DNA from: Flavobacteriales bacterium
GTDB lineage: Bacteria; Bacteroidota; Bacteroidia; Flavobacteriales; Flavobacteriaceae
Reading direction: 5' to 3'
NCBI GenBank assembly: GCA_027066995.1
Contig: JAMOMQ010000095.1
Location: 1-38,674 of the forward strand
DNA: 38,674 nucleotides
The notes under the pieces are model-generated. The model was not told the origin of the DNA. It did no database searches and was given only the letters and a program-made list of their open reading frames with translations. Position numbers and translations under genes: made by a program. Every line of letters begins with the position of its first letter. Within the stretch, counting starts at the first letter, position 1. Positions 1 through 38,674 of the stretch are shown piece by piece.

Positions 1-1
1 A

Positions 2-73
2 AATTTAACGCAAGAACCTCTTATGGTTACTGCTGCTTCTAACTTGATTGTCGTTAAATTTTATTTATGTTAG
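2..73 (+). CDS. possible 3' end of a truncated gene
   Basis: A reading frame open from the window edge ends with TAG at 71-73 and would give about 23 residues (ending VVKFYLC). The hydrophobic, unbiased composition is compatible with the C-terminus of a real protein, but the piece is too short to recognise. The other two plus frames stop earlier. It would be convergent with the oxidase operon. Low confidence: it may simply be intergenic sequence. Confidence 0.2.
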   Translation, partial: NLTQEPLMVTAASNLIVVKFYLC

Positions 74-145
74 CTTCCTTTTTCGTATTATTACATATAC
101 AATAGTCTATACCTATATTTATTAGGTGACCTATTGTTGAATACA

Positions 146-180
146 TAAAAAAAGCCATTAAAAATTGTTTTTTAACGGCC
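146..180 (-). terminator. terminator of the cbb3 oxidase operon
   Basis: Inverted arms at 154-164 and about 168-179 pair as GCCGTTAAAAA with TTTTTAATGGC (one G-U pair), followed on the minus strand by a run of seven T (153-147). It lies 29 bases after the stop of the last gene of the operon. Confidence 0.75.
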
Positions 181-208
181 TTATCCTTACTTTATTTGTT
201 TAAAAAAC

Positions 209-970
209 TTAATCATTGTCTTTATGTATAATCTTCTCTATTTTAGAATTCATTTTTTTTGACTTCATTTGTATCATTTTACCTTCGGTATTCAACATTT
301 CGTTGGAAGGCGAAATATATTTGATTCCCAAATTAAGTCCTCTTAAAATAAATAAAATACCAACAAAAGCCACTGCATAAGGTATCAATTGATTGATTTT
401 ATTTCTAATTTTTAATGACACAAAATTACCTAAATAAATAGCCAAGGTCATCATAGGTGCGGTACCCAAACCGAAAATAGCCATGTATAATGCTCCCAAC
501 AAAGGATCGCCTGTAGCCATGGCACCTACCAAGGCAATATATACCAATCCACAAGGCAACAAACCGTTAAAAAAACCTATAACATAAAAACCAAGTGTAG
601 AACGTTTTTGCAAATAGTTCGATAAAGAATTTTTGACAAAATAAACGAAATGGTTCCACCAAGCCAAGGGTTTTAACCGTAAAATCTTACTGGACGGGAT
701 AAAAGCAAAGACAAGCATTAAAACACCCATAATTAAGGATACCTTTTGCTGAAATCCAATTAAAGAAATGCCCTTGCCCAAATAACCGAAAGCCAAACCA
801 ATACCGGCATAAGCTGTCATCCTACCCAAATGGTATAATAAGGTTTGCAGGGCCATCTTAAATTTGTTATGACGGTCAACAGGTAAAATAAATGCAATGG
901 GGCCACACATGCCCAGGCAATGAAAACTGCCCATCAGCCCCAATAATAAAGCGGTTAATAATATAGTCAT
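209..970 (-). CDS. TauE/SafE-like (UreH-domain) membrane protein of the cbb3 operon
   Basis: A 253-residue polytopic membrane protein with about six hydrophobic segments. Its first helix contains HCLGMCGP (residues 17-24), the cysteine motif typical of the UreH-like or CcoS-linked 'sulfite exporter TauE/SafE' family found at the end of cbb3 operons. A second GLLPCGLVY motif sits near residue 137. The family is thought to move or handle metal, probably copper for oxidase assembly; that role is inferred from family and position, not shown. It starts 6 bases after ccoH and is the last gene before the terminator at 146-180. The charged, Lys-rich tail after the last helix is likely cytoplasmic. 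Confidence 0.8.
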   Translation of the reverse strand: MTILLTALLLGLMGSFHCLGMCGPIAFILPVDRHNKFKMALQTLLYHLGRMTAYAGIGLAFGYLGKGISLIGFQQKVSLIMGVLMLVFAFIPSSKILRLKPLAWWNHFVYFVKNSLSNYLQKRSTLGFYVIGFFNGLLPCGLVYIALVGAMATGDPLLGALYMAIFGLGTAPMMTLAIYLGNFVSLKIRNKINQLIPYAVAFVGILFILRGLNLGIKYISPSNEMLNTEGKMIQMKSKKMNSKIEKIIHKDND

Positions 971-976
971 ATTATT

Positions 977-1429
977 TTATTTTGCGGTGATTTTTTGTTT
1001 ATAAAAGTAAGGCACACCTTCCGATTGCCAGTCGAGAATAATATCCCACCTACCGGAGATATATTCGGATTTGCCTATGGTTTGGGTATTATTCTCATTT
1101 AATTGAATGTCTATTTCCTTATCCAATTTTGAATTATCCGGTTTATAAAGTATAATTTTACCTTTTATATCTTTGACATAGGACGGGTATACAATTTTCA
1201 ATCCGTCATTGGTTTCTATGATTTGAACCGCTACCCGCATGGTATCGGCATTTTGTTTTTTGGCCAACACATCACCGTATTCCAATTCTTTTTGATAGTA
1301 ATCTTCCGTCACCAACTCGTTGGACTCCAACTCTTTGAACGATCTCCAAAAATAAAATAAGAATACCAGCATAAAGGTCAAATAGACCAATAAGATACTC
1401 CATCCCCAATTCAGTTTAAATTTTGCCAT
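977..1429 (-). CDS. ccoH: FixH/CcoH family cbb3 oxidase assembly protein
   Basis: 150 residues. There is one N-terminal transmembrane helix (about residues 9-29, after MAKFKLNWGW) followed by a periplasmic beta-rich domain, the layout of FixH/CcoH. The segment LVTEDYYQKELEY just after the helix is characteristic of the Bacteroidota version. CcoH helps assemble or stabilise cbb3 oxidase. The gene lies after ccoG and 6 bases before the TauE-like gene. The hairpin at 1481-1517 separates it from ccoG, and no Bacteroidota-type promoter is visible in the 133-base gap, so expression probably depends on read-through. Confidence 0.85.
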   Translation of the reverse strand: MAKFKLNWGWSILLVYLTFMLVFLFYFWRSFKELESNELVTEDYYQKELEYGDVLAKKQNADTMRVAVQIIETNDGLKIVYPSYVKDIKGKIILYKPDNSKLDKEIDIQLNENNTQTIGKSEYISGRWDIILDWQSEGVPYFYKQKITAK

Positions 1430-1474
1430 AATATATGTTTTATATGCTACCGTATTAAAAAAAATTCTTTTATT

Positions 1475-1517
1475 AAAAAAGAAGCGTTGAAAACAATTAA
1501 TAAGGTTTCAACGCTTC
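1475..1517 (-). terminator. hairpin with T tract between ccoG and ccoH
   Basis: Perfect 12-bp arms GAAGCGTTGAAA (1481-1492) and TTTCAACGCTTC (1506-1517) enclose a 13-base loop. On the minus strand they are followed by six T. It is a credible intrinsic terminator or attenuator inside the operon, downstream of ccoG. Confidence 0.7.
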
Positions 1518-1562
1518 AAAATTAAACATTTATAATGATTTATATTATATTTTTTTGGACTA

Positions 1563-2972
1563 TTACCGGACCGGTGCTATAAAAACCGTTTTATAATCGT
1601 CTAACAACTTACCCTTGTCATCATAGATGCCCAATTTTATTTTCTTTTTACCATGAAATTTATTTCTGGGCAATTCTATAAAAATAATCACTTGTTTGAC
1701 TTCTTCCTTCTTCAAGTCCAATTCATTTTGCGTTCCCGAAATGGTTATTTTTCCATCTTTGGGTTCAATAAGTTTAACTTGCAAATCTTGATAAGGATGG
1801 TTACTTTTATTGATAATAGTCGCTTGATACATATTTTGTATTTGCCCGTTTGGTAATTCTGTAAAAACCTGTCCTCTGGTTCTTAACACTTTAAGATCAA
1901 CTTCCGGTCTGTTGGCAAACAGATAAACAAAAATACTCATTAATGCTATCAAGACTACAGTATAGAATTTCACTCTCGGAGTAAATATTTTACTATGTCC
2001 TTCTTCTATACTCACTTTGGATGCATAACGTATCAACCCGCGTGGTTTACTGATGGAATCCATAATAGCATCACAGGCATCCATACAAGCGGTACAGTTG
2101 ATACATTCCAATTGGGTACCGTTTCTAATATCAATTCCCGTAGGACATACTTGCACACATTGTTTACAATCTATACAGTCACCCAAGCCTTCAGCCTCAC
2201 GGTCTTGTCCTTTACGCATAGGCCCGCGTTTTTCACCGCGTTTATAATCATAGGCAACCATAATGGTGTTTTCATCTGTTAAAACGCCCTGCAAACGGCC
2301 ATAAGGACAAGCAATAATACAGACTTGTTCTCTAAACCAAGCAAATACAAAGAAAAAGACCGTGGTAAAAGCCAAATAAATCAACCATGCTTTAACATCG
2401 GCGAAGGGATGTTTCCAAAAATCGATGACATAATCGGCGCCGGCCACATAAGCCAACATTACGGTGGTTATACCCAACGAAATCAAATAGAATACAACCC
2501 ATTTTAAACCGCGCTTACGCAATTTTTCGGCATTCCATTCCATACGGTCCAACTTAATTTGTTTGGGGCGGTCACCTTCAAACAAATATTCTATTTTACG
2601 AAAAACCATTTCCATAAAAATGGTTTGCGGACAAAGCCAACCGCAAAAAATACGTCCGTAAACAACTGTAAACAAAACCAAAAACACCAAAGATATAACC
2701 GCCGCCAATGCCAATAAATAGAAATCTTGCGGAAAAAACGGCCGTCCGAAAATATGGAATTTCCGTTCCAAGATATTGAAAAGCATAAATTGCTCTCCAT
2801 TAACCTTAATAAACGGACCTATAATAAAGGCTGCCAATAATATCAAACTGAGTATGGTTCTGTAATTGTAGTACCGGCCTTTGGGTTTCTTGGGGTGTAT
2901 CCAATTTCTTAAACCTTCTTCATTAATAGTACCAATACTGTCTCTAAATGATTCGTTGTTATTTGTATTCAT
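1563..2972 (-). CDS. ccoG: cytochrome c oxidase accessory protein CcoG (polyferredoxin)
   Basis: 469 residues, the usual family size. Several transmembrane helices (about 40-60, 88-110, 160-180, 195-212 and 337-355) surround cysteine motifs: CGWLCP near residue 110, CIIACPYGR near 218, and a ferredoxin-like pair CIDCKQCVQVCP and CINCTACMDAC near 266-300. The C-terminal part after the last helix is a periplasmic immunoglobulin-like domain. CcoG/RdxA reduces Cu(II) to Cu(I) for insertion into cbb3 oxidase in studied bacteria. The gene follows ccoP, is separated from it by a strong hairpin at 2994-3028, and is itself followed by the hairpin at 1481-1517. Starts with ATG (MNTNNNESF). Confidence 0.95.
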   Translation of the reverse strand: MNTNNNESFRDSIGTINEEGLRNWIHPKKPKGRYYNYRTILSLILLAAFIIGPFIKVNGEQFMLFNILERKFHIFGRPFFPQDFYLLALAAVISLVFLVLFTVVYGRIFCGWLCPQTIFMEMVFRKIEYLFEGDRPKQIKLDRMEWNAEKLRKRGLKWVVFYLISLGITTVMLAYVAGADYVIDFWKHPFADVKAWLIYLAFTTVFFFVFAWFREQVCIIACPYGRLQGVLTDENTIMVAYDYKRGEKRGPMRKGQDREAEGLGDCIDCKQCVQVCPTGIDIRNGTQLECINCTACMDACDAIMDSISKPRGLIRYASKVSIEEGHSKIFTPRVKFYTVVLIALMSIFVYLFANRPEVDLKVLRTRGQVFTELPNGQIQNMYQATIINKSNHPYQDLQVKLIEPKDGKITISGTQNELDLKKEEVKQVIIFIELPRNKFHGKKKIKLGIYDDKGKLLDDYKTVFIAPVR

Positions 2973-2993
2973 TTTAAATAATTTTTTTAACCA

Positions 2994-3028
2994 AAATAAA
3001 GCAGTTTGGGCGTCAAACTGCTTTATTT
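2994..3028 (-). terminator. strong hairpin between ccoP and ccoG
   Basis: Perfect 15-bp arms AAATAAAGCAGTTTG (2994-3008) and its complement (3014-3028) with a 5-base loop. The T run on the minus strand is interrupted (TTTATTTTGG), so this may act as a partial terminator or as a 3'-end stabiliser of the ccoNOQP message. Confidence 0.65.
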
Positions 3029-3046
3029 GTAATTGATTTATAGAGG

Positions 3047-3667
3047 TTATCCTTTATTACATGGTTGACCTTCGGCTGCTTTTGGTTTGGCCGGTTTGGT
3101 GCCTTGCAATGATAAAACATAACTGGCTACCTTTTGTATTTTATCAGCTCCTAATGCTTTCCAAGGCGGCATACCTTTACTGGTACCGTTGGTAATAACA
3201 TTAAATACATCTTTGATATCACAACCGTAAATCCAAGCATTATCGGTCAGGTTGGGGCCTACCAATCCGCCACCGTCAGCCACATGACAAGCGGCACAAT
3301 TTTTAAGGTAAATTTCTTTACCTTCTTCTAAAGCGGCTTTGTCTGTTAATAGGGTAACAGTGTTAGCATCAACGATATTATGCTCTTTTTTATAAGCATC
3401 TACTTGAGCTTTGGCTTTAGCCATTTCACGTTGATACTCATCATATTGACTATCTTTACCTTGTATGGTATAATAGAAAATATAAAAAACAGATATAATT
3501 ACCGTAATTACAAATCCGGCAGTCCACCATGGTGGTAGCGGGTTGTTCAATTCTTCAATACCGTCAAAATCATGATCTAATTTTACGGAACTTTCTTGTT
3601 CTATAGGAGTGGCTTTGGTCAGTTTTTTTAATAGTCTGTCAAAAGCCGATTCATTCTTTTTTGCCAT
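3047..3667 (-). CDS. ccoP: cbb3 oxidase subunit III, CcoP-like, mono-haem
   Basis: 206 residues. The N-terminal region holds one transmembrane helix (about 50-70, after NPLPPWWTAGF, the CcoP N-terminal signature). It is followed by a charged linker and one cytochrome c domain with CAACH near residue 123 and a probable axial Met in GMPPW near 166. Only one CXXCH motif is present, whereas proteobacterial CcoP has two, so this subunit should carry a single haem c. CcoP passes electrons to CcoO. Its start overlaps the end of ccoQ by 17 bases, suggesting translational coupling. A Pro/Lys-rich tail follows the haem domain. Confidence 0.9.
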   Translation of the reverse strand: MAKKNESAFDRLLKKLTKATPIEQESSVKLDHDFDGIEELNNPLPPWWTAGFVITVIISVFYIFYYTIQGKDSQYDEYQREMAKAKAQVDAYKKEHNIVDANTVTLLTDKAALEEGKEIYLKNCAACHVADGGGLVGPNLTDNAWIYGCDIKDVFNVITNGTSKGMPPWKALGADKIQKVASYVLSLQGTKPAKPKAAEGQPCNKG

Positions 3668-3848
3668 AATCTAAATCGTTTTGGTCGTTAAGTGGAAAAT
3701 TTTTTAATTCATCAATATGTTGCTTGGGCAGACCCAGGGCATAAGTCAATGCAAAAACCATTACAAAGGCAAAAAATACCAATGAAATCATATCATAAAT
3801 GGTAAGCCCCAAATCATTTTCCAAGTACAATTTGATGTTTCTTAACAT
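3651..3848 (-). CDS. ccoQ: CcoQ/FixQ-like small membrane subunit
   Basis: 65 residues with one hydrophobic helix (about residues 18-40, YDMISLVFFAFVMVFALTY) and an acidic-basic C-terminus. Its size and its position between the catalytic subunit and ccoP match CcoQ, which stabilises the cbb3 complex. It starts 3 bases after ccoNO stops and its 3' end overlaps ccoP. Sequence similarity among CcoQ proteins is low, so the call rests mainly on position and topology. Confidence 0.75.
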   Translation of the reverse strand: MLRNIKLYLENDLGLTIYDMISLVFFAFVMVFALTYALGLPKQHIDELKNFPLNDQNDLDYGKKE

Positions 3849-3851
3849 AAT

Positions 3852-6044
3852 TTATTTTTTTGCTGTTTCAACTTTTTTAGTTGTATCGGTTCCTAAACGT
3901 TGCAAATAAGCAATTAAAGCAACGATTTCTTTTTTACTCAAATCAACCTTTTGATCGCCAAAGGCTTTGGCATAAGCTTCGGTTGTTCGAACATTGTTAG
4001 CTTCCAAGTCGGCTGCAATAGCTTTGGCTTGTTTTTCTAATAACTCGGGCGCCTTTTCTATATACTCATCCGTATAATATTCAGTTCCATCTTTCAACTT
4101 GGTGCCCAATGCCCGAAGTGTTTTTAACTTGTCTTTGATGTCCGAAGCATCCAAATCGCTGGTCACTATCCATTGATAGTTAGGCATAATAGAACCATAC
4201 ATCATTGACTCGGGTTCATACATGTGATTAAAATGCCATAAATTGGGGCGTTTGCCTCCCTCTCTCAATAAATCGGGACCGGTACGTTTTGACCCCCATT
4301 GGAAAGGACGATCATATACATATTCACCGGCTTTGGCATAAGGTCCAAAACGTTCTACTTCACTACGGAAAGGACGAATCATTTGCGAGTGACAGTTATA
4401 ACAACCTTCTCTCACATAAATATCACGACCTTCAACTTCAAGTGGTGTATAAGGTTTTACAGCTTCTAATTTGGGTATATTTTCATCGATAAAAATAGTC
4501 GGTATAATTTCTACCGCACCACCAATAGCAGTAGCAATCAAAGCTAAAACGGTAAATAACACACCGCGACGTTCTAACCAGTTATGAAAATCTTCACCTT
4601 TTTGACGGGCAGCCGGTATCGGTGCTAAAGGCGCTGCTTCTGCTGCCGTATCTTCTACGGTATGACCTTTAACGGTTTTAATCAAGTTATACACCAGCAT
4701 CAAAGCTCCTGTCAAATACAAAGTTCCACCAATGGCACGCATATAGTGCATTGGTAAAATTTCGGTAACGGTGTCCATAAATTCACCATACTTTAAAGTA
4801 CCGTCGGGGTTAAATTGTTTCCACATCAAAGCTTGTGTCCAACCGGCGATATACATAGGCACCACATATAATAAGATACCTATGGTGCCAATCCAAAAAT
4901 GTTGATTGGCCAATTTAACGGAATACAATTTGGTTTTGTATAAGCGCGGTACCATCCAGTAAAGCATACCCATGATGATAAAACCGTTCCAACCAAGTGT
5001 TCCTACGTGTACGTGTGCTACAATCCAATCGGTAAAGTGCGCAATGGCATTTAATGATTTAAAGGACAACATAGGTCCTTCAAAAGTAGACATACCATAA
5101 GAGGTAATGGCTACTACATACATTTTTAAAATAGGGTCTTCACGCACACGGTCCCAAGCACCTCTAAGGGTTAATAAACCGTTGATCATACCACCCCAAG
5201 ACGGGAATATTAACATCAATGAGAAAATAGTTCCCAATACTTGCGCCCACTCAGGCACGGCCGAATACAATAAATGGTGAGGGCCTGCCCATATATAAAT
5301 AAAGATTAAAGACCAAAAGTGAATGATCGATAATCTGTAAGAATAAATAGGACGTTTGGCTGCCTTAGGCACAAAATAATACATCAAACCTAAAATAGGT
5401 GTGGTTAAGAAAAAGGCCACCGCATTGTGTCCATACCACCATTGTACCACGGCATCTTCAACTCCGGAATAAACCGAATAACTTTTTGTCAAGGTAGCCG
5501 GTAAACTCAAATTGTTAAAAATATAAAGCATAGCAATGGTTACAGCTGTAGAAAGATAGAACCAAATGGCTACATAAATATGTCTCACTCGTCTTTTTAC
5601 CACTGTCATAACCAGGTTGATGGTAAATACCACCCATACTAATGCTACCAATATATCGATAGGCCATTCCAATTCGGCATATTCTTTACTTTGGGTAAAT
5701 CCTAAGGGTAAAGTAATAGCAGCCAATACAATGATTAACTGCCATCCCCAAAAGTGAATTTTACTGAGCAAATCGTTATACATTCTTGTTTTTAACAAGC
5801 GCTGGGTACTATAATAAGCACCGGCAAAAATACCATTACCAACAAAAGCAAAAATAGCGGCATTGGTATGTAAAGGTCTTAATCTACCGTAGCTCAGCCA
5901 AGAAATTCCGTCCATGTAATGGGGAAACCAGTAAAGATAAGCTACCATCAGACCAATTGTAAAAGCTGTAACACCCCAGACAACCGTTGCCCAAGAAAAC
6001 AGCTTTACAATTTTGTCATCATAATAAAATTTCTGTTTTTCCAT
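3852..6044 (-). CDS. ccoN: fused cbb3 oxidase catalytic subunits I and II (CcoN-CcoO)
   Basis: 730 residues, a fusion of CcoN (about 1-470) and CcoO (about 490-730). The CcoN part has about twelve transmembrane helices with the histidines expected for haems b and b3 and for CuB: HTNAAIFAF near 60, WWYGHNAVAF near 205, GPHHLLYS near 256, and DWIVAHVHVGTLGWNG near 340. The CcoO part begins with one helix (about 495-515), then carries the haem c motif CYNCH near 549-553 and a Met-rich segment MYEPESMMYGS that supplies the axial ligand. It reduces O2 to water with high affinity at the inner membrane. The fusion is common in Bacteroidota. The gene starts 16 bases after ccoS. Confidence 0.95.
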   Translation of the reverse strand: MEKQKFYYDDKIVKLFSWATVVWGVTAFTIGLMVAYLYWFPHYMDGISWLSYGRLRPLHTNAAIFAFVGNGIFAGAYYSTQRLLKTRMYNDLLSKIHFWGWQLIIVLAAITLPLGFTQSKEYAELEWPIDILVALVWVVFTINLVMTVVKRRVRHIYVAIWFYLSTAVTIAMLYIFNNLSLPATLTKSYSVYSGVEDAVVQWWYGHNAVAFFLTTPILGLMYYFVPKAAKRPIYSYRLSIIHFWSLIFIYIWAGPHHLLYSAVPEWAQVLGTIFSLMLIFPSWGGMINGLLTLRGAWDRVREDPILKMYVVAITSYGMSTFEGPMLSFKSLNAIAHFTDWIVAHVHVGTLGWNGFIIMGMLYWMVPRLYKTKLYSVKLANQHFWIGTIGILLYVVPMYIAGWTQALMWKQFNPDGTLKYGEFMDTVTEILPMHYMRAIGGTLYLTGALMLVYNLIKTVKGHTVEDTAAEAAPLAPIPAARQKGEDFHNWLERRGVLFTVLALIATAIGGAVEIIPTIFIDENIPKLEAVKPYTPLEVEGRDIYVREGCYNCHSQMIRPFRSEVERFGPYAKAGEYVYDRPFQWGSKRTGPDLLREGGKRPNLWHFNHMYEPESMMYGSIMPNYQWIVTSDLDASDIKDKLKTLRALGTKLKDGTEYYTDEYIEKAPELLEKQAKAIAADLEANNVRTTEAYAKAFGDQKVDLSKKEIVALIAYLQRLGTDTTKKVETAKK

Positions 6045-6060
6045 ATAAATTTAATTTTGG

Positions 6061-6237
6061 TTAATTTTTATTTTCCGTGGTTTCTTCATCGTCTCCGAAT
6101 TCATCGTCTAATATCATCCGCACCGATGGTGTATAAGTATCTTCATATTGTCCATGCTTTACAGAACTTAAAAACAGCACTAAAAAGATAACGGCCAAAA
6201 TCAAGCTGATAAAGATGGTTAAATATAATGCAATCAT
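6061..6237 (-). CDS. ccoS: cbb3 oxidase maturation protein CcoS
   Basis: A 58-residue protein: MIALYLTIFISLILAVIFLV at the N-terminus forms one transmembrane helix, followed by a short conserved region (SVKHGQYEDTYTPSVRMILDD) and an acidic tail. This matches CcoS, a small protein needed to insert redox cofactors into CcoN. It is the first gene of the operon, 12 bases after the predicted transcription start. In many genomes the copper ATPase gene ccoI lies directly upstream of ccoS; here the upstream region carries only a promoter and the sod terminator. Confidence 0.9.
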   Translation of the reverse strand: MIALYLTIFISLILAVIFLVLFLSSVKHGQYEDTYTPSVRMILDDEFGDDEETTENKN

Positions 6238-6255
6238 TTTTTTACTTAAACTTTA

Positions 6256-6284
6256 CAAAGATACAAATATTTATAAAATACAAA
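6256..6284 (-). promoter_or_regulatory. promoter of the ccoS-NOQPGH operon
   Basis: On the minus strand, TTTG (6284-6281) and TATCTTTG (6263-6256) are separated by 17 bases, an exact match to the Bacteroidota -33/-7 consensus (TTTG, TAnnTTTG). The start of transcription would be near 6249, giving a leader of about 12 bases. Confidence 0.7.
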
Positions 6285-6399
6285 AAAATCTTTTATAACC
6301 ACAATGTTTTGATATACAACACATTAAATAAACGTTTGACAGAAAATGTTATATTTGTTACCGGTTAAGTAAGCAATTTTATTCAAAAAAACAGGAAAT

Positions 6400-6427
6400 A
6401 AAAAAGGAAGCTCTAAACAGAACTTCC
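6400..6427 (-). terminator. terminator of the superoxide dismutase gene
   Basis: Arms GGAAGCTCT (6406-6414) and AGAACTTCC (6419-6427, one mismatch) form a short hairpin followed by six T on the minus strand. It lies 26 bases beyond the sod stop codon. Confidence 0.65.
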
Positions 6428-6453
6428 TCTTTTAATTATTATGAAAAAACCAA

Positions 6454-7062
6454 CTATTTCTTGCAATTGGTATATCTTTTGGCAACTTCATCCCAATTAA
6501 TGACATTAAAAAAGTCATTGATATAAGCGCCTCGTTTATTTTGATGTTTTAAATAATAAGCATGTTCCCAAACATCCATTCCCAAAACAACATCACCTTT
6601 ACAATCGACAAATTTCATCAAAGGATTGTCTTGATTCGGTGTATGACAAATGCTTAATTTGCCTTTATTGCACAACAACCAAACCCATCCCGAACCAAAA
6701 CGGGCGCCTCCGGCTTTGGCCCATTGGTCTTTAAAATTTTCAAAAGAACCGAAATCACGATCAATAGCTTCGGCTAAAGCACCCGTAGGAGCACCACCAC
6801 CGTTAGGTGACATAATTTGCCAATACAAGATATGATTCCAATAACCACCACCGTTATTTCTAATAGCAGTCTCACCGATATGGATATCTTTTAATATTTC
6901 TTCGATACTTTTATTTTCATAGCAAGTGCCTTCAATGGCGGTATTCAAACCGTTGGTATAACCTTGATGGTGTCCCAAATGATGCACACGCATGGTTGCT
7001 TCGTCAATATAAGGTTCGAGGGCATTATATGCATAAGGTAATTCAGGTAATTTAAAACTCAT
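6454..7062 (-). CDS. superoxide dismutase, Mn/Fe family
   Basis: 202 residues, full length. The metal ligands are visible as His27 (VHHLGHHQGY), His76 (GGYWNHILYW), and Asp and His in DVWEHAYYL (about 162 and 166). Gly in NNGGGYWNH and Gln in PNQDNPL are the outer-sphere residues typical of Mn-type or cambialistic enzymes rather than strict Fe-type. It has no signal peptide and acts in the cytoplasm, converting superoxide to H2O2 and O2. It is monocistronic, with its own -7 box at 7096-7089 and terminator at 6400-6427. Metal preference is inferred only from these residues. Confidence 0.93.
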   Translation of the reverse strand: MSFKLPELPYAYNALEPYIDEATMRVHHLGHHQGYTNGLNTAIEGTCYENKSIEEILKDIHIGETAIRNNGGGYWNHILYWQIMSPNGGGAPTGALAEAIDRDFGSFENFKDQWAKAGGARFGSGWVWLLCNKGKLSICHTPNQDNPLMKFVDCKGDVVLGMDVWEHAYYLKHQNKRGAYINDFFNVINWDEVAKRYTNCKK

Positions 7063-7088
7063 AATTCTATATTTTTTAGATTTCTATG

Positions 7089-7106
7089 CAAATATAATGT
7101 ATCTTT
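7089..7106. promoter_or_regulatory. divergent -7 boxes for sod (minus) and addA-like gene (plus)
   Basis: TATATTTG on the minus strand (7096-7089) lies upstream of sod, and TATCTTTG on the plus strand (7099-7106) lies upstream of the helicase. Both match TAnnTTTG exactly. Neither has a clear TTTG at -33. The two boxes are only two bases apart, so the two promoters physically overlap and may compete. Confidence 0.5.
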
Positions 7107-7165
7107 GAAGTTAAGTAAAGGCTTTCTGTAATCTTTTCCTTATACCGTAATAAAAATTTCTTATA

Positions 7166-10100
7166 ATGATCAATCAACGACTTATAATTTATAATGCCAG
7201 TGCAGGTTCGGGTAAGACTTTTCAAATTGCCAAACGCTATCTTAACAAGCTGATACAGACGCAATCGACTCATACCATTTATAAGTTAATAGGTATTACC
7301 TTTACCAACAAGGCTGCCGAGGAAATGAAGAAACGTATAATCGAAAACCTTATTAATGCCGCTAAGGGAAATATTACCGATGTTATGGCAGTGGTAAGTC
7401 TTGAGTCGGAAAATATTATTAAAAATCAAACCGGCATTGATAACGATGCGGATTACAAACAAGAAATCATCAAACGCAGCCGGCAACGACTCACCGAAAT
7501 TTTACATTATTATGACGATTTTCAACTGACGACCATTGACAAGTTGATGTATAAAATCATTAAAACTTTTGCCCGTGAAATGCATTTGTCATCCGATGTC
7601 GATGTAATATTGGACTATAAAGAAGTAATCAGCAACTTAATTGACCAGCTTATTAACCGTGCCGAACCGGATAGCGATTTATCCAATTTTTTAATCTCCT
7701 TTGCCATCAACAAAATTGATGATGACAAGTTTTGGGATATCAAAGATGACTTGCTAAAAATTACCGGCATTATATTTGACGACAACCATTTTAACGAGCT
7801 TAAAAGTTTAGAAACTAAAAACTTGAAAGATTTTGTTCGTCTTAATCAATATTTAAACAGCGAAATAAAACAAATTGAAAACCAAATGACGGCTTATGGC
7901 AAAGCCTTAAAAAAAGCCTTTCATATCTATGAAGATTTGGTCAACGTCCTGGTCTTAAGCAGACAACTTATATACGAGAAATCCAAAATTACTATCACAC
8001 CTACTTTAAAAAAACAATACGAAGGTAAAGCCATTTATTATATCAAAAAAAGAGTGGAAAGTCTTGATGACCTGCAACAAGCCGAGATTAAAGGCACTGT
8101 CAATGATGCCATACATGAGATATTAAGTGAATTACTCCCTTTTTTAGATGAAAATCTGGAAAAATACCGGTTTTTTAAAGCCTTGAAAAAAGAAGTAAAT
8201 GCTTTAAGTATTGAAAATGAACTACAAAAAGACATCACGGTTTTTAAAGAAGAACAAGGAGCTATTTTTATCAGTGATTTTAACAAACTGATACTGGAAC
8301 AAATCTTAAAAGATCTGGCCGGTGACACTCCTTATATTTATATGCGTTTGGGCGAAAAGTATGCACATTATTTCATTGACGAATTTCAAGACACCTCCGC
8401 CTTGCAATGGCAAAATTTAATTCCATTGATCAGAGAGGCCTTGTCAAAAGAGTTTGCTCATAATACTATGGGTGATGTTATGGTAGTGGGTGATGCCAAA
8501 CAATCCATTTACCGTTTTAGAGGCGGCAAACCCGAACAATTTATTGCTCTGAGCGACCCGGAACAACAAACCGGGACCGGCAATCCGTTTGCGCCTTTGG
8601 TTCAAAAAAAGGTGGAACAATTGGCTTTTAACTGGCGAAGTCAAGCCAAAATTGTAGCCTTTAACAACCTGTTTTTTAAAGACTTTACCCAATATTTAGC
8701 CCCACCATACAAAAAGGTTTATGAGCAAGCCTCTCAAAAAATTCCAACGCATAAATCACCTGAAAAAGGCTATGTCAATATTCGGTTTTTAAATCGTGGC
8801 AATCGTAAACAAGGGATTGAAAAAGAAAGTTTTGCAGAGGCCGTATTACAGACGGTAAAAAAAGTGGAAAAAACAGGATTTTCAAAAGAAGACATTTGTA
8901 TTTTGGTCAATACGCATACAGAAGGTATACAAATTGCCGAAACACTCAATCAAGCGGGCATTGAAGTTATTTCTTCTGAAACTTTATTGGTAAGTAATGC
9001 CGCTAAAGTCCGTTTTTTATTAAGCTGGTTATATTATTTAAAATCAGGTGCCTCACAAGATTTGTATGAAGCGGTTCGTTACTTGACGGAACAGTTTCAA
9101 TGGGATAAAACACAGACTTATGAAACCTTATTTGCAGCCTCTATCCAAAACATAAAAGCACAGGTAGAAGCATTTAACCAATTGGGATTTAATATTGATT
9201 CTCAACAATTAACAAGGCTAAATATATATGATTTGTTAGTTTACTTGATAGATAGTTTTAAACTGAATGATACGGCAACCGAACAAGCTTATCTGCAAAC
9301 TTTTATGGAAAAGGTCTATCAAATGAATCTAAAAAGCACATTGAGTTTGTCCGGTTTTTTATCAGAATGGGAACAAATTGCCAAAGATTTAAGTATTGAT
9401 GTCCCTGAAAAAAAGGGAGCTGTCAATATCATGACCGTCCATAAATCCAAAGGTTTGGAATTTCCGGTCATTATATACTACACCAATGCCGACTTATACG
9501 GCTCAAAAGACAAAAACACCAAAATATGGGTGCCTCTGGATGCAAAACACTTTGAAGGTTTTGAAACCTTACCTGTTACCTTGGGCAGTTTACATGATAG
9601 TAATAATCCGGTTTATCAAGCGATATATGAAAAAAATGTATTAGAAAAAAAATTTGACAATCTTAATCGCTTGTATGTTGCCATGACCAGAGCCGAATCA
9701 CAATTGTATGTCATTACATATACACCGTCTAAATCAGCAAAAAACACGGGATTTAATCAAATTTTTTGGAATTTTTTAAAACGAAATTTTGAATATTTTG
9801 ACGGACAACAATTTGAATATGGTCAAACCACCATACCTGATAAAACAGCAGTAGAAACATCTTCCGAATTAAATACTCAAAAATTATATTACAAATATTG
9901 GCAACAACGCCGACAAGGTGATTTTATTAAAATCAATACTTTAAATTACGAACGCTGGGCCGAACATAAGAAAACTGCCATAACGCAAGGCCTTCTTTTA
10001 CACGATATTTTATCTCAAATAAGCACACAATCCGATTGGCAAAAGCATAAAAACAAGTATTTAAATGCACTTCCTAATACTGATAAAGTCATCATTGAGA

Positions 10101-10408
10101 AACAAATTGAACAAATTATACAACATCCACAACTCAAAGCTTATTTTACCGGCGACTTTAAAGTTTTAAACGAAAGAAGCATTCTTTTGCCCGATCACTC
10201 CGGATATTTTTCTCAAAAACGCCCCGACCGCTTGCTGTTAAAAGATAATGACATGGTTATAATAGATTACAAAACCGGCACACCTCTACCAAAACATAGC
10301 AAGCAAATTAATGAATATGCAAGCATTTTAGAACAATTAGGATTTACAATTAGTAAAAAACTGTTGGTTTATATAGGTGAGAAAATTGACATCAAAGAAA
10401 TTACATAA
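7166..10408 (+). CDS. AddA-like UvrD helicase/RecB-type nuclease
   Basis: 1080 residues. The superfamily 1 helicase motifs are in order: Walker A ASAGSGKT (11-18), DEFQDTS near 404, VVGDAKQSIYRFRGG near 440-455, TVHKSKGLEFP near 757 and LYVAMTRAES near 837. A C-terminal RecB-type PD-(D/E)XK nuclease follows, with RPDRLLL...IIDYKTG near 1021-1037. This architecture is that of AddA (exonuclease V beta-type), which unwinds and trims double-strand breaks for recombination. Its partner AddB is usually encoded beside it in Bacteroidota, but the flanking gene here is sod on the other strand and downstream is an intergenic region with a mobile element. Starts with ATG, about 55 bases after the predicted promoter. 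Confidence 0.9.
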   Translation: MINQRLIIYNASAGSGKTFQIAKRYLNKLIQTQSTHTIYKLIGITFTNKAAEEMKKRIIENLINAAKGNITDVMAVVSLESENIIKNQTGIDNDADYKQEIIKRSRQRLTEILHYYDDFQLTTIDKLMYKIIKTFAREMHLSSDVDVILDYKEVISNLIDQLINRAEPDSDLSNFLISFAINKIDDDKFWDIKDDLLKITGIIFDDNHFNELKSLETKNLKDFVRLNQYLNSEIKQIENQMTAYGKALKKAFHIYEDLVNVLVLSRQLIYEKSKITITPTLKKQYEGKAIYYIKKRVESLDDLQQAEIKGTVNDAIHEILSELLPFLDENLEKYRFFKALKKEVNALSIENELQKDITVFKEEQGAIFISDFNKLILEQILKDLAGDTPYIYMRLGEKYAHYFIDEFQDTSALQWQNLIPLIREALSKEFAHNTMGDVMVVGDAKQSIYRFRGGKPEQFIALSDPEQQTGTGNPFAPLVQKKVEQLAFNWRSQAKIVAFNNLFFKDFTQYLAPPYKKVYEQASQKIPTHKSPEKGYVNIRFLNRGNRKQGIEKESFAEAVLQTVKKVEKTGFSKEDICILVNTHTEGIQIAETLNQAGIEVISSETLLVSNAAKVRFLLSWLYYLKSGASQDLYEAVRYLTEQFQWDKTQTYETLFAASIQNIKAQVEAFNQLGFNIDSQQLTRLNIYDLLVYLIDSFKLNDTATEQAYLQTFMEKVYQMNLKSTLSLSGFLSEWEQIAKDLSIDVPEKKGAVNIMTVHKSKGLEFPVIIYYTNADLYGSKDKNTKIWVPLDAKHFEGFETLPVTLGSLHDSNNPVYQAIYEKNVLEKKFDNLNRLYVAMTRAESQLYVITYTPSKSAKNTGFNQIFWNFLKRNFEYFDGQQFEYGQTTIPDKTAVETSSELNTQKLYYKYWQQRRQGDFIKINTLNYERWAEHKKTAITQGLLLHDILSQISTQSDWQKHKNKYLNALPNTDKVIIEKQIEQIIQHPQLKAYFTGDFKVLNERSILLPDHSGYFSQKRPDRLLLKDNDMVIIDYKTGTPLPKHSKQINEYASILEQLGFTISKKLLVYIGEKIDIKEIT

Positions 10409-10496
10409 AACAAAAAACGACCGGACTAATCCGGACGCTTTAAGCTAATTGTAGGTTAACAATTACACATACCACAAACAAACAATAATCTTATTT

Positions 10497-10740
10497 AGGG
10501 CTTGCATAAAAGCTCGGAAGTGCAATAGATTTGTAATTTGTGAATTGTAGATGTATATAGATACTTCAAAATGAACAAGTTGCAAAGATGTTGTGCTTCC
10601 GGGCAGCAGAAATATAAAATTTACGTGTTTTCAAGTGTAAGTAATTTTATAGTTTTATGTGAAAAAACCATGCATTTCTCATCGAACATCTGATTGTATT
10701 ATATTGATATTCAATGTTTAAACGTTTTTCAGAAGACCCT
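10497..10740 (+). mobile_element. 244-bp MITE-like element, copy 1
   Basis: A non-coding 244-bp segment beginning AGGGCTTGC and ending in GACCCT. Its reverse complement recurs at 20309-20552 with the same length and roughly 90% identity by eye. The ends are imperfect inverted repeats, better preserved in copy 2. The element contains a subterminal inverted pair at 10512-10520 and 10596-10604. ATTT flanks both sides and could be a 4-bp target duplication, but the surroundings are AT-rich. It also holds a promoter match: TTG at 10502-10504, 21 bases, then TAGATTTG at 10526-10533, reading rightward. No transposase is encoded, so it would need to be moved by an enzyme from elsewhere. Confidence 0.75.
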
Positions 10741-10762
10741 ATTTATCTTTTAAAACCAATCT

Positions 10763-10906
10763 TTAATTTAAATAATGTAAGCGAGACAATTGCTTTTCTA
10801 TATTAGACAACACAACCAATGTGTCAAAATATTCATCTAAAAATCCTTTTGAAAGTAGTTCCACCGATTTCTTTTTTAAATTTTGATAAGTGGTCAATAG
10901 TTTCAT
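10763..10906 (-). CDS. possible 47-residue small protein
   Basis: An ATG-initiated frame encodes 47 residues, starting MKLLTTYQNLKKKSVELLSKG and ending QLSRLHYLN, with a hydrophobic/charged pattern suggesting two short amphipathic helices. It does not resemble random translation of AT-rich DNA and looks like the short unannotated proteins often found in Flavobacteriia, but I cannot name a family. Its stop is 22 bases from the end of MITE copy 1, so the element may have landed just downstream of it. There is no strong promoter; a near-match TGATTTTG lies about 50 bases upstream. Comparative conservation would decide it. Confidence 0.35.
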   Translation of the reverse strand: MKLLTTYQNLKKKSVELLSKGFLDEYFDTLVVLSNIEKQLSRLHYLN

Positions 10907-11070
10907 AGCCTTAATTTTATCAGTTATATTTGATAAAATGCAATGACCGTGCCAAAATCATAAATAATTAAAAACCAAACATTTAACCATTAAATATTAA
11001 CAAAAGATTTCTTTTAAAATACTATAAAATTCTTTTTTCAACCGGCAAGTCTTCCAAGTTTTATAAGCTT

Positions 11071-13461
11071 TTATTTTGGTGAAAAAATACTGTGATAAAT
11101 CGCATGGCTTTCTACCTTATCCGGACTAAACAGGTCTTTGTATAGTGCTCCATTGACAAAAGTTTTCGCTTGACTGCCATAAAACTTACTGGCCGGATTA
11201 CCACTAATGCCCGTAGGTAAAATGCTATAAGACCGGTCCCAATCAGCTGTATTAAAAATATGTTTTTCGGAAGCGCCCATATTAGCATCAAAAGGACTAT
11301 CATAAGAATAAGTAAACGGATTGACAGTGTTGGGATTGCCCGGTGCTGCATATTCACGATTTAAACCAAAAAGCATATCAAGTATTTTTACTTTTCCAAG
11401 CGGATGTTCCAATTTTAACCGGTGAATATCACCCCAATGAATTTGATCTACCTGTCCATATTTTTTGTGTAATGATTGAATACTATGTTTAAATGCCCTA
11501 ACAACTATTTGATGAAAATCTTCTTTGGATTTGGTGGTTACATCATCAGACCATGCCGAATTGTTTTTGTCAAAAACATTGTATATCAAATATTTAGACG
11601 CCAACAATGATTTGTTATACATTTTATAAGCCGCTTCGTCCATTTGGTCACCCACCAATTCTTTTACCAAGGTTATCATGGTTTGATCAAAAATAGCCGG
11701 AGCAGTTGCCTGTTTATCATATACATTATCCCAGTTTTTTAAAATATCCAAAGCTTTTGATTCTTCCGGAGTTAAATTTTCAGCTTTAGTCAAATGTTGC
11801 AATAATACCGGCTTAATTTCATCAGCTTGCACCGAATGATGATCATTGAGCATTTGTTTAAAATCTTCCGGTGACAACTTGTCTTTGGCCGTCAACATTT
11901 GCCGGATTCTTTTGATACGGTAAGGGACATCATACCATTCACTGATATAGTAAGGATATTCGGCATCACTGATAGTTTTATTATTGGCAGATGACACAAA
12001 ACCCCGTTGTGGGTTATATTCGTAAGGCAAGCTGTCAAAGGGCACATAGGTTTTCCAATCGTATTGATCGGTATCTCCGGGCAAAAATAAATATCCGGGA
12101 GCATTACGCACCGGCACACGACCGGTCATATGAATACCTATATTACCGTTAATATCGGCATAAGCAATATTTTGACTAACCGATTGAAAACCACGAATAG
12201 CCATAGTAAATTCTTGCCAATTTCGAGCGGTGGACAATCTGTAAAGCGCTTCTATTTCTCTACTATCCTCGTTACCGACCCAATGCATAGATACCGGCAT
12301 GGTTTTAACATCGTCAAAACTGGTAAAAATAGGGCCGCGATGTGTAAAATATAAAGTTTTTTCGACGGGTTTATCTGTTCCTTTGACATATATTTTTTCT
12401 TTTTTGACGGTCATATTACGCCATTGGCCGTTAAATTTATATTGACTTTTATTTTCGGGATTAATGGTTTCCATATAAAAATCGGCGCCATCAAGCATCA
12501 CATTGGTCATTCCCCATGCAATATACTCGTTATGACCGGCAACCACAAAAGGCTCTCCGGGTAATACAACTCCGGTTACATTTAACTGCCCCGGAATAAT
12601 AAAATGCATCCGTGTCCAAATACCCGGCAAATCCAATCCCAAATGCATATCGTTAGAAAAAAGCGGCTTGCCGGTAGTGCTTTTTTGACCGCTGACCACC
12701 CAATTGTTACTTCCGTTAAAAATATCGGGGGCCAATTGGTTAATATTATTTAATGCCACTTCTAAAACCGTATCTCTAACAATTTTAGCATCATATTTAT
12801 ATGTAGGGTAAACATAAGTATTCATGCTTTGATAATCGGGCAGCAATTCGGAAAACTGTTCCGAGGTAACCTTATCTTTTAAATGGTGTAATAAGGCTTC
12901 CATTTTATAACCCAACTCTAAATTCCAAGCCATAAAACCGACTAAATTTAAGGACTGTTCCGGCTTCCATTTTTCCGGTTTATACCCCAATACTTTAAAT
13001 TCAAAAGGCAAATCGTCTCCCTGGTCAATTATATATTGATTGACACCGGCAGCAAAATATTTCAAAGGATTTTTAATACTGTCTTCTAATGTGGCATATA
13101 ATTTTTCGGAAGTTGCAGGCATTCTAAGTTTACGTAAGAGCACATCGGTATCTATAAATTTTTCACCGAAAATTTCGGATAATCTACCTTGTGTAACACG
13201 ACGTAACAAATCCATTTGCCACAACCGGTCTTGTGCAGACAAATAACCTACCACCGTATATAGATCATGTTCATTTTGTGCAATAATATGCGGCACACCT
13301 TGGGCATCTCTATAAACTTGCACGGGTTTTTGCAATCCGGATATTTGGATATTTTGATTATAATCCGGCAAACCCGATTTTTTAAGTTGCCTGACATAAA
13401 AGTATCCACCAATACTTATAAGAACTATGACAATTAATGAATATTTGATAATTTTTTTCAT
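11071..13461 (-). CDS. penicillin acylase family protein (Ntn hydrolase)
   Basis: 796 residues. An N-terminal hydrophobic segment (about residues 5-23) anchors or exports the protein. It is followed by the alpha-subunit region and then NGSNNWVVSG, where Ser251 would become the N-terminal nucleophile of the beta subunit after autocatalytic cleavage. The HLGLDLPGIW and VVAGHNEYIAWGMTN segments are typical of the family. These enzymes cleave amide bonds in penicillins, acyl-homoserine lactones or other N-acyl compounds; the natural substrate here cannot be told. It starts 11 bases after the thioesterase gene and probably shares its transcript. Length matches the family. Confidence 0.9.
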   Translation of the reverse strand: MKKIIKYSLIVIVLISIGGYFYVRQLKKSGLPDYNQNIQISGLQKPVQVYRDAQGVPHIIAQNEHDLYTVVGYLSAQDRLWQMDLLRRVTQGRLSEIFGEKFIDTDVLLRKLRMPATSEKLYATLEDSIKNPLKYFAAGVNQYIIDQGDDLPFEFKVLGYKPEKWKPEQSLNLVGFMAWNLELGYKMEALLHHLKDKVTSEQFSELLPDYQSMNTYVYPTYKYDAKIVRDTVLEVALNNINQLAPDIFNGSNNWVVSGQKSTTGKPLFSNDMHLGLDLPGIWTRMHFIIPGQLNVTGVVLPGEPFVVAGHNEYIAWGMTNVMLDGADFYMETINPENKSQYKFNGQWRNMTVKKEKIYVKGTDKPVEKTLYFTHRGPIFTSFDDVKTMPVSMHWVGNEDSREIEALYRLSTARNWQEFTMAIRGFQSVSQNIAYADINGNIGIHMTGRVPVRNAPGYLFLPGDTDQYDWKTYVPFDSLPYEYNPQRGFVSSANNKTISDAEYPYYISEWYDVPYRIKRIRQMLTAKDKLSPEDFKQMLNDHHSVQADEIKPVLLQHLTKAENLTPEESKALDILKNWDNVYDKQATAPAIFDQTMITLVKELVGDQMDEAAYKMYNKSLLASKYLIYNVFDKNNSAWSDDVTTKSKEDFHQIVVRAFKHSIQSLHKKYGQVDQIHWGDIHRLKLEHPLGKVKILDMLFGLNREYAAPGNPNTVNPFTYSYDSPFDANMGASEKHIFNTADWDRSYSILPTGISGNPASKFYGSQAKTFVNGALYKDLFSPDKVESHAIYHSIFSPK

Positions 13462-13472
13462 AGGAATAATTT

Positions 13473-13871
13473 TTAAGGTAAGATTGGAGTAGGTTTTTTA
13501 GATTTATCCAATGCCACAAAGGTAAAGATACCTTCAATAGCTTTTTCGCGTGAATAATTATACATTTCTTCTTTATAAATTTCTACTAACACATCCAAAC
13601 TGGTTTTGCCTACGCGCACAATACTTCCAATCACTTCAATAATGGTATCGGCAGGTATGGGTTTTTTAAAGTCAATACGACTGGTTGATACGGTTACCAT
13701 TCTTTTGCGGCTAAAACGGGTAGCGGCAATAAAGGCAACCTCATCCATTATTTGTAAGGCATTACCACCAAACAAAGTATCATAGTGATTGGTTGTATTG
13801 GGAAAAACCACTTTAAACACGTGAGTTTCTGCAGTTTTTAAACGTTGTTCCAAATCTGTCTTGTGTATCAT
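13473..13871 (-). CDS. acyl-CoA thioesterase, hotdog fold (YciA-like)
   Basis: 132 residues from ATG at 13871 (MIHKTDLEQ). A longer start at 13892 is unlikely because it would lie inside the -7 box at 13897-13890. The protein shows the hotdog signature NHYDTLFGGNALQIMDEVAF, with the catalytic Asp in MDE, followed by VSTSRIDFKKPI, as in cytoplasmic YciA/BACH-type thioesterases that hydrolyse acyl-CoA. It is the first gene of a likely two-gene transcript with the penicillin acylase. A functional link between the two is not evident. Confidence 0.85.
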   Translation of the reverse strand: MIHKTDLEQRLKTAETHVFKVVFPNTTNHYDTLFGGNALQIMDEVAFIAATRFSRKRMVTVSTSRIDFKKPIPADTIIEVIGSIVRVGKTSLDVLVEIYKEEMYNYSREKAIEGIFTFVALDKSKKPTPILP

Positions 13872-13889
13872 TTTTATTTTATTAAAAAA

Positions 13890-13897
13890 CAAATATA
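13890..13897 (-). promoter_or_regulatory. -7 box of the thioesterase/penicillin acylase transcript
   Basis: TATATTTG on the minus strand (13897-13890) matches TAnnTTTG exactly and would start transcription near 13884, about 13 bases before the chosen ATG. No well-spaced TTTG at -33 is visible. Confidence 0.5.
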
Positions 13898-13993
13898 GCT
13901 AAAAACACAAAACTGCCTGTTAATGAGTATTTTTTTAACAGTTTCATTTAATCCCAAAATGCTATATAAAAATTGAGTATAAAATTGAATAAT

Positions 13994-14632
13994 TCAGATG
14001 GCAAAATAGTCGTTTTTTACCGCCCAAACAATTAATTCAGCCAAGTTACGCACTTGTGCTTTTTTATAAATGTTTGACCGGTGTGTTTCTACTGTTTTAA
14101 CACTAATAAATAAGCTTTCCGCTATTTCACCGGTGGTTTTTCCCTGACAAATAAGCTGAATGATTTCAATTTCGCGTAAGGTGAGTTGCTCTTTATTAAA
14201 ACCTTTATTTTTTACGGATTGTAAAGCTAATTTTTGCAATATTTCTTGACTAAAATAATTGCCGCCTTTAAAAACCGTTTGGATAGCTGTAGAAAGCTCG
14301 GTTTTTGAGGCGTTTTTAATAACAAATCCCTTAACACCGGCTTCAATCATCTGTGTATAATGTCCTAAATCGGAAAACATGGTTAGGGCTATAACTTTTA
14401 GATCAGGCACCAATGTCAAGGCTTTTTTGGTTGTTTCTACACCATTGATTATAGGCATATTTACATCCATCAGCACTAAATCGGGTTTATCTGTTTCAAG
14501 AAAGGTAATAAAATCTAAACCGTTTGAAGTGTCAAACACTACCTCAAATTCACTTATTTGATTGAGTACCAATATAATTCCTTCCCGAAAAATACTATGA
14601 TCATCTACTATGGCTATTTTTATTTTACACAT
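13994..14632 (-). CDS. NarL/FixJ-type response regulator
   Basis: 212 residues. An N-terminal receiver domain has the acidic pair Asp10-Asp11, the phosphorylation site Asp56 in LVLMDVNMP, a Thr in ALTMF and Lys in VIKNA. A C-terminal LuxR-type helix-turn-helix follows (LTLREIEIIQLICQGKTTGE...SVKTVETHRSNIYKK, about 147-195). It binds DNA when phosphorylated. It is encoded 9 bases after the partner kinase. The target genes are unknown, though the secreted-protein operon just upstream of the kinase is a plausible candidate by proximity. Confidence 0.93.
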   Translation of the reverse strand: MCKIKIAIVDDHSIFREGIILVLNQISEFEVVFDTSNGLDFITFLETDKPDLVLMDVNMPIINGVETTKKALTLVPDLKVIALTMFSDLGHYTQMIEAGVKGFVIKNASKTELSTAIQTVFKGGNYFSQEILQKLALQSVKNKGFNKEQLTLREIEIIQLICQGKTTGEIAESLFISVKTVETHRSNIYKKAQVRNLAELIVWAVKNDYFAI

Positions 14633-14641
14633 ACCTGATTA

Positions 14642-15910
14642 TTATGAGTAAGGAAGTATCATGGTCGCATGAAAACCTCCATTCTCGGTTGTATTATAAC
14701 TAAAACTTCCTTCAAGCGAAGCCAACCGGCTTGTTATGTTTTGTAATCCAAGACCGTTTTTTATGCCTGTTATTTTTAATTTGTCAAAGCCAATTCCATT
14801 ATCTGTATAATCAATATGTATTTGTTTATTCTGTATAGAGATATTGATATGAATGATATTGGCTTGAGCATATTTGATGGTATTGTTTATCAGTTCGGTT
14901 ACCGCCCTGTATAAGCTGAGTTCCTTTTTTATATCAAAACGAAATATGTTTTCATAAGAAAAATTAATTTTTAAATTTTTGTGAATGTTTAATTGATCTA
15001 TAAAATTTTCCAAGGCTACAATCAATCCGTTATTTTCTACTATAAGCGGGCTGATATTATGCGATATTTTGGACACATCACTAATGGCATTACCAATAAT
15101 TTTTTTTAACCTTCCTTCAATTTCTTTTTTCTTTTCCGGATTTTTTTCATCAATATAAGCTTGATAATACAAATTGATAGAGGACATAACCGGGCCTAAT
15201 CCGTCGTGTAAATCAGCTGCTATTCGTTTGCGTTCTTTTTCTTCTGCTAAAATAATATCACCTAAGGCTTTGCTTTGGATTTTTTTCTTTTCGGCAATTT
15301 CATTGAGCAAGGCTTTGTTCATTTCTTGCAAGTTTGTTGCCTGCTTTTCAAGTGTGCTGATATTTCTATTGATTTCACGCATAAAATCAATAAATACGTG
15401 ATGAATTAATACACCAATAATGATATAGCTGACAAAACGGGCAATCATACATTGTTTATAGCAAGACAAGATGCCGGTTTTGGGTATAAACTTATCATCT
15501 GTTAGGGTTAAAATGGCAACAATCAATAAAATACTGACAGAAATGCTAATCAAATAAACAAATTTTTTCTTATCAAACACATATAACAAAAAGGTGGTAC
15601 TAACCGTAAACCAAAAAACCGAAAGATCAACCAGTTTGAAAAAAAGCAGAATGATTGGAATCAACATAAAGGGAATACTCAATAACCATATTTTGAACTG
15701 TAAAGGAAGCTTTTTTTTTATAAAACTTACGATAAAAAATACAGCGGAAAGTAATGGAATGGCTATTTTAACCCAAATATTATTTGATGATGCCAATGAT
15801 AAATAGACAACATAGTTTGTTGGTAAAGTCAACAATGCAATAAACACAACATTGTGATCAATGATTGTTTCTATGATACGTCTATTCTTTAGCAAACTTA
15901 TATTTTTCAT
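14642..15910 (-). CDS. membrane sensor histidine kinase, HisKA_3 type
   Basis: 422 residues. The N-terminal half has about six transmembrane helices (roughly 20-180) with almost no extracellular domain, so the signal may be sensed in the membrane. A coiled-coil follows (about 180-225), then the dimerisation domain with ERKRIAADLHDGLGP (phospho-acceptor His235). The C-terminal ATPase domain shows ELINNTIKYA, DNGIGFD and GLGLQNI. It is the cognate kinase of the response regulator that follows. The terminator at 15972-16000 separates it from the secreted-protein operon upstream. No clear promoter was found in the 61 bases between that terminator and the start. Confidence 0.92.
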   Translation of the reverse strand: MKNISLLKNRRIIETIIDHNVVFIALLTLPTNYVVYLSLASSNNIWVKIAIPLLSAVFFIVSFIKKKLPLQFKIWLLSIPFMLIPIILLFFKLVDLSVFWFTVSTTFLLYVFDKKKFVYLISISVSILLIVAILTLTDDKFIPKTGILSCYKQCMIARFVSYIIIGVLIHHVFIDFMREINRNISTLEKQATNLQEMNKALLNEIAEKKKIQSKALGDIILAEEKERKRIAADLHDGLGPVMSSINLYYQAYIDEKNPEKKKEIEGRLKKIIGNAISDVSKISHNISPLIVENNGLIVALENFIDQLNIHKNLKINFSYENIFRFDIKKELSLYRAVTELINNTIKYAQANIIHINISIQNKQIHIDYTDNGIGFDKLKITGIKNGLGLQNITSRLASLEGSFSYNTTENGGFHATMILPYS

Positions 15911-15971
15911 TAAAAATAATAAATAGTTTTTAAAATTATCTGCTTACAATCATTTTTTGTTTTACATGAGA

Positions 15972-16000
15972 AACAAGCCCGGAAACATCTCCGGGCTTGT
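15972..16000 (-). terminator. terminator of the secreted-protein operon
   Basis: Arms AACAAGCCCGGA (15972-15983) and TCCGGGCTTGT (15990-16000) form an 11-bp GC-rich hairpin with a 6-base loop; the downstream T run on the minus strand is short (TTTCTC). It is placed 120 bases after the stop of the T9SS protein gene and before the kinase gene. Confidence 0.65.
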
Positions 16001-16122
16001 GTTTAAGAAAAACATATAATGTGAATTTAGGTATAACATCAAACCAGATGTTTTTATTACATTACAAACAGTTGACAATCAACTTAATGCAATATATTTT
16101 TCTTAGATCTATTTTTCTCCGG

Positions 16123-16599
16123 CTAATATTTCTCTATTTTAAATTGTTTCATTCTCTGGCTCTTTTGATCTACAATAAGTAGTAAATAAACTCCGGTGTT
16201 AAAAGAGGACATATTCCAGGTTTTGATTTTTTGTCCGGTTGTATGAGCCAATTGTTTTCCATAGATATCAAACAAATAGATTTGATATTTTTTTTGATCC
16301 GGTAATTGTATATGTATATTTGTTTTAACCGGATTTGGATAAACACTTACGTTAGTTAAAAGCTTGTAGTCTGAAATACCAAGCGGGGTGAGTATATCCG
16401 GACCAATAAAGCCTTCTGACAAATGTGTTGTGTTCCATTCGTTTTCTTGCATTGCCATTTCTCCAATGGTATAGGTAATTTGGGTTATCCCGTTAACTTG
16501 ACTACCACCGCCACTTGAAATACTACTTTTCTTGATATTTGTTTGTGCAAAATTGACATTTACAACAAACAATGCTATAAATATAAAAATGTATTTCAT
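16123..16599 (-). CDS. small secreted protein with T9SS type A sorting domain
   Basis: 158 residues from ATG at 16599, chosen because it gives a clean signal peptide (MKYIFIFIALFVVNVNFAQ) and lies 4 bases after the preceding stop; a longer start at 16638 would overlap that gene. After the signal comes a short region (SSISSGGGSQVNGITQITYTIGE, about 22-72) found before sorting domains in many Bacteroidota proteins. The rest (about 73-158, with VYPNPVKTNIHI and SFNTGVYLLLI) is a Por secretion C-terminal sorting domain. It should cross the outer membrane by the type IX system and be attached to the surface. The passenger is very short, so it may be a partner or anchor for the protein encoded just before it. 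Confidence 0.8.
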   Translation of the reverse strand: MKYIFIFIALFVVNVNFAQTNIKKSSISSGGGSQVNGITQITYTIGEMAMQENEWNTTHLSEGFIGPDILTPLGISDYKLLTNVSVYPNPVKTNIHIQLPDQKKYQIYLFDIYGKQLAHTTGQKIKTWNMSSFNTGVYLLLIVDQKSQRMKQFKIEKY

Positions 16600-16603
16600 T
16601 GTA

Positions 16604-17863
16604 TTATTTTTTATAAACGACAAAATTGAAACTTTCATCTGATACGGCAGCTGAAGTGTTATAAGTTCTCACTTCAAAATAAGAATCATGGTTTACAACC
16701 GATATAAAGCCTAAAAACCCATAATTCATAGAAGCTATTACGGTATATTTATTTACACCTCCCGGAGAGTTATTGAATGTAACTTTGTATTTTCCGGTAC
16801 TGACTTTAGTAACCGTAAAACCTCCAGAGCTTGCTCCGTAAGAATTAAGACTACCCGATGAATAAACAGATCCGTAAATATATGCTTTCATATCGGCATC
16901 TCCTGAATCTGTTCCGTGCAATTCACCGTTTATTTTGATATAGTCATTGGCAAAATCACCGTAAATAAGCGGGTTGTCGGTGTCCGAATTGTCAATATAT
17001 AATTTGTCACTTCCGGTTTCATTGTAACCGGCATCATTACCGATAAAAACATTGTTACTTCCGGTATTGGAAAAACCGGCATTATGACCTACTGCCACGT
17101 TATTACTACCATTAATGTTGTTGTATAAAGTATTAAAACCCAAGGCAGTATTGTAACTATTTAAGTTTTGATAAATAGCTCTGTCACCTATAGCTACATT
17201 TCTGGTACCTGTTACATTATCCATCATAGCTTCAAAACCTACGGCTACATTTTTTTCGGCAGTTGTAGCATCTTGTAGTGCGCGGGTTCCAATTCCCACA
17301 TTATTACTAAATTGGTTAGTAAGGTGAAGTCCTGCACTATTTCCAATAAAAACGGCTTTCCCATCATTTTTGGCATCTGATAAATCATCAAGTTTGGTTA
17401 CATCATCAGAGACATTTTTATCCCAGTTTGTGGTATCGGGTGCCCCTTGCAAGTCGGCATAATTTCCACTAAACACATTTCCTGCTTTGTCGGCGTATTT
17501 GGCATAAGGCATATATTTTAAAGGGTTCGTTCCATAATCTTGATAGCCATTTCCGTCTTGAGTATCTATTTCAACTTTCAAATTATAGTCCATTGACCAA
17601 TCAATAGTTGAAAAATCTCCATTGACAGAGTTACCTTCTCCCAAAATAAGACTGATAATACCATTTGCATCCGTAGTAACCGATTGGGTTTCTGTATAAA
17701 TGCCGGTAGCAGCATCATCTAATAAAGTAAACCGAACATTTACCGCTTGGTTAGACAAAACATTACCATTATGGGTAATAAGGGCTTTGTAGTTAAATCC
17801 TGAGCTTTGTGCCCATAAAAAATTTGTTGATACCATCAACAATACAAATAGTAATTTTCTCAT
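16604..17863 (-). CDS. secreted repeat protein with YadA-head-like repeats
   Basis: 419 residues with a signal peptide (MRKLLFVLLMVSTNFLWAQ). Residues about 20-125 form an N-terminal domain (SSGFNYKALITHNG...DGNGYQDYG) seen in Bacteroidota fibre-like proteins. Residues about 185-300 contain at least six imperfect repeats of 16-17 residues, with cores NVGIGTRAL, NVAVGFEAM, NVAIGDRAI, NTALGFNTL, NVAVGHNAG and NVFIGNDAG. These match the left-handed beta-roll of trimeric YadA-type adhesin heads. The C-terminal about 90 residues are beta-rich (GGFTVTKVSTGKYKV...FNFVVYKK). No sorting domain, S74 peptidase or membrane anchor is visible. It is the first gene of a two-gene operon. An adhesin or surface-fibre role is inference. 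Confidence 0.75.
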   Translation of the reverse strand: MRKLLFVLLMVSTNFLWAQSSGFNYKALITHNGNVLSNQAVNVRFTLLDDAATGIYTETQSVTTDANGIISLILGEGNSVNGDFSTIDWSMDYNLKVEIDTQDGNGYQDYGTNPLKYMPYAKYADKAGNVFSGNYADLQGAPDTTNWDKNVSDDVTKLDDLSDAKNDGKAVFIGNSAGLHLTNQFSNNVGIGTRALQDATTAEKNVAVGFEAMMDNVTGTRNVAIGDRAIYQNLNSYNTALGFNTLYNNINGSNNVAVGHNAGFSNTGSNNVFIGNDAGYNETGSDKLYIDNSDTDNPLIYGDFANDYIKINGELHGTDSGDADMKAYIYGSVYSSGSLNSYGASSGGFTVTKVSTGKYKVTFNNSPGGVNKYTVIASMNYGFLGFISVVNHDSYFEVRTYNTSAAVSDESFNFVVYKK

Positions 17864-17893
17864 AGTTTTAGTTTTTAAAAATTAATAATACCA

Positions 17894-17924
17894 CAAAGGT
17901 ATTTTGCTGTAAGCCAGCTGTCAA
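17894..17924 (-). promoter_or_regulatory. promoter of the secreted-protein operon
   Basis: On the minus strand, TTG (17924-17922) and TACCTTTG (17901-17894) are separated by 20 bases, an exact Bacteroidota-type promoter. Transcription would start near 17888, 25 bases before the ATG. Confidence 0.7.
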
Positions 17925-17976
17925 TCGGTTGAAACCTTTAAAAACCCTAAGGGAAAACCACTAATTTTGTAGAAAA

Positions 17977-18006
17977 TAAAAAAAGCACCCCTAAACGGAG
18001 TGCTTT
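17977..18006 (-). terminator. terminator of the pyrophosphatase gene
   Basis: Arms AAAGCAC (17982-17988) and GTGCTTT (18000-18006), extended by an inner CC/GG pair, with a T run on the minus strand (17983-17977). It begins 21 bases after the hppA stop. Confidence 0.75.
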
Positions 18007-18026
18007 AAATAAAATTTTTTGAAAAT

Positions 18027-20183
18027 TTATTTTGCTAATAATGGTGCCAATATCAATGCCACAACAGACATTAATTTAATAAGTATGTTTAAAGACGGTC
18101 CTGATGTATCTTTAAACGGGTCACCTACTGTATCGCCCGTTACGGCAGCAGCATGCACTTCACTGCCTTTACCGTATTTTTTGCCTTTGATTTCAACACC
18201 TTCTTCAATCATTTTCTTGGCATTATCCCAAGCACCTCCGGCATTGGATTGGAAGATGGCCATCATAACACCGCTTACGGTAACACCGGCTAACAATCCT
18301 CCCAACATTTCGGCACCTCCTAAGAAACCTACCAAGGCAGGCGTCAATACGGCAATCAAACCGGGGACTAACATTTCACGAATAGAAGCTTTGGTCGAAA
18401 TTTCAACACATTTTTCATACTCGGCTTTTCCATCGGCTTTATCAAAAACAGCTTTATCTTCGGTGCTCCATTTATCTTCATCCACTCCTTCGTTTTTACG
18501 CATAACAGCCAAAGCGTTTTTAAGCTCGGGAATATTATGAAACTGACGTCGCACTTCGTCAATCATATCTTCGGCAGCACGACCTACGGCATCCATAGCC
18601 ATAGATGAAAATAAGAAAGGTAACATACCACCTAACAATAAACCACCCATTACTTTGGGGTTGGAAATGTCAATTACTTCGATACCGGCCGTATGCATAA
18701 AAGCAGAAAATAAGGCCAAAGCGGTTAAAGCAGCCGAACCAATGGCAAAACCTTTACCGATAGCTGCAGTTGTATTACCAACGGCATCTAATTTGTCTGT
18801 TCTTTCTCTAACTTCTTTGGGTAGATTAGCCATTTCGGCAATACCACCGGCATTGTCGGCAATAGGACCATACGCATCAACTGCCAATTGAATACCCAAA
18901 TTGGACAACATACCTATGGCAGCAATGGCAATACCGTATAATCCGGCAAAATGATAAGCGCCAATAATGGCAATAACAATAAATATGATAGGAAATAACG
19001 TCGATTGCATACCGACAGCCAAGCCTGAAATAATATTAGTTGCCGGTCCGGTAGTTGATTGTTTTACAATTTTTAAAACGGGTTTTTTTCCGGTTCCGGT
19101 ATAGTATTCGGTAATCATACCGATAGCCACACCTGACAGTAAACCTAATACAATGGCGATAAATACACCCATGGACGAATAAGTTTTACCACCGAATTCC
19201 CAAGTTTCGGGCAAGAAATTAGTGACGATAAAATAAGTTGCAATAATCATTAAAAGTGCAGCCACTATTTCACCTGTATTAAGCGCTTTATGGGGACTGC
19301 CGCCGTCTTTTACTTTGACAAAAAACGAACCGATAATGGAAGTAATAATACCGGTAGCTGCCAAAATTAAAGGTAACAAAACCGCATTGAGCGCATGATC
19401 TCCCGTAAAACCGTCCGTGCCGATAAACACAGCTCCTAAAACCATAGCAGAAATTATAGAACCTACATAAGATTCAAACAAGTCGGCACCCATACCGGCT
19501 ACATCACCTACGTTGTCACCTACGTTGTCTGCAATAGTAGCGGGATTTAACGGGTGGTCTTCCGGGATACCGGCTTCTACCTTACCAACCAAATCGGCAC
19601 CAACATCGGCAGCTTTGGTATAAATACCTCCACCTACGCGGGCAAACAAGGCAATGGATGAAGCCCCGAAAGAAAATCCGGTAATAACGGTAATCACTTT
19701 ATTGATATCCCAATCCATATTGGAATAAATTAAAAATAATAAAGCCAATCCGGTTACGCCTAATCCAACTACAGCCATACCCATAACCGATCCTCCGGTA
19801 AAGGCTACTTCTAATGCTTTACCTAAACTGGTGCGCGCGGCATTAGTAGTGCGCACATTGGCATTGGTAGCGACACGCATACCTATAAAACCGGCCAATG
19901 CCGAACTGAGTGCCCCCATGATAAAGGAAATACCAACCAACCATGATGAGGTTTTCGGATCGGCAGAAAAAGCCAACAAACCGAAAACAACAGCTACAAA
20001 TATCCATAATACTTTGTATTCGGCCATTAAAAATGCCATGGCACCTTTACGAATGTGTTTGGCTATACCGGCCATACGCTCGGTGCCCACCTCTTGTTTG
20101 GCCACCCATACAGAGCGCCAGTAAGTAAATAATAAAGCGATAATCCCTATCGCTAAGACTACATAAATAATGTTTTGAGTCAT
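18027..20183 (-). CDS. hppA: K+-dependent membrane-bound pyrophosphatase (ion pump)
   Basis: 718 residues with about sixteen transmembrane helices. The pyrophosphate-binding signature [11 protein letters not shown] is followed by the acidic, Asn-rich motif [20 protein letters not shown], and a second conserved site lies near [13 protein letters not shown]. The motif [10 protein letters not shown] has Ala where K+-independent enzymes have Lys, so the enzyme should need K+. It hydrolyses PPi and pumps Na+ or H+ across the inner membrane; which ion is moved cannot be decided by eye, although Na+ pumps are common among K+-dependent members. It is monocistronic, with a -7 box at 20217-20210 and its own terminator. 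Confidence 0.93.
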
Positions 20184-20209
20184 TTTGAATTATATTTTTA
20201 AATTTTTTG

Positions 20210-20217
20210 CAAATATA
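20210..20217 (-). promoter_or_regulatory. -7 box of hppA
   Basis: TATATTTG on the minus strand (20217-20210) matches TAnnTTTG and is placed about 27 bases before the hppA ATG. No correctly spaced TTTG at -33 is visible. Confidence 0.5.
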
Positions 20218-20308
20218 CAGTAATAAATGGAATATTAAAACCACCTGTGAAACATAACAAATGATTGAAATAAAATATGTTAAATCATTACAAACTTAAC
20301 TTTAAATT

Positions 20309-20552
20309 AGGGCTTGCTGAAAAACGCTTAAATGTTGAATTTCAATATAATACAATCGGGTGTTCGATAAGAAATGCATAATTTTTCACATAAAAGCTTA
20401 AAATTCCTTACACTTGTAAAACGCGTAAATTTAATATTTCTGCTGCTCGGAAGCACAACATCTTTTCAACTTGTTCATTTTGAAGTATCTATATACATCT
20501 GCAATTCACAAATTAAAAATCTATTGCACTTCCGAGCTTTTCAGCAAGCCCT
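20309..20552 (-). mobile_element. 244-bp MITE-like element, copy 2 (inverted)
   Basis: The reverse complement of this segment aligns along its whole length with 10497-10740, differing by substitutions and two single-base indels (roughly 90% identical). Its ends are good terminal inverted repeats: AGGGCTTGCTGAAAA at one end and TTTTCAGCAAGCCCT at the other, about 15 bp. AAATT flanks both sides and may be a 5-bp target duplication. It carries a perfect 9-bp inner pair, GCTCGGAAG and CTTCCGAGC. The promoter-like -7 box of copy 1 is altered here to TAGATTTT. No protein is encoded. Confidence 0.8.
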
Positions 20553-20856
20553 AAATTAATTTTTTCTGCAAAAACATCAAAACCCGCGCCCCGGCAGGCG
20601 CCTTATAAAACCGTTTATTGCTAAAAACTTTTAGAGACCGTTAAACTTTTACTAACTTGCATTGTCTTATATCAAATTGGTTTTTATTTTAGTCCAAAAT
20701 ATTTTGTTTTGAAGCTTTGAGATTGCTTAATCAAATAACAAACACAGTAGTAACCGTAGCTACAAGCAAGTATTTTCGATCCCGAATAAACGAGACTGAT
20801 ATGCCGGACTGAAATAAATATTATTTTGGTATTACTTTTAACAAAAAAATAAACGA
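20553..20856. other. intergenic leader region of the sigma factor operon
   Basis: About 300 bases without a credible gene. It contains a local GC-rich hairpin (arms GCGCC at 20586-20590 and GGCGC at 20597-20601) standing out from the AT-rich background, and a possible degenerate -7 box TTATTTTG near 20822, about 30 bases before the sigma factor start. No small reading frame or known riboswitch was recognised. Confidence 0.4.
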
Positions 20857-21384
20857 TTGGCCGTAGAACCTGATTTTAATGTTTTTAAAAAACTGTCCAA
20901 AGAAGCACAAATCAATTGGATGGTACAACATCTGAACCAAGATTTGTATTGGGTCATTAGACCTATTGTCAAATCGCATGCAGATACTGATGATGTTCTA
21001 CAAAATGTATGGCTTAAAGTTTATAAAAATTTAGACCGGTTTCAATACCGCTCCAAATTATTTTCATGGTTATACCGTATTGCCGTCAATGAAGCTTTTA
21101 ACCACGTAAAAAAAATGACCAAACATAAAAACGCCGAAGTTGAAAATTATATGTTACAAAATCTTAAAGATGACAACTACTATACCGGTGACGACATAAG
21201 TTTATTATTAGAAAACGCCATACTGCAATTGCCGCCTAAACAACAAGAAGTGTTTCGACTCAAATATTTTAGCGAAATGACTTTTGAAGAAATGTCGGAA
21301 CTTTTAGGAACCAGTACCGGTGCACTAAAAAGCAGTTATCATATAGCGGTAAAAAAAATTAAAACATCATTAAAACAATTTTAA
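20857..21384 (+). CDS. ECF-type RNA polymerase sigma factor
   Basis: 175 residues. It begins with TTG at 20857: an in-frame stop lies 18 bases upstream and no ATG is near the start. Sigma region 2 spans about 30-95 (SHADTDDVLQNVWLKVYKN, FSWLYRIAVNEAFNHVKK) and region 4 about 125-172 (LPPKQQEVFRLKYFSEMTFEEMSE, then TGALKSSYHIAVKKIK). It directs RNA polymerase to stress or envelope promoters. It is followed after 32 bases by a small membrane protein and then a Spy-like periplasmic protein, the usual arrangement of a sigma factor with its membrane-linked controllers. Confidence 0.9.
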   Translation: MAVEPDFNVFKKLSKEAQINWMVQHLNQDLYWVIRPIVKSHADTDDVLQNVWLKVYKNLDRFQYRSKLFSWLYRIAVNEAFNHVKKMTKHKNAEVENYMLQNLKDDNYYTGDDISLLLENAILQLPPKQQEVFRLKYFSEMTFEEMSELLGTSTGALKSSYHIAVKKIKTSLKQF

Positions 21385-21416
21385 ACCATTGTCCAAAAAC
21401 TTTGTCTTACTAACAC

Positions 21417-21761
21417 ATGAACAGAAAAAATGACATAGAAAAACAACTCAGCCAACTTAAAGCACATTATAAAGTCCCGAAAGATTATTTTAATAATTTT
21501 AAAACACCTGAGTTTAAGTCCCGTTCGGACAAAAAACATTTCAAGCTAAAAAAATCTTGGATGATCGCTGCCGGTTTTTTGTTGTTGATCGCTTTGGGAT
21601 TAGAATTTATACCTAAACAAAACTCTAATAATCAATCGATAACAAATACGGATACACGCCGGCAAATAAGTCAAACAAACGATTTGTTCAACGATTTATC
21701 CGATGATGATATCATCAATTATTTATCGGACGAAGACCCCGATTTGGAATTTGAATTATAA
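21417..21761 (+). CDS. small single-pass membrane protein, candidate anti-sigma factor
   Basis: 114 residues. A basic N-terminal cytoplasmic region of about 45 residues is followed by one transmembrane helix (about 48-63, WMIAAGFLLLIALGLEF) and an acidic outer tail (NDLSDDDIINYLSDEDPDLEFEL). There is no ZAS zinc motif, so it is not a classic anti-sigma factor by sequence. Position directly after the sigma gene and the single-pass topology make a sigma-controlling role plausible, but that is inference. The family is not recognised. Confidence 0.7.
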   Translation: MNRKNDIEKQLSQLKAHYKVPKDYFNNFKTPEFKSRSDKKHFKLKKSWMIAAGFLLLIALGLEFIPKQNSNNQSITNTDTRRQISQTNDLFNDLSDDDIINYLSDEDPDLEFEL

Positions 21762-21779
21762 ACCCTAAAAAAATATAGT

Positions 21780-22274
21780 ATGAAAAAAACATTGTTATTA
21801 GTAATGGCCATGGTAATACTTGGCACACCGGTAATGGCGCAAAAAGGCCAACCGGTTGGAGATCAAAAAGCGCGAATTTTTAAAAGAAAATTGGCTTTTT
21901 TAAAAGAAAATTTAATCCTTAACAAAACCGAAAGCCAAGCTTTTGAAACGGCTTATAAAGATTATGTAAAACAAAAAACATCATTGAGAAAACAATACCG
22001 CGAAGCGGTAGGCCGTAAACTTAGAACAGGCCAATTGTCTCAGCTGTCAGAGCAAGAAAAAAAGGAAATTATAAATCAAAAATTGACACTTGACAAGCAG
22101 CGTTATGAGTTAGACCGTCAATTTACCCTAAAACTCACTAAAATATTACCTCCCGGTAAAGTGATTCGGTATTTTAAACTCGAACGTGATTTTAACCGTA
22201 AAATGATGGAACGTCTCAAAGAAAGAAAACGCCGCAGACCGGGAAAAAGAAAACCTTTTATTAAAAAACAATAA
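21780..22274 (+). CDS. periplasmic Spy/CpxP-like protein ('sensor of ECF sigma' type)
   Basis: 164 residues with a clear signal peptide (MKKTLLLVMAMVILGTPVMAQ). The mature protein is helical and highly charged: a long helix pair with NKTESQAFETAYKDYVKQK, then LSEQEKKEIINQKLTLDKQRYEL and ILPPGKVIRYFKLERDFNRKM, ending in a very basic tail (KERKRRRPGKRKP). The pattern, with a Pro-Pro-x-Lys segment in place of the LTXXQ motif, resembles Spy/CpxP periplasmic adaptor proteins. In Flavobacteriia such genes follow an ECF sigma gene. It starts 18 bases after the membrane protein gene. Its ligand is unknown. Confidence 0.7.
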   Translation: MKKTLLLVMAMVILGTPVMAQKGQPVGDQKARIFKRKLAFLKENLILNKTESQAFETAYKDYVKQKTSLRKQYREAVGRKLRTGQLSQLSEQEKKEIINQKLTLDKQRYELDRQFTLKLTKILPPGKVIRYFKLERDFNRKMMERLKERKRRRPGKRKPFIKKQ

Positions 22275-22282
22275 ACCTTTAC

Positions 22283-22409
22283 AAGCCTGTCTCAAAAGAG
22301 AAAATTGTCTGTCATTTCGAACGCATGTAAGAAATATTTCATCTGATAATCAAAAACTTAACATTTTTTCTAAAAAAAATATTTTAAATAACTCTTTTGA
22401 GACAGGCTT
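22283..22409. repeat. 127-bp palindromic-ended repeat in a convergent gap
   Basis: The 18-base arm AAGCCTGTCTCAAAAGAG (22283-22300) is repeated perfectly as its reverse complement at 22392-22409. The inside is AT-rich and contains TGTCATTTCGAACGCATG, similar to GTCATTTCGA-type sequences dispersed in many Bacteroidota genomes. It fills the gap between two convergent genes and touches the LysE stop codon. It could be a MITE, or act as a bidirectional terminator; no clear target duplication is seen. Confidence 0.65.
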
Positions 22410-23099
22410 TTATTCCACTTCTTTAAAATGTTCAATGGTATGATTTATCCCGATTTTTTTATCCTCGGAAAAGCCTTCATAAATTAAATAAATACCTGCA
22501 ATAAGCAATACAACTCCTATCAATCGTCTGATTTTTATAACTCTTGCAGGCGTCATTTTCGACTTAAATTGCTTGGCCAAAATAATCTTAACCAAGTCCA
22601 TCAAAAAATACCCCAACAAAATACCGCCGAAAAATACAAAAATGCGGTAAGTATCCAATTCCAATTTGGGTGAAAAAATCACAATCATAGCCAACCAAAA
22701 AGCCAAGACGCCTATATTGATAAAGTTTAATAAAAAACCTTTGACAAACAATCCCAAGTAATTGTTTTTAGGAATTTCAATTTCGGTTTCATTTTCAAGA
22801 CTTTCGGCCTTGGGCTTCCTAATAATGGTAATCATACCGTAAACCATCATAATCATACCGCCCAAACCGTATAAAGCCGGATGATGTGTCAATTGTGCCA
22901 ACAATTTGTAGCTTCCCAAAAAAGCGATACTGATAAACACAAAATCGGCAAAAATAACCCCCAAATCCAATACTATTGCCGCCCGGGCACCTTTAGTGGC
23001 ACTGGTTTCCAACAACACAAAAAACACCGGGCCTATCAAAAAACTCAATGAAATACCTAAAGGAATGGCTTTTAACAAATCTTGAAAATAAATCATCAT
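22410..23099 (-). CDS. LysE family amino acid exporter
   Basis: 229 residues from ATG at 23099 (MMIYFQDLLKAIPLG; the next codon is also ATG). A longer start at 23162 is ruled out because it lies upstream of the promoter at 23155-23121. About six transmembrane helices are present. The first contains the family signature GISLSFLIGPVFFVLLETSATKGARAA, and a charged cytoplasmic loop (RKPKAESLENETEIEIPKNN) sits in the middle, as in LysE/RhtB exporters. The substrate, probably an amino acid or a derivative, cannot be told. Its stop codon abuts the 127-bp repeat. Confidence 0.85.
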   Translation of the reverse strand: MMIYFQDLLKAIPLGISLSFLIGPVFFVLLETSATKGARAAIVLDLGVIFADFVFISIAFLGSYKLLAQLTHHPALYGLGGMIMMVYGMITIIRKPKAESLENETEIEIPKNNYLGLFVKGFLLNFINIGVLAFWLAMIVIFSPKLELDTYRIFVFFGGILLGYFLMDLVKIILAKQFKSKMTPARVIKIRRLIGVVLLIAGIYLIYEGFSEDKKIGINHTIEHFKEVE

Positions 23100-23120
23100 A
23101 AAAATTAGATTTATAAGCAA

Positions 23121-23155
23121 CAAATATAAAAAATAAGGCTTAAAAGAGAGACAAA
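23121..23155 (-). promoter_or_regulatory. promoter of the LysE family gene
   Basis: TTTG (23155-23152) and TATATTTG (23128-23121) on the minus strand are separated by 23 bases. The predicted start near 23115 fixes the translation start at 23099 or 23096. It lies just after the tRNA-Leu terminator. Confidence 0.65.
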
Positions 23156-23162
23156 AAGACAT

Positions 23163-23194
23163 AAAAAAAGCATCTCAAAAAATGAGACGCTTTT
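23163..23194 (-). terminator. terminator of tRNA-Leu
   Basis: Arms AAAAGCATCTCA (23167-23176 and flanks) and TGAGACGCTTTT (23183-23194) pair with one G-U pair and are followed by a run of T on the minus strand. Confidence 0.75.
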
Positions 23195-23198
23195 AAGT

Positions 23199-23279
23199 GC
23201 GGGTGAAGGGACTCGAACCCCCACGCTGTGAAGCACCAGATCCTAAGTCTGGCGTGTCTACCAATTTCACCACACCCGC
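23199..23279 (-). tRNA. tRNA-Leu(UAG)
   Basis: 81 nt on the minus strand. The acceptor arms GCGGGTG and CACCCGC pair fully. The anticodon stem CCAGA/TCTGG holds the loop CTTAGGA, giving anticodon TAG, which reads CUA. A long variable arm is present, as expected for leucine, and the T loop is TTCGAGT. CCA is not encoded. A promoter (23320-23291) and a terminator flank it. Confidence 0.95.
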
Positions 23280-23290
23280 TTTTGCGATTG

Positions 23291-23320
23291 CAAATATATT
23301 AAGTTTTTTTTAAAATTCAA
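23291..23320 (-). promoter_or_regulatory. promoter of tRNA-Leu
   Basis: TTG (23320-23318) and TATATTTG (23298-23291) on the minus strand with a 19-base spacer. Transcription would start about 6 bases before the tRNA 5' end. Confidence 0.7.
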
Positions 23321-23333
23321 GTCTTTTAAAAAA

Positions 23334-24452
23334 TTAAATATCTTTTATCCAAGTGCGACGGCGTTTGTGTTGCACATGCTCATAATTTTTCCAATTGGCA
23401 ATCACATTATGATTGTCTTCAAACACACCGGTAGTTTCTATATCCTCTACACCATTGGCCTGCATGGCCTTATGCAGGGCATCGAACAACATAACGGCTA
23501 CACCCTTTGAATCATATTCGGGAACAACGCCGGTAAGCAGAGTATCAATACATTTGGGGTGTTTAAAACTTTGCATGATATGATACCACCCGAAGGGGAA
23601 CAGTTTACCATTGGCTTTTTTCATCCCCTCGGACAGGGACGGAATGGCTATCAAAAAACCGACTATTTTATCTTTATCCTTGACAAAAAAAGTGTATTTG
23701 GGATCTAATACATTAAAATATTTTTGTTTGTAATAGTTTTTGAGTTCGTCGTCCAACTCTATGACATAAGGCAAATGTGCAAATGCCTGATTCAAAATAT
23801 CAAAAGCAACCTCGGCATACGACTGTAATTCCTTTTTATTTTTGGGAGAAAACACTTCGTAACCAAAACGGCGCTTGAGCAATTTGGCTCCCCTGTCGCC
23901 TTTTTTGACCGGTTCTTCTGTCAGTTTTAAATGAAACTCTACCCAATCGTTTTCTTTTACAAAACCATATTTTTTCATTAAGGTTTTATAATACGGCAAA
24001 TGATATACCGATGCAATGGACGGCAATTCTTCAAAACCTTCAATCAACATGCCTTGAGTATCAAGATTGGTAAATCCCAAAGGGCCGTGCACTTTTTCCA
24101 TACCCTTTTGTTTAAGCCAATCAATGGCTGTGTCCATCAATAATTGAAAACCTTTTTGATCATTATAAGTTTCCAAACCAACTATACGACCATATTTTTG
24201 GCCGGTTTTTTCATTGTATTTATGATTAACCGCTGCAGCAATACGTCCTACCGGACGTCCTTTCCAATAAACCACCCATTTTTTTAAATCGACAAATTTA
24301 AGAGCCGGATGCTTGCGCCACATTTTCTTTTCATCCGATTTAATAGGCGGAATCCAATATTGATTGTCTTTATACAAAAGGTAAGGAAAATTTATAAAAT
24401 CTTTAAATACCTTGGCATCATCAGCAGATTTAATCTCGTATTTTTCTTGCAT
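23334..24452 (-). CDS. GNAT-fold N-acyltransferase-like protein
   Basis: 372 residues, soluble, no signal peptide. It matches a protein family that is widespread in Bacteroidota and usually labelled a hypothetical protein, N-acetyltransferase, or (wrongly) GTP cyclohydrolase. It starts with a KDFINFPYLLYKDNQYWIPPI segment, followed by RPVGRIAAAVNHKYNE, GLETYNDQKGF and VHGPLGFTNLDTQGMLIEGF. A second acyltransferase-like half ends in TLLTGVVPEYDSKGVAVMLFDAL and WKNYEHVQHKRRRTWIK. The two halves suggest a tandem GNAT fold. The substrate is unknown. It is monocistronic; upstream is the divergent aminopeptidase gene. Confidence 0.75.
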   Translation of the reverse strand: MQEKYEIKSADDAKVFKDFINFPYLLYKDNQYWIPPIKSDEKKMWRKHPALKFVDLKKWVVYWKGRPVGRIAAAVNHKYNEKTGQKYGRIVGLETYNDQKGFQLLMDTAIDWLKQKGMEKVHGPLGFTNLDTQGMLIEGFEELPSIASVYHLPYYKTLMKKYGFVKENDWVEFHLKLTEEPVKKGDRGAKLLKRRFGYEVFSPKNKKELQSYAEVAFDILNQAFAHLPYVIELDDELKNYYKQKYFNVLDPKYTFFVKDKDKIVGFLIAIPSLSEGMKKANGKLFPFGWYHIMQSFKHPKCIDTLLTGVVPEYDSKGVAVMLFDALHKAMQANGVEDIETTGVFEDNHNVIANWKNYEHVQHKRRRTWIKDI

Positions 24453-24492
24453 AAGCTTGCATTTGTTTGATTCTGTAAAAGTATAAAAATAT

Positions 24493-24527
24493 TTTGTGAC
24501 TATAAATGATATTTTTTTGTAGCTTTA
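24493..24527 (+). promoter_or_regulatory. likely promoter of the M1 aminopeptidase gene
   Basis: TTTG (24493-24496) and TAGCTTTA (24520-24527, one base from consensus) with a 23-base spacer. Transcription would start near 24533, about 33 bases before the ATG. Confidence 0.5.
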
Positions 24528-24565
24528 CCTACCAAATAACCAGTTTTATTTAATTGTTATTTCTT

Positions 24566-26515
24566 ATGAAAAAGTTACTTATTATATCTCTTACGCTATT
24601 TAGTTTAAATAACTTTGCCCAATTTGTCGAAAAACCTTTTAAACACCTTGTTGACCGTGAACGCGCGGCCGCTCTCAAACGCTTATTAAAACAACCTTTG
24701 GCCAACACCGGCAACTACGATGTCAAATTTCACCGGCTGTATCTTATTCCCGATTTAAACAGTCGCCAGTTACACGGCACCGTCGATACTTATTTTGAAG
24801 CGGTTCAAAATCTCAATCAAATGGAATTTGATTTTTCAGACCAAATGACCGTCAATAGTGTGCTATGGCACAATCAAAATTTATCTTTTTCTCAAACATC
24901 TAACAGGTTGATTATCAACTTTCCGCAAAACATAAACGCCGGCGTATTAGACTCTGTTAAAATATCTTATCAAGGCTTGGTGCCCAACACCGGTTTAGAT
25001 TCTTATATGGTAACCTCCCACGGCAATAACGTTCCGGTAGTTTGGACGCTCTCCGAGCCTTATGGTGCCAAAGACTGGTGGCCCTGCAAACAAGATCTCA
25101 CCGACAAAGCCGATTCGGTGGAAATTAATTTACAATATCCCAAATACGATACCGGCAATAACGAAATGTATGCCGTTTCTAACGGACTGATGTCAAGCGA
25201 ACAAACTTTTACCGACTCCAACACTCAAACAGAATACAAAATAACCACTTGGAAACACCGTTACCCCATTACCGCCTATTTGGTGGCATTTGCCATAACC
25301 AATTACACCAAATTTTCTGAAACGGCGGGTATCTCCCAATCATTCCCGATTGATAACTATGTTTACCCCGAAAACTTAAACAACGCCCAAGCGCAAGCCG
25401 TTCATTTTTTACCGGTGATGAATTATTTTGAAAACACCTTTGGCCCCTATCCGTTTAACCAAGAAAAATACGGACAAATACAATTTGGCTGGGGTGGTGG
25501 CATGGAACATCAAACCGCTACATTTGTAGTCAATTACAACCGCCCTTTAATTGCCCACGAACTGGCACACCAGTGGTTTGGTGATGCCGTTACCTGCGGC
25601 TCGTGGCATGATATCTGGCTCAACGAAGGTTTTGCCACATACAGCGAAGCCCTCACTCAAGAAGCTTTGGACGGACAAACTGCTTTTGATGACTGGAAAC
25701 AATATACCAATAGCAATATCACTTATTTTCCCGCCGGATCGGTTTATGTTCAAGACACAACAGATGTTTGGCGGATTTTTGATTGGCGTTTATCTTACCA
25801 AAAAGGTGCCATGGTGCTCAATATGCTTCGTTTAAAACTTGGTGACAATCACTTTTTTCAAGGTATTAGAAACTACTTTAACCATAAAAAGTTCCAATTT
25901 GCCAAAACACCCGATTTTAAAAATGAAATGGCGACGGAAAGCGGCCTAAACCTGGACGAATTTTTTAACGACTGGATTTACGGACAAGGTTACCCAACTT
26001 ATACCATCACCGTTACCCGGACCGGCACCGGGCAATACGACATTTTAATACAGCAGAACACCTCCCACCCGTCTGTCGATTTCTTTGAAATGCCTCTGCC
26101 TTTTAAATTTACCGGCGGCAATGGACAAGTTTTTGAAACTACTTTAGACAACACCGTTAACAATCAACATTTTACGGTCAACACCGGTTTTGAAGTTACC
26201 AACGTTACTTTTGACGAACATTATGATATTGTAAAAGGCCCGACCACCTTGGAAACCATTTTAAATGTTGTGGCTCATGATGATGTCGACACTTTTAATA
26301 TGTATCCTAATCCTGCCAAAACCTTTTTGCATATAAAAAATACCGGCCATGCTCCTGTGCAATCCGTGGCAATATTTAGCCCAGACGGTCAATTAATCTT
26401 TAAAAGAAAAAGCGGTTTTGACCATATTGACATCAATAACCTTAGCAAAGGTATTTACTTGCTACAAATACAAACCGGCACAAATACTTTTACTAAAAAA
26501 CTGATCAAAGAATAA
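24566..26515 (+). CDS. M1 family metallo-aminopeptidase with T9SS sorting domain
   Basis: 649 residues from ATG at 24566, which gives a clean signal peptide (MKKLLIISLTLFSLNNFAQF); a TTG 12 bases upstream is less likely. The M1 N-terminal beta domain is followed by the substrate motif GWGGGMEHQ and the zinc site HELAHQWFGD (His331, His335) with Glu354 in NEGFATYSEAL. The C-terminal about 70 residues (MYPNPAKTFLHIKN, NNLSKGIYLLQI, FTKKLIKE) are a type A sorting domain. It is therefore a surface or secreted peptidase that trims N-terminal residues from peptides. recX follows after 25 bases on the same strand and may be co-transcribed, though the two are not functionally related. Confidence 0.93.
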   Translation: MKKLLIISLTLFSLNNFAQFVEKPFKHLVDRERAAALKRLLKQPLANTGNYDVKFHRLYLIPDLNSRQLHGTVDTYFEAVQNLNQMEFDFSDQMTVNSVLWHNQNLSFSQTSNRLIINFPQNINAGVLDSVKISYQGLVPNTGLDSYMVTSHGNNVPVVWTLSEPYGAKDWWPCKQDLTDKADSVEINLQYPKYDTGNNEMYAVSNGLMSSEQTFTDSNTQTEYKITTWKHRYPITAYLVAFAITNYTKFSETAGISQSFPIDNYVYPENLNNAQAQAVHFLPVMNYFENTFGPYPFNQEKYGQIQFGWGGGMEHQTATFVVNYNRPLIAHELAHQWFGDAVTCGSWHDIWLNEGFATYSEALTQEALDGQTAFDDWKQYTNSNITYFPAGSVYVQDTTDVWRIFDWRLSYQKGAMVLNMLRLKLGDNHFFQGIRNYFNHKKFQFAKTPDFKNEMATESGLNLDEFFNDWIYGQGYPTYTITVTRTGTGQYDILIQQNTSHPSVDFFEMPLPFKFTGGNGQVFETTLDNTVNNQHFTVNTGFEVTNVTFDEHYDIVKGPTTLETILNVVAHDDVDTFNMYPNPAKTFLHIKNTGHAPVQSVAIFSPDGQLIFKRKSGFDHIDINNLSKGIYLLQIQTGTNTFTKKLIKE

Positions 26516-26540
26516 AGTTTTTATCAGTAGAAACAATACA

Positions 26541-26999
26541 ATGGCTTATCAAAGCATAGATGATATAAAACGACGTATGGAACGGTATTGTGCCTATCAA
26601 GAACGTTCGCACTATCAGGTGGAACAAAAACTCTACAAACTGGGCATGATACCCGAAGCCGTCGATGCTATTGTTTTACATTTATTACAAGAAAATTTTT
26701 TAAATGAAGAACGTTTTGCCCGGGCCTATGTGCGCGGAAAATTTTATTATAAAGACTGGGGCAAACAAAAAATCATTAAAGGTCTGAAACAACACAGAAT
26801 ACACACCAATTTGATAACCAAAGCTTTACAAGAAATAGACTCCGGCGATTACCGGCAAACCATAGAAAAATTGATTACCAAAAAGAAACATACCATCCAA
26901 CACCCCGGCACTTACGCCGGCAAACAAAAAATAGCCCGTTATTTGATGCAAAAAGGCTATGCTTTTTCAGATTTTAAAGATCAATTATTTGACACCTAA
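26541..26999 (+). CDS. recX: RecX family regulator of RecA
   Basis: 152 residues, made of the three-helix repeats typical of RecX: RMERYCAYQERSHYQVEQKLYKLGM (about 11-36), FLNEERFARAYVRGKFYYKDWGKQKI (about 53-80), and a C-terminal repeat ending near ARYLMQKGYAFSDF. RecX binds RecA filaments and limits recombination. It starts with ATG 25 bases after the aminopeptidase stop. No recA is in the window. Confidence 0.9.
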   Translation: MAYQSIDDIKRRMERYCAYQERSHYQVEQKLYKLGMIPEAVDAIVLHLLQENFLNEERFARAYVRGKFYYKDWGKQKIIKGLKQHRIHTNLITKALQEIDSGDYRQTIEKLITKKKHTIQHPGTYAGKQKIARYLMQKGYAFSDFKDQLFDT

Positions 27000-27117
27000 T
27001 ACCCAAATGATATAAAATTTTCAAAAAATCTATTTTCATCAGTGTATAAAAACTTTTTATGATTTTTTCAAACCAACCATTAGGTTTATTTTTATATATT
27101 GTGACCAAAAGAAAAAG

Positions 27118-28029
27118 ATGTTTCAAAACATACTTGAAGAGATTTACCAAGAAGTTAAACCTTTAATACTAAACGGCCAACAAGCCGATTACATACCGGA
27201 GTTAGCCAAAACCGACCCTCTTAAATTTGCCATTAGTCTTACAAGCACTGACGGCAAGCATTATGACGTTGGTCATACCGATGAAAAATTCAGCTTACAG
27301 AGTATAGCCAAAGTTTTTGCTTTTACATTGGCTTATAAAATAAAGGGCGACGCCGTTTTTAAGCATGTTGGTGTCGAGCCTTCCGGTGACCCCTTTAACT
27401 CTTTAATCCAATTGGAACAAGAAGACGGTTTTCCTCGAAATCCGTTGATAAATGCCGGCGCACTGGCGGTTTGTGATATTTTAATTTCCGAATTGAAAAA
27501 CCCCGAAAAAGAACTCTTACAGTTTATTCAAAAATTGGCCGGTCATCCGGATATAAATTACAATCATAAAGTTTACGAATCCGAAAAAGCCACAGGCTAC
27601 AAAAACAGAGCTTTGATTCATCTAATGAAATCTTTTGACCGGATACAAAATGACACCGGTCCGGTATTGGATTTATACTTTAAACTTTGCTCGGTTGAGA
27701 TGACTACCCGTGAGCTATCACAAACCTTTTTGCTCTATGCCAATCATGGTCAACTGCCTTTAAGCGGCGAACAGATTTTGACCAAAAGCCAAACCAAACG
27801 CACCAATGCCATTATGCAAACCTGTGGTTTTTACGACGAAGCCGGTGAATTTAGCTTCCGTGTCGGGTTACCCGGCAAGAGTGGTGTCGGCGGTGGTATT
27901 GCCGCCCTGCATCCGGGACGGTATGCCGTAGCCGTTTGGAGTCCGCCTCTCAACAGCAAAGGCAATTCGGTCAAAGGCATGAAAGCCTTAGAACTACTGA
28001 CCACCAAACTCGGCTGGAGTATTTTTTAA
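27118..28029 (+). CDS. glsA: glutaminase (serine-dependent, GlsA type)
   Basis: 303 residues, the family length. The nucleophile pair is visible in LQSIAKVFAF as Ser62 and Lys65. NPLINAGALAV, the segment around ESEKATGYKNRAL, and the C-terminal GLPGKSGVGGGIAALHPGRYAVAV are conserved blocks of this fold, which is related to beta-lactamases. It converts glutamine to glutamate and ammonia in the cytoplasm. It is preceded by about 120 bases with only a poor promoter match (TATATATTGTG near 27095) and appears monocistronic. Confidence 0.93.
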   Translation: MFQNILEEIYQEVKPLILNGQQADYIPELAKTDPLKFAISLTSTDGKHYDVGHTDEKFSLQSIAKVFAFTLAYKIKGDAVFKHVGVEPSGDPFNSLIQLEQEDGFPRNPLINAGALAVCDILISELKNPEKELLQFIQKLAGHPDINYNHKVYESEKATGYKNRALIHLMKSFDRIQNDTGPVLDLYFKLCSVEMTTRELSQTFLLYANHGQLPLSGEQILTKSQTKRTNAIMQTCGFYDEAGEFSFRVGLPGKSGVGGGIAALHPGRYAVAVWSPPLNSKGNSVKGMKALELLTTKLGWSIF

Positions 28030-28070
28030 GTTTGTTAATAAGTATTTTTCAAAGCAACGTTTTTATTAAT

Positions 28071-28098
28071 TAACTTTGTCATACTTGCGTGTGCGCAA
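28071..28098 (+). promoter_or_regulatory. -7 box and leader palindrome of dnaE
   Basis: TAACTTTG (28071-28078) matches TAnnTTTG exactly; transcription would start near 28084. Right at that start lies a palindrome, TTGCG (28085-28089), TGTG, CGCAA (28094-28098), which could be an operator or a 5' hairpin. No TTTG is seen at -33. Confidence 0.45.
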
Positions 28099-28134
28099 CC
28101 ACCTTGTTAATAATCTTTTATTTATCAACCTCTT

Positions 28135-31100
28135 ATGTATTTAATTTTTGACACCGAAACCACCGGATTGCCCAAAAATTTTAAGGCGCCGGTCAGCGAC
28201 TCTGACAATTGGCCCCGCGTGATTCAAATCGCTTGGCAACTGCATGACGACATGGGCCGTCTCATAGAACAACAAGACTATTTAATCAAACCCGAAGGTT
28301 TTAATATTCCGTTTGAATCACAACAAATACACGGCATATCTACCGAACTGGCCATGGCAGAAGGTCATGACTTAACCGAAGTCTTGCAAAAATTTAATAC
28401 CGCCTTAGGCAAAGCAAAGTTTGTCGTAGGCCATAATGTCAATTTTGACCAAAAGGTTACCGGAGCCGAGTTTTACCGTAAAAATATCGACACGGACATA
28501 TTGGATAAAAAAGTGCTGGACACCATGACCGAAAAAACCGCACTTTTGTGTCAATTGCCCGGCGGACGTAACGGCCGTTTTAAACTGCCCAAATTAGGCG
28601 AACTGTATCAACATCTTTTTAACGAAAATTTTGTCGAAGCTCATAATGCCACTGCCGATGTTGAAGCGACAGCCCGCGTGTTTTTCGAACTACTCAGAAC
28701 CGGACATTTTACAACCGAGGAGTTGGAAACCACCCCGGATTATTTAGAAAAATTTAAACAACAAAATCCTGATAAAATAACCTTAATAGGTTTAAAACAC
28801 GTCAGTTTTAAGAAAAAAAGCGCCGAATATCAAAAAAAAACCTCGGAAACACTGTCAAAAACCAAAGAAACCAAAACAGTTTCCTTAGAAGATGTCGCTT
28901 TTGCTCATTTACATAACCACACCCAATATTCGGTGTTGCAATCCACAACAAAAATTAATGATTTGGTGCAAAAAGCCGCCGAATATCACATGCCGGCAGT
29001 CGCCATTACCGACATTAATAATATGATGGGCGTGTTTCATTTTGTATCGGCCTTGGAAAAATACAACAAGGACAAAGACGCCCGTGAACAAATCAAACCC
29101 CTGGTGGGTGTCGAGCTCAATGTGGTTGATGATCACACCAAAAAGGATGTTAAAAACAACGGTTATGCCACTGTTTTTATAGCCAAGAACAAACAAGGTT
29201 ATCAAAACCTCATCAAACTCACCTCTACCGCTCACACACAAGGTTTTTATTACGTTCCCCGGATTGGCCGCGATTGGGTGGAACAATATAAAGACAACTT
29301 GATAGTGCTTAGTGGCGCCCTCAACGGCGAAATTGCCCAAAAAATTCTCAGTTTGGGAGACAAGCAAGCGGAAGAAAGTCTTATTTGGTGGAAAAACACC
29401 TTTGGAGATGATTATTACTTGGAACTCAACCGGCATGGTTTGGAAGAAGAAGAACATGTTAATCGTATATTATTGGAGTTTGCAAACAAACACAACATTA
29501 AAGTGGTGGCTGCCAATAATACTTTTTATATAGATCAATCTGATGCAGATGCTCAAGATGTATTACTCTGTATTCGTGACGGTGAGAAGAAATCGACTCC
29601 CATCGGCCGTGGACGCGGATTCAGATACGGATTGCCTAATAACGAATTTTATTTTAAGTCACCGGATCAAATGAAAGAATTGTTTCATGACATACCGGAG
29701 GCTATTATCAATATTCAAGAAATTATAGATAAGGTTGAACCTTTCGAGTTAAAGAGAAAAGTGCTTTTGCCCAAATTTGATATTCCGGACGAATTTAAAC
29801 ACCCTGAAGATGAAATAGACGGCGGCAAACGGGGAGAAAATGCCTATTTACGACATCTGACGTATGAAGGCGCCAAAAAAAGATGGCCCGAATTGACACC
29901 GGAAATAGAAGAACGTTTGGAGTTTGAACTGGATACCATTGAAAAAACCGGCTACCCGGGCTATTTTTTAATTGTTCAAGACATCATTAAACAAGCCAAA
30001 AAAATGGGGGTGATGTGCGGCCCCGGTCGTGGTTCTGCCGCCGGATCGGCCGTGGCTTATGTTTTGGGTATTACCAATGTGGATCCGATTAAATATCAAT
30101 TGCTTTTTGAGCGTTTTTTAAATCCTGAACGGGTATCACTGCCCGATATTGACATGGATTTTGACGATGAGGGCCGTGAAAAAGTCATCGAATATGTCAT
30201 CAATAAATACGGTCGCGAGCGTGTGGCACAAATCATAACTTACGGCACTATGGCTGCCAAATCATCGATTAAAGATGCTGCTCGGGTTACGGAGTTTCCA
30301 CTTTCCGAAACAGAAAAGTTGGCCAAAAAAGCACACGTTTCTCTTGATTTGATTTTGCGTAGAGACGAAGAAAAAATAAAAAGCAAAGCCAAAAGACCCG
30401 AAATTATAACCGAAGCATTGCAACTGGCAGATATTGCCCGAGGCACCGACCAAGCGGCACAAACCATAAAAACAGCAGGCAAACTGGAGGGATCTTTAAG
30501 AAATTTGGGATTACACGCTTGCGGATTTATTATTGCACCTACCGAACTCGACAATGTGGTGCCGGTGACTACCGCCAAAGGCTCCGATATGTATGTAACC
30601 CAATTTGACAACTCCGTTGTCGAATCTGCCGGCTTACTTAAAATGGATTTTTTAGGCATCAAAACTCTGACCATTATTCGCGATGCACTACAAATGATAA
30701 AAGAACGGCGTAATATAGAAATAGACATAGACAACCTGCCCTTGGACGATGAAAACACCTATCGTTTATTCCAACGCGGTCAAACAGCTACCGTTTTTCA
30801 ATTCGAATCCGAAGGTATGCGTAAACACTTGATAAGCTTACGTCCTACCGAATTTGAAGATTTAATAGCCATGGTAGCGCTTTACCGCCCGGGACCTATG
30901 GAAAAAATTCCCAGCTATATCCGACGAAAATACGGACAAGAACCTGTTACTTATGACTTGCCCGAGATGGAAGAATATCTTAAAAACACCTATGGTATAA
31001 CCATTTATCAAGAACAAGTGATGTTATTGTCTCAAAAACTGGCCGGATTTACCAAAGGACAAGCAGATACCTTACGAAAAGCCATGGGAAAGAAAAACCA

Positions 31101-32553
31101 CCAATTGCTGGCCGAAATGTATCCCAAGTTTATAGAAGGCGCTATGGCCAACGGCCATCCCAAAGATATATTGGAAAAAATATGGGAAGACTGGAAAAGT
31201 TTTGCCTCATACGCCTTTAACCGATCGCATGCTGTTAGTTATGCTCTGGTTTCATATCAAACCGCTTATCTCAAAGCCAATTACCCATCGGAATATATGG
31301 CTGCCGTTTTGTCTCACAATCTAAAGGATTCTAAAAAATTGTCCTTTTTGATGGAAGAAACGCGCAAAATGGGCATTAAAGTGCTACCGCCGGATATCAA
31401 TGAATCAAATTATTTATATACCGTTAACAAAGAAGGCAATATCCGTTATGGTCTTGGCGGTGCAGCCGGAGTCGGCAAAGCGGCTGTAGATGCCATTATT
31501 GAAGAACGTAAAAACAATGGAAACTATAAGAGTTTCTTTGACTTTATCAAACGAATCAACTTAAGAGCAGTCAATAAAAGAACTATAGAAACACTTGTTA
31601 AGGCAGGAGCTTTTGACTGTTTTGAGGGCACACATCGCGCCCAATATTTTCAGGAAACCGGAGGCACAACTTTTATTGAAAAAGCCATCAAATTCGGCCA
31701 TAATTACAAAAAAAACGAAGCCTCATTGCAAACCTCTTTATTTGGCAATTCGGAGGAAGTGCAAATACCGGAGCCGGACATTCCCGATTGTGAACCGTGG
31801 AGTAAACTGCAAAAACTGGAAAAAGAAAAAGAAGTCACAGGCATTTACTTATCGGGACATCCTTTGGACACCCTGAAAATGGCACATAAATATTATGCAA
31901 CTAAAAGCATTTCCTTTGTAAATAATATGATAGATACTTTATCGGGAAATAAAGATAATGACCGCACTAAGGAAGGAGATGAGTTAATGGAAAATGAACA
32001 GGAAAAAATTGAAAAACAGTTGGAATACCAAAAATATGAACAACTTTTAGGTAAAGAAATTATTATCGGAGGAATGGTAACCGAATACAACCATAAAAAA
32101 GATAAAAAAGGGAATCCAACCGGTGATATTACCATTGAAGACTATACAGATAGTATCAAATTATACCTTTGGAGTGAAAATTATTTAAAATTCTCACGTT
32201 TTTTTTCACCCAATATATTCCTGTTGGTTACACTTAAATTGACACGAAATTATTATGATCCGAATAAACTAAAAATAAATGTCATAAGCATGAGTTTACT
32301 CAATGAAGTTTTTGATAAACAACCAAGAAATTTAACATTAACGTTATTTACCGACACATTGAATATAAAAAAAATAGATCTCTTGCACCAAAACATAACG
32401 AAATACAAAGGCACCAACAAATTAAACTTAAATTTGATAGACCGTAAAGAACCGGAACTCAGCACACCCGTCAAAACCAAAACCGGCATTAAGGTTTCTC
32501 CCGAATTATTGGAATGGTTAGAAAAAATGAAACTACGCTTTAAACTTGAATAA
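28135..32553 (+). CDS. dnaE: DNA polymerase III alpha subunit fused to a DnaQ-type exonuclease
   Basis: 1472 residues. Residues 1 to about 190 form a DEDD 3'-5' exonuclease (FDTETTGLP with Asp6 and Glu8, VGHNVNFD, AHNATADVEATARV). A linker leads to the PHP domain, starting HLHNHTQYSVL near 261. The polymerase catalytic site is PDIDMDFDD, with Asp671 and Asp673. A helix-hairpin-helix region and an OB-fold (GKEIIIGGMVTEYNHKK near 1307) follow. This is the main replicative polymerase; the built-in proofreading domain is the usual Bacteroidota form. The start ATG at 28135 gives the exonuclease motif directly. The small gene after it begins 2 bases downstream, so they share a transcript. Confidence 0.96.
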   Translation: MYLIFDTETTGLPKNFKAPVSDSDNWPRVIQIAWQLHDDMGRLIEQQDYLIKPEGFNIPFESQQIHGISTELAMAEGHDLTEVLQKFNTALGKAKFVVGHNVNFDQKVTGAEFYRKNIDTDILDKKVLDTMTEKTALLCQLPGGRNGRFKLPKLGELYQHLFNENFVEAHNATADVEATARVFFELLRTGHFTTEELETTPDYLEKFKQQNPDKITLIGLKHVSFKKKSAEYQKKTSETLSKTKETKTVSLEDVAFAHLHNHTQYSVLQSTTKINDLVQKAAEYHMPAVAITDINNMMGVFHFVSALEKYNKDKDAREQIKPLVGVELNVVDDHTKKDVKNNGYATVFIAKNKQGYQNLIKLTSTAHTQGFYYVPRIGRDWVEQYKDNLIVLSGALNGEIAQKILSLGDKQAEESLIWWKNTFGDDYYLELNRHGLEEEEHVNRILLEFANKHNIKVVAANNTFYIDQSDADAQDVLLCIRDGEKKSTPIGRGRGFRYGLPNNEFYFKSPDQMKELFHDIPEAIINIQEIIDKVEPFELKRKVLLPKFDIPDEFKHPEDEIDGGKRGENAYLRHLTYEGAKKRWPELTPEIEERLEFELDTIEKTGYPGYFLIVQDIIKQAKKMGVMCGPGRGSAAGSAVAYVLGITNVDPIKYQLLFERFLNPERVSLPDIDMDFDDEGREKVIEYVINKYGRERVAQIITYGTMAAKSSIKDAARVTEFPLSETEKLAKKAHVSLDLILRRDEEKIKSKAKRPEIITEALQLADIARGTDQAAQTIKTAGKLEGSLRNLGLHACGFIIAPTELDNVVPVTTAKGSDMYVTQFDNSVVESAGLLKMDFLGIKTLTIIRDALQMIKERRNIEIDIDNLPLDDENTYRLFQRGQTATVFQFESEGMRKHLISLRPTEFEDLIAMVALYRPGPMEKIPSYIRRKYGQEPVTYDLPEMEEYLKNTYGITIYQEQVMLLSQKLAGFTKGQADTLRKAMGKKNHQLLAEMYPKFIEGAMANGHPKDILEKIWEDWKSFASYAFNRSHAVSYALVSYQTAYLKANYPSEYMAAVLSHNLKDSKKLSFLMEETRKMGIKVLPPDINESNYLYTVNKEGNIRYGLGGAAGVGKAAVDAIIEERKNNGNYKSFFDFIKRINLRAVNKRTIETLVKAGAFDCFEGTHRAQYFQETGGTTFIEKAIKFGHNYKKNEASLQTSLFGNSEEVQIPEPDIPDCEPWSKLQKLEKEKEVTGIYLSGHPLDTLKMAHKYYATKSISFVNNMIDTLSGNKDNDRTKEGDELMENEQEKIEKQLEYQKYEQLLGKEIIIGGMVTEYNHKKDKKGNPTGDITIEDYTDSIKLYLWSENYLKFSRFFSPNIFLLVTLKLTRNYYDPNKLKINVISMSLLNEVFDKQPRNLTLTLFTDTLNIKKIDLLHQNITKYKGTNKLNLNLIDRKEPELSTPVKTKTGIKVSPELLEWLEKMKLRFKLE

Positions 32554-32555
32554 TA

Positions 32556-32882
32556 ATGGAAAAAGAATTTTTAGCTTTAGTTCTATTTAAAATTCAAAGT
32601 GAAAAAACCGTATTATATGAAGAGGATTTTATACAGATAAAAGCCAAAAATATAAAAAAAGCCAAACTTATGGCTGAAAAATATGGCCAACAACAAGAAG
32701 TTTCTTTTAATAATTTGAACAACCAAAATGTCAGGCAATTTTTTTTAAAAGTAATAGATGTAAATGAAGTATTATATGAACAGTTTGAATCAAACATCCG
32801 CTTGCTGTATTCACGGCATTTTAAAGATTTGAAAGCCTATAAAAACATAGAGAAATTGTTAGACCCCTCAAAAGAATTATAA
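32556..32882 (+). CDS. small conserved-looking protein, possibly DUF4288-like
   Basis: 108 residues, soluble and charged, no signal peptide. The pattern KEFLALVLFKIQ...LYEEDFIQIKAKNIKKAKLMAEKYG, a short strand, strand, then helix, vaguely resembles DUF4288 proteins; this is a weak suggestion. It sits 2 bases after dnaE and 4 bases before the MATE gene, so it is translationally packed between them. Function unknown. Confidence 0.7.
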   Translation: MEKEFLALVLFKIQSEKTVLYEEDFIQIKAKNIKKAKLMAEKYGQQQEVSFNNLNNQNVRQFFLKVIDVNEVLYEQFESNIRLLYSRHFKDLKAYKNIEKLLDPSKEL

Positions 32883-32886
32883 AACA

Positions 32887-34245
32887 TTGAAAGAAAAAGA
32901 GCCGTTATTAACCGAAGGATCCATTTTCAAAGCTCTGGTCAAACTGTCCATTCCATTGATTTTGACCAATATTCTGCAAACCGCTTATAACCTTACGGAT
33001 ACTTTTTGGGTGGGCCGTTTGGGAAGCATATCTGTAGCCGCGGTTTCGCTGGCTTTTCCCATCATATTTATTATCATTTCGCTGGGATCGGGTATGGCTA
33101 TTGCCGGTTCCATATTGGTTGCCAAACGCAAAGGTGCCAAAGATCAAAAAGCCGTTGCACATATCGCCTCGCAAACCTTTTTTAGTGTGTTTTTTATCTC
33201 TTTGATTTTAGCTTTAACCGGCTATTATACCAGCCCGTATTTGGTATCTGTAATGAAAACCGAACCGGCGGTTTATCAAGAAGCGGTATCTTATTTAAAA
33301 ATAACTTTTTTAGGGTTGCCGGCTTCTTTTATTTATTTAAGCTTTCAATCTTTGATGCGAAGCATCAGCAAAGTAAAATTGCCGTTTTATATCGTATTAT
33401 CAACGGTTTTGCTCAACCTTGTTTTAGATCCGCTCTTTATTTTCGGCTGGAATGCCGTTATACCGGCCAACGGTGTCAAAGGCGCTGCCATAGCTACTGT
33501 CGGAACGCAAATTTTATCGGCCATCATTGCTTTGTATTATTTGCTCAAAGGCAAGCAAGGCATTCATATCAACCTGGGTGATTATAGTCCCGATTTTAAA
33601 ATGATTAAAGAATTATTCCGATTGGGATTGCCGGTCTCCATAGAACAAGTAAGCCGGGCATTAGGTATTTTTATGATGGTTTTTTTAGTCACACACTTCG
33701 GCACGTTGGTATTGGCAAGCTATGGCATAGGTTCACGTATTTTAAGTTTTGTAATTATACCGGCTTTTGGGTTGGGAATGGCCACCTCCACTTTGGTAGG
33801 ACAAAATTTGGGAGCCAAAGCCTATGACCGTGTTAAAAAAACCTTACAATTGAGTCTAAGCATTGCCTTTGGCAGCTTAAGCGTGCTGGGGTTTTTATTA
33901 TATATTTTTGCCACTGATGTTGCTGCATTTTTTATCCCCGAAGATATTGCTACCATTGAAGAAAGTGCCATTTTTATAAAAAGTTTGGCGGTTTCATTCG
34001 GATTTTTAGGCATCCTCATTGTGCTTATGGGAGCTTTCCGCGGTGCCGGCAAGACAAAAATTTCAATGGTTTTGGCACTTCTTTCGGTTTGGTTGTTACG
34101 TTTTCCTTTAGCATATTATTTATCATATCATACTGGTTTAAAGCAGCTTGGTATCTGGCTTGCTTATCCCATCACCAATATTTTAACCGCCATAGCCGGA
34201 ATATTGATTTTATTGAAATACCATTGGTTTTACAATATGGAATAA
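32887..34245 (+). CDS. MATE family multidrug efflux transporter
   Basis: 452 residues with twelve predicted transmembrane helices in two homologous halves. Its start codon is TTG at 32887, 4 bases after the preceding stop; no ATG is available until well inside the first helices. Conserved segments include the N-terminal LSIPLILTNILQTAYNLTDTFWVGRLG and GLPVSIEQVSRALG in the second half. MATE pumps export cationic compounds using Na+ or H+ gradients. It is the third gene of the dnaE transcript. Confidence 0.9.
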   Translation: MKEKEPLLTEGSIFKALVKLSIPLILTNILQTAYNLTDTFWVGRLGSISVAAVSLAFPIIFIIISLGSGMAIAGSILVAKRKGAKDQKAVAHIASQTFFSVFFISLILALTGYYTSPYLVSVMKTEPAVYQEAVSYLKITFLGLPASFIYLSFQSLMRSISKVKLPFYIVLSTVLLNLVLDPLFIFGWNAVIPANGVKGAAIATVGTQILSAIIALYYLLKGKQGIHINLGDYSPDFKMIKELFRLGLPVSIEQVSRALGIFMMVFLVTHFGTLVLASYGIGSRILSFVIIPAFGLGMATSTLVGQNLGAKAYDRVKKTLQLSLSIAFGSLSVLGFLLYIFATDVAAFFIPEDIATIEESAIFIKSLAVSFGFLGILIVLMGAFRGAGKTKISMVLALLSVWLLRFPLAYYLSYHTGLKQLGIWLAYPITNILTAIAGILILLKYHWFYNME

Positions 34246-34305
34246 AAGTTACACTACGTCGTTTAGTCAACTGAAATTTAATAAGTTATATTTTTCTTAA
34301 AATAC

Positions 34306-34337
34306 TTGACAATGGGTGTTAAAATGTTTTATCTTTG
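34306..34337 (+). promoter_or_regulatory. promoter of the thioredoxin gene
   Basis: TTG (34306-34308) and TATCTTTG (34330-34337) with a 21-base spacer, an exact Bacteroidota promoter. Transcription would start near 34343, about 20 bases before the ATG. Confidence 0.75.
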
Positions 34338-34363
34338 CCACTCATTTAAAAAATTAAATAATT

Positions 34364-34753
34364 ATGCCAACAATTAATTTGACATTACAAAAATTTAAAG
34401 ACGAAATTTTTGATTACGAAAACGAAAAAGAATGGAAATACAAAGGTGATGTGCCTGCCATTATTGATTTTTGGGCAGATTGGTGTCAACCTTGTAAAAT
34501 GGTTGCCCCTATCATGGAAAACCTTTCTAATAAATATGAAGGTAAATTAAAAGTTTACAAAGTAGATACTGAAAAAGAAAGAGAATTGGCCGGTATGTTC
34601 GGTATCAGAAGCATTCCCAGCATCTTATTTATTCCTACCGAAGGGACTCCTATGATGCAGCCCGGTGCTTTACCCGAAAATGTTTATGATGAAATCATCA
34701 AAAAAGAACTTTTTAAAGAAGAAGGCGAAGAAGCCAAAAAAGATGATAAATAA
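34364..34753 (+). CDS. trxA: thioredoxin
   Basis: 129 residues, cytoplasmic. The active site is WADWCQPCK (Cys41 and Cys44), with Gln-Pro rather than the usual Gly-Pro, and the cis-proline is in RSIPSILF. An Asp in VDTEKE and the C-terminal PGALPENVYDEII complete the fold. A charged, Lys/Glu-rich tail of about 15 residues extends beyond the normal thioredoxin end. It reduces protein disulfides. It is monocistronic, with its own promoter and terminator. Confidence 0.92.
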   Translation: MPTINLTLQKFKDEIFDYENEKEWKYKGDVPAIIDFWADWCQPCKMVAPIMENLSNKYEGKLKVYKVDTEKERELAGMFGIRSIPSILFIPTEGTPMMQPGALPENVYDEIIKKELFKEEGEEAKKDDK

Positions 34754-34776
34754 TTCAATCTTTAAACAAGATAATT

Positions 34777-34806
34777 AAGCCTCTGCAACAAACAGGGGCT
34801 TTTTTT
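34777..34806 (+). terminator. terminator of the thioredoxin gene
   Basis: Arms AAGCCTCTG (34777-34785) and CAGGGGCTT (34793-34801) pair with one G-U pair, followed by six T. Confidence 0.85.
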
Positions 34807-34820
34807 ATGAAAAAATCATT

Positions 34821-34828
34821 TATTTTTG
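34821..34828 (+). promoter_or_regulatory. -7 box of folB
   Basis: TATTTTTG matches TAnnTTTG, with transcription expected near 34834 and the ATG at 34844. This supports the ATG over a TTG at 34826. Confidence 0.5.
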
Positions 34829-34843
34829 CTATTAAAATTTTAT

Positions 34844-35200
34844 ATGGGATATCTTATTTTGTCAAATATCAAAACCTACAGTTATCACGGCTGTATGGAT
34901 GAAGAAGAAAAAATCGGGGCGGAATTTCGCACCGATATCAAAGTAAAAACCAATTTGACTCCGGCAGCAGAAACGGATAATTTGGAATATGGTTTAGATT
35001 ATACACGCCTTAACGAAATTGTCATGGCACAAATGAAACAACGTGCCAAACTGATGGAAACCGTGGCGCTGCGTATTATCAATTGTGTTTTAAACGAATT
35101 TGACATAGCCGAAGCTGTTGAAGTCAAAGTTACCAAACTCAATCCGCCTGTCGGTGGAAATATAGAGGCTGTTAGTGTGGTTATGAAAAAAAGCCGTTAA
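34844..35200 (+). CDS. folB: dihydroneopterin aldolase
   Basis: 118 residues from ATG at 34844, the normal FolB length; an upstream TTG at 34826 would overlap the promoter. Visible are YSYHGCMDEEEKIGAEF with the catalytic Glu region (about 20-22), DYTRLNEIV, METVALRI and KVTKLNPPVGG with the catalytic Lys. It converts 7,8-dihydroneopterin to 6-hydroxymethyldihydropterin in folate synthesis. No other folate genes are nearby. Confidence 0.92.
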   Translation: MGYLILSNIKTYSYHGCMDEEEKIGAEFRTDIKVKTNLTPAAETDNLEYGLDYTRLNEIVMAQMKQRAKLMETVALRIINCVLNEFDIAEAVEVKVTKLNPPVGGNIEAVSVVMKKSR

Positions 35201-35203
35201 GGG

Positions 35204-35235
35204 TTTGGTCAGCTTTTAAAAAAAGTGTAAATTTG
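35204..35235 (+). promoter_or_regulatory. promoter of tRNA-Cys
   Basis: TTTG (35204-35207) and TAAATTTG (35228-35235) with a 20-base spacer, immediately after the folB stop. Transcription would start near 35241, about 9 bases before the tRNA. Confidence 0.7.
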
Positions 35236-35249
35236 TATCCCTAAAAAAA

Positions 35250-35320
35250 GGCACCTTGGCCGAGTGGCTAGGCAGCGGTCTGCAAAACCGTTTACAGCAG
35301 TTCGAATCTGCTAGGTGCCT
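35250..35320 (+). tRNA. tRNA-Cys(GCA)
   Basis: 71 nt. The acceptor arms GGCACCT and AGGTGCC pair fully. The anticodon stem GCGGT/ACCGT holds the loop CTGCAAA, giving anticodon GCA. The discriminator base is T, as expected for cysteine, and the T loop is TTCGAAT. CCA is not encoded. Confidence 0.95.
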
Positions 35321-35328
35321 CTACCATA

Positions 35329-35360
35329 AAAGACTGTTCATCTCATTTGAGCAGTCTTTT
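35329..35360 (+). terminator. terminator of tRNA-Cys
   Basis: Arms AAGACTG-TTCA and TGAG-CAGTCTT pair around a short loop, followed by six T. It lies 8 bases after the tRNA. Confidence 0.75.
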
Positions 35361-35426
35361 TTATATCATTTTAGTTCAAAGAAAAGGAATTGTTTTATTA
35401 CTATATAAAAAAAACGCAGTAATCCG

Positions 35427-35434
35427 TAACTTTG
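35427..35434 (+). promoter_or_regulatory. orphan -7 box in the gap before the convergent kinase gene
   Basis: TAACTTTG is an exact TAnnTTTG match reading rightward, but no TTTG is suitably placed at -33 and only 18- and 12-codon frames follow before the convergent kinase gene. It may be fortuitous, or start a short or antisense RNA. Confidence 0.25.
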
Positions 35435-35525
35435 GAATGAACAAATATTTTTTAATACGGATAGAATGGAAAAGAAAAAATATAACAGACTAATATGTAT
35501 GTAATAATGGCATTAGTTATAAACA

Positions 35526-37031
35526 TTAATGATAGGGCAAATAAATTTCGACGCGGGTGCCGGCAGGTTGTCCTTCGTCATTATACAAATCGATATAGTT
35601 TAACTTAAACTTGTGTTTAAAGGCTTGTGTATAAACATTTAAACGATCTTCGGTAATTTTAAGCCCCATAGATTCCTTTTTTAAGTGTATGTTTTTTTTC
35701 CGATTGATATGTTGTGCTTTGGCCCTGCCAATACCGTTATCTTCTATGGTTATTTTTATATAAGGAGATATTTTTTCTATTTGCAATTTTAAACTTTTAT
35801 AACCTTTTTTAGGCGCCAAACCATGCCAAATGGCATTCTCTATAATCGCTTGAAAAATCATAGGCGGCACTTTTATTTGGTTAACATCTATATCGGGGTC
35901 GATATCTACGGTAAAATTTATTTCGTTGTTAAACCTCATATTTTCAACTTCAACATACAGTCGCATTAAATCCAATTCATTTTTTAACGAAGTTTCGGGC
36001 AACTTGGCGACCTCTAAAACCATTCTGATGAGCTTGGCGAATTTGGTCAGGTAAGTAACTGCCAATTTTTGTTCGTTTTTAATAATATAATTCTTAATGG
36101 AATTAAGTGCATTAAATAAAAAATGTGGATTCATTTGAGCTTGAACCGCTTGCAAACGCAATTGTAATATTTGTTTGGAATAGGCCAAAGCCAATTTTTT
36201 TTGTTCCACCATTTGCTTTTCCTGCTTCAAACTGTTTATCATTGCTCTTTTGTCTGAAATTTCTTGTCCTAATTTTTCGGCCAATGTGGTTTGTAACTTC
36301 AAATTTTCACGATGTTCTTTGATAATCAACTCTTGCCACAAGTTTTTTTCTTCCAAAATAATTTTTTGTTTATAACCCAAACCCAGTGCAAATAAAATCA
36401 TTTCAAAAGCTGTGGCACCGTAAAATAAAACCCTAAAAGGCCGGCCGGTATAGGTTAAATAATGTGAATAGCTGGTTACAATAAGGTAAGTACCGGCACC
36501 AATCAACAAATAATATTTAACCGGCGATTTGGAGCGGTAAACCAAGTATAAAATATATAACGATAAAACAAAAATAACCGGTAAAAAAATAAAATTATAC
36601 GTTTGCTTTAATATGGTATTATCTTGTTTAACAGCTGCTATTAAAGTCAATAATACTATAAAAACAAAGTTGACTTTTATAAATTTGATAAGATAGGCAT
36701 GAAACTTAGGATAATATTTGGAAAAATCAACAAAAGTAATGGCAAAAAGCACATAAGTAATAGAATATATCCATTTTATAGGATCATATAAAAAAATTAA
36801 ATAAAGTTTATAATCTTCAAAAATATCGGCTAAAATAAAATGCTTGGCCCTGTGAAATGTGTATATAAAAATCAACAGGGCATATAATGCGTAATAAAGA
36901 TATACTTTATTTTTGTTTTGAAAATATAACAATAAATGATACAAACCCAAGGCCAAAAGAAAACCCGAAATAAAAATCACTATACCATTATCTTGCGGTT
37001 GTGACAGGGCTTGTATCCAATGAATTTTCAT
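35526..37031 (-). CDS. LytS/YehU-type sensor histidine kinase with 7TM input domain
   Basis: 501 residues from ATG at 37031 (MKIHWIQALSQ); a TTG at 37046 is less likely. About seven transmembrane helices fill the first 220 residues (7TM-DISM-like), followed by a long coiled coil (about 225-290). The His_kinase domain has QMNPHFLFNALNSIKNYI with phospho-acceptor His303, and an ATPase domain with ENAIWHG and DNGIGR. It is encoded 16 bases after the LytTR regulator, its presumed partner. The signal is unknown; no extracellular N-terminal domain of the DISMED2 type is evident. Confidence 0.92.
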   Translation of the reverse strand: MKIHWIQALSQPQDNGIVIFISGFLLALGLYHLLLYFQNKNKVYLYYALYALLIFIYTFHRAKHFILADIFEDYKLYLIFLYDPIKWIYSITYVLFAITFVDFSKYYPKFHAYLIKFIKVNFVFIVLLTLIAAVKQDNTILKQTYNFIFLPVIFVLSLYILYLVYRSKSPVKYYLLIGAGTYLIVTSYSHYLTYTGRPFRVLFYGATAFEMILFALGLGYKQKIILEEKNLWQELIIKEHRENLKLQTTLAEKLGQEISDKRAMINSLKQEKQMVEQKKLALAYSKQILQLRLQAVQAQMNPHFLFNALNSIKNYIIKNEQKLAVTYLTKFAKLIRMVLEVAKLPETSLKNELDLMRLYVEVENMRFNNEINFTVDIDPDIDVNQIKVPPMIFQAIIENAIWHGLAPKKGYKSLKLQIEKISPYIKITIEDNGIGRAKAQHINRKKNIHLKKESMGLKITEDRLNVYTQAFKHKFKLNYIDLYNDEGQPAGTRVEIYLPYH

Positions 37032-37047
37032 ATATAAAGAAGTCAAA

Positions 37048-37800
37048 TTAAGAGATGTTTAAAGCCTCAAAAATTTGTTTTCTGTGACTTCTGGAGATAG
37101 GAATTATTTTTTTATTGCTCAAAACTACTTCGCCCGAGCCTTGCCTGATGACTTCTTGCACTTCATTTAAATTAATAATGTATGATTTATGAATTCTTAC
37201 AAAAACTTCTTTAGGCAACAACTCTTCTATGTGCTTGATACTTTTGGACACCAAATGATCGTCACCGTTTTTCATAAAAACCGTCGTATAGCTTCCATCG
37301 GATTTGCAATATAAAATATCCGCCGGTTCTACCAATAATACTTTATTGTTTAAACTCAAAGGCACCTTCTTTTGACGTTCTATAGTGCTTTTGACAAGTT
37401 TATCCAACACCGTTTCAATATTTTTTGTAGAACTATTATTTTGTTGCCTTATTTTTACTTTTTCAATAGCCTGAACCAAATCGTCAGGATCAACAGGTTT
37501 AAGCAGATAATCAATGGCATTAGCCTTAAAAGCCTGAATGGCATACTGGTTATAAGCAGTGGTTATAATTAAGTCAAAGTTTTTATAATCAAGTAGTTGT
37601 AAAAGTTGAAAACCGTCGATTTCGGGCATTTCAATATCTAAAAAAACCAAATCCGGTTTTAAATAATTAATACCGCTCACAGCATCTTTGGGATTAGAAA
37701 AAGTTTCAATAACTTTAACATCTTTGGTAAAATTTTCTATTTCCCATTGCAAGCTTTCTATAGCCAATTGCTCATCATCTACAATCACAGCTTTAATCAT
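37048..37800 (-). CDS. LytTR family response regulator
   Basis: 250 residues from ATG at 37800 (MIKAVIVDDEQ), since the longer frame to 37854 adds sequence unlike a receiver domain and overlaps the -7 box. The receiver has Asp8, Asp9 and phospho-acceptor Asp55 in LVFLDIEMP, then TTAYNQYA and LLKPVD. The C-terminal LytTR DNA-binding domain (about 150-250) shows ILYCKSDGSYTTVFMKNG, FVRIHKSYIINL and ISRSHRKQIF. It is the first gene of the kinase-regulator transcript and faces the OmpA-like gene across a 444-base gap. Confidence 0.93.
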   Translation of the reverse strand: MIKAVIVDDEQLAIESLQWEIENFTKDVKVIETFSNPKDAVSGINYLKPDLVFLDIEMPEIDGFQLLQLLDYKNFDLIITTAYNQYAIQAFKANAIDYLLKPVDPDDLVQAIEKVKIRQQNNSSTKNIETVLDKLVKSTIERQKKVPLSLNNKVLLVEPADILYCKSDGSYTTVFMKNGDDHLVSKSIKHIEELLPKEVFVRIHKSYIINLNEVQEVIRQGSGEVVLSNKKIIPISRSHRKQIFEALNIS

Positions 37801-37823
37801 AATCTTTCTACTTTTAATAATCT

Positions 37824-37831
37824 CAAATTTA
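37824..37831 (-). promoter_or_regulatory. -7 box of the LytTR operon
   Basis: TAAATTTG on the minus strand matches TAnnTTTG, with transcription expected near 37818, 18 bases before the ATG. No TTTG at -33 is seen. Confidence 0.45.
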
Positions 37832-38206
37832 TAAAAAATAAATAGGTTTGACACTTATAACCTATAAATTGCATGTTATATTTTATATAATACCATTTTT
37901 TTACCATCAAAGGTTATTATTGTTTAAAATTTGAAGAAAAGTTAATTTATAAATTCAGATAAGTTATTTGTAAAATAAATCATACGCCTTATAAAGTTTT
38001 CAAATCCTTAGAAAAGCATATTTTTAGCTTTGCAAGCAAAAAGTAATTATTCCAATTTAAAAAAACATCTCAGATAAAACTTAATCTTAATCATTATATA
38101 CAATGAATATTTACTATTATAAATTTAGGCCTTTAATAATTAAAATAACCCTTTTGGGTGATAAAAAATCATACTAAAAAATGCCTTTTAACAAATAGTT
38201 ACTGTT

Positions 38207-38214
38207 TATTTTTG
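38207..38214 (+). promoter_or_regulatory. -7 box of the OmpA-like gene
   Basis: TATTTTTG matches TAnnTTTG exactly, placed about 30 bases before the ATG at 38245. The -33 region has TTTTAAC rather than TTTG. Confidence 0.5.
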
Positions 38215-38244
38215 TACAGATTCTTAACTCAAAAACATAATCAT

Positions 38245-38674
38245 ATGAAATTACTTAAAGCAATAATATTTAGTTTTTTATTGGCCGGCATATCACCGCA
38301 AACACATGCCCAATTTTTTAAAAAAATAGCAAATCATGCCAAAGAAAAAGTCAAACGCGAAGCTGAACGAAGAACAGAAAGACGTGTTGACAAAGGCATA
38401 GACAAAACCTTTGACAAAGCCGAAGGTGAAATAGACGGCAAAAATAAATCCGGCAAAAAAAACAAAAAAACAAAAAAGAAAAACCAAAGCAATCAAACAG
38501 CTAATACACAAAAAAATACTATAAAAAAGACAACTGCCAACCCACAGCCTAAACTGGTTTGGAGCCGTTATGATTTTGTCCCCGGCGACACGGTCATATT
38601 TGAAGACGGTCCCGCAGACGACGAAGAAGTAGGCGAATTTCCCAGTCGTTGGGACTTAAAAGAAGGCAACGCCG
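38245..38674 (+). CDS. OmpA-family-like envelope protein, N-terminal part, truncated by the window end
   Basis: The first 143 residues are visible. A signal peptide (MKLLKAIIFSFLLAGISPQTHAQ) is followed by a very basic, low-complexity segment (about 24-100, rich in Lys, Arg, Glu, Asn; KVKREAERRTERRVDKGIDK then KNKSGKKNKKTKKKNQ). After it comes SRYDFVPGDTVIFEDGP and GEFPSRWDLKEGNA, a block typical of Bacteroidota OmpA-family proteins whose peptidoglycan-binding OmpA domain lies further on. That domain is beyond the window, so the call is provisional. Confidence 0.7.
   Translation, partial: MKLLKAIIFSFLLAGISPQTHAQFFKKIANHAKEKVKREAERRTERRVDKGIDKTFDKAEGEIDGKNKSGKKNKKTKKKNQSNQTANTQKNTIKKTTANPQPKLVWSRYDFVPGDTVIFEDGPADDEEVGEFPSRWDLKEGNA

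Follow-up and report, generated by a model that had tools for sequence, protein, structure and literature searches.

The DNA that we analysed, a stretch of 38,674 nucleotides from a Flavobacteriales bacterium hereafter called the window, carries on its minus strand two neighbouring genes: one for a 419-residue fibre protein, denoted F (16604..17863, from the list of open reading frames), which protein has a Sec-type signal peptide and no anchor of its own, and one for a 158-residue surface-sorted partner, denoted T (16123..16599, from the same list and from its sorting-domain matches). The two are separated by only 4 nt (16600–16603), and both reading frames and that gap are as an earlier note on this DNA had placed them. 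The length of T is counted from the ATG at 16599, the mechanically delimited reading frame being of 171 residues with its start inside F. The source genome is a 2.34-Mb draft in 187 contigs and is 98% complete; the other reading frames near F and T in the window appear by eye to be housekeeping-like.

The single promoter that the earlier note had assigned to the pair has a candidate on the minus strand at 17894..17924, where the sequence TTG-N20-TACCTTTG, located 38 nt upstream of the F ATG, fits TAnnTTTG, the promoter form of the Bacteroidetes; that octamer, however, is common by chance, occurring about once per kb per strand across the window. Between T and the next gene, RNA folding gives a strong 12-bp hairpin on the same strand (15973..16000; -25.2 kcal/mol, z -4.3), which structure is without a T-run and receives no call in terminator prediction. 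A membrane histidine kinase (14642–15910) and a NarL-type regulator (13994–14632), both on the minus strand and both recognized by domain search, lie downstream of T as had been noted, at a spacing of 212 nt. Such a kinase-regulator pair stands directly 3' of T in two more contexts in the genus (G012 and G007), but in a further genome (G002) the pair occupies the same neighbourhood as in G007 with F and T absent, for which reason a regulatory link between those two genes and the F-T pair is only possible.

T, for its part, matches the type A sorting domain of the type IX secretion system (T9SS) across residues 86–155 (the CTD; 16135..16344, minus strand), with an E of 6.2e-12 and 46.1 bits (cut-off 27) for Por_Secre_tail (PF18962), and with 43.5 bits (cut-off 23) for TIGR04183; and the source genome contains the translocon component SprA (2,570 bits, G000:C117). 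The N-terminus of T is hydrophobic, ends on reading in FAQ, is modelled as a helix over residues 2–16, and is putatively of the Sec type. The protein had been described as mostly sorting domain, which holds for about half of its mature form; the other half, at approximately residues 19–68 (16396..16545, minus strand), proved the more telling. This module, which we denote Tn (GGG..YTIGE..QE..HLSEGFIGPD), was delimited in an alignment of 52 sequences, across which Q19, K24, G46, E47, E52, S61, E62, G63, and F64 are invariant, so that nine of the 12 invariant residues of T fall within it. No enzyme or adhesin domain of Pfam or NCBIfam was recognized in mature T. In the single-chain AlphaFold models that we computed for F and T, with alignments of the window proteins and their relatives as input, the sorting domain of T taken alone is confident (pLDDT 92–96), and Tn residues 21–60 reach only 40–50. 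A conserved segment with no fold of its own in the model would fit a stretch that binds a partner, and would likewise fit a flexible linker.

Four parts can be distinguished in F, all on the minus strand: a signal peptide (residues 1–18; 17810..17863), with cleavage before Q19 read from the sequence and a helix at residues 2–13 in the model; a conserved N-terminal beta-domain, denoted Fn (residues 19–130; 17474..17809), whose pLDDT is 88–97 in the blocks within residues 21–110; a shaft of six repeats of 16–17 residues plus a degenerate seventh (residues 188–291; 16991..17302), delimited by the repeat search and modelled at a middling pLDDT of 66–80; and a C-terminal tip (residues 310–419; 16607..16936), confident at 89–98 from residue 331. 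The six repeats (starting at residues 188, 205, 222, 238, 255, and 271) match N[VT][AGF]xG, and a count of six was reached in none of 20,000 shuffles of residues 161–300, the maximum in those shuffles being three. The repeats announced in the earlier note were accordingly found in number and length, but the strict NVAxG form appears in only three of them. That F bears no visible anchor was likewise borne out, since a reading of the sequence gave no lipobox, no sorting domain, and no C-terminal barrel. Against Pfam and NCBIfam at E ≤ 1, F had no match other than a sub-threshold GOLD at 0.027, and in particular no YadA-type head repeat of Pfam was found in the window protein at that threshold. 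The description of F as YadA-head-like applies to the repeats of certain relatives (L099, YadA_head at 1.8e-28), while the architecture is rather that of a protein resembling the mosaic adhesive trimer (MAT) fibres or phage tail fibres.

The phage resemblance concerns the distal portion of the molecule. Residues 152–333 match by sequence the tail-spike and tail-fibre genes of phages. F matches 63 phage records in all, and the matches among the 12 of these 63 that were listed all start at residue 152 or beyond, leaving Fn uncovered. A Foldseek comparison with viral models returned cyanophage tail-fibre proteins over 94–99 columns (rmsd 1.6–2.4, 16–26% identity), and from the length of that match and the confidence of the model we infer that it sits at the C-terminal tip, which end is modelled as a beta-domain of only some 90 residues and is homologous in those relatives that have the same ending. 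Among solved structures, shaft and tip align with beta-solenoid proteins such as the tailspike of phage phiAB6 (5js4), a weak match with a Z of 9.0 at an rmsd of 14.2 over 244 residues, and the top row of the same search was a beta-helical acetyltransferase with a Z of 9.3, which score renders the tailspike match unspecific. A fold search with Fn gave only generic beta-sandwich matches (Z 6–7), which we did not use, and a sequence search for solved relatives of F gave none below an E of 0.07.

The ancestry of Fn could be established at the level of the family. The NCBI model NF053851 (Bdello_MAT_N), which describes the N-domain of the MAT fibres of Bdellovibrio, matches 50 of the 54 rows of our alignment A6 at E ≤ 0.01, with a best value of 2.4e-16. 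A6 comprises F and 53 relatives or their Fn pieces: the window F, 26 of the 29 whole Fn-plus-tip proteins shorter than 830 residues, and 27 Fn fragments; L112, L140, and one chain of L108 were left out as whole proteins (an Fn piece of that last chain having entered), and a previous alignment, A5, was discarded because tip fragments had fallen onto the N-domain. The window F is not among the 50 matching rows and has no match to NF053851 at E ≤ 10, the connection being made through its relatives: the paralogue of F at C181 in the source genome matches the model at 3.9e-5, and the window F finds, over residues 3–345 and at 3.6e-23, the F of G027:C88 (L093), which protein in turn matches the model at 2.9e-10. 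Within a sample of 198 genomes of the Bacteroidota, the Fn profile occurs in 53 and NF053851 in 55, with 52 common to both, and in none of the 198 is the curated cut-off of 60 bits passed. On this sequence evidence the Fn family is homologous to the Bdellovibrio MAT N-domain at scores below the NCBI cut-off; and because that homology holds for the family, F is a MAT-like fibre by the descent of its N-domain, though by the NCBI cut-off no member of the class. The complete Fn proteins in the neighbourhoods of T matches range from 311 to 1,132 residues, and the tips behind Fn vary—the Fc type, S74 (L182), and others—with tip distances that do not track those of Fn (r 0.03, 25 pairs). Fn proteins therefore display the mosaic trait of a constant N-domain with variable C-terminal tips.

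The same two genes stand together well beyond the window. In the source genome, four T genes and four F genes are found on the same four contigs, the F of one of these (C33) being cut by the contig end. A search of 60 relatives yielded 32 full-length T matches (E ≤ 3e-17), those four included, and 29 of the 31 outside the window have an Fn reading frame no more than 440 nt away on the same strand, some of these frames being cut by a contig end; the remaining two are a T at the edge of a contig and one whose F is 1.6 kb distant. One genome of the window's genus (G003) has 42 sorting-domain matches, yet neither F nor a full-length T. A wider set of named loci, the best 80 of 107, came from a scan with alignment A3, A1 being too diverse for that purpose; these loci overlap the genomes of the 31 T matches, and the two counts are consequently not independent. 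The loci come mostly from Flavobacteriales bins, and also from Winogradskyella, Psychroserpens, Xanthomarina, and Kordia, with some in bins filed as Bacteroidales or Chlorobiota, and the closest T among these best 80 belongs to bins of the Flavobacteriales, Flavobacteriaceae. An Fn reading frame lies on the same strand within 547 nt in 68 of the best 80 loci, and when counted per T reading frame in that set, 71 of 83 are paired, at a median gap of 15 nt. As to the others, a cut or split F adjoins in five (L124 and L151 by profile; L156, L164, and L171 by eye), two are at contig edges, and in five more (L146, L148, L149, L157, and L158) F is 2–5 kb away. F is upstream in 51 of the 71 pairs and T in the rest, so that the order of the genes is free.

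Fn and Tn covary only weakly (r 0.26 over 44 pairs, equalled in 4 of 2,000 permutations), with 0.16 between Fn and the CTD (84 of 2,000); and among the 25 pairs whose tips are of one type no covariation of Fn and Tn was seen (0.12, 249 of 2,000). The set consisted of 48 pairs thinned to 44 by near-identity, and admitted T proteins only if they had a type A domain and fewer than 240 residues.

The sample of 198 genomes gave the same picture at the level of the phylum. The profiles used there, A7 for Fn and A10 for Tn, both include the window sequence and rows from G013, so that matches in those genomes are not independent. The Tn profile matched 32 places in 21 genomes, and a fibre gene, recognized by Fn or by the MAT_N model, was present in 56. 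Every one of the 21 Tn genomes has such a gene (20 by Fn and one by MAT_N only), compared with 35 of the 177 others (Fisher P 1.2e-13, relatedness uncorrected), and 31 of the 32 Tn matches have an Fn or MAT_N match at a distance of 341–2,114 nt. With the source genome and G013 removed, which contributors to the profiles account for seven of the 32, the figure is 24 of 25, and the lone exceptional Tn adjoins an apparent broken fibre gene. The pattern that would have spoken against a pairing, that of homologues regularly occurring apart, was thus not seen in any of the three surveys, a fibre gene being near 29 of 31, 68 of 80, and 31 of 32 T or Tn matches; and the search of genome neighbourhoods that the earlier note had proposed found the partners close together nearly wherever T was found and in most of the F loci inspected, remote members of the phylum included. 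The partnership of F and T is well supported across the Bacteroidota. SprA, for its part, is present in all 56 genomes with a fibre gene, as against 154 of the 198 overall; but of the 20 genomes without SprA that were listed (of 44), 19 come from a single family, and the association of SprA with F is therefore confounded by phylogeny.

The reverse question, what stands beside an F that has no detected T, was addressed at 20 F loci without a Tn match that were picked by hand and are not a random sample. A T-like neighbour is present at 15, in 12 instances by a Tn profile (E < 0.1 within that small set, one of the neighbours being separated from F by a gene) and in three by a sorting domain and by eye; at the other five the profile found no T-like neighbour, and two of these five adjoin a gene with a type B sorting domain. 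At nine further, mostly deeper, F loci (L222–L230), four have a short sorting-domain partner, one a protein that is Tn-like by eye, and one an F that follows a long sorting-domain gene, the last three being without a partner. In the genome G047, some part of F is matched at least 37 times (30 of 114 first-look candidates having been scored), and there is a single gene with a type A sorting domain (E ≤ 0.001), which gene is T-like and does not lie beside the fibres inspected.

The anchor itself proved to be exchangeable. Most of the T proteins observed have the type A domain; in L204 and L213, however, a Tn recognized by profile is joined to a type B sorting domain (TIGR04131, 2.9e-22 and 5.5e-13, respectively), and L225 has a protein, Tn-like by eye, with a choice-of-anchor U domain and a hydrophobic C-terminal tail. 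Seventeen T proteins, among them some of Winogradskyella, Psychroserpens, and Kordia, lack the CTD; 14 of these are followed, at no more than 164 nt, by a separate gene for a sorting domain, and the three without such a gene are two Kordia loci and L165, where the stretch ends soon afterwards. For the three-gene variant we considered a dockerin-cohesin bridge, which idea the Pfam and PDB sequence profiles left unsupported: DxNxDG-like motifs can be discerned by eye, but the sorting domain is the only Pfam match above the cut-off, the best PDB sequence profile is an aspartic proteinase at 0.025, and the third protein has PDB matches at E < 0.01 only at its sorting-domain end. The persistence of Tn next to the fibre under a changing anchor is our best argument that what counts for the fibre would be Tn, and not the anchor, with the sorting domain serving only to deliver Tn to the surface.

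Taking these results together, we propose, at a probability of roughly 0.6, that F and T constitute a two-gene surface-fibre module of the Bacteroidota in which T is the foot that holds a MAT-like fibre through the docking of Tn on Fn. The homology of Fn to the MAT N-domain supplies a reason why the fibre should need a partner at the surface. F would be a MAT-like fibre, probably trimeric, with Fn nearest the cell, a shaft that varies, and an exchangeable tip of the phage-tail kind, which tip would probably bind glycans or other surfaces. T would cross the outer membrane through the T9SS by means of its sorting domain, which would then be cut off, leaving a surface-attached Tn module of about 50–65 residues; and that module would dock on Fn, so that the fibre would be held on the cell with its tip outward. 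Type A sorting domains are known to direct T9SS export and to be cleaved, and in P. gingivalis the cargo becomes attached to anionic LPS. For the pair itself, we infer the binding of Tn to Fn, the trimer, the attachment to the surface, and the adhesin function.

The explanation that competes best with this module, though we consider it unlikely, is that T acts mainly as an export ticket, binding F in the periplasm so that F passes SprA in trans as a passenger, its role in retention being secondary. F has a Sec-type N-terminus, yet no known signal for export across the outer membrane; the layout of F and T implies co-transcription; SprA is absent from no fibre-bearing genome of the sample; and SprA, according to PMC7712824, is wide enough for folded proteins. 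Conversely, its size or its stiffness may bar a long fibre trimer from that channel, and the MATs of Bdellovibrio reach the surface (PMC10769870), yet the T9SS is confined to the Bacteroidetes (PMC7906972). The Tn protein in some lineages, moreover, itself lacks a sorting domain. Far less probable is a role of T as an assembly factor—a chaperone or a trimer-nucleating peptide that would be absent from the final fibre—for which the small size of T and the strong conservation of the apparently unstructured Tn segment can be invoked, along with the fact that phage tail fibres often have such helpers; but there is little reason for a helper to bear a surface sorting domain, and several lineages have exchanged that domain for a different means of anchoring instead of losing it. 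About equally improbable, or slightly more so, is the idea that F and T are independent secreted proteins with only their regulation in common: an operon may for some time retain genes that are unrelated, but the linkage here is phylum-wide, occurs in both gene orders, and is matched by the absence of both F and a full-length T from G003. Finally, we reject as very improbable both a trimeric autotransporter of the YadA kind, which the YadA_head repeats of L099 would favour, since F has no C-terminal barrel in its sequence or in its model and no anchor match in Pfam or NCBIfam, and, as the main reading, a prophage remnant, which the phage-like shaft and tip would favour, since none of the 12 of 63 phage matches listed covers Fn and the neighbours in the window are by eye housekeeping-like.

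Returning to the proposed module, we compared its parts with known systems. T resembles the T9SS cargo of type A (TIGR04183 and PF18962) in having the domain above the cut-off in a genome with SprA, but differs in that its mature portion amounts to a very small conserved module and is linked to a fibre gene. In P. gingivalis the Mfa1 fimbria, like F, is associated with a T9SS-sorted protein, Mfa5, although we know of no resemblance between Mfa5 and T. Mfa5 is, in the available text of PMC7712824, a T9SS cargo of 1,226–1,288 residues with a vWA domain. The same text presents PorA of Porphyromonas gingivalis, which is, like T, a small surface protein with a sorting domain, but which, unlike T, has a FimH-like N-domain, a signalling role, 246 residues, and, in that account, no fibre partner. 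The trimeric autotransporters of the YadA type share their head-repeat type with some F relatives, but their membrane barrel was not found in F and the order of the parts differs. The MAT fibres of Bdellovibrio bacteriovorus (Caulton et al., 2024, PMC10769870) have the N-domain that is homologous to Fn; the Discussion of that article leaves open which surface element binds the N-domain and refers to its supplements for the MATs of other bacteria, the stem "bacteroid" is absent from its main text, and with respect to the account given there a T9SS partner of the fibre is new. The open-access literature that we searched, subscription papers and preprints lying largely outside it, yielded among the records listed no T9SS partner of such fibres, and none is described in the available text of PMC9950754, PMC10202324, or PMC10994853. 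What is known, within that literature, is the fibre class and the sorting domain; what is new to it is the pairing, the Tn module, and the exchangeable anchors.

A more general possibility, which we advance only tentatively, is that the Bacteroidota share a display system in which a common Tn adaptor, exported by the T9SS or by another anchor, captures N-domains of the MAT type and may also export the fibre in trans. Should that be so, the T9SS would have a cargo that itself carries no sorting domain; in genomes such as G047 a single adaptor would serve many different fibres; the fibre repertoire could grow by the copying of the fibre gene alone; and the Bacteroidota would have an ancient route for displaying phage-tail-like fibres.

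For the two-gene module itself, the linkage of F and T offers a short conserved candidate for the holder of a MAT fibre, in another phylum than that of Bdellovibrio, and the question of the partner of the MAT N-domain becomes testable through this pair. If the module is as we propose, a function would be given to recurrent small genes that are known only by their T9SS sorting domain, a sorting signal could be seen to serve a partner protein, and phage-like receptor-binding tips would be tied to the surface biology of the Bacteroidota.

In three genomic contexts, T, the partner protein with the sorting domain, is followed by a kinase-regulator pair of one family; the pairs of the window (13994-15910) and of loci L218, L219 and L220 all belong to that family. 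In G002 (L220) the pair stands in the same neighbourhood as in G007, a second genome of the genus, but without the fibre protein F and T; the two-gene F-T module shows an apparent presence/absence between the two genomes. Elsewhere in the window (24554-26515), a secreted aminopeptidase, M1-type by eye, bears a type A sorting domain and is a T9SS cargo unrelated to F-T.

In the distant family f36, the T-F pair was observed at L198, L199, L207, L208, L209 and L217, with one match per genome to Fn, the conserved N-terminal domain of F. The pair there lies close to rlpA-like, rhomboid-protease-like and serC-like genes (identities by eye), the rlpA-like gene not being seen near it in L217; this position is possibly an ancestral fixed place.

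Other arrangements were also encountered. At L090 (G001:C15), about 1.6 kb separate T from F. At L225 (G166), a protein resembling by eye Tn, the conserved module of T, carries a choice-of-anchor U domain and a hydrophobic C-terminus, and adjoins two short Fn proteins, each of fewer than 290 aa. A three-gene variant—present at L154, L161, L170, L172, L176, L177, L180 and others—begins with the fibre; a Tn protein with about 240 additional residues and DxNxDG-like motifs comes second, and the sorting domain is on a third, separate protein of about 264 aa. The S74 tip of its fibre was checked in L182 only.

Finally, in genome G047 parts of F are matched at least 37 times, and the sole type A sorting-domain gene there encodes a T-like protein (L185:5690-6253); this single adaptor may serve many fibres.
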